A stretch of DNA of 45,325 nucleotides, taken from contig RDYW01000048.1 of NCBI GenBank assembly GCA_004293485.1, positions 1 to 45,325 of the forward strand, in the 5' to 3' direction. Origin of the DNA: Sphingobacteriales bacterium (GTDB lineage: Bacteria > Bacteroidota > Bacteroidia > Sphingobacteriales > Sphingobacteriaceae). The translations under genes were made by a program, and so were the position numbers. Under the pieces are notes generated by a model. That model saw only the letters and a list, made by a program, of their open reading frames with translations. It did no database searches and was not told the origin of the DNA. Position 1 is the stretch's first letter. Every line of letters starts with the position of its first letter. This document shows, piece after piece, positions 1 through 45,325 of this stretch.

Positions 1-87
1 AATAACAGACCTGTAAGAAAATTTGGTTATCTAACTCCTAATGAAGTATTTTTACAGCTTAAGGTAAGTGTTGCACTTATCAGTTGA
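1..87 (+). CDS. IS30 family transposase, C-terminal fragment
   Basis: The frame is open from base 1 to TGA at 85-87 and gives 28 residues beginning NNRPVRKFGYLTPNEVF. IS30-family DDE transposases typically finish with a motif of the form NNRPRKxLGxxTPxEVF shortly before the stop, which this matches closely. Only the extreme C-terminus is present, so the catalytic DDE residues and the N-terminal helix-turn-helix cannot be checked. The truncation is by the window edge and does not show that the gene is broken. A second identical copy lies in the opposite orientation at the right edge. Confidence 0.8.
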   Translation, partial: NNRPVRKFGYLTPNEVFLQLKVSVALIS

Positions 88-95
88 ACACAGCA
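1..95 (+). mobile_element. 3' end of an IS30-type insertion sequence (left contig edge)
   Basis: These 95 bases are the exact reverse complement of 45229..45323. They hold the end of a transposase reading frame followed by eight bases. Because the two copies are identical up to base 95 and diverge immediately after it, base 95 probably marks the outer tip of the element. The stretch around 70-90 would then be the terminal inverted repeat overlapping the transposase stop, as is common in the IS30 family. The rest of the element lies outside the window. Confidence 0.8.
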
Positions 96-155
96 TTTAT
101 TATAAAAATAAAAAGTTAAAAGCTATTTTGGGGCTTATGGATTGTTAGTGGTAAT

Positions 156-716
156 TTACAAAAACTTAAACGTACCATCGGCTTCAAGTTTCATTATTGT
201 TGAGGGTAGATTTTCTTTAATAACATTTTGCTCAATATTTACTACATAATCTACCAACTCAAATAATTTAGGGTTTATTTCACTAAAATTTTTAGGTGTT
301 TTATCACCACTTATATTAGCAGATGTAGCTACTAAAGGTTTACGAAATTGCTGTATAAGTTGCTGGCAAAATCTGTGTTTTACAACACAAATGCCTATGC
401 TGCCATCGGGCGTAATAATATCTTGAGCTAGGTTTTTTGCACCAGAGTAAATAATGGTTAATGGTTTTTCGGCATATTGTATTAAATCGTAAGCTACTTC
501 GGGTACTTGTTTTACAAAACTTTGCAATTTGTTATCGCTATCTAAAAGTATGTTAAAGCCCTTACTAAGCCTGCATTTTTTTATTTCTTTAATTTTTTTA
601 ACAGCTTGGTTATGGGTAGCATCGCAGCCTATGCACCATACGGTATCGGTTGGGTAAACAATAATGCCTCCATTTTTTAATACTTCGAGTGCTTTTAATA
701 CTTCGTTTTTTAACAT
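156..716 (-). CDS. tsaC: L-threonylcarbamoyladenylate synthase (Sua5/YrdC/TsaC family)
   Basis: This 186-residue protein is predicted to make threonylcarbamoyl-AMP from threonine, bicarbonate and ATP, the first step of t6A37 modification of ANN-decoding tRNAs in the cytoplasm. It shows the YrdC-domain features: an N-terminal GGIIVYPTDTVWCIGCDAT segment (residues about 16-34) and the LVATSANISG motif near residue 130. The length fits the short TsaC-type enzyme without a Sua5 C-terminal domain. The usual Y-G after PTDTV is replaced by W-C, a mild deviation. Its ATG overlaps the end of the upstream glycosyltransferase gene by 7 bp, so it is probably the last gene of the kdsD-manC-GT operon and translationally coupled. 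Confidence 0.9.
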   Translation of the reverse strand: MLKNEVLKALEVLKNGGIIVYPTDTVWCIGCDATHNQAVKKIKEIKKCRLSKGFNILLDSDNKLQSFVKQVPEVAYDLIQYAEKPLTIIYSGAKNLAQDIITPDGSIGICVVKHRFCQQLIQQFRKPLVATSANISGDKTPKNFSEINPKLFELVDYVVNIEQNVIKENLPSTIMKLEADGTFKFL

Positions 717-1837
717 TTTAATAAGGTTTTTTGGTATATAGCTACCAATTGTTGGGCAATTATATCTTCTCTAAAATTAAGCGCATATTTTTTACCAGCC
801 ATAATCATATTTTGGCGCAAGGCATCATCATTTAAAATTAAGGTAATTTTGTTGGCTAGTTCGGTTTCGTTATAGGGGTTAATGTATATACTGTGGCTTC
901 CTCCAGCTTCTTCTAAGCATGAACCTTTGGCAGCAATAACGGGTACATCACAATTTAAGGCTTCCAAAATCGGGATACCAAATCCTTCAAAAACAGATGG
1001 ATATATAAAAATTTTTGCTAATCGGTAAATACTTGGTAAATGATTAAAAGCTACATTGTGTAAAAAAAGTACTCTAGTTTGTAAATGGTTTTGGGCAATG
1101 TAAGTTTCTAAAACATTTTTATATGTAGTGGATTTTCCTATAAGTACTAGAGTAGTGTTATTGGGCAAAAGCGTTAAAGCTTTTATAATTAATAATTGAT
1201 TTTTACGGGTTTCAATTGTGCCTACACATAGCAAAAAAACATCGGGAAGTTGATAAGTTTTTTTTACACTAAGCAAAGTATTGGGTAGGGGTTTTTCGTA
1301 AAATGAGGCATCGCAACCCTGATATACTACATCAATTTTATACGCATTAATACCCAAATAATGTACAATATCTTGCTTTGTTTGTTGGCTAATGGCAATA
1401 ATGGTATCGGCTTTTTTACATGCATAGTTAAATTTAAACTTGTAAATAAGCCTATCAATGTAATTAAAATACTGTGGATAGCGTATAAAAATAAGGTCGT
1501 GTATGGTTACTACGGCTTTTATGTTTTTACTTTTTAAGCCCAAAGGGATTTCGTTACTTAGACCATGAAAAATTTCGATACCATTTTTTTTTGCATCGTT
1601 TACCACACCCCAGCTACGCCACAAAAATTTAATAAAACGTGAAGCTGGTGTACAAATAATTATATTTTTAAAATTTTGCAAAAAAATTACCCTCGGGTTT
1701 ATTGAATTTTGGGGGCTATATAAAAACAAGCTATACCTGGGATAAGTAGTAGCTACACTATAAATAAGCCATCTGCTATAGTTACCCAAGCCAGTAAAAT
1801 TTTTAAATACACGCTTTGCTTCGTAACCTATTTTCAT
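710..1837 (-). CDS. Glycosyltransferase family 4 protein
   Basis: The 375-residue protein has the GT-B layout of retaining GT4 transferases. The N-terminal acceptor domain begins MKIGYEAKRVFKNFTGLGNY, where the glycine-rich loop is typical, and the C-terminal nucleotide-sugar domain carries the E-x7-E type motif in SVFEGFGIPILEALNCDVPV (about residues 286-305). No signal peptide or clear membrane helix is seen, so it should act at the cytoplasmic face of the inner membrane. Placed between a GDP-mannose-forming enzyme and tsaC, it may transfer mannose or a derived sugar into a surface glycan; that donor is inferred from context only. Confidence 0.88.
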   Translation of the reverse strand: MKIGYEAKRVFKNFTGLGNYSRWLIYSVATTYPRYSLFLYSPQNSINPRVIFLQNFKNIIICTPASRFIKFLWRSWGVVNDAKKNGIEIFHGLSNEIPLGLKSKNIKAVVTIHDLIFIRYPQYFNYIDRLIYKFKFNYACKKADTIIAISQQTKQDIVHYLGINAYKIDVVYQGCDASFYEKPLPNTLLSVKKTYQLPDVFLLCVGTIETRKNQLLIIKALTLLPNNTTLVLIGKSTTYKNVLETYIAQNHLQTRVLFLHNVAFNHLPSIYRLAKIFIYPSVFEGFGIPILEALNCDVPVIAAKGSCLEEAGGSHSIYINPYNETELANKITLILNDDALRQNMIMAGKKYALNFREDIIAQQLVAIYQKTLLKC

Positions 1838-1878
1838 AATTTTTTAAGCTTTAGGAAGTTGCATTTTCGATATTTTTG

Positions 1879-1990
1879 CTTCGGGCAGCGGGCCTCGGGC
1901 TATGGAAATCATATTATTGTACCAATGTTTTACTTTGATGAAACATAAAACAAAAAGCCCGCAGCCCGAAAGCCCGCAGCCCGTAGCCCG
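1879..1990 (+). repeat. G+C-rich imperfect inverted repeat built from gcccg(c/t)a units
   Basis: In the 157-bp gap between the manC-like and GT4 genes, bases 1879-1905 carry cgggcagcgggcctcgggct and bases 1956-1990 carry the complementary-sense units agcccgcagcccg, repeated with small changes. The two arms can pair imperfectly around a spacer of about 50 bp. The composition contrasts sharply with the A+T-rich surroundings. A 64-codon open frame across it is judged to be chance. It could act as an RNA hairpin between operon genes or be an interspersed repeat. Confidence 0.6.
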
Positions 1991-1994
1991 TTTC

Positions 1995-3080
1995 CTAAAT
2001 ATACTTATTACCGTACTTGGTTTTAACATCGGCAACAATTTGTTTTACCGTTTGTTCTTTTACTTTTGGCGAAATTAATAAAGTATTATTGGCTTCTACT
2101 ACAATAAAATCATGTAAATCTTGTAAAATAACCAATTTATCTTTAGGTACATTAACCATACAGTTGCTACTGTCTATCATTACTACGTTTTCGGGGTTTA
2201 TTATTGCGTTGCCCGCATTGTCTTTGAGGGCTAACTCGTAAATAGAGGCCCAAGTACCTAAATCGCTCCATCCAAATTCGGATGGCATTACATATACGTT
2301 ATTTGCTTTTTCCATCACGCCATAATCAATAGAAATATTGGTGCATTTTTGAAAACAGGTTTGTATAAATTCTTTTTCAGACGGGGTATTGTATAAGCCA
2401 TTGCCTTCATTAAAAATTTCGGCAATATCGGGTAAGTGGGTATTAAAAGCTTGTATAATTGAGTTTACCGACCATATAAATATACCGGCATTCCATAAAA
2501 AATCGCCACTTAATAAAAACGATTCGGCAATTTCGAGGCTAGGTTTTTCGGTAAATGTTTTTACTTTATATAAATTTTCGCTTAATTGATGTTGGTTGTA
2601 TTGTATGTATCCGTAACCTGTATCGGGCCTAGAGGGTTGTATGCCTAACGTAATTAAGCAGTCGTTTTGTTCAGCAACATCCAGCGAAGTTTCAATTTTA
2701 TGTATAAAAGCTGGGGTATCTAAAATCAAATGATCGCTGGGTGCAACAACAATGGCAGCATCGGCGCAAAGCTGCTTAATTTTATAACAGCCATAAGCAA
2801 TACAAGGTGCAGTATTTCGCATTACGGGTTCGCCTATTATTTGGTTGGGGTGCAAGCCTGGTATTTGCTTGTTTACCAACTCAAAGTAACTTTCGTTGGT
2901 TAGTATAAAAATATTTTGTTTGGGTACAATTTGGGCAAATCTATCGTAAGTGTTTTGAATTAAACTTTTACCCGTACCCAATATATCTAAAAACTGCTTG
3001 GGGTAAGTGCTACGGCTTACAGGCCAAAATCGGCTTCCTATACCGCCAGCAAGTATTAGTGCGTATTGGTTATTTTTCAT
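1995..3080 (-). CDS. manC: Mannose-1-phosphate guanylyltransferase
   Basis: This enzyme makes GDP-mannose from GTP and mannose-1-phosphate in the cytoplasm, feeding GDP-mannose and GDP-fucose into surface polysaccharides. The N-terminus has the nucleotidyltransferase signature LILAGGIGSRFWPVSR followed by PKQFLDILG (residues about 8-34). VVAPSDHLI near residue 111 and the FGWSDLGTW motif near residue 268 are characteristic of the family. At 361 residues it is the monofunctional type, lacking the C-terminal phosphomannose isomerase cupin of bifunctional enzymes. It starts 45 bp after the kdsD stop with no obvious terminator between, so the two genes are probably co-transcribed. Confidence 0.9.
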   Translation of the reverse strand: MKNNQYALILAGGIGSRFWPVSRSTYPKQFLDILGTGKSLIQNTYDRFAQIVPKQNIFILTNESYFELVNKQIPGLHPNQIIGEPVMRNTAPCIAYGCYKIKQLCADAAIVVAPSDHLILDTPAFIHKIETSLDVAEQNDCLITLGIQPSRPDTGYGYIQYNQHQLSENLYKVKTFTEKPSLEIAESFLLSGDFLWNAGIFIWSVNSIIQAFNTHLPDIAEIFNEGNGLYNTPSEKEFIQTCFQKCTNISIDYGVMEKANNVYVMPSEFGWSDLGTWASIYELALKDNAGNAIINPENVVMIDSSNCMVNVPKDKLVILQDLHDFIVVEANNTLLISPKVKEQTVKQIVADVKTKYGNKYI

Positions 3081-3125
3081 TTTTTATTTTTAATGTAAGA
3101 GTAATAAATAAGTTTTAAAAAAAAA

Positions 3126-4091
3126 CTAGAAAATGCCTTCTTTAAGTAAATCGTGTAAGTGAATTACGCCTTCAAAATTATCATTTTCCATAACAATAAG
3201 TTGGGTGATTTGATTTTTTTGCATCAGCTGTAAAGCAGTTACGGCTAACTCATTATTTTCGATGGTTTTAGGATATTTTCCCATAATATCGCTTGCAAGT
3301 AAGTTTTCAAAAGAGGTATATTTTTGCATCATACGGCGTAAATCGCCATCGGTAATTACACCAATAAGTTTATTATCGTTAATTACAGCCACTATACCTA
3401 AACGTTTTTTCGAAATTTCAAGTATTACATCGTGTATTTTACAAGTGCTATTTACTACGGGTTTTTGGTTAAATATTACCAAATCACTCACTTTTAAATA
3501 CATTTTTTTACCCAAAGTGCCACCAGGATGATACTTAGCAAAATCTACACCGGAAAACGCTCGGCACTCAACCAAGCATATAGCCAGTGCGTCGCCCATG
3601 GCCATTTGTGCTGTGGTGCTTGTAGTGGGGGCAAGGTTATGCGGGCATGCTTCAGAAGCCACAAAAGTATCGATTACAAAATCGGATTGTTTGGCTAAAT
3701 AGGAGTTTACATCGCCTACAAAACAAGCAATTTTATTTTTACCCCGTTTTAATAATGGTATTAAAACCTTTATTTCGGCTGTATTACCACTTTTTGATAA
3801 GCAAATAATTAAATCATCGGCCTGTATCATACCCAAATCGCCATGAATAGCTTCGCCAGCATGCATAAACAAAGCAGGTGTACCTGTAGAGTTTAAGGTG
3901 GCTACTATTTTTTGCCCTACAATAGCACTTTTGCCCACACCAGTAATTACTACACGACCATTTAAGCTATAAATTTGATTTACCAAATTGGTAAATTGGC
4001 TATTTAATAAATTTGTTAAATGCCCTATTGCTTCGCTTTCTGTTTTTAAAGTACGTTTTGCAATAGCTAGTATTTCGTTGTTTGATTTCAA
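3126..4091 (-). CDS. kdsD: Arabinose-5-phosphate isomerase (KpsF/GutQ/KdsD family)
   Basis: The protein interconverts ribulose-5-phosphate and arabinose-5-phosphate, the first step of Kdo synthesis for LPS. It has a sugar isomerase (SIS) domain with TGVGKSAIVGQKIVATLNS and HAGEAIHGDLGMI, a CLSKSGNTAE motif, and two C-terminal CBS domains (last ~120 residues). I place the start at TTG 4091, giving 321 residues, the usual family length. An in-frame ATG at 4178 would add 29 hydrophobic, non-homologous-looking residues and leave only 7 bp to the divergent recQ start, with no room for the recQ promoter elements. The TTG choice is inferred. kdsA lies just beyond recQ on the other strand. Confidence 0.88.
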   Translation of the reverse strand: MKSNNEILAIAKRTLKTESEAIGHLTNLLNSQFTNLVNQIYSLNGRVVITGVGKSAIVGQKIVATLNSTGTPALFMHAGEAIHGDLGMIQADDLIICLSKSGNTAEIKVLIPLLKRGKNKIACFVGDVNSYLAKQSDFVIDTFVASEACPHNLAPTTSTTAQMAMGDALAICLVECRAFSGVDFAKYHPGGTLGKKMYLKVSDLVIFNQKPVVNSTCKIHDVILEISKKRLGIVAVINDNKLIGVITDGDLRRMMQKYTSFENLLASDIMGKYPKTIENNELAVTALQLMQKNQITQLIVMENDNFEGVIHLHDLLKEGIF

Positions 4092-4117
4092 TATTTTTAA
4101 TTTTTTTAAATAAATTA

Positions 4118-4145
4118 TTGTAAGTCCCAAAAATATGTTATTTTG
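4118..4145 (+). promoter_or_regulatory. Candidate promoter of recQ
   Basis: TTG at 4118-4120, an 18-nt spacer and TATTTTG at 4139-4145 resemble the Bacteroidota sigma-A promoter (TTG - about 19 nt - TAnnTTTG), although the -7 element is one T short. Transcription would begin near 4152, giving a leader of about 34 nt. It lies inside the long-start version of kdsD, which is one reason for preferring the shorter kdsD. Confidence 0.4.
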
Positions 4146-4185
4146 AAGTCTTAAATACAAATAGATTTCAATATTCAATTTATCG

Positions 4186-6378
4186 ATGCAAATAGATTAT
4201 AAATTAGCAGAAAACTTACAAGCATTTTTTGGCTTTGATACCTTTAAAGGCGACCAAGAAGCCATTATAAACAGTATTTTAGATAAAAAAGACACTTTTG
4301 TAATTATGCCTACGGGTGGCGGAAAATCAATATGCTACCAATTGCCAGCATTAATGAGCAAAGGTACTGCCATTGTAATTTCGCCTTTAATTGCTTTAAT
4401 GAAAAACCAGGTAGACCAATTGCGTGTATTTGGCGGGCGAGATAACATTGCCCATTTTCTTAACTCATCATTAAATAAAGCCGAAAGTACCAAGGTAAAA
4501 GATGATGTAAGTGCCGGCGAAACCAAACTTTTGTATGTAGCCCCCGAATCGTTAAACAAGCAAGAAACAGTTGATTTTTTAAAAAATATTTCAATATCGT
4601 TTGTTGCTGTTGATGAAGCACATTGCATATCAGAATGGGGGCATGATTTTAGGCCCGAGTACCGGCGTATAAGGCAAGTAATAAACAATATACGTGAAGA
4701 TCTTGCAATAATAGCGTTAACCGCAACTGCCACACCAAAAGTACAGCAAGATATTCAAAAAAACTTGCAGATGACTGATGCAAACCTTTTTAAATCGTCG
4801 TTTAACAGGCCAAATTTATACTACGAAGTAAAAGCCAAAAAAGATGTTTTAAAAGATATTATACGGTATGCCAAAAACAATGTGGGCAAATCGGGAATTG
4901 TATATTGCCTTAGCCGTAAAAAAGTAGAAGAAGTAGCTAATGCTTTAACTATTAACGGCATAAAATCGCTACCCTACCATGCAGGGCTCGAACCTAAAAC
5001 CCGAGCCGAAACACAAGATAAGTTTTTGATGGAAGATGTAGATGTAATAGTAGCCACAATTGCCTTTGGTATGGGTATTGATAAACCCGATGTGCGCTAT
5101 GTAATTCACCACGATATACCCAAAAGCATGGAAGGCTATTATCAAGAAACGGGTAGGGCAGGCCGAGATGGTGGAGAGGGTAATTGTATAGCCTTTTATG
5201 CCGAAAAAGATGTAGAAAAGCTTACCAAGTTTATGAAAGATAAGCCAGTATCGGAACGCGAAATAGGCACACAAATACTTAAAGAAGTTATAGATTATTC
5301 AGAATCGGCCGTGTGTAGGCGCAAGCAAATACTCCATTATTTTGGCGAAAACTACGACGAAACGGGCTGTAACGATAAATGCGACAATTGCCGAGCCCAA
5401 AAAGACTATTTTAATGCCGAAGAATTTTTACCTCAATTGCTACAAACTATTTTAGATTTTGGCGAAAAGTTTGATGATATGTACATTTTAAATGTACTAA
5501 TGGGCGAAGATTCGGCTTTAATACAATCGTACAAACACCACCTACTACCTATTTATGGCTTAGGTAAAATAAAAGGTTTACTGTTATGGAAATCTTTAAT
5601 AAGGCAAGCATTATTAAATAATTTTTTAGTTAAAGATGTAGATGATTATGGTTTATTAAGTTTAACCGAAGCCGGGCATAACTATTTAAAAAACCCCTAT
5701 GCGATAAAATACATTTTAAACCGCCCTATCGAAAGTGCAACAGTAAACGACGACGACGAAAATGTACAAACAGGAACGGGTGCCTTAGATACCGAACTAT
5801 TAAAAATGCTAAAAGACTTGCGCAAAAAAATTGCCAAGCAAAAAAATCTACCTCCATTTGTATTATTTCAAGACCCATCACTTGAAGAAATGTGTACAAA
5901 TTATCCTATTAATATGGATGAATTAAAAAATATTTCGGGTGTAGGTAACGGTAAAGCCGCAAAATTTGGTACAGCATTTATCGATTTAATTAAGCAATAT
6001 GTAGAAGATAACGAAATTGACCGCCCCATTGATTTTGTAGTTAAAACAACAGCCAATAAATCGGCTTTAAAAGTTTCGATTATTCAAAATATCGATAGAC
6101 AAGTATCTTTAGAAGTAATAGCATCATCAAAAGGAATTTCGTACGAAGAAATCTTAAAAGAAGTAGAATCGATAGTAAGCTCAGGTACTAAGCTTAATTT
6201 AAATTATTTTATTGATGAGATGATAGACGACGATCGCCAAGACGAAGTTTTTGATTATTTTAAAACTGCCGAAGTAGATTCTATTGATGCTGCCCTAAAA
6301 GAATTAGGCACCGACGATTATAACTACGAAGAAATACAATTAATGAGAATTAAATTTATGTCGGAACTGGGCAACTAA
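4186..6378 (+). CDS. recQ: ATP-dependent DNA helicase RecQ
   Basis: A 730-residue 3'-5' DNA helicase for recombination and stalled-fork repair. The sequence shows motif I MPTGGGKS (residues 41-48), DEAH at 143-146 followed by CISEWGHDFRPEYR, and the helicase-C core with AFGMGIDKPDVRYVIH and QETGRAGRDG (about 293-330). A cysteine cluster of the RecQ zinc-binding subdomain follows (CRRKQILHYF...CNDKCDNC, about 375-405), then an RQC-like winged helix and an HRDC domain (about 545-620) containing the ISGVGNGKAAKFG helix-hairpin motif. A further ~110-residue acidic tail is longer than in E. coli RecQ (about 610 aa). It runs 17 bp upstream of kdsA and is divergent from kdsD. Confidence 0.95.
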   Translation: MQIDYKLAENLQAFFGFDTFKGDQEAIINSILDKKDTFVIMPTGGGKSICYQLPALMSKGTAIVISPLIALMKNQVDQLRVFGGRDNIAHFLNSSLNKAESTKVKDDVSAGETKLLYVAPESLNKQETVDFLKNISISFVAVDEAHCISEWGHDFRPEYRRIRQVINNIREDLAIIALTATATPKVQQDIQKNLQMTDANLFKSSFNRPNLYYEVKAKKDVLKDIIRYAKNNVGKSGIVYCLSRKKVEEVANALTINGIKSLPYHAGLEPKTRAETQDKFLMEDVDVIVATIAFGMGIDKPDVRYVIHHDIPKSMEGYYQETGRAGRDGGEGNCIAFYAEKDVEKLTKFMKDKPVSEREIGTQILKEVIDYSESAVCRRKQILHYFGENYDETGCNDKCDNCRAQKDYFNAEEFLPQLLQTILDFGEKFDDMYILNVLMGEDSALIQSYKHHLLPIYGLGKIKGLLLWKSLIRQALLNNFLVKDVDDYGLLSLTEAGHNYLKNPYAIKYILNRPIESATVNDDDENVQTGTGALDTELLKMLKDLRKKIAKQKNLPPFVLFQDPSLEEMCTNYPINMDELKNISGVGNGKAAKFGTAFIDLIKQYVEDNEIDRPIDFVVKTTANKSALKVSIIQNIDRQVSLEVIASSKGISYEEILKEVESIVSSGTKLNLNYFIDEMIDDDRQDEVFDYFKTAEVDSIDAALKELGTDDYNYEEIQLMRIKFMSELGN

Positions 6379-6395
6379 GCCTCAAATTTTTAATA

Positions 6396-7202
6396 ATGAT
6401 TTTAAATAAATTACAATATACCTCATCGGGCAATTTTTTTTTGATGGCAGGGCCATGTGCTATCGAAAGCGAAGAAATAGCCTTACGCATAGCCGATAAA
6501 ATTGTAAACATTACCGATAGGCTCGAAATTCCTTATATTTTTAAAGGCTCGTACCGCAAAGCCAACCGATCGAGGATTGATTCGTTTAAAGGAATTGGCG
6601 ACGAAAAAGCTCTTAAAATTTTAGAACGTGTTGGCCACGAGTTTGATATACCCACCGTTACCGATATACACGAAAGCCACGAAGCGGCTATGGCCGCCGC
6701 ATATGTAGATGTGCTACAAATACCTGCTTTTTTATGCCGCCAAACCGAATTATTAACCGCCGCAGCACTTACAGGTAAAGTAGTAAATATTAAAAAAGGG
6801 CAGTTTTTGTCGGCTGGTGCCATGAAATTTGCGGTTGATAAAATTACCGAATCGGGCAACCATAACGTAATACTAACCGACCGTGGAAATACTTTTGGCT
6901 ACCAAGATATGGTGGTTGATTTTAGAGGAATACCCGAAATGAGGGCTTTTAACGTTCCAGTGGTAATGGACTGTACACACTCGTTACAACAGCCCAACCA
7001 AGCCAGAGGCGTTACAGGCGGTAAACCAGCTTTAATAGAAACTATTGCTAAAGCCGCTATTGCCGTAGGTACCGATGGCTTATTTATAGAAACACACCCC
7101 GAACCCGAAAATGCAAAATCAGACGGAGCAAATATGTTACACTTAGATTTGTTAGAAGATTTACTGCTAAAACTGGTTAGAATTAGAAAAGCGATACAAT
7201 AA
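6396..7202 (+). CDS. kdsA: 3-deoxy-8-phosphooctulonate synthase (Kdo-8-phosphate synthase)
   Basis: The enzyme condenses phosphoenolpyruvate with arabinose-5-phosphate to give Kdo-8-phosphate for the LPS inner core. The 268-residue sequence matches KdsA end to end. It has the MAGPCAIES PEP-binding start (residues about 18-26), FKGSYRKANRS with the conserved KANR, DIHE, KKGQFLSAGAMK, TDRGNTFGYQDMVVD and the HPEPENAKSDGANML loop near the C-terminus. Its substrate is the product of kdsD, which lies on the other side of recQ. It begins 17 bp after recQ and is probably co-transcribed with it. It converges on the 7223..8437 glycosyltransferase with only 20 bp between. Confidence 0.95.
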   Translation: MILNKLQYTSSGNFFLMAGPCAIESEEIALRIADKIVNITDRLEIPYIFKGSYRKANRSRIDSFKGIGDEKALKILERVGHEFDIPTVTDIHESHEAAMAAAYVDVLQIPAFLCRQTELLTAAALTGKVVNIKKGQFLSAGAMKFAVDKITESGNHNVILTDRGNTFGYQDMVVDFRGIPEMRAFNVPVVMDCTHSLQQPNQARGVTGGKPALIETIAKAAIAVGTDGLFIETHPEPENAKSDGANMLHLDLLEDLLLKLVRIRKAIQ

Positions 7203-7222
7203 ATTTTACAATTTTTAATGCC

Positions 7223-8437
7223 TTAGTTTAGTTTTTGCCCGCAAATTTGTTTATATTTAAGTATAAAAGCCATAAGTTGGTTGGTTCGTTGTTGCCAATC
7301 AGCATTTTTCGAAATTTCTAACCTTTTGTTTATTATTTCTTCGCTTTGTGGTTGAGTTGCAAGTGTTAAGCTGGTTTTAAAATCGGCACTATTTGCAGCG
7401 GTATAAACCACTTCATCGGCCAAACCTAAACTTGCAAACGGCGTTATTACAACCGGTAAGCCCATTGCTAAATATTCGTTTGCTTTTAAAGGATAAATAG
7501 CTTTGGTAAGCGAGTTTAATACATATGGAATAATACCTACATTAATTTTGCTTTGCAGTTGAGGTATATATTCTGGCGCAACTGGAGGCAAAAAAGTAAC
7601 ATTTTTATATTGCGATAAACGGCTAAAAACCTGTGGTTCAAAAACTTTACCAATAAATAAAAAATTAAAATGTGGCATATCTTTCACTACAGTTTCCAGC
7701 AGGTTTATATCTATTCGGTTATCAATACTCCCTGTATAACCAATTGTAATTGGCGTGTTTATTGGGTTTTGCTTGGTTGCAAAGTATTTATTAAAGGCAT
7801 TAAAGTGCACCCCATTATGCACTATTTCGGTAGGTATATTAGGGTTTGTTTTTATTTTTTGCAATTCGGTTGATGTTACAATTAGTAAATCTACTTTAGC
7901 TATGTATGCTTTTTCATCTATAGCGGCAAAATTTTTAAAATAAGGTACATTTGTAAAATCATCGTAACAATAATATACTTTAAAAGTTACATTGCGTATT
8001 TTCCAATACAATCCTAAAAATGGCTGAAAAGCATTAAAACTTATAATTTGTTTCATTTTAAATTTTTTTGCTGCTTTGTTAATATAATAGCCTGTTAAAA
8101 AGGCATTAAATTTATTGGCCAGTTTAAATAATTTATAATTATTTAGGGCAAATGATGGAAATATAGGTGGAAGCGATAAAACATAAAGACCTTTATTGTT
8201 GTTTCCACTGATTTTTTGAAGCCTATTTTTAAAGCCCAAAATCCGTTTCCAATCTATTTTTTTTTTTCCTAAAATTGCTTTCAGGCAATCGCCAAATGTA
8301 TAGGCATAATCTACATAAATTACTAAATTGTCGTTTGCGGCACATTTCATTAGCTCTACCGTTGACCGTAAATAATCGGCATGCCAAGCGGGCAGTGCAA
8401 AACATATTATATGCTGTGTAGTGTAAGGCTTGTTCAA
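7223..8437 (-). CDS. Glycosyltransferase (GT-B fold, group-1 like), last gene of the exopolysaccharide operon
   Basis: A 404-residue probable cytoplasmic glycosyltransferase. The C-terminal half carries PITIGYTGSIDNRIDINLL (donor-domain start, about residue 229), FLFIGKV, and a final segment ANEYLAMGLPVVITPF (about 346-361), where E/L-x-MGLPVV is the usual donor-binding helix. The N-terminal half is less conserved but contains the YCYDDFTNVPYF type segment seen in TuaH-like transferases. The start is TTG at 8437: it lies one base after the TAG stop of the co-polymerase gene (tag-c-ttg), and no ATG occurs until about 30 codons later, so translational coupling is likely. Donor and acceptor are unknown. 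Confidence 0.82.
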   Translation of the reverse strand: MNKPYTTQHIICFALPAWHADYLRSTVELMKCAANDNLVIYVDYAYTFGDCLKAILGKKKIDWKRILGFKNRLQKISGNNNKGLYVLSLPPIFPSFALNNYKLFKLANKFNAFLTGYYINKAAKKFKMKQIISFNAFQPFLGLYWKIRNVTFKVYYCYDDFTNVPYFKNFAAIDEKAYIAKVDLLIVTSTELQKIKTNPNIPTEIVHNGVHFNAFNKYFATKQNPINTPITIGYTGSIDNRIDINLLETVVKDMPHFNFLFIGKVFEPQVFSRLSQYKNVTFLPPVAPEYIPQLQSKINVGIIPYVLNSLTKAIYPLKANEYLAMGLPVVITPFASLGLADEVVYTAANSADFKTSLTLATQPQSEEIINKRLEISKNADWQQRTNQLMAFILKYKQICGQKLN

Positions 8438-8438
8438 G

Positions 8439-10616
8439 CTATCGTAAATTTAGGGTTAACAATTTTTTTAATTTTTTTCTAATCCAGCCTCTTTTTTTAG
8501 GTATTTCGCCAATATGGGTTTCTAAATCACTCTCTTTTGTATTTATTAGCCAAGTATATGTTGGTATGGTAGCATTAAATTTACTTATACGTAAAATAAT
8601 TTCTTTGTCTATTTTTCGCCAAGTAGTTAGGGCATTTACCGCTAATAAATTAATGTTTGATGCTTTTATGATATCTAAAGGTAAGCCGTTTTCTGATAGA
8701 TTTGGAGTGATGTACAAAATCAAATCATAGGTATCTAATTTCGTGTTAGCCAGCTCGTCGGTAGTTTTAAAATTTAATTGTTCTATGGTGGGTGTGTAAA
8801 CTAAAAAATCAGTACCTGTATCGCTATTAAATGTATTTTGGTAAGCGTGGGGTATAACCCAAATTAAGTTGGGGTATAGTGCTTTTAATCCTTTATTTAA
8901 AGTAACAATATCGGCCACGTTAAATACTTGGTTTTGGGTAGTTATAAATCCTATTTGTAATCTTTTTTTCTCTAACGCAGATGCCGAAATATAGGGCATT
9001 ATGGTATTAATTAATTGTTCGGTTAATATTTTTACCAAAGTTTTTTTATACCCGGTTTCTTGCGGGTTTGTTTGGTAAAGAGATACTCCTGCCAAAGGTA
9101 AACCTATAATTTTTATTGCATTTTCGGGTGTTTTTATCGAGGTATCTAGCAATTCTTTAGCAATAATAATGGACACAACTAGTAAAAACGACACCAAAAA
9201 AGACACAATTATCAGCATTTTTCTGGTTGATGGTTGTGCCTCTAGCGGTAAAAAAGGCTTGTCTTGTACAACAATGTTTGAGTTTAATGAAATATTACTT
9301 TGCCTTAATCTTGCTAGGTTTAAGGCGTGTAGGATGGCTAAAAATTCCTTTTCGTTAATATCTATTTGCCTATCTAATCTTTTAAGTGTTGAACCTAGTG
9401 GGGCAAATTCATTAATTTCGTCTAAATAGTTTTGTTCTTGTTTTTTTAAAACCACTAGTCCTGCTGTTGCCTTATCATAAGAAATGGCATTATTTACCCA
9501 CTCTTGTATAAGGTTGCCACGCGGTACTGTTTCTAATGTATAGTTTAAATTAATGTATTGGTTGGTTTCATTACGTAACGAATCTTCGGTTTTTTTTACT
9601 TTAGAAAGTAAGTCAACGGCTTTATTTGAGTTGCCATACACTTTTACTTTTTCTATTTGTGCGCTTAATAGCCCTATATTTTGTCTTAATTTTATAATAT
9701 CCAAGCTATTGGTAATTTGCCTTTCTCTATCATTAAGTTTTTTTTCAATTAATTGTAAGGCTTCCTTACTTGCGCTTTGGTTTACTTTTAAGTCGTAAAT
9801 ATCTTTATTTAAGCCCTCTTTTGCTTCAGCAATGTACCTAGTTTGTTCGTAATAATTTATAATTTGGTTTTCTTTACCAAACTTTTTTAATTCATCTTCC
9901 GATCTTCTTAATTTGTTTTTTACCTCTTCAAGCTTAGCTTCAAAATAGCGTACAGCACTAAATGTTTGGTTTGATTTTATTTGTTTATAATTGGCATTAA
10001 AAATTTCGCTGTGTAGCTGTAAGGTGCGCATACACACGGCAGGGTCGTGGCAGGTGTACACTACCTGTATAATATCGCTGGCATTAATGCGAGTAACTAT
10101 TAAGTTTGATTTTAGTTCGTTAATGTTGTAAAAAGTACCCTTGTTGTTTACTATTTTTTCGATAATATTATTGGCCTTAGATTTATACACCTCCGATATA
10201 TACTTATACACCTTTTCACTGGTTTTTAACGCTGCTGTTTTTTGTAACAACTCTTTGCTGGCTAGTAGTTGTAAGTTTTCAAACCCTTCTTGTCCTAAAA
10301 TATGCGAATCGGGTTTTTTTAGTGCCAAATGTTCGGCCAGCAAGCGTAACGAAACCGCTTCAATTGTTTCTCTTGATTTTGCCGATGCTAATAAGTTATC
10401 AAACGCATTGTTTACAGCAAAATAATCTATACGTTGGTCTTCGGTACTAGCAATAGAGTATCCGCTAGCAACCCCTGTATATAAAGTTGTTGTACTTAAA
10501 TATTCTTTTTTTTCGTTTTGGGTAAGTAAATAAACGGTAATAGCGGTTGCAATAGGTACAACAACTATCCAAATTATATTTCTCCACAATAATTTAAAAT
10601 AATGTATTAAATTCAT
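8439..10616 (-). CDS. Wzz/GumC-type polysaccharide co-polymerase with degenerate kinase-like C-terminus
   Basis: This 725-residue inner-membrane protein should control chain length and export of an exopolysaccharide. It has an N-terminal membrane helix (about residues 15-33, IIWIVVVPIATAITVYLL), a long periplasmic coiled-coil region rich in E/K/L heptads (about 210-430), and a second helix (about 467-486, MLIIVSFLVSFLLVVSIIIA) followed by a ~230-residue cytoplasmic domain. In bacterial tyrosine autokinases this last domain carries Walker A (GEGKS/T) and a tyrosine tail. Here the position reads GFITTQNQVFNVADIVTLNK, with no P-loop and no tyrosine cluster. The gene overlaps the upstream OEP gene by 4 bp (ATGA). 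Confidence 0.85.
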   Translation of the reverse strand: MNLIHYFKLLWRNIIWIVVVPIATAITVYLLTQNEKKEYLSTTTLYTGVASGYSIASTEDQRIDYFAVNNAFDNLLASAKSRETIEAVSLRLLAEHLALKKPDSHILGQEGFENLQLLASKELLQKTAALKTSEKVYKYISEVYKSKANNIIEKIVNNKGTFYNINELKSNLIVTRINASDIIQVVYTCHDPAVCMRTLQLHSEIFNANYKQIKSNQTFSAVRYFEAKLEEVKNKLRRSEDELKKFGKENQIINYYEQTRYIAEAKEGLNKDIYDLKVNQSASKEALQLIEKKLNDRERQITNSLDIIKLRQNIGLLSAQIEKVKVYGNSNKAVDLLSKVKKTEDSLRNETNQYINLNYTLETVPRGNLIQEWVNNAISYDKATAGLVVLKKQEQNYLDEINEFAPLGSTLKRLDRQIDINEKEFLAILHALNLARLRQSNISLNSNIVVQDKPFLPLEAQPSTRKMLIIVSFLVSFLLVVSIIIAKELLDTSIKTPENAIKIIGLPLAGVSLYQTNPQETGYKKTLVKILTEQLINTIMPYISASALEKKRLQIGFITTQNQVFNVADIVTLNKGLKALYPNLIWVIPHAYQNTFNSDTGTDFLVYTPTIEQLNFKTTDELANTKLDTYDLILYITPNLSENGLPLDIIKASNINLLAVNALTTWRKIDKEIILRISKFNATIPTYTWLINTKESDLETHIGEIPKKRGWIRKKLKKLLTLNLR

Positions 10617-11365
10617 TTTTTTAATATTAGTTGTTGCATGGGTACACCTACAAGGTTTTCTAACAAAAAATAAAGGGTAGAAAACTGTCTTTTTGCTTCT
10701 TCAAAATCGGCCTTCGAGTTTACCTCTATTGTTTTTAGTCGAGATAGTTCGGTAACATCAATTAAACCATCTTTAAACTGTTTTTGTGCTATTAAATATT
10801 GGTTAATTGTTGTTTGTTTAGAATCGCTACGTATATTTACCAAGTTATTATAATACAGCATACTATAATACGTTTGTATAACCTCTTTTTTAAGCTCTTG
10901 AATGGCTTCCTCTTTTTTGCTTATTGTTGAGTTAAGTTGTGATTTGTATAGATTAACCCTTGATTTTCGACCCACAAATTCATATAAAGGTAAATTTAGC
11001 TGAATTCCCATTCGGTAGCCATTTGTAATGTTGGTTGCATCTAATGTGCCAACGTTTTGATTACCTGCCGAAATTAAGTTTTGATTACCAGCTGTGTAGC
11101 CTACAAAGCCAACAATATTATTTGTCCAAACCCGTTTAGAAAAATCTACTTGGTATTTTGCTGCATCTATTAAATCGCTTTGAAACCTTACGATAGGTGA
11201 ATTTTTAATGGCAATTTCTATAATGCTATCTAATGGTAAAATCTGACTTTGTAGGTCAGTTTTTTCGTCTAACACAAACATTAAATTAGTATTAGGTTTT
11301 GATTGTGCATTTAATAATTGGGTTACAAACAACAATATAATTAATATATAAAATTTTAATTGCAT
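10613..11365 (-). CDS. Half-length TolC-like outer membrane efflux protein
   Basis: A 250-residue exported protein with a signal peptide (MQLKFYILIILLFVTQLLNAQ, cleavage likely after LNA). It contains a single outer-membrane-efflux-protein repeat: an LPLDSIIEIAIKNSPIVR helix start, a glycine-rich beta segment, then a long alpha-helical hairpin (about residues 145-235) ending FLLENLVGVP. Ordinary TolC proteins have two such repeats in about 450 residues, so this is a half unit that would have to assemble as a higher oligomer. No frameshift remnant follows, and the stop overlaps the next gene by 4 bp, so the short form looks genuine. In context it is the outer-membrane component for exopolysaccharide export. 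Confidence 0.8.
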   Translation of the reverse strand: MQLKFYILIILLFVTQLLNAQSKPNTNLMFVLDEKTDLQSQILPLDSIIEIAIKNSPIVRFQSDLIDAAKYQVDFSKRVWTNNIVGFVGYTAGNQNLISAGNQNVGTLDATNITNGYRMGIQLNLPLYEFVGRKSRVNLYKSQLNSTISKKEEAIQELKKEVIQTYYSMLYYNNLVNIRSDSKQTTINQYLIAQKQFKDGLIDVTELSRLKTIEVNSKADFEEAKRQFSTLYFLLENLVGVPMQQLILKK

Positions 11366-11371
11366 TTTATT

Positions 11372-12571
11372 TTAAACATTTTCTTTTTGAAACAAGGCTG
11401 GTATAGTTTTTAATATTAGTTTTATATCATTAGTAAAGCTATGGTTTTTAGCGTATTGGTTATCTAACAACAACCTTTCTTCCTCCGACATTTCACCTTT
11501 CCCTCTTTTTTCTACCTGCCATAGGCCTGTTATACCTGCTGGAGCTAAAAATCGTAATGCGTATTTATCAGATGTAAGTTTTTCGGCTTCGTAAAGTGGC
11601 AATGGCCTGTTTCCTACAATGCTCATATCGCCAATTAAAACATTCCAAAGTTGCGGCAGTTCATCAATACTTGTATTTCTTATAAAATTACCCACCTTTG
11701 TTACCCTAGGGTCGTTTTTAATTTTTACAAATGCCGATTTTGCCGACGAGTGCTTAAAATCTAAATAGTTTTTTTCGCACCATTCTATTTTATCGGCATA
11801 TATTGGATATTGGCATGGGGTGCCGGCGTTGGTGCATGTTGTGCATAAGCCAATTGGTGTTGTGGTTTTTTTATCAACATCTGAATTTGCATTGTATTGA
11901 TTTAGGTGTTTTAAATCTTTAAGTTTTTGATCTGCGTTTACATACATTGATCTAAATTTAAAAAACTTAAATACCCTATAACCAGTACCAGCCCTAAGCG
12001 AAAAATAAAATGCTGGCCCACTAGATTCTAATTTAAGTGCTATAATTACTAATAAAAATAATGGCGATAGTGCAAATAAACCAATTGAACTAAAAAATAC
12101 ATCAAAAATTCGTTTAGCTAACGGTATTTTATATTTTGAATATTTTGCCGTTACACGGCTATTGTTATTAATTTTTTGCCAGTTTTGCACCAAAAAATTT
12201 ACTCTTAAAAATAAATCTTCGCTTTTATCTGGAAGTTTAGTATAAACATCGGCTATACCCGCTTTTAAGCATATTAACCTAAGGTTATCGTTAATGTAAT
12301 TAGATATTAAAATAAATGGCACATTTAAAAACTTATTTTGTAATAATGTTTGGTAAAGCGCAATGCCCATCGGTGACATAATTTCGCCAACACAAATAAC
12401 GGCATCAATGGGTGTAGTACCTTTTACCCAGTAAGTATGCATTTCAAATCCGTTTTTAAACGAAATAATTTCAAAATTATCGGTTTTAAAACTTTTAAAA
12501 AAATTAAAAATTTGGCTGTTTGCATTAATTAATGCAATTGTTTTGTTTGTTTTGGTATTGTTTGCATCCAT
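11372..12571 (-). CDS. Undecaprenyl-phosphate sugar-1-phosphate transferase with N-terminal pseudo-receiver domain
   Basis: This 399-residue protein probably starts exopolysaccharide repeat-unit assembly by moving a sugar-1-phosphate onto undecaprenyl phosphate. Residues 10-130 look like a response-regulator receiver, but the phospho-acceptor aspartate site reads AVICVGE and the N-terminal acidic pair is missing; only the K-L-P near residue 112 survives. Residues about 153-180 form the membrane helix ([20 protein letters not shown]). The PglC/WbaP-like catalytic core follows, with [46 protein letters not shown] and [11 protein letters not shown] 45-residue insert between KFRSM and the DEL motif holds four cysteines (243, 246, 253, 265; C-x2-C-x6-C-x11-C), a possible metal site. 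Confidence 0.88.
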
Positions 12572-12585
12572 AATTTACAAACAAA

Positions 12586-12984
12586 TTAAATTATTTTACC
12601 TAATCGTTTTAAAACTATCTTCAATCTTGCGTCAAGCTCTTGAGGGTTAAAGGGTTTAACAATAAAATCATCGGCACCAGCATTTAAACATTGTATTCTT
12701 TTATCAGAGTTTTCTTCGCCCGAAAGTATTAGTATTGGTATAAAACTAAAAAAGCCACTTGTTTTTATTTGTTTTATTAGCTCCAAACCTCCAATTTCTG
12801 GAGTGTTTAAGTCGCTTAATATTACATCAGGTACGTTGCCAAGTTGTATGCTGGTAAGTGCCTCTAACCCATTACTAAAAATTGATATTGAGTATTGAAA
12901 CGATAAGTGAATACTTAGTAGATTTTGCATATATACATCATCTTCTACGATAAATAGGTGTATATCTTTGTATATGTTTTCCAT
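12586..12984 (-). CDS. Stand-alone response regulator receiver protein
   Basis: A 132-residue single-domain CheY-like protein. All receiver residues are present: the acidic pair in LFIVEDDVY (about 15-16), the phospho-acceptor Asp in PDVILSDLNTPEIGG (about 58), the Ser in ILILSGEE and the Lys in IVKPFNPQE (about 109). There is no DNA-binding or enzymatic output domain, so it must act by protein contact or phosphotransfer. It is the first gene of the exopolysaccharide operon, 14 bp upstream of the sugar transferase that carries a degenerate receiver. No histidine kinase is in the window. A weak -7-like TACTTTG lies at 13053-13047 on the minus strand. Confidence 0.9.
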   Translation of the reverse strand: MENIYKDIHLFIVEDDVYMQNLLSIHLSFQYSISIFSNGLEALTSIQLGNVPDVILSDLNTPEIGGLELIKQIKTSGFFSFIPILILSGEENSDKRIQCLNAGADDFIVKPFNPQELDARLKIVLKRLGKII

Positions 12985-13078
12985 ATTTTGTGAGCAATAA
13001 TTTAGTGTTATTTAATTGTCGAAAATTAAACAAATGATTGAATAAACAAAGTATTAAAATTAACCTTTTAAAAAATTA

Positions 13079-13837
13079 TTAAGGTAATACTTTAACTCTC
13101 CCATCTAGCACAGGGTTTAAATTTTTGCCAGCTTTTTTTTGATTTTCTAAGTATTTTAATACCGCATTTCGAAGTAAAATTGGGTATTCTTTTTTATCCT
13201 TACCTAAATAAAAAACAGCTCCTTTATCGCCACCATTGGCCATATAATCGGAGGTAAGTATGGTATAGTATTGTGTGTTATCAAACGGTTTATTGTGTAT
13301 AAATATATTTATAGCTTTATGGTTACTGATAGTATAAGATGCACCTGCAATAGGTTCACCTCCTTTATCAGCCATAAAATCAAAAAATTTTTGGGTGCTG
13401 TTACCATCTAATTTTAGGGATACAAAATAGTTTTCGAAAGGCATTAATTCAAAAATTTTATACCGGTAAATATTTCCTTTAGGTAAAGGTAAGCGCAAAC
13501 CTCCATAATTTGTAAATACGATATCGAAATTAATATTTGCCGCTTTTGCACTTTGGTACAAAGCATCGGCAAAAAAATTATTTAAAAGCCCTTCGGGTTG
13601 TGCTTTGGTAATTTCAATGTCCGATACAGCAACAATATCGTTCATTACCGAATCTAACTCTAACTTGTAAGGTTTATAAAAAGCTAGCATTTCACTATCA
13701 ACGGGTAAATTTTTATCGATAGGGTAAAGCACCTTTTCGGCTTTTTTTTGCCTAAGTTTGGGGCTACAGGCAATTAAAGCACTTAATAGTAAAAGTGTTA
13801 AAATAGGTAAGTGTTTGTTTATAAAGTACATAAGCAT
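13079..13837 (-). CDS. 5'-nucleotidase C-terminal-domain lipoprotein
   Basis: A 252-residue exported lipoprotein. The signal peptide is followed by the lipobox LIAC (Cys about residue 24). The mature part matches the substrate-recognition C-terminal domain of UshA-type 5'-nucleotidases: NFFADALYQSA, FTNYGGLRLPLPKGNIYRYKIFELMPFEN and the ILTSDYMANGGDKG motif. It lacks the N-terminal metallophosphatase domain with its catalytic metal ligands. In many Bacteroidota the two halves are adjacent genes, but no metallophosphatase gene lies on either side here (a response regulator downstream, 1.1 kb without a gene upstream). The partner may be encoded elsewhere or lost. A second ATG two codons in (13831) is an alternative start. 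Confidence 0.85.
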   Translation of the reverse strand: MLMYFINKHLPILTLLLLSALIACSPKLRQKKAEKVLYPIDKNLPVDSEMLAFYKPYKLELDSVMNDIVAVSDIEITKAQPEGLLNNFFADALYQSAKAANINFDIVFTNYGGLRLPLPKGNIYRYKIFELMPFENYFVSLKLDGNSTQKFFDFMADKGGEPIAGASYTISNHKAINIFIHNKPFDNTQYYTILTSDYMANGGDKGAVFYLGKDKKEYPILLRNAVLKYLENQKKAGKNLNPVLDGRVKVLP

Positions 13838-13885
13838 GTATAAATTGTTGTATTATTACTGTGTTGGGTACCTAGCATAAAGTCA

Positions 13886-13893
13886 CAAAAATA
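13886..13893 (-). promoter_or_regulatory. Candidate -7 element for the 5'-nucleotidase-domain lipoprotein gene
   Basis: On the minus strand the bases read TATTTTTG, an exact TAnnTTTG. Transcription would start near 13880 and give a leader of about 43 nt before the ATG at 13837. No TTG lies at the expected upstream distance. Confidence 0.4.
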
Positions 13894-14919
13894 CATCAAA
13901 ATTGGGCAAATAATATTTAATATAACAATAGGTTCGCACAATATTATTTAAACTTTAAAAAAGTATTAAGTTTTATTAAAATTACTTGATAAAACAGATA
14001 TTATCGATAAAAAAGTATAGTTAATTAAACATTTTTACATCTAATGCCAAACATCGTAAACCCCAAACCCATGTGTAACTTGAAAGCCACATACTTTGGT
14101 ACGATAATGCCTTAATAAAAATGGAAGCCTAAAATTGAATACTTAAAAGCTAGTAAAGTACATTTACAAAGCTGATGAAAAGCCACCAAAAAAACTGTAA
14201 AGGCCTTGCAAAGGCAACGTATAGGCTTAGCCTTAACACCTAATGTAGCGTTACTTTAAAAAAACAGGCTTAATAAGCCATTAGCAAAAACAGTATCAAA
14301 TATTAGTGTAAGTATTTTAGTTGAAGCTGAATAAATATAACTACCTTTTAACCCTATAAGGGGAAACAAAAGCTTAAAAACAAGTAGCTATGTTTGTATT
14401 AACGTGTAGTGTAATAAATACCTGAAATACTGTTTACACGGCTTTATGTGTAAAAAGGGCAGGAGCATCTAACAGGCTGAATTAAAAATAAGTGAAACTG
14501 GTTTTGCAGTTACAAAATCGAAAGAGGTAATAAGCTCCGTTTTGTGAATAATTATAAAATTGTACACAATAAAAACGCAATGTTTTGTAATTATGAGTGT
14601 TACCAAGATTATCTAAACACATTATTTAGAATTTTCACATCGTTTAGAGTGACAATTTTTTTCAAGAAATCAATTTTACAATTTTAAAATGCGTTATCGT
14701 TACATAGTAATGAAAAATAATGTAATGTAGGCAAAGCGATGTAACCGGCTTGTTTTTAACAAAAAAGAGTTAAAACCATAAAATAGGGAAAATAGATTAT
14801 GTTGAGGCAACATAACAACCAATAAACATTTAAAACTAGTAAAATGTAAAATAGGCTTAAAACTATGGATAATAATAAATATTAATAAATCATGCTGGGT
14901 AACAATCACACAAAAAAAT

Positions 14920-14927
14920 TACCTTTG
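14920..14927 (+). promoter_or_regulatory. Exact -7 element 4 nt from the helicase start codon
   Basis: TACCTTTG matches TAnnTTTG and ends four bases before the ATG at 14932. If used, transcription would start within a few bases of the start codon, making the message leaderless or nearly so. No clear TTG is at the -33 position (CTGGG at about 14895-14899). Confidence 0.5.
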
Positions 14928-14931
14928 CGCT

Positions 14932-16278
14932 ATGCCCAATAGTTTCGCCGATTTTAACTTTAATAAACAAATATTAAGTGCAGTACATGATGCCGGTTAC
15001 ACGCTGCCTACACCTGTACAGCAAAAAGCTATTCCGTTAATAATGAATGGGCAAGATATTTTAGGCATAGCCCAAACAGGAACAGGTAAAACTGCTGCCT
15101 ACATTTTGCCTATACTAATGAAACTAAAATATGCACAAGGTAACGATGTACGAGGTTTAATAATAGCACCCACTCGCGAGCTAGCTATACAAATACACGA
15201 AAATGCAAAACAATATGCCCATTATACCGATTTACGTATCGAAGTAATTTATGGTGGGATAGGCCCAAAACGCCAAATTGAAGCAATAATCAAAGGCATC
15301 GATATTTTAATTGCTACACCAGGTAGATTAATGGATTTGTACCTAGAGGGATACGTTGTTACCAAAAAAATACAAATTTTAGTATTGGATGAGGCCGATA
15401 AAATGATGGACATGGGCTTTATGCCACAAATAAATAAAGTTTTAGAAATTATACCCAAAAAAAGACAAAACATGCTTTTTTCGGCAACCATGAGCGAAAG
15501 GATAGAAAAGCTAGCCGAAAATTTTTTGCTATGGCCTACAAAAGTTGAAGTAAGCCCACAGGCTACACCAGCCGATACGGTTTCGCAAGCTTTGTACCTT
15601 TTACCCAACTTTAAAACCAAAATTAACCTGCTAAGGCATTTTGTAGAAAACGATGCCGAGGTGCTAAAACTTATTGTTTTTTGCCGTAGCCGAAGCAATG
15701 CCGAAAACGTGTATAAGTTTTTGTTGCGCCGTTTTAACGATAAACATGTAAAAGTACTACACGCCAATAAAGGGCAAAACACGCGTATAAACTCTATAAA
15801 CGCTTTCAAAAATGATGAAGTTAGAATTTTGGTTGCCACCGATGTAGCCGCAAGGGGAATTGATGTAAGCCAAGTAAGCCATGTAATAAATTTTGATGTA
15901 CCTATTATTTACGAAGATTATGTTCACCGCATAGGCCGTACGGGTAGGGCACTTAATACAGGTAAAGCCATAACTTTTTGCAACCCTGCCGAAAATTATT
16001 TTATCCATAAAATCGAAAAACTGATTAAACAAACCATACCCGTATTGCCTATTCCTAAAACGGTTTTTATAGAAGAAACACCTTACGAAGAAAAACAAAC
16101 CATTAACCGCGAAATTGATAACCAAAAAAAGAAAGACAACCCCGATTTTAAAGGTGCTTTTCACGAAAAAAAACTAAGCAACAAAAAAAGCGATGTGAAA
16201 AAAAACAACAAACCCAAAGCCTTTAGCGGGAAAGGAAAAACGGTAGGTAATTTTAAAAAGAATGCTAAAAAATATTAA
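14932..16278 (+). CDS. DEAD-box ATP-dependent RNA helicase (RhlE/DeaD type)
   Basis: A 448-residue RNA helicase for ribosome assembly or RNA turnover. It shows the Q motif (FNKQILSAVHDAGYTLPTPVQ), motif I AQTGTGKTAAYILP (about 45-58), PTRELAIQ, DEAD in VLDEADKMMDMGF, FSATMSE, VATDVAARGIDVS and motif VI HRIGRTGRA (about 332-340). The last ~70 residues are lysine- and asparagine-rich (KKSDVKKNNKPKAFSGKGK), a basic tail typical of RhlE-type proteins that binds RNA non-specifically. The next gene overlaps its 3' end by 17 bp, so it leads a small operon with the membrane protein and gldC. Confidence 0.92.
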   Translation: MPNSFADFNFNKQILSAVHDAGYTLPTPVQQKAIPLIMNGQDILGIAQTGTGKTAAYILPILMKLKYAQGNDVRGLIIAPTRELAIQIHENAKQYAHYTDLRIEVIYGGIGPKRQIEAIIKGIDILIATPGRLMDLYLEGYVVTKKIQILVLDEADKMMDMGFMPQINKVLEIIPKKRQNMLFSATMSERIEKLAENFLLWPTKVEVSPQATPADTVSQALYLLPNFKTKINLLRHFVENDAEVLKLIVFCRSRSNAENVYKFLLRRFNDKHVKVLHANKGQNTRINSINAFKNDEVRILVATDVAARGIDVSQVSHVINFDVPIIYEDYVHRIGRTGRALNTGKAITFCNPAENYFIHKIEKLIKQTIPVLPIPKTVFIEETPYEEKQTINREIDNQKKKDNPDFKGAFHEKKLSNKKSDVKKNNKPKAFSGKGKTVGNFKKNAKKY

Positions 16279-16525
16279 TCTAACGCCGCTTTCGCTGATA
16301 ATAGCGGCCAGCATAACCTACGCTTTTTATTGCCTGCTAGGTTACGAAATAATTGGGGGCATAAGCATTTATGCTAGTTTTGGGTATTGCCTTGTTTTAG
16401 CATTTGTATTGTTTTTATCCGATTTGCTGTTTCGTAAATTTATACCTCACAAAAAAAAACTGTGGATAACCGAAACTTCGTTTATCCTACTCATATTCAC
16501 CCTAATTATTATTTTTAAAAAATGA
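16262..16525 (+). CDS. Small membrane protein of unknown function
   Basis: An 87-residue protein with three predicted membrane segments (about residues 10-30, 34-57 and 69-85) separated by a short basic loop (RKFIPHKKKLW). I do not recognise a family. It overlaps the helicase gene by 17 bp and shares an ATGA overlap with gldC, so it is real by context and translated with its neighbours. Because gldC encodes a gliding-motility protein, an envelope role is possible, but that rests on position alone. Confidence 0.7.
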   Translation: MLKNINLTPLSLIIAASITYAFYCLLGYEIIGGISIYASFGYCLVLAFVLFLSDLLFRKFIPHKKKLWITETSFILLIFTLIIIFKK

Positions 16526-16860
16526 GAAAAGCCGAAATTAAACTTACCATAGAGCTGGATGACAGCAACGTACCCGAAAAAATTACTTGGCAATCAACCG
16601 ACCACGAAGGCGAAGAAGCCCTTGCGGTAAAATCGATGATGTTGGCCCTATGGGACCATAATTTTAAAAACAGCTTGCGTATTGATTTGTGGACAAAAGA
16701 TATGCCCGTAGATGAAATGAAACGTTTTTTTTACGAAACCTTACAAACCATGGGCGATAGTTTTTTAAGAGCCACAGGCGAAGAAGCCATTATTGGCGAT
16801 TTAAGAGATTATTGTGCCCATTTTGCCGATAAAATGGGGATTACGGAGAAAGGGAGTTAG
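16522..16860 (+). CDS. gldC: Gliding motility protein GldC
   Basis: A 112-residue protein close to GldC of gliding Bacteroidota. The recognisable segments are KAEIKLTIELDDSNVPEKI at the N-terminus, the central LRIDLWTKDMPVDEMKRFF (about 51-69), and a tail with LRDYCAHFADKMG. In the family GldC is a small protein associated with the gliding/T9SS genes; its exact activity is not established. It has no signal peptide. It is not next to gldB here but sits behind an RNA helicase and a small membrane protein, with a 4-bp ATGA overlap. It is consistent with the T9SS-tagged cellulase at 32131..34818. Confidence 0.9.
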   Translation: MRKAEIKLTIELDDSNVPEKITWQSTDHEGEEALAVKSMMLALWDHNFKNSLRIDLWTKDMPVDEMKRFFYETLQTMGDSFLRATGEEAIIGDLRDYCAHFADKMGITEKGS

Positions 16861-16927
16861 GGGGGGGTGTATAGTAGTAAGCACTAAAGCTACAAACATA
16901 CCTAAAACTTTTACAAATTTAAACAGC

Positions 16928-17464
16928 ATGACATTAGAGCATTTAAAATATCCGATTGGAAAGTTTGAGAAACCTGAAAGAATTACGAAAGACATTTTAG
17001 CAAAATGGATTTCAGAAATTTCAACATTTCCGACAAGGTTAATAAATGAAGTAAATCCTTTGACAAACGAACAACTTAACACGCAGTATAGACCTAATGG
17101 ATGGACAATCAGACAAGTAGTTCACCATTGTGCAGATAGCCATATGAACAGCTTAACCCGTTTAAAACTTACTTTAACTGAAAACCAGCCTACAATAAAA
17201 CCCTATTACGAAGACCGTTGGGCAGAACTTATTGATACCAAAAATATGCTAATTGAACCTTCACTAAAAATACTTGAAGGCATACACAAAAGATGGACTG
17301 TTTTATTGAATAATTTGACTGCAGAACAATATGAAAGAATTTTTATTCATCCTGAACACGGAAAGACTTTTAGAATAGATGAAAATATTGGTGTTTATGC
17401 TTGGCATTGCAACCATCATCTTGCTCACATAACTGAAACAAAAAAACGATACAATTGGAAATAA
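16928..17464 (+). CDS. DinB/YfiT-family putative metal-dependent hydrolase (bacillithiol-transferase-like)
   Basis: A 178-residue four-helix-bundle protein of the YfiT/DinB superfamily. Signature segments are LKYPIGKFEKPE at the N-terminus, YRPNGWTIRQVVHHCADSHMN (about 57-77) and a C-terminal YAWHCNHHLAHI, which together supply the metal-binding histidines. Relatives transfer thiols such as bacillithiol or hydrolyse unknown substrates. The start is ATG 16928; the frame continues upstream to 16814 but only by overlapping gldC out of frame. It follows gldC after a 67-bp gap that begins with a run of eight G. It uses GAC and AGA codons more than neighbouring genes by eye, so later acquisition is possible. 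Confidence 0.85.
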   Translation: MTLEHLKYPIGKFEKPERITKDILAKWISEISTFPTRLINEVNPLTNEQLNTQYRPNGWTIRQVVHHCADSHMNSLTRLKLTLTENQPTIKPYYEDRWAELIDTKNMLIEPSLKILEGIHKRWTVLLNNLTAEQYERIFIHPEHGKTFRIDENIGVYAWHCNHHLAHITETKKRYNWK

Positions 17465-18288
17465 ACTAAAAGCGTATCGAACACAAAAAAGCCCCAACCA
17501 TTTACACGCTTTTGGCTTAATGGAAGGTTAAAGGCTAAATTAAACATTAGGATTTGTACTTAACAGTAGTGCTAAATTGTAAGTAAGTGCTTTTAAATAA
17601 GCCACTATGTAAAACCGTTAAAAACATGCCTAACACAATTAGCAATAATTGAAAACAATTTTGACAAAGAAAATAAAGACTTATTGAAATTACTTACTGA
17701 GCTGTAACGCATTTGCTAAAACCAAGTTTACTTTATGATTGCAGTACCGAACGCATTTTGTTTTACAACAATGCTTGGCGAGGCCTAGAAGCATGAGAAT
17801 TTAAGCAAGTAAATTACTTTATGAGTTTAAACATAGCCCACGCATTTGCCAGCACATTTGGATTTTTTGCCAAAACATAAAACCAAACAAAAAAATGCAA
17901 AAGAGCTACCAAGCTAACATCACAATAACTGTGCAAACTTAACACGAAAGTGCTTCGACCAAAAAGAGGCAAATCTGCTAAAACAGGTTTGGCAAAACCG
18001 ACTGTTAAGCGCTCATTATCATAGTTTTGTGGTTAAATAAAGTTTAGTTTTAAGCATTAACACTTGCCTACCATTAAGAAAGCTTTATGGTAAAAATTGC
18101 CAACTTCGTGTAGCTGCAACACTAAAGCCAATGAAAAATTGCTTACCACCAATTTAGTTTCAAGTAAATTGCACCTCGATACTGCATAATCCACTTACGA
18201 TGGTAACAAAAATGTAAAATTATTATATGTAAACCTTGTATAGGATAAATTTTAAAGTGTAAACTTGCAATAGGATTTTTAAACAAAA
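17465..18288. other. 0.8-kb region without a recognisable gene
   Basis: No convincing intact open frame is present. One plus-strand frame, about 17744-17880, is broken by stops yet reads like degraded protein (ILFYNNAWRGLEA, stop, EFKQVNYFMSLNIAHAFAST), which suggests a decayed gene. The family could not be identified; a transposase relic is one possibility. The right end holds a two-copy direct repeat and then the recB start. Confidence 0.45.
18228..18284 (+). repeat. Two-copy direct repeat upstream of recB
   Basis: Unit 1 (18228-18257) and unit 2 (18258-18284) share tgtaaac, ttg, ataggat and ttttaaa blocks in the same order, differing by small indels. They are adjacent and end five bases before the recB start codon, so they may be a duplicated promoter or operator segment. 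Confidence 0.55.
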
Positions 18289-21200
18289 ATGAGTAAACTT
18301 TTTTCAGGACGAGTTACCTTTAAACCCTTTAACGCAAAAACCGTTAACCTTGCAGGTATAAACCTAATAGAAGCCAGTGCGGGTACGGGTAAAACTTACT
18401 CTATTGCGCTTATGGTGTTGCGTTTAATTATCGAAAAAAAAATCCCAGTAAAGGAAATTTTAATGGTAACTTTTACCAAAGCCGCCGTAGCCGAACTGGA
18501 AGAACGAATCCGTTTATTTGTGCGTGAAGCCCATAAACAAGTACAAAGCCAAGAGTTTAAAAATGATGATATTGGTAACCTTTTAACATCCGCCATAACG
18601 CAAACATCGCACCAAAACGTAAGCGAATTATTAAAAAATGCCGTACTTTTTTTAGACGAAACATCGGTTTTAACCATACATAGTTTTTGCCAATTAACGC
18701 TAAATGAGTTTGCTTTTGAAACCAATCAACTTTTTGGTGCCGAACTTTTACAAGATACCAGTGCCATTTTGCAAAACGAAGTAAACCAGTTTTGGCGCAA
18801 CAATGTAACAAGTATAAGTACCGATTTACTGGCTTATTTAATTAAAGATAAAGGAGGGCTAGAGCGTGATTTATTGTTAAAAGCCATTGAAGAACACATT
18901 AGTGGCAAAAGTTTTTTTATTTATGATGATAAGGAAAATTATGCGTTTGATGAGGTGGAAATTTTAGCAGAAATTAAGGCTTTACAAATACAGATTGAAA
19001 AATTGAAATTAGATTTAGAAAATTATGTAGTGGAACATATTGAACGACTAAATTTAATAAGCCAACAAAATACACACGCTAAAAAAACAGTTTTAATAAA
19101 TTTTAATAATGTAGCCGAATGTTTAAATTTTATCGCAAAAAATGGCTCGAAATATATAGAAACCTTATATCCTGATATTTTAGAAAAACAAGCTGTTTGT
19201 GATGCCATCACCCAACAAATCAATCAAATATCTCAACAAACCATCAATAAAATAATCTGCCAAGCTATTAACCAAGTAAGCCAAGGTATTAAAAATTACA
19301 AGTTGCGTAATAATCAATTAAGTTATGATGATTTAATTGCCAACCTTAATGCAGCCATTTTAAAACCCGATAATACCAAACTAGTTGAAGGTTTACAAAA
19401 CAAATACAAAGCTGTTTTTATTGATGAGTTTCAGGATACCGACCGCCTACAATACCAAATTTTTGATACCGCTTTTAACACCAACACCATTGTTTTTTAC
19501 ATAGGCGACCCTAAACAATCTATTTACGCATGGCGAAAAGCGGATATTTTTACCTATTTCGAAGCACAAAAAGCGGCACACAATTGCTACGGAATGAACC
19601 AAAACTACAGGTCGGCAGGGTTGTATATTGATGCAATGAATGTTTTTTTTAGTGTAAATGATGCTTTCCATTTTAAAGGGAACGAACAAACAATAGATTA
19701 TATAAAAGTAGATTCGCCTACACCCAACAACAAAGGTAATTTATTAAACGGTAGCGATTTAGAAATACCTATAACCCTCACCAAATTAAGTAATAAAGAT
19801 GTAATTGCCGTTGCCGTAGCCAACCAAATATCGGATCTTTTAAAGCCAAATGCTACTTTTGCAATACATGAAGATACCAACAACCCAAACACACGCCCTG
19901 TAAAACCATCGGATATTGGCATTTTGGTACGTAATAAAAAAGATGGCAAAAAAATTCAAGCACAACTTAGCAAACTAGGCATACCTTCAACAACCAATAC
20001 CGATGCTAAAATATTAGAATCAACCGAAGCCAGCTATGTACTTTATTTTTTATTGGCTGTGGCCGATATTACTGTTGCAAACATACGTAAAGCACTTTTA
20101 TCGCCTTTTACAGGGTTTGGTAAAACCCAAATTTTGCATTTAGATATGCAACTATGTACCCAGTTATTTCAAAAATACAAATCACTATGGCAAAACGAAG
20201 GTGTGTTTACTACCATAAAAACTTTTATGGCCGATTTTAACACCGTAAACCTGTTAAGCGAACAAAACGCCCATCAAACCCTAACCAACTTACTACAGCT
20301 TACCGAATTATTGCATAAAACCCAAACCAATAAAAACTTGAGCGATTTGGATGTAATAAACTGGCTTAGCCGAGGCATTAATGGCGAAGAAAACGAAGGC
20401 GACGAGTACCAACAACGCATAGAAAGCGACGAAGAAGCCGTAAAAATTGTTACCATACACAGCAGCAAAGGGTTAGAATATAATATAGTTTTTGCACCTT
20501 ATTTAGATTTTGTATTAGGTAAAGATGCAAGATATAATAAAGGTAAAGTTTGTTCATTTCGCAATCCCAAAACTAAATATTACCAATCGTTTCCAGAATA
20601 TGACACTCTAAATGCTGATGAGAAAATAATTTTCGACCAACAAGAAGCCCAAGAAAATAGTAGGTTAATTTATGTAGCCATTACTCGGGCTGTTTATAAA
20701 TGTTTTATTTATAAAAGCAACGCAAAAGATTCGCCATTGACTTATTTTGTTGATGCTTTAAAAGAAACAAACCCCAATTTAATAACCCAAACCACCCAAT
20801 ACCCAACAGCCACTACCTACTCCCCACTAACCACTAACCACTACCCACTACCCACTACCCACTCCCCAGTAAACTTCCAGCTATTGCAAAAAAATTGGCA
20901 CAAATTAAGTTACTCGTTTTTAAAAGCGCCTTATCAATATTATCCTACTACAAAAAGCAACCAAACCCTACATGCTTACGATAATTTTATATTTAATGAG
21001 GTAGCCAAAGGCGCACAAACAGGAATTTTGCTACACCATATTTTTGAAAATATAGCGTTTGATACTCCGGCAGGGTGGCCAAAAGTAGTAAATAATGCTA
21101 TTAAAAATTTTGCCATAAATACAACGCAAAATAATACCGAAAAACTGCTAGAATTACTAAACCATACCCTTAATACCAATATACATATAGGTAACGAAGT

Positions 21201-21690
21201 TTTTAAACTCTCATCAATAAGTGCTGCAAAATGCCTCAACGAATTGGAGTTTGATTTTACAGTTTTACCCTTTTATATTCAACAATTAAAGGTTTTAGAA
21301 GAAGATAATATAGAAATAAAGCTTAATTACGGTGGCCAGTTAGAGGGTATAATGAACGGTAAAATCGATTTATTTTTTGAGCACAAAGGCAAATATTATG
21401 TACTCGATTGGAAATCAAACTACTTGGGCAACAGCATCGAAAATTACCAAACCGAAGCTATTAACCAAGCCATGAACCAAAACAATTACCACCTGCAATA
21501 CTATATTTATACCCTTGCAGCCATAAAATATCTTGAAAGTCGTATTACAAATTTTGATTTTAAAACGCAGTTTGGAGGTGTTATTTACTTGTTTTTAAGA
21601 GGTTTACGAAATGGATCACAAACTGGCATATTTGTAACCAAACCTAGTGAGAAAAAAATGCAGGTTTTGGCGAAAATATTTTTGCAGTAA
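18289..21690 (+). CDS. recB: RecB-like UvrD/Rep helicase-nuclease (exodeoxyribonuclease V beta subunit)
   Basis: A 1133-residue protein for double-strand-break end processing. Helicase motifs are IEASAGTGKTYSIA (Walker A, about 27-40), VTFTKAAVAELEERI, AVFIDEFQDTD, GDPKQSIYAWRKADIFTYF, TIHSSKGLEYNIVF and RLIYVAITRA. The C-terminal nuclease domain has KIDLFF (Asp1027) and LDWKSNYLG (Asp1040, Lys1042), the RecB catalytic pattern. The IYAWRKADIFTYF and DWKSN forms favour RecB over AddA or UvrD. No recC or recD is adjacent. Residues about 835-861 are encoded by an 82-bp tandem-repeat tract lying between the helicase and nuclease domains. Confidence 0.88.
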   Translation: MSKLFSGRVTFKPFNAKTVNLAGINLIEASAGTGKTYSIALMVLRLIIEKKIPVKEILMVTFTKAAVAELEERIRLFVREAHKQVQSQEFKNDDIGNLLTSAITQTSHQNVSELLKNAVLFLDETSVLTIHSFCQLTLNEFAFETNQLFGAELLQDTSAILQNEVNQFWRNNVTSISTDLLAYLIKDKGGLERDLLLKAIEEHISGKSFFIYDDKENYAFDEVEILAEIKALQIQIEKLKLDLENYVVEHIERLNLISQQNTHAKKTVLINFNNVAECLNFIAKNGSKYIETLYPDILEKQAVCDAITQQINQISQQTINKIICQAINQVSQGIKNYKLRNNQLSYDDLIANLNAAILKPDNTKLVEGLQNKYKAVFIDEFQDTDRLQYQIFDTAFNTNTIVFYIGDPKQSIYAWRKADIFTYFEAQKAAHNCYGMNQNYRSAGLYIDAMNVFFSVNDAFHFKGNEQTIDYIKVDSPTPNNKGNLLNGSDLEIPITLTKLSNKDVIAVAVANQISDLLKPNATFAIHEDTNNPNTRPVKPSDIGILVRNKKDGKKIQAQLSKLGIPSTTNTDAKILESTEASYVLYFLLAVADITVANIRKALLSPFTGFGKTQILHLDMQLCTQLFQKYKSLWQNEGVFTTIKTFMADFNTVNLLSEQNAHQTLTNLLQLTELLHKTQTNKNLSDLDVINWLSRGINGEENEGDEYQQRIESDEEAVKIVTIHSSKGLEYNIVFAPYLDFVLGKDARYNKGKVCSFRNPKTKYYQSFPEYDTLNADEKIIFDQQEAQENSRLIYVAITRAVYKCFIYKSNAKDSPLTYFVDALKETNPNLITQTTQYPTATTYSPLTTNHYPLPTTHSPVNFQLLQKNWHKLSYSFLKAPYQYYPTTKSNQTLHAYDNFIFNEVAKGAQTGILLHHIFENIAFDTPAGWPKVVNNAIKNFAINTTQNNTEKLLELLNHTLNTNIHIGNEVFKLSSISAAKCLNELEFDFTVLPFYIQQLKVLEEDNIEIKLNYGGQLEGIMNGKIDLFFEHKGKYYVLDWKSNYLGNSIENYQTEAINQAMNQNNYHLQYYIYTLAAIKYLESRITNFDFKTQFGGVIYLFLRGLRNGSQTGIFVTKPSEKKMQVLAKIFLQ
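20791..20872 (+). repeat. In-frame minisatellite (ccacta/cccacta units) inside recB
   Basis: Repeated units such as ccactaa, ccactac and cccacta fill about 82 bp and are translated as a T/Y/P/S/N-rich linker (residues about 835-861). The composition differs from the rest of the gene, and copy-number change could alter reading frame or linker length. Confidence 0.85.
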
Positions 21691-21756
21691 AAATTATCTG
21701 TAAATAGGGGGGTATTAAAGTAAGATTTTGAAGAAAAATTTTAGATACAATTTATC

Positions 21757-22488
21757 CTAAAAAAACACCAATTTAAAACTTGCAATACTTAAAACTACCA
21801 CCAACAAATACCTTACCGTATTAATAGCAAATTTATGGCTACCTAACACTGCTCCGGCTGCACCGCCTATAATTGCAGCCGTAAACCAAATATAATGGGT
21901 ATAGGTTAAAAAGCTAAAATTAGGAATTTTACCCGCCAAGCCCGCCAGCGAATTTAAAACTATAAACAATGCAGCCGATGTAGCGGCTTGTTTGCTATCG
22001 GCCCAAGCCATCAATATAATTACCGGACTTAAAAATATACCGCCACCAATGTTTAATAAGCCCGATAAAAAGCCAATTACAGCCCCAAAAGTTAGCGCAT
22101 AAACTAAGTTTACACGATGGTAGCTTTGCTTATTTATTGGCGCAAAGCCTAATAATTTTACAATAGGAAACCATAAAGCCAAACCTAAAAGCAAATTATA
22201 ATATTCTTTTTGTAAATATATTTGTGCCCCTAAAAATGCAAATGGTATTGAAGTAAGCAAAAATGGCCAAGTTAATTTCCAAATAAAATACCCTTTTTTA
22301 TAATATTGCGAAAAGCTTAAACTTGCCACCACGATATTTAAAAGTAATATAAATGGACTGTAAACCGTTACCGGGATACCAAATATAGATAGCACTGCCA
22401 AGTAGCCACTTGCACCACCATGGCCTACCGATGCGTATAAAAAACCCACTAAAAGTAAACTTAATGCTATAAAAATATCAATATTCAT
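21757..22488 (-). CDS. Sulfite exporter TauE/SafE (TSUP) family permease
   Basis: A 243-residue inner-membrane protein with about seven to eight hydrophobic helices. It has the two family half-repeats: the N-terminal LLLVGFLYASVGHGGASGY (G-x-GGG-like) and the central FGAVIGFLSGLLNIGGGIFLSPVIIL (about 135-160), where GxxxGLLGIGGGxxxxP is the signature. Family members move sulfite, sulfoacetate or other small organosulfur anions. It lies 6 bp downstream of the reductase-like/rubredoxin gene and is probably co-transcribed with it, so a sulfur oxyanion or related substrate is a reasonable guess from context. It converges on recB with 66 bp between. Confidence 0.85.
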   Translation of the reverse strand: MNIDIFIALSLLLVGFLYASVGHGGASGYLAVLSIFGIPVTVYSPFILLLNIVVASLSFSQYYKKGYFIWKLTWPFLLTSIPFAFLGAQIYLQKEYYNLLLGLALWFPIVKLLGFAPINKQSYHRVNLVYALTFGAVIGFLSGLLNIGGGIFLSPVIILMAWADSKQAATSAALFIVLNSLAGLAGKIPNFSFLTYTHYIWFTAAIIGGAAGAVLGSHKFAINTVRYLLVVVLSIASFKLVFF

Positions 22489-22494
22489 AGGTAT

Positions 22495-23952
22495 TTAACT
22501 TGCCATTTCTGAAGCTACAAAATCATGCTTAGGAGCTTCGCAAGTAGGGCAGTGGTAGTTTTCAACGTTTTCAAATTGCGTATTGGGTGCTATGTTTTGC
22601 ACTATATCGCCAAACCGCTCATCGTAAATGGTAAAACAATGTTTGCATTGATGCACCTGTACCATTGTTTGGCTTGGTTTAGCCTTTGGTTTTTCGGTTA
22701 TTTCGGGGCTTTCGCCAATGTGTAAATTGTAAAAATAATCGCAAAGGGCAACCAGGCTTTCGCCTAGTTGTTGGCGGCTAATGCTTGGGGCAAAGGTTAC
22801 GTATTGTTTAGCGTTAGGGTTAAAATTATGGGTATGTAACACTTCAAACAGTGCTTCGCCAAACTTCGAAATTGTGTTTCGTTTGCGTATAATTACCGAC
22901 CCAAATAAGCCTGTATTGGGCTGTGTTTTTATAGCAAAACAAAGCGGATAGGTGCGTAAATCGGCTTCTTCGAAGTGTTTAACAAGTTCTAATTTTATAT
23001 CAATAGCTTCCTGGCATAAGTCTTCAAGTTGCCAGTTTAATTCGTTAGCGGCGTGTCGTACGTTAATGCGGTGCTTGTTTAACAGTGTACTCCAGTATTT
23101 TCTATCTTCATTGTTGATACTTTTTACTACTAACGATTTCCAAGATGTAGTATATAGTTGCCCTATACGCGTATTTAGGCAAAGGCTACAAATTTCTTTT
23201 AAAAATGGGATAGAAAAACTTTCGTTACGGCGGTATATGCCAAGCCAAAGTTTATTGTTTCCGTATTTATTAAAACCTTCGTAATAAGGTAATTGGAAAC
23301 CAGTATGCACCAGTGGGTTATCGTAGGGTTGATGTAAAAAATTATTTTCAGCATCTATTTTTTGGTACAATAAAAAGCCATCAATATTTGGTTGATTATA
23401 AAAAAGTTGTTTTTCGGTTAAAATAACTTTTTCAAGTTGTTTGCTTATAAGTGGTATATCTTCTGAGTATACCAACGATGGCCAGCAATACATGGTGTTT
23501 GTTTTTGGGAAACGTATGTATAAGTACCAAAAATTATTTTTATCGGACGATATAAAATTAAAGTTTCCAGTAAAAAAAGGTATCAGGTTTTGGTAATAAT
23601 CAACCAAGTTTATTTTAAGCTCGGGTTTGTAGGTAAAGCCATTTAAAATATCTTTATAAACGCCTTCACGCAACCAGTTCGAGGTGTATAAAACTTCTTC
23701 GGTAACGTACGAGCTTACAATGTTGGCATATTTATCTTCATTTAGTTCGTAATCAACATCGGCTACTAAAAAGCTATCTTGTATATCATCTAGCTGGCTT
23801 TCGTTGATAGTAAAAAGCAACTGTTGGCGGTTGCCAAATCTTACCGAATCTACGAAATGTTTTTCGGCAATGTTAAGTATTTCGAATAAATCGCCTGGCG
23901 AAACTATGCCACCTGGCAGGTTAATTTTTATGATATGTTTTTGGCTTTGCAT
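22495..23952 (-). CDS. Sulfite/nitrite reductase-like protein fused to C-terminal rubredoxin
   Basis: A 485-residue cytoplasmic protein. Residues 6-48 (INLPGGIVSPGDLFEILNIA ... VRFGNRQQLLFTI) resemble the ferredoxin-like half-domain of sulfite/nitrite reductases, and a second similar segment occurs near GLFGSVIIRKRN (about 350). The [4Fe-4S]-siroheme cysteine pattern of catalytic enzymes (C-x5-C ... C-x3-C) is not visible; only scattered cysteines such as CSLC occur. The last ~50 residues are a rubredoxin with CKHCFTIYDERFGD and CPTCEAPKHDF, giving a complete Fe(Cys)4 site. It precedes a TSUP permease gene by 6 bp. Likely an electron carrier or redox adaptor; the true substrate is unknown. 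Confidence 0.78.
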   Translation of the reverse strand: MQSQKHIIKINLPGGIVSPGDLFEILNIAEKHFVDSVRFGNRQQLLFTINESQLDDIQDSFLVADVDYELNEDKYANIVSSYVTEEVLYTSNWLREGVYKDILNGFTYKPELKINLVDYYQNLIPFFTGNFNFISSDKNNFWYLYIRFPKTNTMYCWPSLVYSEDIPLISKQLEKVILTEKQLFYNQPNIDGFLLYQKIDAENNFLHQPYDNPLVHTGFQLPYYEGFNKYGNNKLWLGIYRRNESFSIPFLKEICSLCLNTRIGQLYTTSWKSLVVKSINNEDRKYWSTLLNKHRINVRHAANELNWQLEDLCQEAIDIKLELVKHFEEADLRTYPLCFAIKTQPNTGLFGSVIIRKRNTISKFGEALFEVLHTHNFNPNAKQYVTFAPSISRQQLGESLVALCDYFYNLHIGESPEITEKPKAKPSQTMVQVHQCKHCFTIYDERFGDIVQNIAPNTQFENVENYHCPTCEAPKHDFVASEMAS

Positions 23953-24160
23953 ATAGTAATACGAGTTGATTAATTACTTTTACATTATTATTTTTTTGGG
24001 AAGGGTTTGAATAAACTATCCACAATACAAGTTTTATTTAAGCAGATATTTACCAAATATAACAATTGAAATTTAGTTGTATAATTTTTAAATCTACGAT
24101 AGTATAAAACAAATATTTAAGCTTTTATTGATTGAAACCAATAACCCATTTTTAAAGCAT

Positions 24161-25021
24161 TTAAAACTTCCATCTCTTGTGCGACCATAGCCAATATTGT
24201 GGTTTGTCTTTTATAATTTTTTCTAAATAGCTTGTATGTATTTGGGTAATCTCAAATTCGGATGTAAGCCTTGGTTCATCTATTAATGTAACAAAATTAC
24301 ATTGGTAATAGCCTCTTTTTATTGGTTTTACATCACAAAAAACCACTACACCGTTGGTAGTTTTTGCAATTTTTTCGACCCCCAAAAATACAGCTGTGTG
24401 CTGATTTAAAAATTTTGTAAAATAATTAGCCTCGTGTGATACGGGCGTTTGGTCGCTCAAAAAAAACGAAATTGTAGGTTCGTTTTTAAGTTTTACGAGG
24501 GTACGCATTACCATTTTCATAGGTACCATAATTGCCGAAAACTTTGAGCGTACTCTATTTAAAAAATCTTCGAATAACTTATTGCTAAGTGGTTTATAAA
24601 TAACTAGCTTTTTTTTATCGCTAACAAAACCTACCACATTAGCCATTTCCCAATTTCCATAATGGCCTGCTACTACAATTACGTTACGGCCTTGGTTTAC
24701 ATAATTTTCGAGCAATTGGGGGTTTACAATAGCAAATCGTTTTTTTGCTTCTTCAGCGCTTATCGAAATCATTTTAATCGATTCGATTATTAAATCGGCT
24801 AAAAAAGCAAAAAATTGTTTGGCAATTAAATGGCGTTCATCTACTGTTTTATTCGGAAAACAAGCCGCTAAATTATCATCAACCACCTTTTTACGATACT
24901 TTAAAACGTAATAAAGTATTAAAAATAAAAAATCCGATAAAATATATAGCATCCTAAAAGGTAAATAGGATATACAAGTTAGTAATAGAATAAATATTCT
25001 GGTAAAAATTTTTTGCAGCAT
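24161..25021 (-). CDS. Lysophospholipid/lipid A acyltransferase (LpxL/HtrB family)
   Basis: A 286-residue membrane-associated acyltransferase, probably adding a secondary acyl chain to lipid A at the inner membrane. An N-terminal membrane region (about 7-38) is followed by the catalytic H-x4-E motif in VAGHYGNWEMAN (about residues 117-128) and the downstream FFLSDQTPVS motif (about 184-193), both characteristic of LpxL/LpxM proteins. The family usually has about 290-310 residues, so it is full length. The gap of 87 bp to the upstream FUSC gene contains an exact -7 element, so it may have its own promoter. It fits the window's Kdo genes as part of LPS synthesis. Confidence 0.88.
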   Translation of the reverse strand: MLQKIFTRIFILLLTCISYLPFRMLYILSDFLFLILYYVLKYRKKVVDDNLAACFPNKTVDERHLIAKQFFAFLADLIIESIKMISISAEEAKKRFAIVNPQLLENYVNQGRNVIVVAGHYGNWEMANVVGFVSDKKKLVIYKPLSNKLFEDFLNRVRSKFSAIMVPMKMVMRTLVKLKNEPTISFFLSDQTPVSHEANYFTKFLNQHTAVFLGVEKIAKTTNGVVVFCDVKPIKRGYYQCNFVTLIDEPRLTSEFEITQIHTSYLEKIIKDKPQYWLWSHKRWKF

Positions 25022-25051
25022 GTGTAAAATTAGTTGCTTAGCATTATTTCA

Positions 25052-25059
25052 CAAACATA
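25052..25059 (-). promoter_or_regulatory. Candidate -7 element for the acyltransferase gene
   Basis: On the minus strand the bases read TATGTTTG, an exact TAnnTTTG, 30 bp upstream of the ATG at 25021. No TTG lies at the expected distance. The leader would be about 25 nt. Confidence 0.4.
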
Positions 25060-25108
25060 AAAATTTTAAAGCTAACATAACCTAGGGTTTTTAAGTACGG
25101 TTATAGGT

Positions 25109-27235
25109 TTACAATTTTTCGGATACTTTATATATATCAGCCGATGTTTTTAAAATTTGTTGCAATTGTTCGCCTAATAGTTGCGTATCTTGTGGGTAAG
25201 TACTGGTATTGTTATTTGTAATACCTAGTTTAGGTATTTCTGTATCATTACTATCGTTAAGTTGTAATACAGCTTCTTTTAGATAATAAAACACTTTTTT
25301 TATTGTTTTTAATTCATTGGTGTGTAGGCTGTTTTGGCTTTGTTGTGTACTAAGAGATAAATTGGCCAAATACGAGGTTAGTATATGGTTAAGCACAACA
25401 AATTTTTGTACTTCGTTGGTTTTGTGTTGTTTATTTTTGGGTTCGTTAAGCATTCGTTTAAATGCAGCACCTAAGTTGGCAGTATTTACATATACTTCTT
25501 TTCGGGCAAGTTTATACGAAGTGGTAGCAACAACATCGCCAGCCATTTTATTAGTAATTATGTTAAAATAATTCAAATTAGCTTTAACCATATTGGCCAA
25601 TACTTGTTTAAATTTAAAGGACTCCCAACTAGGGAAAAGTAAATAGCTTGATAAAAATGCTATTAAAGAACCTATTAAGGTATCAATAACACGTTCGGTA
25701 GCTACATTTATATTGCTTTGCACACCTATAAAATTAAACAATATAAGTATAAAGGGAGTCATAAATAGTACGCTTACCACATACTTTAAACGTTGAAAAC
25801 TATATGTAAGCACCATAAACACTAGTAAAAGCGAAAAAAGTATAGTTTGATTTTTTATAATTATTAAAATTAATACGCCTGCTATACCACCTATAATGGT
25901 ACCTATTACTCGCTCGTAATTTCGCTGCTTGCTAAGGCTAAAGCCAGGTTTTAATATCACTACAATAGTTAAAAGAATCCAATAGCTGTGGTGCCCAATA
26001 GGCAATAATTTGGCTACTAAAAAACCCGAACCCATAACTAAACTTACACGTAAAGCATGCCTAAAATACGATGATTGTAGTGTTAAATTATTTTTAAGTA
26101 AGGTAACATTGTAATCTTGATGGTGTACAAATTTTGTAAACTCCGAAGCCCTATCTTTATCAATATAGTTTTCGTTAGGGGTTTGGTAATATTTGTATAT
26201 ATCATCTACTTTATTAAATATGTTTCTAATGTTTATTAATATTTTTTTTAAAACCAAAACCGTAACACCACTGGCTTCAAGTTCATCTAATTTTTTTTTT
26301 ACATTATCTAAATCGCTTAGGCTAAGTAAATGTCTGCCTGGCTTTTGGTTGTGCATAAGGCATATACCAAGGTATTTTATTTCGGCTGCTAGTTTTTTAA
26401 TAATAAGCTGAAAATCGGATAATATTTGTAGCGAATTAAACTGTTTACGTATTACATTATAATCATAATGTGAGGCGGTAGTTTGTTCAAATACATCTAC
26501 CATATCAATAAATATAACCACCAATAAGCGGTTGCTGGCGCTGGTTGTATTTTGGTTTTTATGGGTATTAAATAATATTTCTCTTACATTTTCTTGCAGC
26601 TCGTTTACTGTAACTTGCTGGTTTACTAAGTTTTTAAATACATTAGCTACAGTTATACTATAATCAAAAAAATCGGCTTTGTTTTTTAAATATTTTGCAA
26701 TTTCTTGTACGCACTCGCCTAAGCTTTGTTGTGCATACCTGTTAGGCCTTAATTGTACAAAAATTAAACTTAACATTAAATACCAAATACCGCCTCCTAG
26801 TACCAACAATGCGTGTTGCCATACTTCTTGGTAAGGCCTTACTTGGTCGGTATTAAAAATCATAATTAATAAAGTAGCAGTACCTACCGCCGCCGCCCTA
26901 TCGCCATAAATATGAAATATTGAAAAAACAAAACTTAATATTACAATCTCAATACCTAAAAAGTAAGGGTTCGAGTTTAACAAGCCAGTTAAAATACTTA
27001 TTAAAAATATAAAGCAAGCGGTTAAAATCATAGCATTGCGTTTGTGTGTATTAGGGCCTGGGTTATCGGCTACACTTACGCACAATGCACCTAGCGATAA
27101 AGGTAAACCCACCAATAAATTATCGAACTGAAAAAATATAAGGGAAGGCAAAAGCACACCAATAGTAATTTTTATACCGTCATAAAAATATTGGGTGTAT
27201 ATAAAATTTTTAAACGAAGCAATATGCTTGTGCAT
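25109..27235 (-). CDS. FUSC-family inner membrane protein (YccS/YhfK-like)
   Basis: A protein of about 708 residues with two membrane blocks, near residues 18-190 and 390-525, each followed by a soluble helical domain. This is the YccS/YhfK/aromatic-acid exporter (FUSC) architecture. The second block contains HHSYWILLTIVVILKPGFS and RVIGTIIGGIAGVLILI, which match the family signature of a W-x-LT-hydrophobic helix followed by R-x-x-GT-x-x-G. The substrate is unknown. The start is ATG 27235; an in-frame TTG two codons earlier falls inside a -7 promoter motif and is unlikely to be used. Confidence 0.88.
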   Translation of the reverse strand: MHKHIASFKNFIYTQYFYDGIKITIGVLLPSLIFFQFDNLLVGLPLSLGALCVSVADNPGPNTHKRNAMILTACFIFLISILTGLLNSNPYFLGIEIVILSFVFSIFHIYGDRAAAVGTATLLIMIFNTDQVRPYQEVWQHALLVLGGGIWYLMLSLIFVQLRPNRYAQQSLGECVQEIAKYLKNKADFFDYSITVANVFKNLVNQQVTVNELQENVREILFNTHKNQNTTSASNRLLVVIFIDMVDVFEQTTASHYDYNVIRKQFNSLQILSDFQLIIKKLAAEIKYLGICLMHNQKPGRHLLSLSDLDNVKKKLDELEASGVTVLVLKKILINIRNIFNKVDDIYKYYQTPNENYIDKDRASEFTKFVHHQDYNVTLLKNNLTLQSSYFRHALRVSLVMGSGFLVAKLLPIGHHSYWILLTIVVILKPGFSLSKQRNYERVIGTIIGGIAGVLILIIIKNQTILFSLLLVFMVLTYSFQRLKYVVSVLFMTPFILILFNFIGVQSNINVATERVIDTLIGSLIAFLSSYLLFPSWESFKFKQVLANMVKANLNYFNIITNKMAGDVVATTSYKLARKEVYVNTANLGAAFKRMLNEPKNKQHKTNEVQKFVVLNHILTSYLANLSLSTQQSQNSLHTNELKTIKKVFYYLKEAVLQLNDSNDTEIPKLGITNNNTSTYPQDTQLLGEQLQQILKTSADIYKVSEKL

Positions 27236-27238
27236 TTT

Positions 27239-27246
27239 CAAATATA
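27239..27246 (-). promoter_or_regulatory. Exact -7 element 3 nt from the FUSC gene start
   Basis: The minus strand reads TATATTTG, then AAA, then ATG (27235). As with the helicase gene at 14932, transcription from this element would begin at or next to the start codon. No TTG at the -33 distance was found. Confidence 0.45.
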
Positions 27247-27433
27247 TTTAATTCTACTTTTACATACTTACTAAACATGTAATTTTTTAGTTTGCCCATT
27301 TTTTTATAATGGTAATCAGCTATTCCCAATGCTTGTTTACCCTCTCCAAAGCAGTGTTTAATCTAAAATCTATTGATTTGCTTATAAGATAAGTATCAAT
27401 AATGCTTACCAAATCGTTAGTTAAGTATTGGTT

Positions 27434-28549
27434 TTATATATCTATTTTTTCGAGCTTGATATGTAATTCGGTTTCTAATTTGGTAATTTTAGCACCTTCG
27501 TGAGGTAAAATAAAAGTTAGGCTTAGGCCATTTTTACCAGCCCGTCCTGTACGGCCACTTCGATGGGTATAATATTCTATTTGTTCGGGTAATTGGTATT
27601 GTACCACAAAAGCCAAATTTTGAATATCAATACCTCGAGCAGCTACATCGGTTGCAATTAATATAAGTAGTTTTTCGTTTTTAAAAGCCCGCATTACTTT
27701 TTCGCGGTCGCGTTGGCCTAAGTCGCCATGTAAGGCATCTACAGCTATGTTTTTAGCTATTAATTGTTGTGCTAAATTTTGTGCTGCTGCTTTGGTTTTG
27801 CAAAAAATTATGCCTCTGGTTTGATGTTGTGTTTTTAAAAATTTAAGCAATACATTTAGTTTTTGAGGTATATCGGCTATTACATATTGATGTGAAATGG
27901 CAGCATTTACCACATCTTTTTTCTCTACTTTTACACTTAGTACATTGGTGCGCATGTAGGTATTTATAATTTGCTGTATGGTATCGGGTATAGTTGCCGA
28001 AAATAGCCACATGTTTTGCCTATTAGCTGTATGCAATAATATTTTATCAATATCGGGTTTAAAACCCATACTTAACATTTCATCGGCTTCATCAAGTACA
28101 AGAGTTATCGCATGGCTTATATCTACCATTTTACGGTTTAATAAATCAATTAAACGTCCTGGTGTGGCTACCAATATATGTGTAGGGCGCCTTAAAGCCG
28201 ATATTTGTACATCTATTTTTTCGCCACCAAAAACGGCTTCAACAAATATTTTTTGGCTGGCGTATTTGGTAAATTTAAATAACTGCTTGGCTATTTGCTG
28301 CGCAAGTTCGCGTGTGGGCGATAGTATAATAGCCTGTATTTTTGGATTTTTTGTATCTATATTTTGTAAAATAGGTAAACCATAGGCAGCCGTTTTACCT
28401 GTACCCGTTTGTGCTTGCCCCACAAAATCTAAATCATATTTTATTAAAGAAGGTATTGATTTTACTTGTATTTCGGTAGGGTTAATAATATTTAGTTCTG
28501 TTAAACCCTTAATTAAATGTGGATATATTTGTAGCTGATCAAAAGTCAT
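27434..28549 (-). CDS. DEAD-box ATP-dependent RNA helicase (short form)
   Basis: A second DEAD-box protein, 371 residues, essentially just the two RecA-like domains. Motifs are the Q motif (LNIINPTEIQVKSIP), AQTGTGKTAAYG, PTRELAQQ, TLVLDEADEMLSMGF, FSATIPDTI, ATDVAARGIDIQN and HRSGRTGRAGKNG. The DEADEMLSMGF and HRSGRTGRAGKxG forms resemble DeaD/CsdA-type helicases. It ends within about 20 residues of motif VI, without the RNA-binding C-terminal domain of DeaD or DbpA. No frameshifted continuation is seen in the 190 bp downstream, so the short form is probably natural. Confidence 0.9.
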   Translation of the reverse strand: MTFDQLQIYPHLIKGLTELNIINPTEIQVKSIPSLIKYDLDFVGQAQTGTGKTAAYGLPILQNIDTKNPKIQAIILSPTRELAQQIAKQLFKFTKYASQKIFVEAVFGGEKIDVQISALRRPTHILVATPGRLIDLLNRKMVDISHAITLVLDEADEMLSMGFKPDIDKILLHTANRQNMWLFSATIPDTIQQIINTYMRTNVLSVKVEKKDVVNAAISHQYVIADIPQKLNVLLKFLKTQHQTRGIIFCKTKAAAQNLAQQLIAKNIAVDALHGDLGQRDREKVMRAFKNEKLLILIATDVAARGIDIQNLAFVVQYQLPEQIEYYTHRSGRTGRAGKNGLSLTFILPHEGAKITKLETELHIKLEKIDI

Positions 28550-28604
28550 TTTAAAATTTTATTTAAAGGCACTAAGGTATAATAAAAAAAATTCCATTTT
28601 TTTT

Positions 28605-28636
28605 TTGAGGTAATAATTTATTTGTATTTACATTTG
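28605..28636 (+). promoter_or_regulatory. Candidate promoter of the PAP2 gene
   Basis: TTG at 28605-28607, a 21-nt spacer and TACATTTG at 28629-28636 match the Bacteroidota promoter pattern. The start site would be near 28642, leaving a leader of about 9 nt before ATG 28651. Confidence 0.55.
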
Positions 28637-28650
28637 CCAACATTTATTAT

Positions 28651-29274
28651 ATGATACAATCATTTTTTAAAACGTTTAAATATTTTACTGTTACTTACAT
28701 TATAATTTTATGCTTATCTTTTATTTGTTTGGCTACAAACAGTAAGGAAAATATTTTTTTATATATTAATAGTAAGCACCTTAGCTTTTTTGATACCTTG
28801 TTTACTTATACTACTTACTTAGGCGATGGATGGAGTTTTGGTATTTTTTTGGGCTTAATTTTTTTCTTCGTAAAGCGAAAATTATTTTATTTGGGCGTTG
28901 CCATTTTTGCTGCTACATCATTAGTTTCAACGATATTTAAAAGATTAATTTTTTATGAAGCATTAAGGCCATTAAGTTGGTTTAAAAACCCCAAATTAAT
29001 ACATTTTGTTGATGGTGTAACGATTTATAATAGCAACAGTTTCCCATCCGGACATACAATAACCGCTTTTGCACTAGCTATTTATGCAACTTATTTAATT
29101 AAAAATAAATATTATGGATTGTTATTTTTAGCAATAGCTATGATGGTAGGGTATTCTAGAATTTATTTAGGTCAACATTTTTTTGCCGATGTTACATTTG
29201 GTTCGTTAATAAGTGTGCTTACATCGTTTTTTTGTGTTTTTATTTACGAAAGATTTTATGCATTAAAATATTAG
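28651..29274 (+). CDS. PAP2 superfamily membrane phosphatase
   Basis: A 207-residue inner-membrane protein with about five or six helices. The three phosphatase motifs are visible: KRLIFYEALRP (about 94-104, K-x-R-P motif 1), SFPSGHT (about 130-136, motif 2) and SRIYLGQHFFADV (about 169-181, motif 3 with the catalytic His). Relatives dephosphorylate phosphatidic acid, undecaprenyl pyrophosphate or lipid A at the periplasmic face. Given the many polysaccharide genes nearby, undecaprenyl pyrophosphate recycling or lipid A modification are both plausible; the sequence alone does not decide. Confidence 0.88.
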   Translation: MIQSFFKTFKYFTVTYIIILCLSFICLATNSKENIFLYINSKHLSFFDTLFTYTTYLGDGWSFGIFLGLIFFFVKRKLFYLGVAIFAATSLVSTIFKRLIFYEALRPLSWFKNPKLIHFVDGVTIYNSNSFPSGHTITAFALAIYATYLIKNKYYGLLFLAIAMMVGYSRIYLGQHFFADVTFGSLISVLTSFFCVFIYERFYALKY

Positions 29275-29434
29275 CTAAATTTTTAAATAAAAATGATTTT
29301 TTAATTTTTTTTTTATTGCTTGAGCACATAATTTCTTAACAATTACAAATTCTATAAATATTTAAAGGGATAAATGTTTATTATTGTTGTTTAAAACAGA
29401 TATTATACACAATTTTTGATATTACATACATATA

Positions 29435-31897
29435 ATGAACGAAGAAGAAAAGTTTTTATCGCCAAATATAGAATTATCGGTAACCGATTTAGAAGATATT
29501 CAACACTTAAACAATCCTATTGTAGGCATACAGCCCATAGTAAAAAAATACCTTGATGCCATAAAAGAAGTACGCCAAGAGGCCAACAAATTTTACTTCT
29601 CAGATGGTACCTCAACCGTACAAATAAGGGTAGTAAGCGACGAAATTATTAGGGTAAAATTAGCACCCAATAGCGTTTTTTTAGAAGAGTTTTCATATGC
29701 AGTACCTTCATTGGTTGAACAAAAAGTAGCCGTGTTTACTTATACCGAAACCGAAACACATTATCAAGTAGCTACCAATACGGTACAATGTTTAATAAGT
29801 AAATCCGATTTTTTTATATCCTTTGCTGATAATCAGGGAAACATAACCAACCAAGATTATCAAGCCATGCACTTCGAAGAAAATACAGCCTTCGGAGGCT
29901 ACTATGTATATTGTACAAAAAAATGTAACGAAGGCGAAAGTTTTTTTGGTTTGGGCGATAAACCTACCGATTTTAATTTACGTGGTAAACGTTTTCAAAA
30001 CTGGAACACCGATACTTACTCGTTTTCTAAACATCAAGACCCATTATACCGTAGCATACCCTTTTATTTAAGTTTAAAACAAGGAAATTCCTACGGTATA
30101 TTTTTTGATAATACGTATAAAACACATTTCGATTTTGCCCAGGAAGATCAAAATAAAACTAGTTTTTGGGCCGACGGAGGCGAACTACAATATTACTACA
30201 TACACGGCCCACACATGATGGATGTAGTAAAACGATACCACACCCTTACAGGTACGCATAAATTACCACCAATGTGGGCATTAGGCTATCATCAATGTAG
30301 GTGGAGCTACTACCCCGAATCTAAATTACAAGATTTAGCAAAAAACTTTAGAGACCGTAAAATCCCATGCGATGCCTTATACCTAGATATAGATTATATG
30401 GACGGATATCGCTGCTTTACCTGGAACAAAAAATACTTCCCTAATCCTAAAAAAATGATTAAGGAACTATCCGACGATGGTTTTAAAACCGTAGTAATTA
30501 TCGACCCTGGTATAAAAGTAGATGATAATTATTGGGTTTTTAAAGAAGGAAAAGACAATAAATACTTTTGCCGCCGCAGCGACGATTATTTTATGGAAGG
30601 CCATGTATGGCCAGGCCGCTGCCAGTTTCCCGATTTTACTAACCCCGAAGTGCGTAAATGGTGGGGAACATTATTTAAAGAACTGGTAGAAGTAGGCGTA
30701 GCTGGCGTATGGAACGATATGAACGAACCCGCCGTATTTGGTGCAGGTTCGTTCCCCGATGATGTACGTCATGATTACGACGGTTACAGAGGTTCGCACC
30801 GCAAAGCACATAACGTATATGGTATGCAAATGGTGCGGGCAACTTACGACGGTTTAAAACTTTTACAAAAAAATAAACGTCCATTTACCATTACACGAGC
30901 TGGCTACTCGGGTTTGCAACGCTACAGTTGCGTTTGGACTGGAGATAACGTAGCCACTTGGGAACATCTAAAAATAGGAAGCATTCAAATGCAACGTCTT
31001 TCCGTTTCCGGGATTCCTTTTGCAGGTACCGATATAGGTGGCTTTAGCGGCGAACCCACAGGCGAATTATTTACCCGTTGGATTCAGTTAGGCGTATTTT
31101 CACCTTTTATGCGAGCGCACTCGGCTGGTGATACAGCCGAACGAGAGCCTTGGAGCTTTGGTGCCGAGCTCGAAGCCATAAATAAAAAATTTATCGAACT
31201 TCGCTACCGCCTATTACCCTACATTTATGCTGCCTTTTGGGAACATCATAAATACGGTTTTCCCATATTGCGCCCTGTAATTATGCTCGAGCAAGATAAC
31301 ATCACCAATCATTACCGAGAAGATGAATTTACATTTGGCGATAAAATATTAGTTTGCCCAGTTTTAACCGAAGGTGCAACCACCCGAAAACTATATTTAC
31401 CAGCGGGTACTTGGTACGATTATTGGACTCACCAAGAAATGGAAGGGGCACAAGAACACACGGTTGCGGCACCATTAGATAGTATGCCCATATTTGTAAA
31501 AGCAGGCTCGGTAATACCCGAAGCACCAGTAATGCAACATGTAAACGAATTTGAAGCTGATGAATTGATTTTTCAAATATACTATTCAAACTACGAAGTA
31601 AACTCGTTTCATTACGAAGACCACGGCGATACTTTTGCCTACGAGCAAGATATTTACCTCGAGAAAAAATTTGTTGTAAATGGCGATATAAACTCTATGA
31701 CCATTAAGCAATCTATCGAAGGTTTATTTACACCACGTTATGAAACGTATGAATTAAAATTAATTGGCTTACCTTTTTCGCCCACCAAAATAATTATCGA
31801 CGGAAAAGATTATCTTGGTAGTTTAATTTTTGATGATTTAAAAAGAGTAATTATCACTGCAAGCAAACATTTTAAACTTATACAAGTAATAGGATAG
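29435..31897 (+). CDS. Glycoside hydrolase family 31 alpha-glucosidase
   Basis: An 820-residue retaining alpha-glycosidase. The order is an N-terminal beta-sandwich (about 40-270) with FGLGDKPTDFNLRGKRF, then a (beta/alpha)8 barrel with DYMDGYRCFTWN, the catalytic nucleophile motif GVWNDMNEPAVF (Asp428) and TRAGYSGLQRYSCVWTGDN, where the Asp of WTGDN is the usual acid/base. GIPFAGTDIGGFSGEP and SPFMRAHS complete the active site, and C-terminal beta domains end the protein. No signal peptide is present, so it probably acts in the cytoplasm on maltose-type or other alpha-glucosides. It stands between a PAP2 gene and a secreted GH9 cellulase, but the two hydrolases have opposite linkage specificity. 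Confidence 0.92.
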   Translation: MNEEEKFLSPNIELSVTDLEDIQHLNNPIVGIQPIVKKYLDAIKEVRQEANKFYFSDGTSTVQIRVVSDEIIRVKLAPNSVFLEEFSYAVPSLVEQKVAVFTYTETETHYQVATNTVQCLISKSDFFISFADNQGNITNQDYQAMHFEENTAFGGYYVYCTKKCNEGESFFGLGDKPTDFNLRGKRFQNWNTDTYSFSKHQDPLYRSIPFYLSLKQGNSYGIFFDNTYKTHFDFAQEDQNKTSFWADGGELQYYYIHGPHMMDVVKRYHTLTGTHKLPPMWALGYHQCRWSYYPESKLQDLAKNFRDRKIPCDALYLDIDYMDGYRCFTWNKKYFPNPKKMIKELSDDGFKTVVIIDPGIKVDDNYWVFKEGKDNKYFCRRSDDYFMEGHVWPGRCQFPDFTNPEVRKWWGTLFKELVEVGVAGVWNDMNEPAVFGAGSFPDDVRHDYDGYRGSHRKAHNVYGMQMVRATYDGLKLLQKNKRPFTITRAGYSGLQRYSCVWTGDNVATWEHLKIGSIQMQRLSVSGIPFAGTDIGGFSGEPTGELFTRWIQLGVFSPFMRAHSAGDTAEREPWSFGAELEAINKKFIELRYRLLPYIYAAFWEHHKYGFPILRPVIMLEQDNITNHYREDEFTFGDKILVCPVLTEGATTRKLYLPAGTWYDYWTHQEMEGAQEHTVAAPLDSMPIFVKAGSVIPEAPVMQHVNEFEADELIFQIYYSNYEVNSFHYEDHGDTFAYEQDIYLEKKFVVNGDINSMTIKQSIEGLFTPRYETYELKLIGLPFSPTKIIIDGKDYLGSLIFDDLKRVIITASKHFKLIQVIG

Positions 31898-32038
31898 TCA
31901 TTTTATTAATAATCTATATTTTTTTTCTTTCATTATTATGTTCATTTAAATATATTAACATGTTGTATTACAGTTAAATATATTGTAAATATAAAGTTAC
32001 ATTGTGATAAATATTTTTAAACTCAATTTTTATAAAGC

Positions 32039-32068
32039 TTGCAAAAAATAACAAGTTTTATAATTTTG
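32039..32068 (+). promoter_or_regulatory. Promoter of the GH9 cellulase gene
   Basis: TTG at 32039-32041, a 19-nt spacer and an exact TAATTTTG at 32061-32068 form one of the two best Bacteroidota promoters in the window. Transcription would start near 32074, giving a leader of about 57 nt. The cellulase is therefore probably transcribed on its own. Confidence 0.65.
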
Positions 32069-32130
32069 GGTAACAATTAAATTACATTGTTTCATAAATT
32101 TAATTTACATAAACCAACTTCAACAATATT

Positions 32131-34818
32131 ATGAACAAACTTCAGTCGATTTTAGTTACTAGTACGCTAATTATCTTACTACATTCAGTTTCTTTTGCAC
32201 AATTTAATTACAAAGAAGCATTTCAAAAAACAGTATTTTTTTTAGAATTACAACGTGTTGGGGCAGTAGCCGATGGCGTTACATTACCCGACGGAACGGT
32301 TATCCCCAATAGGGTAAACTGGAAATCTAACTCATACCTAAGCGATGGAAAAGCAATTACCGATGATGCCTATGCGCTTGCAGGCACACCCGATTTAACA
32401 GGCGGATGGTTTGATGCTGGCGATCCACCTAAATGGAATCCAGCTTTAAGTATTTCTTCTACAATGCTTGCTTGGGGAAGGTTAGAATATCCTGCCGCTT
32501 ACACAGGTACTGGTTTAGACCTTTACAACAAAGGCAATTTAAAATGGATAAACGATTATTTTTTAAAGTGTTTTCGTTTCGACCCTGATAATCCAACCGA
32601 CGTTAGTAAATATAGAATTTATATGATTGTTGGTGGTTCAGGTGGCGAAAGCGGTGTAGATACCTATCGCGGCGTAGCTGCAGTTCCTTTTAATAAAACG
32701 CTAAACGAACAAGTATATCTATCATGCCCACACGAAATTATTGAAAATACTTTGTTTAATTTGAGTGATTTTCCTAATTATCAACGCCCAGTTTACTATG
32801 CCGATAAAGATGCCCCAGCAACAAGTGCTGTAGCAAGTATGGCAGCCTCTATGGCTTCGGCATCGCTTGTTTTTAGAGGTAACGGTAGTAATGCAGGCGA
32901 TGTAGCCTATGCCGATTTACTGCTCGAAAGAGCCAAAATGTTATATAACTATGCCAAAACTTATGTAATTAAACAACCTGTTGATGGTGGTATAGGTGTG
33001 CCTGCACCAGGTACCTTAAAAAACAACAAAGGTACAATTGTTGAAAGTGATTTTGCTGGAGGACGATGGGACAAAGATATTAAAAAGTACAGACCAGGAG
33101 TAGAATATTCTGCCCAACTTTGCTGGGCATCGTTATGGATACATGGTGCCGAACTCAATAAAAATGCTTCTTATGGTAACGATTATCTTAACCAAGCAAT
33201 CGAATATACCGATAATTCTAAATTTCCATTGCCTCCTTTGTTCGAAGATGGCTCCAGAGGGTTTATGTACAACCAAGTAAGAAACGATTGGAGCGGTTCT
33301 GGAAAATTTAATTCTAATGTAAGTACCATGTGTTATGTTTTACTAGCTAAATATTGCGGTGCCAATACACCCATACAACACACACTTATTGGTGGTGGCA
33401 GAGGAAGCAGTCGCCCTGTTACGTTTAGTAATTTAATGATTTCGTTGGCTAATGCAAGTTTACTATCCACAGTTTCGGCATCGGGTATGCCCATATTTGG
33501 GCCTACACACCTTACTTTAAGTGGTATGCAATGTGCTAACTTTTGCCTGTTTGTGGCTGCCGATAAAATAATTACAAGTACTAATGCTAATTACAATAAT
33601 TATATAACTTTTGCCAAAAAAAATATTGATTATGCCTTGGGCGATAACCCTCTTAATCGTAGTTATTTAGTTGGCTTTAACCCTCCAGGTAAAACAATAT
33701 CTACAAACGTACTTCACGGGCCTTCACAAGGTTTCTGGGATGGTCCTAAGTTTTCGTGGTTAGCCAATTACCCAGGTAGCGATTTACTTGGCGATTTTTC
33801 TACCGTAAAACCCCGGCATGTATGCTACGGTGGTTTAACTAGCCCAAACTACGATGGTACATTTAACCCAAATGGTTACGATGGTTTTAACCACGAAGTT
33901 GGTCCTACCTACCAAAAAGGTTTCGAAGGCTGTTTAGCCCGAATGGTTGAAATGCTTGGTGAAAGTTCAGGTAATTTACTAGCAAATTTTCCTTCGCCCG
34001 AAGCAAGCGATGGAAAAGAATATTTTGTACGTGTTAAACAATTAGCTAGCACAGCAAATTCAGTACAATTAAGTGCTTTAATAGTTAATCATTCGGCATG
34101 GCCTGCAGTATTAAAAAATAATATGTCGTTTAAATATTACTTTACCAAAGAGCCAGGAACTACCGTAACCGTTACTAAACAAGCCAATACAAGCTTTAGA
34201 GTAGATGGCGTGTTGGTATCGCAACCTATACAAGAAAAAAACGATTTATATTATGTTGAAGTTTCTTTTCCAAATATTGATATTTACCCCGGTGGATGTA
34301 AAGAGCATCCTGATAGCCAATTAAATCCAACGCTTTACCCCCGATATCCTCACCACGAAAAAGAGGTAGTGTTTACGCTTACCAGTTCAGGAAGCTGGGA
34401 TAACTCTAACGATTGGTCGTACAAAGGTGTAGGCGAAAATATTCCTACTTCGCGTGGCTATTCAAGTATTTCTAACATTCCGGTATATGATAATAACTTA
34501 TTATTAGCAGGTATTTTACCCGAAGGTGTTTTAAGTATCGAAAACCCGATTAACGATAAAACAAAAGATAATTTTGAAACAAAAATTTATCCAAACCCTA
34601 CAAGCGATGTGTTAAATTTTTCTATCAAAGCCCGAGCTGCATTTAATACTATAATGATTATAGATAGCAAAGGTGCTTTAGTATATACTTTCGAAATAAA
34701 AAATACTAAAGATTATGTGAAAGGAGTTATAAATGTACATAATTATAACCCTGGTGCCTACATTATTGCCTTTAAAGATATACAAGGTGTAAGAACTAAA
34801 ATGTTTATTAAAAAATAG
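32131..34818 (+). CDS. Secreted GH9 endoglucanase with CBM3-like module and T9SS sorting domain
   Basis: An 895-residue secreted cellulase. A signal peptide ends at about SVSFA (residue 23). The GH9 domain (about 25-620) has GGWFDAGDPPKWN with Asp95 and Asp98, the base and its helper, then a PRHVCYGG substrate loop and NHEVGPTYQKGF with candidate acid Glu589. Residues about 630-768 look like a CBM3 module: SFKYYFT, VSFPNIDIYPGG and WDNSNDWSY. The last ~75 residues are a type A T9SS domain (IYPNPTSDVLNFS ... NPGAYIIAF). No N-terminal Ig domain is present, giving the GH9-CBM3 layout of processive endoglucanases. The NHEVGPTYQ form departs from the usual NE-V-x-x-D-Y-N motif, so activity should be checked. 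Confidence 0.88.
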   Translation: MNKLQSILVTSTLIILLHSVSFAQFNYKEAFQKTVFFLELQRVGAVADGVTLPDGTVIPNRVNWKSNSYLSDGKAITDDAYALAGTPDLTGGWFDAGDPPKWNPALSISSTMLAWGRLEYPAAYTGTGLDLYNKGNLKWINDYFLKCFRFDPDNPTDVSKYRIYMIVGGSGGESGVDTYRGVAAVPFNKTLNEQVYLSCPHEIIENTLFNLSDFPNYQRPVYYADKDAPATSAVASMAASMASASLVFRGNGSNAGDVAYADLLLERAKMLYNYAKTYVIKQPVDGGIGVPAPGTLKNNKGTIVESDFAGGRWDKDIKKYRPGVEYSAQLCWASLWIHGAELNKNASYGNDYLNQAIEYTDNSKFPLPPLFEDGSRGFMYNQVRNDWSGSGKFNSNVSTMCYVLLAKYCGANTPIQHTLIGGGRGSSRPVTFSNLMISLANASLLSTVSASGMPIFGPTHLTLSGMQCANFCLFVAADKIITSTNANYNNYITFAKKNIDYALGDNPLNRSYLVGFNPPGKTISTNVLHGPSQGFWDGPKFSWLANYPGSDLLGDFSTVKPRHVCYGGLTSPNYDGTFNPNGYDGFNHEVGPTYQKGFEGCLARMVEMLGESSGNLLANFPSPEASDGKEYFVRVKQLASTANSVQLSALIVNHSAWPAVLKNNMSFKYYFTKEPGTTVTVTKQANTSFRVDGVLVSQPIQEKNDLYYVEVSFPNIDIYPGGCKEHPDSQLNPTLYPRYPHHEKEVVFTLTSSGSWDNSNDWSYKGVGENIPTSRGYSSISNIPVYDNNLLLAGILPEGVLSIENPINDKTKDNFETKIYPNPTSDVLNFSIKARAAFNTIMIIDSKGALVYTFEIKNTKDYVKGVINVHNYNPGAYIIAFKDIQGVRTKMFIKK

Positions 34819-34842
34819 CCTATTATTTTTTCATCGTAAGGT

Positions 34843-34876
34843 AAAAGCTAAGAGAAATTTTTCTCTTAGCTTTTTT
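34843..34876 (+). terminator. Rho-independent terminator after the cellulase gene
   Basis: A near-perfect hairpin pairs AAAGCTAAGAGAAA with TTTCTCTTAGCTTT around a very short A/T loop and ends in a run of six T. It lies 25 bp after the GH9 stop and separates it from the hppA transcript. Confidence 0.85.
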
Positions 34877-34942
34877 ATTTTAAACAAAAATCAAGCTAAG
34901 CTTTACGCAATATTATAAAACTTTACAATAACACATTTTTTT

Positions 34943-34972
34943 TTGGAAATCTAAATTTGCCTGCTACATTTG
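34943..34972 (+). promoter_or_regulatory. Promoter of the membrane pyrophosphatase gene
   Basis: TTTG ending at 34945, exactly 19 nt, then TACATTTG at 34965-34972: a full match to the Bacteroidota promoter consensus. The start would be near 34978 and the leader about 58 nt. Confidence 0.7.
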
Positions 34973-35035
34973 GAAACTGAGAAATCCTTTATCTCAGCCT
35001 AACCAATTTTTAATTCATAAAAAAATAATACATGT

Positions 35036-37279
35036 ATGGAATTTTTACAAAGTAATTTAATCTATTTAATACCCTTTTCGGGCATAATTGGTATAGTAGT
35101 AATGCTATACAAATCGGCCTGGGTAAGCAAGCAAGATGCTGGCGACAAAAATATGACCGAACTAGCAGGCTACATTGCTGATGGCGCCATGGCATTTTTA
35201 AAAGCCGAGTGGAAAATACTTTCTTACTTTGCTATAATTACCTCGATACTATTAATTTATTCGGGTACTTTAGTAGATACTTCAAGCTGGTTAGTTGGTG
35301 TTTCGTTTATTATTGGCGCATTTACATCTGCATTTGCAGGTTATTTGGGTATGAAAATTGCCACCAAAGCCAATGTACGTACCACACAAGCTGCCCGAAC
35401 CAGCTTGGCACAAGCCTTAAAAGTTTCGTTTACAGCAGGTAGTGTAATGGGTATTGGCGTTGCGGGCTTGGCTGTTTTAGGCCTAGGTTCGTTATTTATT
35501 GTGTTTTACCAAATGTATGTGGTAAACGTAGTAGGCGCATCGGTAAACGGAAAAGATATGGAAAAAGCCTTAGAAGTTTTGGCTGGCTTTAGTTTAGGTG
35601 CCGAAAGTATTGCCCTTTTTGCCCGTGTGGGCGGAGGAATTTACACCAAAGCTGCCGATGTAGGAGCCGATTTAGTAGGTAAAGTAGAAGCTGGCATTCC
35701 CGAAGACGATGTGCGCAACCCTGCCACCATTGCCGATAACGTGGGCGATAACGTGGGCGATGTAGCGGGCATGGGTGCCGATTTGTTTGGTTCTTACGTT
35801 GCAACTATTTTAGCCACCATGATTTTAGGTCGCGAAATCGTATCAAACGATAGCTTTGGAGGCATTGCACCCATATTATTGCCTATGCTTATTGCCGGCT
35901 TAGGCTTATTACTTTCAATAGTATCATGCAGTTTTGTAAAAATTAAAAACGAAACCGATAGCGTACAAAACGCCTTAAATATAGGCAATTGGTCGTCGAT
36001 AGTGTTAACCGCCATAGCTGCATTTTTTGCTGTAAAATGGTTATTACCCGAAGGCGAATTTTATTTAAGCCGCGATATGGTAAATGGAACCCTTAAAGAA
36101 GGCGCACACGCATTTACAAAAACAGGCGTATTTTTAGCCATTATTGTAGGCCTAATTGTAGGTACTTTAATGAGTTTAATTACCGAATATTATACCGCAA
36201 TGGGCAAAGGCCCAGTACAATCTATCATCAAACAATCGTCTACCGGCCATGCCACCAATATTATTGCAGGCTTGGCGGTAGGTATGCAATCAACCGTGTT
36301 GCCTATTTTGGTATTGGCAGCAGGTATTTATGGTTCGTTTTACTTTGCAGGATTTTACGGTGTAGCCATTGCCGCCGCAGGTATGATGGCCACCACGGCC
36401 ATGCAATTATCCATTGATGCTTTTGGCCCCATTGCCGATAACGCTGGTGGCATAGCCGAAATGAGCGGTTTACCCGCCGAAGTGCGTGAACGTACCGATA
36501 ACTTAGACGCCGTAGGTAACACCACCGCCGCCACAGGAAAAGGTTTTGCCATTGCATCGGCAGCTTTAACCTCATTGGCATTATTTGCCGCCTTTGTAGG
36601 CGTAGCAGGTATCGATAGAATTGACATTTACAAAGCCGATGTTTTGGCAGGTTTATTTGTAGGTGCGATGATTCCGTTCATTTTCTCTGCACTATGTATA
36701 GCCGCCGTAGGTAGGGCAGCTATGGATATGGTGCAAGAAGTTAGGCGACAGTTTAGAGATATTCCAGGCATTATGGAATACAAAGCCAAACCCGAGTACG
36801 AAAAATGTGTAGCCATCTCTACAAATGCATCCATCCGCGAAATGATGCTACCTGGTGCTATTGCACTAATTGTACCCATTATTGTAGGCTTTACTTTTGG
36901 TCCCGAAGTATTGGGCGGCTTATTGGCTGGTGTTACAGTTTCGGGCGTGTTAATGGGTATTTTTCAATCAAATGCTGGTGGTGCATGGGATAATGCCAAA
37001 AAATCGTTCGAAAAAGGCGTTTTAATTGATGGCGAAATGTATTATAAAAAATCCGAACCTCACAAAGCATCTGTAACTGGCGATACCGTAGGCGACCCTT
37101 TTAAAGATACCTCGGGCCCATCAATGAATATTTTAATCAAGCTAATGTCGATAGTTTCGCTGGTAATTGCCCCACACATTGGCATTAAAAGTGCCGAAAA
37201 AGTAAGTTTAATTAATAAACCTAAAACCGAACAAGCAGCAAAATTAATTAAAACAGAAAACGTAAATCGTAATTTTTAA
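35036..37279 (+). CDS. hppA: K+-dependent membrane-bound ion-translocating pyrophosphatase
   Basis: A 747-residue integral membrane protein with about 16 helices that couples pyrophosphate hydrolysis to H+ and/or Na+ pumping. The PPi site is clear: [40 protein letters not shown], and the late DNAGGIAEM and DNAKKSFE motifs. [11 protein letters not shown] (Ala and Gly rather than Lys and Thr) marks the K+-dependent class. In the TM6 segment [14 protein letters not shown] neither usual gate-glutamate position has Glu; a Glu instead occurs in TM5 ([14 protein letters not shown]). The gene has its own strong promoter and terminator. A start at ATG 35036 is chosen; another ATG at 35032 is out of frame. 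Confidence 0.93.
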
Positions 37280-37290
37280 GATATAAATTT

Positions 37291-37390
37291 GGGCGTTCCC
37301 CGAAAAGGGGCGGGCTATCCGCTCTTAGTCCTCAAAAAGCTACGTTGCACTTTGCTTTTTTGCGGGCTAACCGCTACTATCCCTAACGCA
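37291..37390 (+). repeat. Bacteroidota-type interspersed intergenic repeat
   Basis: The block begins gggcgttccccgaaaagggg, continues with cgggctatccgctctta and ends ccgctactatccctaacgc, enclosing an inner palindrome around ctcaaaaagc...gcttttttgcgggct. I recall this arrangement (gggcgttccc ... cgggctatccgct ... ccgctactatccctaacgc) as an interspersed element in intergenic regions of many Bacteroidota genomes. It is far richer in G+C than its surroundings and sits just after hppA. Confidence 0.7.
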
Positions 37391-37427
37391 AAAACCCTCC
37401 GTAATTAACAAAAATACGGAGGGTTTT
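37391..37427. terminator. Bidirectional rho-independent terminator between hppA and cobC
   Basis: A perfect 13-bp stem, AAAACCCTCCGTA (37391-37403) with TACGGAGGGTTTT (37415-37427), encloses an 11-nt loop. A/T runs on both sides let it serve the convergent hppA and cobC transcripts. Confidence 0.85.
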
Positions 37428-37460
37428 ATGTTTTACTGTAATTATAGCAAAATCTTTACA

Positions 37461-38042
37461 TTAACTCAGGTTAATATACGCTATGCTGGTTTTATCTAAT
37501 TCTTTATCATAGTTTATCTTGGTTATCGATGCGTAATCAATTTGTATATCGAAACTTTTGTGTAGCGGAAACTGTAAAATATTTGCCAAAACCGAACGTA
37601 TTACGCCTGCATGGGTTATAACAAACAGGTTTTGATGGCTGCAGTTTTGCTTTATTAGTTCCCAAAATAAGCCGCATCTATGGGCTAATTCAATAAAACT
37701 TTCGCCATTAGGGATTTTATAATTTACAAAATCGGCCATCCAAGCATCTAATTGCTTGCTATTTATGCTATTCCAAGCCTGTAATTCCCAATTGCCAAAA
37801 TTTAATTCTTTAATTTTATCATCCATAACAAAATTATCTTTGCTTAAAAAACTGGCTAACTTAATGCATCGTCGCAAAGGGCTACTATAAAAAAATGCAT
37901 CTGTTTTTAAGGCATTGCCTAATTTTTCTTCGAGGCTATTAAAATTATGCGTAAAATTTTCTTCGAGGGGTATTTCGGCGTGTCCGTAGCATAATTTACC
38001 AGGGTTATACACCGCTGTATGCCTAATTAAAAAAATATCCAT
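37461..38042 (-). CDS. cobC: Histidine phosphatase family protein, probable alpha-ribazole phosphatase
   Basis: A 193-residue phosphoglycerate-mutase-like phosphatase. The catalytic His lies in DIFLIRHTAVYNPGKLCYGH (LIRHT, residues 5-9), further conserved residues in FYSSPLRRC (about 51-59), and the second catalytic His in VITHAGVIRS (about 143-152). In cobalamin synthesis such enzymes dephosphorylate alpha-ribazole-5'-phosphate or the final coenzyme B12 phosphate. The assignment to cobC rests on the adjacent cobS, whose 3' end overlaps this gene's start by 20 bp, making a two-gene lower-ligand assembly operon. No other cobalamin gene is in the window. Confidence 0.83.
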   Translation of the reverse strand: MDIFLIRHTAVYNPGKLCYGHAEIPLEENFTHNFNSLEEKLGNALKTDAFFYSSPLRRCIKLASFLSKDNFVMDDKIKELNFGNWELQAWNSINSKQLDAWMADFVNYKIPNGESFIELAHRCGLFWELIKQNCSHQNLFVITHAGVIRSVLANILQFPLHKSFDIQIDYASITKINYDKELDKTSIAYINLS

Positions 38043-38799
38043 ACTTAAAAACCCAAATTAAAGTTAAATAAAAAACAATTTCGGCCATTTGTTGTACTGC
38101 ACCAAGGCAATCGCCGGTGTAGCCACCAATCCATTTTTTAAAATACCACGAAAAATATAGTTTTAGCAATAGTAGAGGGATTAGCACCAAAAAAACAGCA
38201 TAATTACCAAATAAAAATAAGGGAGATAGCCCAAAAATACAGGCTAAAGCAAAATCGTTATGGCTCATTTTGGTAGCCAAGGGCTTGGCTTTGCTTAACA
38301 AATCTTCGCGGGCATACTGCTCGGTATAAATTAAACTTACTGCCGTTAAGCGACTAATGGCATGTGCGCTAATTAAAGTTATACCCATTATTTGGGTGCT
38401 AATATTGGTTAAGCATACGTATTTTAATCCGAAAATTAATACTAAACCAACTACACCATAAGTACCAAGGCGAGAGTCTTTCATAATTTCCAAAATTTTT
38501 TCTTTCGTCCATCCACCGCCAAAACCATCGCATACATCGGCAAAGCCATCTTCGTGAAATGCTCCTGTAAGTAATATCGATACTACAAAAGCCATTAAAA
38601 TGGAAATATCGCTACTAAAAATAAAGTTAAATAACCAGTAGGAGAGTGCTACCAAGCTTCCTACCAGTACACCTACCAATGTAAAATATTTTGATGCTCG
38701 GTTAAGGTACTCCTCCGAATGATCGGTACTGGCAGGGCAGGGCAAGCGTGTAAAAAACATTAATGCCGTTAAAAATATGCGTATTTCTTTTTTTATCAT
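38023..38799 (-). CDS. cobS: Adenosylcobinamide-GDP ribazoletransferase
   Basis: A 258-residue inner-membrane enzyme that joins adenosylcobinamide-GDP to alpha-ribazole (or its phosphate) to make cobalamin. The family signature ILLTGAFHEDGFADVCDGFG followed by EKILEIMKDSRLGTYGVVGL (about 85-120) is well preserved, including the acidic metal-binding residues. Several hydrophobic helices follow, as does the GDCLGAVQQMAEI motif near the C-terminus. The length is normal. It precedes and overlaps cobC. I looked upstream for a cobalamin riboswitch and saw none. Confidence 0.93.
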   Translation of the reverse strand: MIKKEIRIFLTALMFFTRLPCPASTDHSEEYLNRASKYFTLVGVLVGSLVALSYWLFNFIFSSDISILMAFVVSILLTGAFHEDGFADVCDGFGGGWTKEKILEIMKDSRLGTYGVVGLVLIFGLKYVCLTNISTQIMGITLISAHAISRLTAVSLIYTEQYAREDLLSKAKPLATKMSHNDFALACIFGLSPLFLFGNYAVFLVLIPLLLLKLYFSWYFKKWIGGYTGDCLGAVQQMAEIVFYLTLIWVFKYGYFFN

Positions 38800-39128
38800 T
38801 TTTTTAAATCATGATGAATATCTTGGTGTTTCGCGAAAAGATTAGGGCTATTTGTTATTTGCTTACCCGCAGGCAAGTTGCTTTTTTCTTCGTATTATTT
38901 TAAAGGGTTAAATTAGCTTGCCGTCTTTATCGTTAAAGCGGTTTTGATGTAGTGAAAAAAATTGGCGAAATCTTAGTTTTAAATTTATAATAGTTTAATA
39001 TTTACATATTTAATTTAATTATGCTTTGTTTTGTGGATACACGAACAAAGGTGAAGATAGAGGTACAAATGTTTAATTTAGAAATTCTGCTCTCGTTTTT
39101 GTAAACCTTGATACCAGCCGTTTTTATT
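38800..39128. other. Intergenic region upstream of cobS
   Basis: This 329-bp gap separates cobS from the lipoprotein gene, both on the minus strand. It holds no convincing open frame. A small inverted repeat (ggcaag near 38872 and cttgcc near 38918) is visible. The conserved B12-box-like core of a cobalamin riboswitch was not found, and no strong promoter match was identified for cobS. Confidence 0.5.
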
Positions 39129-39584
39129 TTATTTCTCTTCAAAGTTATCATAATAGGTTAAGTCTTTTGTTATTTTACCATTTTTAATTTCAAAAATTGT
39201 ACAAATTGGTATAACAAATTTTGAACCGTCTGGTGCTGTACCCGACGATTCAAATTCAACTATTACGTTGTCGCCTGAATAATACATATTAATTACATTG
39301 TCATGAACATCATGAATAATTTGGTTTAGTTCGCTGTATTTTTTTACAATGTTGGCTTTTGTCATTTTTATATTTTTAATCCCATAGGCAGGGTCTTTCA
39401 TTTCAGGCTGTTCAATATACATATCAGCCATTTTTTGCCATTCGTAGTTGTTAAAATATTTAAAATACTGCTCAATAATTTTCTTGTTAGTTACTTGCGT
39501 GTCCATATTATTTAAATTTTGTTTTGAATTGTTACAAGAAAACAGTGTAACCATTAAAAGTACTAAAAAAGTTAATCGTATCAT
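39129..39584 (-). CDS. SnoaL/NTF2-like lipoprotein
   Basis: A 151-residue exported lipoprotein: a signal peptide with lipobox LFSC (Cys about residue 17), a short N/Q-rich linker, then a ~115-residue NTF2/SnoaL-like alpha+beta domain. The visible pattern is KKIIEQYFKYFNNYEWQKMADMY (the leading helices), KDPAYG, a strand with DNVIVEFESSGT and the terminal IFEIKNGKITKDLTYYD. Such domains are often small-molecule binding or have unassigned enzymatic roles; no specific function can be given. It lies just downstream of the Crp/Fnr regulator (82 bp) in the same direction and could be its target. Confidence 0.78.
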   Translation of the reverse strand: MIRLTFLVLLMVTLFSCNNSKQNLNNMDTQVTNKKIIEQYFKYFNNYEWQKMADMYIEQPEMKDPAYGIKNIKMTKANIVKKYSELNQIIHDVHDNVINMYYSGDNVIVEFESSGTAPDGSKFVIPICTIFEIKNGKITKDLTYYDNFEEK

Positions 39585-39666
39585 ACCTACCTATTTTATG
39601 AGTTAATAAAATAAATGTAGATGTATTGCCAAATATTTCACTTTACAAATGATAATTTCGTCTTTG

Positions 39667-40236
39667 TTATTTCAATTTTCTTAATCTGCTTAATGAAACT
39701 GGTGTAATTCCTATAAAACTTGCAATATCTTTTAATGCAAATCGTTGAAATATGTAGGGTTGTGTTTTGATTAAAAATTCGTAGCGTTCTAATGCGTCAA
39801 AATTTAAAAGTTGTCTTCGCAACTCAAATTCCATAACAAATTGCCTTTCAGCCATTAGTCTTGCAAGTCGTTCTAAAAAATGTGATTTGTCGAATAATAG
39901 AAGAAGTTTGTCATAAGGCATTTGTTGAAGTATACATTTTTCTTCTGCTTTAAATCCAATTTCTGAAGGTGAATTTTTGAGTACACTATGATAGTCAATA
40001 AACAAATTGTTTTCAATAAAAAAATGAGTTGTTCTATCATATCCGTTTGAATTTTCATAAACTCTTACTGCACCATTTTGTAAAAACCAAAGGTGTTTAC
40101 AATACTTTCCAATTTTATGAATGTCTGCACCTTTTTGAATTTCAATTGGTTCTAAAATACTTTTTAGTAATTCCCATTCATTTTGCGGCATTTGTCCAAA
40201 AAGTCTTTCGAAGAAATTTTTTAAGTTGTCATTCAT
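39667..40236 (-). CDS. Crp/Fnr family transcriptional regulator
   Basis: A 189-residue regulator with an N-terminal cyclic-nucleotide-binding-type beta barrel (about 20-115; IEIQKGADIHKIGKYCKHLWFLQNGAVRVY) and a helical dimerisation segment. A C-terminal helix-turn-helix FALKDIASFIGITPVSLSRLRK (about 166-187) ends the protein, and its recognition helix sits almost at the C-terminus. No cysteine cluster for an Fnr-type iron-sulfur site is seen, and the canonical cAMP-contacting residues are not evident, so the signal is unknown. This short form is common in Bacteroidota, often as a stand-alone regulator. It is followed by the NTF2-like lipoprotein gene. Confidence 0.87.
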   Translation of the reverse strand: MNDNLKNFFERLFGQMPQNEWELLKSILEPIEIQKGADIHKIGKYCKHLWFLQNGAVRVYENSNGYDRTTHFFIENNLFIDYHSVLKNSPSEIGFKAEEKCILQQMPYDKLLLLFDKSHFLERLARLMAERQFVMEFELRRQLLNFDALERYEFLIKTQPYIFQRFALKDIASFIGITPVSLSRLRKLK

Positions 40237-40445
40237 TTAGCTGTTTTTGTTAGACGTGAGTTTCTATAATATGGCAGGTAAAAATTTAACTTGTAATTTG
40301 TATTCGTGTTGCGTTTTTTTAGTTCAAACTTCGGCTATAAATAGTTTTGCCTTGTTTGCATTCGTTTTTTACAACAATAACATCTTTTAAGATGATTTTT
40401 GCAGTAAAAACATAGTTACAATCATATTTTATATAATATTCGGAC

Positions 40446-41399
40446 TTAGTAAGCATTATCTAAAATTTTAATATCTATTTTATTTTTATAATGTTGTTGT
40501 AAATTTTTGCCTTCTCCGTGTATGGTATAAATTAAAGTTGGTTTTACTTTTTCAATGGTAAGCAAAATATCACACCAATCTACATGGTCGGAAATATATA
40601 ATGAATTTTTTTGATTGATTTGTAAGTTTTTCCAACCGGAGGCAAACATTCGGATAGTGTTATCGGCTTTTTGATAGCTTTTAAAAGTAACAGGTGGTAC
40701 AAGATAAATGTATTGGTTATTAATGTTTTTCATTAGCTTTCGGTTGTAGGGTTCGAATTTTCCAATATCAACATTTTGCTTTTGGTATAGCAAATGTAGC
40801 GGAAGGATAGTGTGATGAACCAATATTTTTTTTGTAGGACAGTATTCAGTAATTAGCTTATTAATCCTTTGTGCTTTACCCAATGCATAAGCCCCTATCA
40901 TAATATTCTCTTTTATATTATTTAATTTTTTTATTTCCTCGATTGGATTGGGATGAATTACTTCAGGGTGTGCAAAAGTGGTTTCTGTAATTAATACATG
41001 TGCATTTGTAAACTCAATGGGGCTACAGGTACTGTCTGCTTGTAGTTTATAATCACCTGTAAACAAGTATTTTATACCTTCATATTCCATTAATACCATA
41101 GCCGACCCTAATATATGCCCGGCCGAAAAAAAAGTGATAGTAACATTTTTAATTTTAAATACTTGCTTGTAATTATAAGTTGTAAAATTTTGTGCAGCAT
41201 TTTTTTTATAACGCAATTGCATGATTAAGGCAGTAGGAGGGGTGCAAAAAACTTGGTTATGGCCAGGTTTTGCGTGGTCGTTATGTGCGTGAGAGATAAT
41301 AGCAGTATGTACAGGTAGTTGTGGGTCGAGGTAAAAATCGCCGTAAGGGCAGTATAATCCTTGTGTGTTTTTTATTATAAAGTTGTTTTTTATGCCCAT
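40446..41399 (-). CDS. Metallo-beta-lactamase-fold protein (ligase-associated exonuclease-like)
   Basis: A 317-residue protein with the metallo-beta-lactamase signature HAHNDHAKPG (HxHxDH; about 36-45), a second metal motif AGHILGSAMVL (about 92-102), FTGDYK (about 112-117) and a late HGEG. This combination, without the long beta-CASP insertion typical of RNase J, resembles the exonuclease found beside bacterial ATP-dependent DNA ligases. No ligase or helicase partner is nearby; instead the gene overlaps coaE by one base (TAATG) and ends the nusB-coaE operon. A DNA-repair nuclease is the leading guess, and an RNA-processing nuclease is possible. Confidence 0.78.
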   Translation of the reverse strand: MGIKNNFIIKNTQGLYCPYGDFYLDPQLPVHTAIISHAHNDHAKPGHNQVFCTPPTALIMQLRYKKNAAQNFTTYNYKQVFKIKNVTITFFSAGHILGSAMVLMEYEGIKYLFTGDYKLQADSTCSPIEFTNAHVLITETTFAHPEVIHPNPIEEIKKLNNIKENIMIGAYALGKAQRINKLITEYCPTKKILVHHTILPLHLLYQKQNVDIGKFEPYNRKLMKNINNQYIYLVPPVTFKSYQKADNTIRMFASGWKNLQINQKNSLYISDHVDWCDILLTIEKVKPTLIYTIHGEGKNLQQHYKNKIDIKILDNAY

Positions 41400-41986
41400 T
41401 AAGCATAATTTAAAAAATGAGTATGCAACTGTAGCACTTGCTTAATTATAAAACTTTGCTCATTATTATGAATAGTAAAATCGGCCAATTTTTGTTTTTG
41501 GTTTTCGGGCATTTGATTATTTATAATTGCATTTATTTTATCTTCACTACTATTATCACGTTGTTTTAAATTTTTTATTCTAAGTTTCAATGGGGATGTT
41601 ACCAAAATATTATAATTATTATAGGTGTAAAAATTAGTTTCGAACAGTAGGGCAGCTTCCTTAATTGTATAAGGTGCATTTTGTTGAGTATGCCAATTGT
41701 TGTAATGGGTAAACACTGCTGGATGAATCAAGTTATTAAGTTGTTGCAATTTTATGGGGTTATTAAATACTATATCGGCTATGTATGAGCGGTTTAAACT
41801 GCCCGATACTAAGTAAGCATTTTTACCTAATTTGTTTTTAATAGCATCAACTAGTTCTTTATCGTTAACCATAATATGTTTTGCTACATCATCTGCATAA
41901 TAAACGGGTATATTTAATAGCTTAAAAACCCGTGTAACTGTGGTTTTACCGCTACCTATGCCTCCGGTTATTCCTATTTTGAGCAT
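41399..41986 (-). CDS. coaE: Dephospho-CoA kinase
   Basis: A 195-residue cytoplasmic kinase for the last step of coenzyme A synthesis, phosphorylating the 3'-OH of dephospho-CoA. The P-loop LKIGITGGIGSGKTTVTRVF opens the protein, followed by the characteristic YYADDVAKHIM (about 30-40; D-x-x-A-K), LIHPAVFTH and KEAALLFET segments, and a LID region LKQRDNS. Length and motif order are normal. It starts immediately after the ybbR stop (taa-atg) and overlaps the next gene by one base, so translation is tightly coupled within the operon. Confidence 0.95.
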   Translation of the reverse strand: MLKIGITGGIGSGKTTVTRVFKLLNIPVYYADDVAKHIMVNDKELVDAIKNKLGKNAYLVSGSLNRSYIADIVFNNPIKLQQLNNLIHPAVFTHYNNWHTQQNAPYTIKEAALLFETNFYTYNNYNILVTSPLKLRIKNLKQRDNSSEDKINAIINNQMPENQKQKLADFTIHNNEQSFIIKQVLQLHTHFLNYA

Positions 41987-42931
41987 TTATTTTTTTATAA
42001 TATAGTTTATTTGATGAGGTTCTACTTGTACTATACGTGTATAAGTAGCGTAATTACTTACTTTAACCGATAATTTATCGACATGATAAATAGCCCAAAG
42101 GTTTAAATCAACTTTTGCTTCAAAATCATCGGCAGAAAGTTTATGAAAGCGTGATAGGGGTACCAATACTTTTATACTAACCTTGTTAGGAAATAGTTTA
42201 ACATTATAGTAATTAGGGTTATTAGTTACCTTAATAGGTATATCTAATATTTTTTCGGTAAACTCTTCAACTGGTATTTTTACTTTTACTACACTAGGAT
42301 AAACACTAATATTATTTTTAAATGGTTTAAATAAGCTAATGTTTTTACTTATGTTAACATTTGTTTTGCTTGTTTTGAGTAATTGAGTAGGCCAAAAATT
42401 AATTTTATTTAATTCAATTTCGGGGCCTATTAAAGTAACCATTTTAGGGTTTAATTCTACACATGCACTTTGGTTATATTGTTTTTGGTATGATATTACA
42501 CTTATTAACTTTACAGGAATTTTTTTTTCTTTTCGTTTTGTAAAATCAAACAATATTGTATCGGGCTGCACCTTAATATTTTTTTTACGTCGGTAATTAT
42601 CTGTATTAAAAGTTAAATATTGTGAAAGCACAATGTAGTTTTTGTTGCCTAATAAGTTTAAATCTACCTCTAGTTTTTTTTCTTGCTTGTGTAAGCGTGT
42701 AAAAATAGCCTCCCAGCCATTGGTTTCAACCTGTATCCATACGGTATCAGATTGTAAGGGGTAAAAAGATTTATTTAAAGGTAAATTTTTAAACACCAAT
42801 ATTCTTTGTTGCCACTTAAAAGTTTTATTAAAAAGCGCAAAAAACAACCAAGCAAATACGGCACATATAAGGCATACCATATAAACGCTTATTTTTTTTT
42901 TCTCTAAACTTGATAATTTAACTATGGCCAT
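41987..42931 (-). CDS. YbbR-like domain protein
   Basis: A 314-residue protein anchored by one N-terminal membrane helix (about 15-34, ISVYMVCLICAVFAWLFFALF). It contains tandem YbbR-like beta domains, for example LVLTHKQEKKLEVDLNLL-like repeats near 80-100, KMVTLIGPEIELNKI (about 157-171) and a final NKVSIKVLVPLSRFHKL region. In Firmicutes YbbR relates to c-di-AMP synthesis regulation; in Bacteroidota the gene commonly sits beside coaE and yajC, as here, and its role is not established. The soluble part should face the periplasm. Confidence 0.8.
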   Translation of the reverse strand: MAIVKLSSLEKKKISVYMVCLICAVFAWLFFALFNKTFKWQQRILVFKNLPLNKSFYPLQSDTVWIQVETNGWEAIFTRLHKQEKKLEVDLNLLGNKNYIVLSQYLTFNTDNYRRKKNIKVQPDTILFDFTKRKEKKIPVKLISVISYQKQYNQSACVELNPKMVTLIGPEIELNKINFWPTQLLKTSKTNVNISKNISLFKPFKNNISVYPSVVKVKIPVEEFTEKILDIPIKVTNNPNYYNVKLFPNKVSIKVLVPLSRFHKLSADDFEAKVDLNLWAIYHVDKLSVKVSNYATYTRIVQVEPHQINYIIKK

Positions 42932-42975
42932 TTAGGATAAGGTTTTTAAGGTTGTGGCTTAAGTTGAAAATAAAG

Positions 42976-43011
42976 CTTAGGCTTATTTAAGGTTAATTTA
43001 TTAAGGCTAAG
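42976..43011. repeat. Imperfect palindrome between yajC and ybbR
   Basis: cttaggctta and, 16 nt further on, ttaaggctaag form an imperfect hairpin, and the whole gap is rich in ttaagg/ccttaa words. It may be a weak attenuator or simply repetitive spacer. Confidence 0.35.
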
Positions 43012-43073
43012 AAAAAAATTAAGCAACAATAATTGTCAGTATAGTATTCAACTTTAACCTTAATATCAACCCA

Positions 43074-43349
43074 TTAAGCTAAAGTTTTTGATGCGTCAAG
43101 TGATACTGCCGATTTATCGAAACGGATTTTGCTACCACCTTCGGTTTCTAGCAAAAAGGTAGTTTCATTTAGTTCAACAATTTTACCATGCATGCCAGCA
43201 GTGGTAATTACTTTATCACCTTTTTTAAGTGCGGCTACAAACTTTTTTAATTCTTTCGCTTTGTTCATTTGTGGGCGAATCATAAAAAAATAAAATACTA
43301 CCACAATAAGTATCATTGGTAAGTATTGCATAAGGTTAGCTAGGTTCAT
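43074..43349 (-). CDS. yajC: Preprotein translocase subunit YajC
   Basis: A 91-residue accessory subunit of the SecDF-YajC complex in the inner membrane. The single membrane helix (MILIVVVFYFFMIRPQMNKA, about 12-31) is followed by the family motif FxxIRPQxKxxKE, and then a small soluble domain with GDKVITTAGMHGKIVELNE (about 45-63), matching YajC closely. It lies between DUF1573 and ybbR genes on the same strand. Confidence 0.95.
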   Translation of the reverse strand: MNLANLMQYLPMILIVVVFYFFMIRPQMNKAKELKKFVAALKKGDKVITTAGMHGKIVELNETTFLLETEGGSKIRFDKSAVSLDASKTLA

Positions 43350-43389
43350 AAATTTTAATTAGTATTTAGAGGGTATTAAATTGAGTAAA

Positions 43390-43797
43390 TTATTTTTTTT
43401 CAAGTATTTCGCCAATCAAATGTAACTTAGTTATTTCGGGTTGGGTGTTTGCTAAAATGGTTATAATTTTATCTTGTAAACCTTTTTTTCCAGCACTGTT
43501 AAATACTACATCGATAGTAGCACTTTGATTTGGCTTTACTGGTGTTTTTGGCCAGTTGGGTAAAGTACAGCCACAAGATGCCGAAGCATTGGTAATTATA
43601 AGGGGTATTTTGCCCGTATTTTTAAATTTAAACGAATGCTTAACTTTATCCCCTACGGTAATTTGACCAAAATCAAATATATCTTTTTCAAATTTTATGG
43701 ATGTTGTAGGCTTATTATCAGTGTTTTGTAATACAGGTTTGCTGGTGCAAGCATATAATGCAACAATTATAGCTATGCTTAGTGTAATTTTTTTCAT
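43390..43797 (-). CDS. DUF1573 lipoprotein
   Basis: A 135-residue exported lipoprotein with lipobox LYAC (Cys about residue 17) and one DUF1573 immunoglobulin-like domain (about 33-130). Its recognisable motif is FEKDIFDFGQITVGDKVKH ... FKFKNTGKIPLIITNASASC, with the conserved SCGCTxPxWPKxPxxPxxSxxI region. The paired Cys (SCGC) are typical of the family; function is not known, although the domain is abundant in Bacteroidota envelopes. It is the second gene of the nusB operon. Confidence 0.88.
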   Translation of the reverse strand: MKKITLSIAIIVALYACTSKPVLQNTDNKPTTSIKFEKDIFDFGQITVGDKVKHSFKFKNTGKIPLIITNASASCGCTLPNWPKTPVKPNQSATIDVVFNSAGKKGLQDKIITILANTQPEITKLHLIGEILEKK

Positions 43798-43803
43798 ATA
43801 AAT

Positions 43804-44748
43804 TTAGTTTTCTAATAATCCTCGGCCAAATTTTCGTATTTTGTTTTCGGATTTCAAATCTGCCAAAATTTTATCTAATATCCCATTAATAAATCCATTA
43901 CTTTTTGGGGTGCTGTATTCTTTAGCAATATCTAAATATTCATTTATCGAAACTTTGGTAGGTATGCTCGCAAAAAACATAAATTCCGATAAGGCCATTT
44001 TCATAATAATAGTATCGGTAAGCGAAATACGTTCGGCATCCCAGTTTTTTGTTTTGTTAGCTATATAAGTTTGAAAAATGGTGTCGTTGCTTACTGTTTT
44101 ATGCAATAAATCAAAGATAAACTCCTTGTCATCTATCCAGTTAGCACTTAAATCAGCCAAAGCATAATTTCCATTTTCACTAAAGTTTTTTAATGTTTTT
44201 GCAAACATGGCTTTTAATACATCTTCATCAATAGACCAACTTATAAAGTCATCATCAAAAGTTTGCAATGCTAATGGCGATTTTAATATAATTTTTTTAA
44301 AAATAAACTTAACAATATCCTTATCGGTATGAAGTGTGTGGGTATTTGTAGCTATGTATTTTGAATAATTGTCGGCTATTTTTAGACTTGCAAATAATGA
44401 TTTTACCAATTCTACATCGGCGCTCCACTTGGGTTTGTATTTTTTTAAAGCTTGCAAATAATCTTCATTTTTTAATAAAGCATTTACAAAAAGGTTGTTA
44501 AGTATTTTAAGATTTGGGTTTAAGTCGGCGTCGGTAGGTATATGTTTATTTAAGCCCTCAGTTGCATCTACATCTACATAATGTATTACAGCTATTATTA
44601 AATCTAACAATCCAATATACATGCTATAAACCTGTTCTACCGAATTGCTTAAAAATTTTTGGTGTTTTGCTATATCTTTTTTTTCGGTTATTTGATAGGC
44701 ATACAATGCTTGAAAAACTTTTACCCTAAGTTGTGTTCTGTTTAGCAT
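43804..44748 (-). CDS. nusB: Transcription antitermination factor NusB (long Bacteroidota form)
   Basis: A 314-residue NusB, twice the ~140 residues of the E. coli protein. The start matches the canonical N-terminus (MLNRTQLRVKVFQALYAYQ), and the C-terminal third holds the rest of the family: WDAERISLTDTIIMKMALSEFMF, IPTKVSINEYLDIAKEYSTPKSNGFINGILDKI. The extra ~150 residues lie between these parts and are helical and acidic. This long form is usual in Bacteroidota. It should act in rRNA antitermination and ribosome assembly with NusE. It leads the DUF1573-yajC-ybbR-coaE operon. Confidence 0.93.
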   Translation of the reverse strand: MLNRTQLRVKVFQALYAYQITEKKDIAKHQKFLSNSVEQVYSMYIGLLDLIIAVIHYVDVDATEGLNKHIPTDADLNPNLKILNNLFVNALLKNEDYLQALKKYKPKWSADVELVKSLFASLKIADNYSKYIATNTHTLHTDKDIVKFIFKKIILKSPLALQTFDDDFISWSIDEDVLKAMFAKTLKNFSENGNYALADLSANWIDDKEFIFDLLHKTVSNDTIFQTYIANKTKNWDAERISLTDTIIMKMALSEFMFFASIPTKVSINEYLDIAKEYSTPKSNGFINGILDKILADLKSENKIRKFGRGLLEN

Positions 44749-44778
44749 ATAATTTTAAGAGCGATTTTTTTTAAAGTG

Positions 44779-44786
44779 CAAACATA
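44779..44786 (-). promoter_or_regulatory. Candidate -7 element of the nusB operon
   Basis: The minus strand reads TATGTTTG, an exact TAnnTTTG, 30 bp before the nusB ATG. No TTG at the -33 distance. The leader would be about 25 nt. Confidence 0.45.
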
Positions 44787-44856
44787 AAAATTATAGTTGA
44801 TGCTTTGTGCTATTTATGTTTTTTTAATTTTATAGATAATTGCATTACAAAAAAAC

Positions 44857-44864
44857 TACTTTTG
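44857..44864 (+). promoter_or_regulatory. Candidate -7 element of the tRNA-Ser gene
   Basis: TACTTTTG is an exact TAnnTTTG ending 18 bp before the mature tRNA 5' end, a fitting distance for a short 5' leader. The only nearby TTG (44840-44842) is too close, with a 14-nt spacer. Confidence 0.5.
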
Positions 44865-44882
44865 TAAGCCAATAATATTATT

Positions 44883-44969
44883 GGAGAGATGTCAGAGTGG
44901 TCGAATGAGCCAGCTTGGAAAGCTGGTGTACTGGCAACGGTACCGAGGGTTCGAATCCCTCTTTCTCCG
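44883..44969 (+). tRNA. tRNA-Ser (anticodon GGA)
   Basis: The 87-nt sequence folds as a class II tRNA. The acceptor GGAGAGA pairs with TTTCTCC (one G-T), with discriminator G at 44969. The anticodon stem CCAGC/GCTGG encloses the loop TTGGAAA with anticodon GGA, which reads UCC and UCU serine codons. A long variable arm (about gtactggcaacggtac) follows, then the T arm GAGGG-TTCGAAT-CCCTC. CCA is not encoded. It stands alone, divergent from nusB, about 270 bp from the insertion-sequence edge. Confidence 0.97.
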
Positions 44970-45228
44970 CTAGGTAAAATTTATTTGATTGTTAAATAAT
45001 AAACCTTAGTTTGTTTAACTTAACTGCTTTCGTAAGCCCAACAGTAGGGTTTGCCAAGCTTTTAGCATATAGTCCTATGCCGAGCATGGTACTTTTTTAG
45101 TTAATTAACTTTGCTTTAAAAAAAAATCATGTTTGTTTTTCGTAACTGCTAAGTTCCCAACTTCAAAAAAAATATTAGTGTAACCGCCTAAAAGGTTTTT
45201 AAATTTTAACTTTTGAATTTTTAGGCCT

Positions 45229-45325
45229 TGCTGTGTTCAACTGATAAGTGCAACACTTACCTTAAGCTGTAAAAATACTTCATTAGGAGTTAGATAACCA
45301 AATTTTCTTACAGGTCTGTTATTTA
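45229..45325 (-). mobile_element. 3' end of an IS30-type insertion sequence (right contig edge)
   Basis: The 95 bases 45229-45323 are the exact reverse complement of 1-95, so the element enters from the right edge in the opposite orientation. Sequence to the left of 45229 is unrelated to sequence right of base 95, which places the element tip here. The remainder is off the window. Confidence 0.8.
45237..45325 (-). CDS. IS30 family transposase, C-terminal fragment
   Basis: Read on the minus strand from the window edge, the frame gives NNRPVRKFGYLTPNEVF and runs to a TGA at 45237-45239, preceded by two bases (ta) consistent with a leucine codon. The 28 complete residues are identical to those at the left edge. 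The truncation is due to the window boundary. Confidence 0.8.
   Translation of the reverse strand, partial: NNRPVRKFGYLTPNEVFLQLKVSVALIS

Follow-up and report, generated by a model that had tools for sequence, protein, structure and literature searches.

A stand-alone receiver gene paired with a small phosphoglycosyl transferase carrying a predicted pseudo-receiver suggests direct post-translational control of polysaccharide synthesis in Bacteroidota

The window analyzed here, a 45,325-nucleotide stretch from a Sphingobacteriales bacterium, contains an operon at positions 7223–12984 that is filled by five co-directional ORFs, all on the minus strand, with intergenic gaps of 14, 6, −4, and 1 nt. 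In order, these genes encode a stand-alone receiver, a small monotopic phosphoglycosyl transferase (PGT), an OEP (TolC-type) outer-membrane protein, a Wzz-like co-polymerase, and a glycosyltransferase. The outer-membrane protein (10613–11365, 250 aa) carries one OEP repeat (Pfam OEP, 9.2e-19), and the final gene (7223–8437, 404 aa) encodes a group 1 type glycosyltransferase (Pfam Glyco_trans_1_4, 2.6e-7). The 725-aa Wzz-like protein (8439–10616) matched Pfam Wzz (0.0012) and the XrtA chain-length family (2.4e-12), both below cut-off; no P-loop was seen in it, and a PDB sequence search gave no match below E 0.3. Promoter-like and terminator-like signals in scans did not rise above the level of shuffled sequence. 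A search with the flippase- and polymerase-like proteins of G123 returned no homolog for the window genome, an empty answer that is uninformative in a search of this kind; one Polysacc_synt_3 match was found in this genome, on contig C25.

The first gene (12586–12984) encodes a 132-aa protein consisting of a receiver only (Pfam Response_reg, 1.3e-22), with the full set of phosphorylation residues of a single-domain response regulator: E14/D15, the live acceptor D58, S88, and K110. Among 110 aligned receivers from loci with the receiver–PGT pair, the acidic-pair columns hold Asp or Glu in 108 and Asp in 102, the acceptor column is Asp in 105 and another residue in the remaining five, the S88 column is Ser or Thr in all 110, and the K110 column is Lys in 109. 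The initial annotation of this DNA had described a 132-residue single-domain regulator with all phosphorylation residues and, further downstream, outer-membrane, co-polymerase, and transferase genes; the matches above agree with both descriptions, with the co-polymerase assignment below cut-off.

The second gene (11372–12571) encodes a 399-aa protein with a Bac_transf domain (1.8e-57). Its catalytic domain (aa 153–394; 11390–12115) contains, at conserved columns, D157-x12-P170 and D303-E304, corresponding to the D-x12-P and D-E dyad motifs of small monotopic PGTs as described in PMC12802240. The assignment to the small class also agrees with the absence of a transmembrane bundle from both PGT models; large monotopic PGTs of the EpsZ family have a four-helix transmembrane bundle and a DUF before the catalytic domain, which the window PGT lacks, and the NCBIfam EPS_EpsZ model scored 157.9 bits on it against a cut-off of 800. 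The top Foldseek match of the window PGT model, over the catalytic domain, is PglC of Campylobacter concisus (8e37, 8g1n), which also aligned to the PGT model of the relative from B. fragilis (Z 18.7, rmsd 2.9, 179 residues). Whereas PglC comprises the catalytic domain alone, the window PGT adds an N-terminal domain. It also contains a catalytic-domain insert (11741–11890) with four Cys (243, 246, 253, and 265), modeled at low pLDDT; 16 of 42 rows share this pattern, as do 26 of 80 loci, and the insert might give the enzyme a further input, dependent on metal or redox state.

Turning to the PGT N-terminus (aa 1–138; 12158–12571), Pfam returned Response_reg over aa 27–115 at E=0.002 and 18.7 bits, against a cut-off of 30.2, and the family was hit at E≤0.1 in 25/71 and 15/39 relatives. 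The AF2 model of the window PGT (mean pLDDT 72) has five beta-alpha units within residues 10–138, which align to solved receivers with Z up to 15.3 and rmsd 1.9 over 117 residues, and the (beta-alpha)5 receiver fold is found in two models and by profile. Since the Rossmann-like DUF of large PGTs is likewise an alpha/beta domain preceding the same catalytic domain, it was considered as the identity of this region; however, hhalign gave 98.2% to the neighboring receivers and 1.2% to the DUF alignment, and the missing transmembrane bundle and the Response_reg hits speak against it as well. On present evidence the DUF is refuted, and we regard this identity as extremely improbable.

AlphaFold/Foldseek and profile comparison thus agree that the N-terminus is, as modeled and aligned, a pseudo-receiver, because the acceptor Asp, the Lys, and the acidic pair have been lost. 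In the profile alignment of the window PGT, V61 occupies the acceptor column and L113 the lysine column; across 110 PGT N-termini, a count that leaves out L044, whose PGT is split, and L062, whose PGT is truncated, 10 have Asp and 64 have Glu at the acceptor column, and five have Lys at the lysine column. The initial proposal of roughly 130 receiver-like residues without a phospho-acceptor Asp therefore stands on both the predicted fold and the aligned active site, where no Asp is conserved. The best structural match of the domain, with others tied within 1, is HP1043, an atypical orphan response regulator (2pln, 2hqo; Z 15.3). According to its structure title, the HP1043 receiver works without phosphorylation, a likeness to the dead-acceptor pseudo-receiver; unlike the latter, HP1043 is a DNA-binding regulator not joined to an enzyme. 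Purifying selection acts on both receiver and pseudo-receiver, with dN/dS values of 0.12 and 0.14, respectively.

The pairing of the two genes is conserved far beyond the window genome and is near-obligate. Of 40 same-family loci, selected among the 90 matches listed, 39 have the receiver gene directly upstream of the PGT, as do 70 of the 71 loci in named genomes at which the PGT has the N-terminal domain. The latter belong to the 80 best matches out of at least 589 relatives, so that these shares describe near relatives of the window protein rather than prevalence in the phylum; across all 80, the receiver adjoins the PGT in 74. The 71 leave out L162, a large PGT from WOR-3, and eight loci in which less than 120 residues precede the catalytic domain (L106, L110, L124, L131, L136, L147, L151, and L155). 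L054 and L087 denote a single locus, and L052 and L086 look identical. By comparison, a receiver gene was found beside none of 30 control PGTs of other kinds; Fisher's test excluded one of these, L189, for which the upstream sequence spans 2 nt. The co-occurrence across genomes on which the original idea depended is thus present.

These neighborhoods bear on two other accounts of the receiver. Stand-alone receivers can be phosphate sinks or act on other proteins, and the receiver might serve a different target, such as the Wzz-like protein or, in the role of a phosphate sink, a kinase, while being merely co-transcribed with the PGT, an account in keeping with the hybrid HPt kinases found nearby in relatives. 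However, for many of the loci that have the receiver–PGT pair (e.g., L045–L057), searches with the window OEP and Wzz-like proteins gave no match, so the PGT is the neighbor of the receiver that stays, and control PGTs have no receiver; we consider a different target distinctly unlikely. Alternatively, the pseudo-receiver could be a self-dimerization module of the PGT, with the receiver acting on the catalytic part or linker. D108 and R123 do not vary across 37 PGT N-termini; in OmpR/PhoB receivers these positions lie on the dimer face, and here they could serve homodimers, and in L124 and L136 the receiver is retained beside a PGT without the pseudo-receiver; the converse, a PGT with the domain and no receiver alongside, occurs in L068. 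A pure self-dimerization module would need no receiver, yet a receiver adjoins nearly all domain-bearing PGTs among these best-matching relatives, and we give this possibility a minor share of the probability.

To look for covariation between the receiver and the pseudo-receiver, mutual information with APC was computed over 108 pairs (Neff 75). The top z was 6.1, whereas 30 shuffled pairings reached up to 6.2, so the analysis names no interface. Tree distances of the receiver correlated with those of the pseudo-receiver given the catalytic domain (0.47; permuted maximum 0.13) and to a similar degree with those of the catalytic domain given the pseudo-receiver (0.45). Receiver and PGT are accordingly inherited in coupled fashion, without specificity for the pseudo-receiver domain.

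As for the source of phosphate, kinases lie beside the pair in 11/15 long-type loci, as judged by similarity, and all eight kinases scanned, from seven loci, have the architecture HisKA-HATPase-REC-HPt. In L095, an HPt gene is directly upstream of the receiver and PGT. No kinase or HPt gene lies beside the window operon; away from the window pair, a hybrid HPt kinase is present on contig C10 of G000 and a lone HPt on C17. The kinase-REC-HPt genes that adjoin the pair in relatives are a plausible source of phosphate for the receiver. NO sensing via FIST genes next to the kinases was also considered; FIST homologs occur in 4/120 loci (L043, L068, L108, and L136; Pfam-confirmed only in L136), a frequency at which NO sensing stays a remark.

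In many Bacteroidota, the gene for a PGT with a dead receiver immediately follows that for a live, stand-alone one, an arrangement suggesting that the live receiver switches the PGT by direct contact rather than via gene expression. We propose that phosphate would reach the stand-alone receiver through a histidine-kinase relay, for which relatives often encode a PAS-rich hybrid kinase with a terminal HPt; once phosphorylated, the receiver would bind the non-phosphorylatable pseudo-receiver, perhaps via the alpha4-beta5-alpha5 face. The long alpha5 helix, leading towards the re-entrant membrane helix, could pass the effect of binding on to the PGT and thus set its activity in loading the lipid carrier with the first sugar-phosphate. 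The binding, its dependence on phosphorylation, and the face used are what we infer here, and the idea of post-translational control that came with the initial annotation is in this sense partly supported. In its favor are the gene pairing, the live and dead acceptor columns, the predicted receiver fold, the purifying selection on both domains, the HPt kinases of relatives, the invariant D108 and R123, and the EpsW/EpsZ precedent described below; the covariation and tree-distance results, the exceptional loci L124, L136, and L068, the five paired receivers lacking the acceptor Asp, and the absence of a kinase next to the window operon count against it. On balance, the two genes probably form a post-translational signaling unit acting on the committed step of polysaccharide synthesis.

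Among the papers listed from the open-licence PMC literature, as distinct from subscription papers, the sole one that has a PGT as the target of a receiver concerns Myxococcus xanthus, in which phosphorylated EpsW (EpsW~P) stimulates EpsZ (mBio 2025, PMC12802240). By analogy with EpsW/EpsZ, the receiver studied here would activate rather than inhibit its PGT. The systems differ in three ways: EpsZ is of the large type, with transmembrane bundle and DUF, whereas the window PGT is small and carries a pseudo-receiver; the Dif chemosensory system drives EpsW, whereas HPt hybrid kinases adjoin the pair in relatives; and EpsW/EpsZ belongs to myxobacteria, the present pair to Bacteroidota. The authors of that paper cite O'Toole 2021 for receiver domains on small monoPGTs, which resemble the window PGT in having the receiver domain in the same chain. 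If our proposal is true, it would extend the one worked example found, EpsW/EpsZ, to a different class of PGT, whose docking domain is built in.

Undecaprenyl phosphate is common to peptidoglycan and surface polysaccharides, and control of the first transferase therefore decides its destination. We see an even chance that, throughout the Bacteroidota and in environmental and gut genera alike, HPt phosphorelays end on a stand-alone receiver instead of a transcription factor, and that this receiver heterodimerizes with the PGT pseudo-receiver to gate undecaprenyl phosphate entry into exopolysaccharide or capsule synthesis post-translationally, with the four-Cys insert possibly adding an input. 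The receiver and the roughly 138-residue soluble domain offer a simple system for recognition between live and dead receivers. If the switch is real, many Bacteroidota, including gut Bacteroides and Prevotella, would apply two-component signaling directly to the PGT.

The operon (7223–12984, minus strand) is filled by five tightly packed ORFs encoding a stand-alone receiver (132 aa), a sugar transferase (399 aa) of the phosphoglycosyl transferase (PGT) family, an OEP protein (250 aa), a Wzz-like protein (725 aa; 8439–10616) and a glycosyltransferase (404 aa); domain searches confirmed this composition, as given in the initial annotation. A block comprising the operon and approximately 90 bp upstream (7246–13074) is 93.9% identical to locus L043 (1969–7797) of the sister genome G133, but the flanks returned no match to G133 in the search and the flanking genes differ, suggesting that the operon or its surroundings have moved. 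The Wzz-like protein lacks a GEGK-like motif present in several short-type relatives and, unlike its counterpart at PGT locus L070, has no nucleotide-binding domain detectable by Pfam; a custom Walker-A pattern matched 0 of 17 proteins. It is possibly a pseudokinase module.

The strongest result of the analysis is the pairing of receiver and PGT genes, examined through a co-occurrence survey proposed in advance. A PGT relative was found in 86 of 151 genomes of the same family, the match often being restricted to the catalytic part, and 40 neighbourhoods were picked from 90 matches. In 39 of these 40, the PGT is immediately preceded by a receiver ORF, with gaps of −44 to +26 nt in 38 cases and 326 nt in one. 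A separate scan of named genomes used PGT motifs as the sole criterion and retained the best 80 loci of at least 589 relatives. Among these 80, which include Bacteroides, Prevotella, Alistipes, Flavobacterium, Chitinophaga, Dyadobacter, Pedobacter and Mucilaginibacter, a receiver lies within 200 nt of the PGT in 74, including 70 of the 71 loci that possess the N-terminal domain. All carry Bacteroidota labels except L157 (Beijerinckiaceae) and L162 (WOR-3); the L157 pair (4973–6612) reflects either misbinning or transfer. The control set comprised 30 PGTs of different kinds drawn from this same family (28 large, two of 205 and 237 aa); none had a receiver ORF within flanks of up to 1.5 kb, L189 being almost devoid of upstream sequence. 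Fisher's exact test (109/111 versus 0/29) gave 5e-28, uncorrected for shared ancestry and for one or two loci common to both sets.

Turning to the PGT N-terminus (residues 1–138), the initial annotation had described a region resembling a receiver without the acceptor Asp, and models, profiles and residue counts all uphold this description. The Response_reg match in the window PGT is below the Pfam cut-off (E = 0.002); at E ≤ 0.1 the domain was detected in the N-termini of 25/71 and 15/39 relatives (best 6.6e-11). Structure prediction, also proposed beforehand, yielded a receiver fold: the AlphaFold model contains five beta-alpha units in order and aligns with solved receivers with Z up to 15.3 (rmsd 1.9, 117 residues), with which Foldseek concurs. 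The model of L118, a distant relative from Bacteroides fragilis, has the same topology (block-mean pLDDT 88–96 over residues 1–120; Z up to 16.0). A profile of 37 PGT N-termini scored 98.2% (E 3e-14, 119 columns) against 39 receivers encoded by neighbouring genes. The DUF of large PGTs was rejected as an identity for this region: the profile scored only 1.2% against an alignment of that DUF from 24 such proteins, and the DUF itself 1.0% against the receivers. Across 110 N-termini, the acceptor column holds Glu in 64 and Asp in 10, and the Lys column is kept in five. Profile alignment places V61 at the acceptor column of the window PGT, and window-type PGTs carry a Glu two residues beyond it. 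Judging from these residues, the domain is a receiver predicted to be incapable of phosphorylation.

The stand-alone receiver, by its sequence, is predicted to be live: the full set of phosphorylation residues noted initially is present as E14/D15, D58, S88 and K110. Alignment of 110 receivers from paired loci shows the acceptor Asp in 105, Ser/Thr in 110 and Lys in 109; the Asp is lost in five. Glu or Ser takes its place at L075, L076, L129, L144 and L145, and two of the genomes concerned (G150, L075; G013, L076) carry a further pair whose receiver is live (L047 and L049, respectively). Comparison of the window genome with G133 gives a dN/dS of 0.12 for the receiver, 0.14 for the PGT N-terminus and 0.13 for the catalytic part, indicating similar purifying selection on all three.

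The D-x12-P motif (D157, P170) and D-E dyad (D303, E304), as described in PMC12802240, are conserved in the PGT. PglC is the top structural match of the window model, and the transmembrane bundle is absent from both the window and L118 models; on motifs and modelled structure, the enzyme looks like an intact PGT of the small type. An insert with four Cys (C-x2-C-x6-C-x11-C; 11741–11890, PGT residues 228–277) lies in the catalytic domain, is seen in 16 of 42 family-set rows and 26 of the best 80 named-genome loci, and is a possible metal or redox site. The PGT gene reads as two ORFs at L044 (7861–9037) and L106 (5869–7065), through decay or assembly error.

Kinases, a possible source of the phosphate, neighbour the pair in many relatives. 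Among 15 long-form PGT loci (L043–L057), related kinases are divergent and beside the receiver in nine (L045, L048–L051, L053–L056), and lie at the opposite end of the operon in L043 and L044; all eight kinases scanned, from seven long-form loci, contain HisKA, HATPase, REC and HPt. Ten further neighbour ORFs were scanned. Those at L083 (Pedobacter aquatilis) and L097 combine HK, REC and HPt; the L115 protein showed REC and HPt but no kinase domains. HPt is missing from the HK-REC proteins of L091 and L105, and REC from the HK proteins of L160 and L136. The L064 ORF shows only PAS and HATPase, another ORF at L136 encodes FIST, and an HPt ORF at L095 directly precedes receiver and PGT. No kinase lies beside the window operon, and the window genome has nothing closely matching the one that adjoins the G133 operon. 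Elsewhere in that genome, contig C10 encodes a PAS-HK-REC-REC-HPt protein (41% identity over 1415 aa to one flanking L056) and contig C17 a lone HPt protein. At L056 (3479–12310), one pair is flanked by two different hybrid HPt kinases. FIST-like sensor genes adjoin kinases near the pair at L043 (10867–12012), L068 (13857–14999), L108 (1268–2395) and L136 (4272–5351), and several such kinases show HNOBA matches.

For a large PGT, unlike the small one of the window, action of a receiver on the initiating enzyme was reported in November 2025 (PMC12802240); on receiver domains in small monoPGTs, that paper refers to a survey from 2021. Open-licence literature yielded no report of a live stand-alone receiver paired with a PGT bearing a dead receiver, nor of near-obligate linkage of such a pair in Bacteroidota with HPt kinases beside it.

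Protein contact is the route by which a stand-alone receiver must work, and transfer from kinase-REC-HPt to a receiver is standard relay logic. Such a relay would phosphorylate the stand-alone receiver, which would then bind the pseudo-receiver of its constant neighbour, the PGT. D108 and R123, invariant in the 37 PGT N-termini, align with receiver D106/R120, and both positions are kept in 81/110 N-termini and 61/110 receivers; these columns probably correspond to residues that form salt bridges in the alpha4-beta5-alpha5 dimers of OmpR/PhoB regulators. A long alpha5 (117–138 in the window model, 105–132 in that of B. fragilis) extends towards the re-entrant helix. Several observations count against this reading: covariation between receiver and pseudo-receiver gave no interface signal; tree distances showed coupling not specific to the domain; at L124 (5594–6732) and L136 (5583–6735) a receiver precedes a bare PGT (250 and 245 aa) lacking the pseudo-receiver; L147 and L151 encode bare PGTs whose upstream receivers lie 2.5 and 2.3 kb away; L068 has the domain with no adjoining receiver; and five of 110 paired receivers lack the acceptor Asp. 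We infer that receiver and pseudo-receiver most likely form a phosphorylation-gated heterodimer that would set PGT activity, and, purely by analogy with the Myxococcus xanthus receiver and large PGT EpsW/EpsZ as described in PMC12802240, we favour activation over inhibition.
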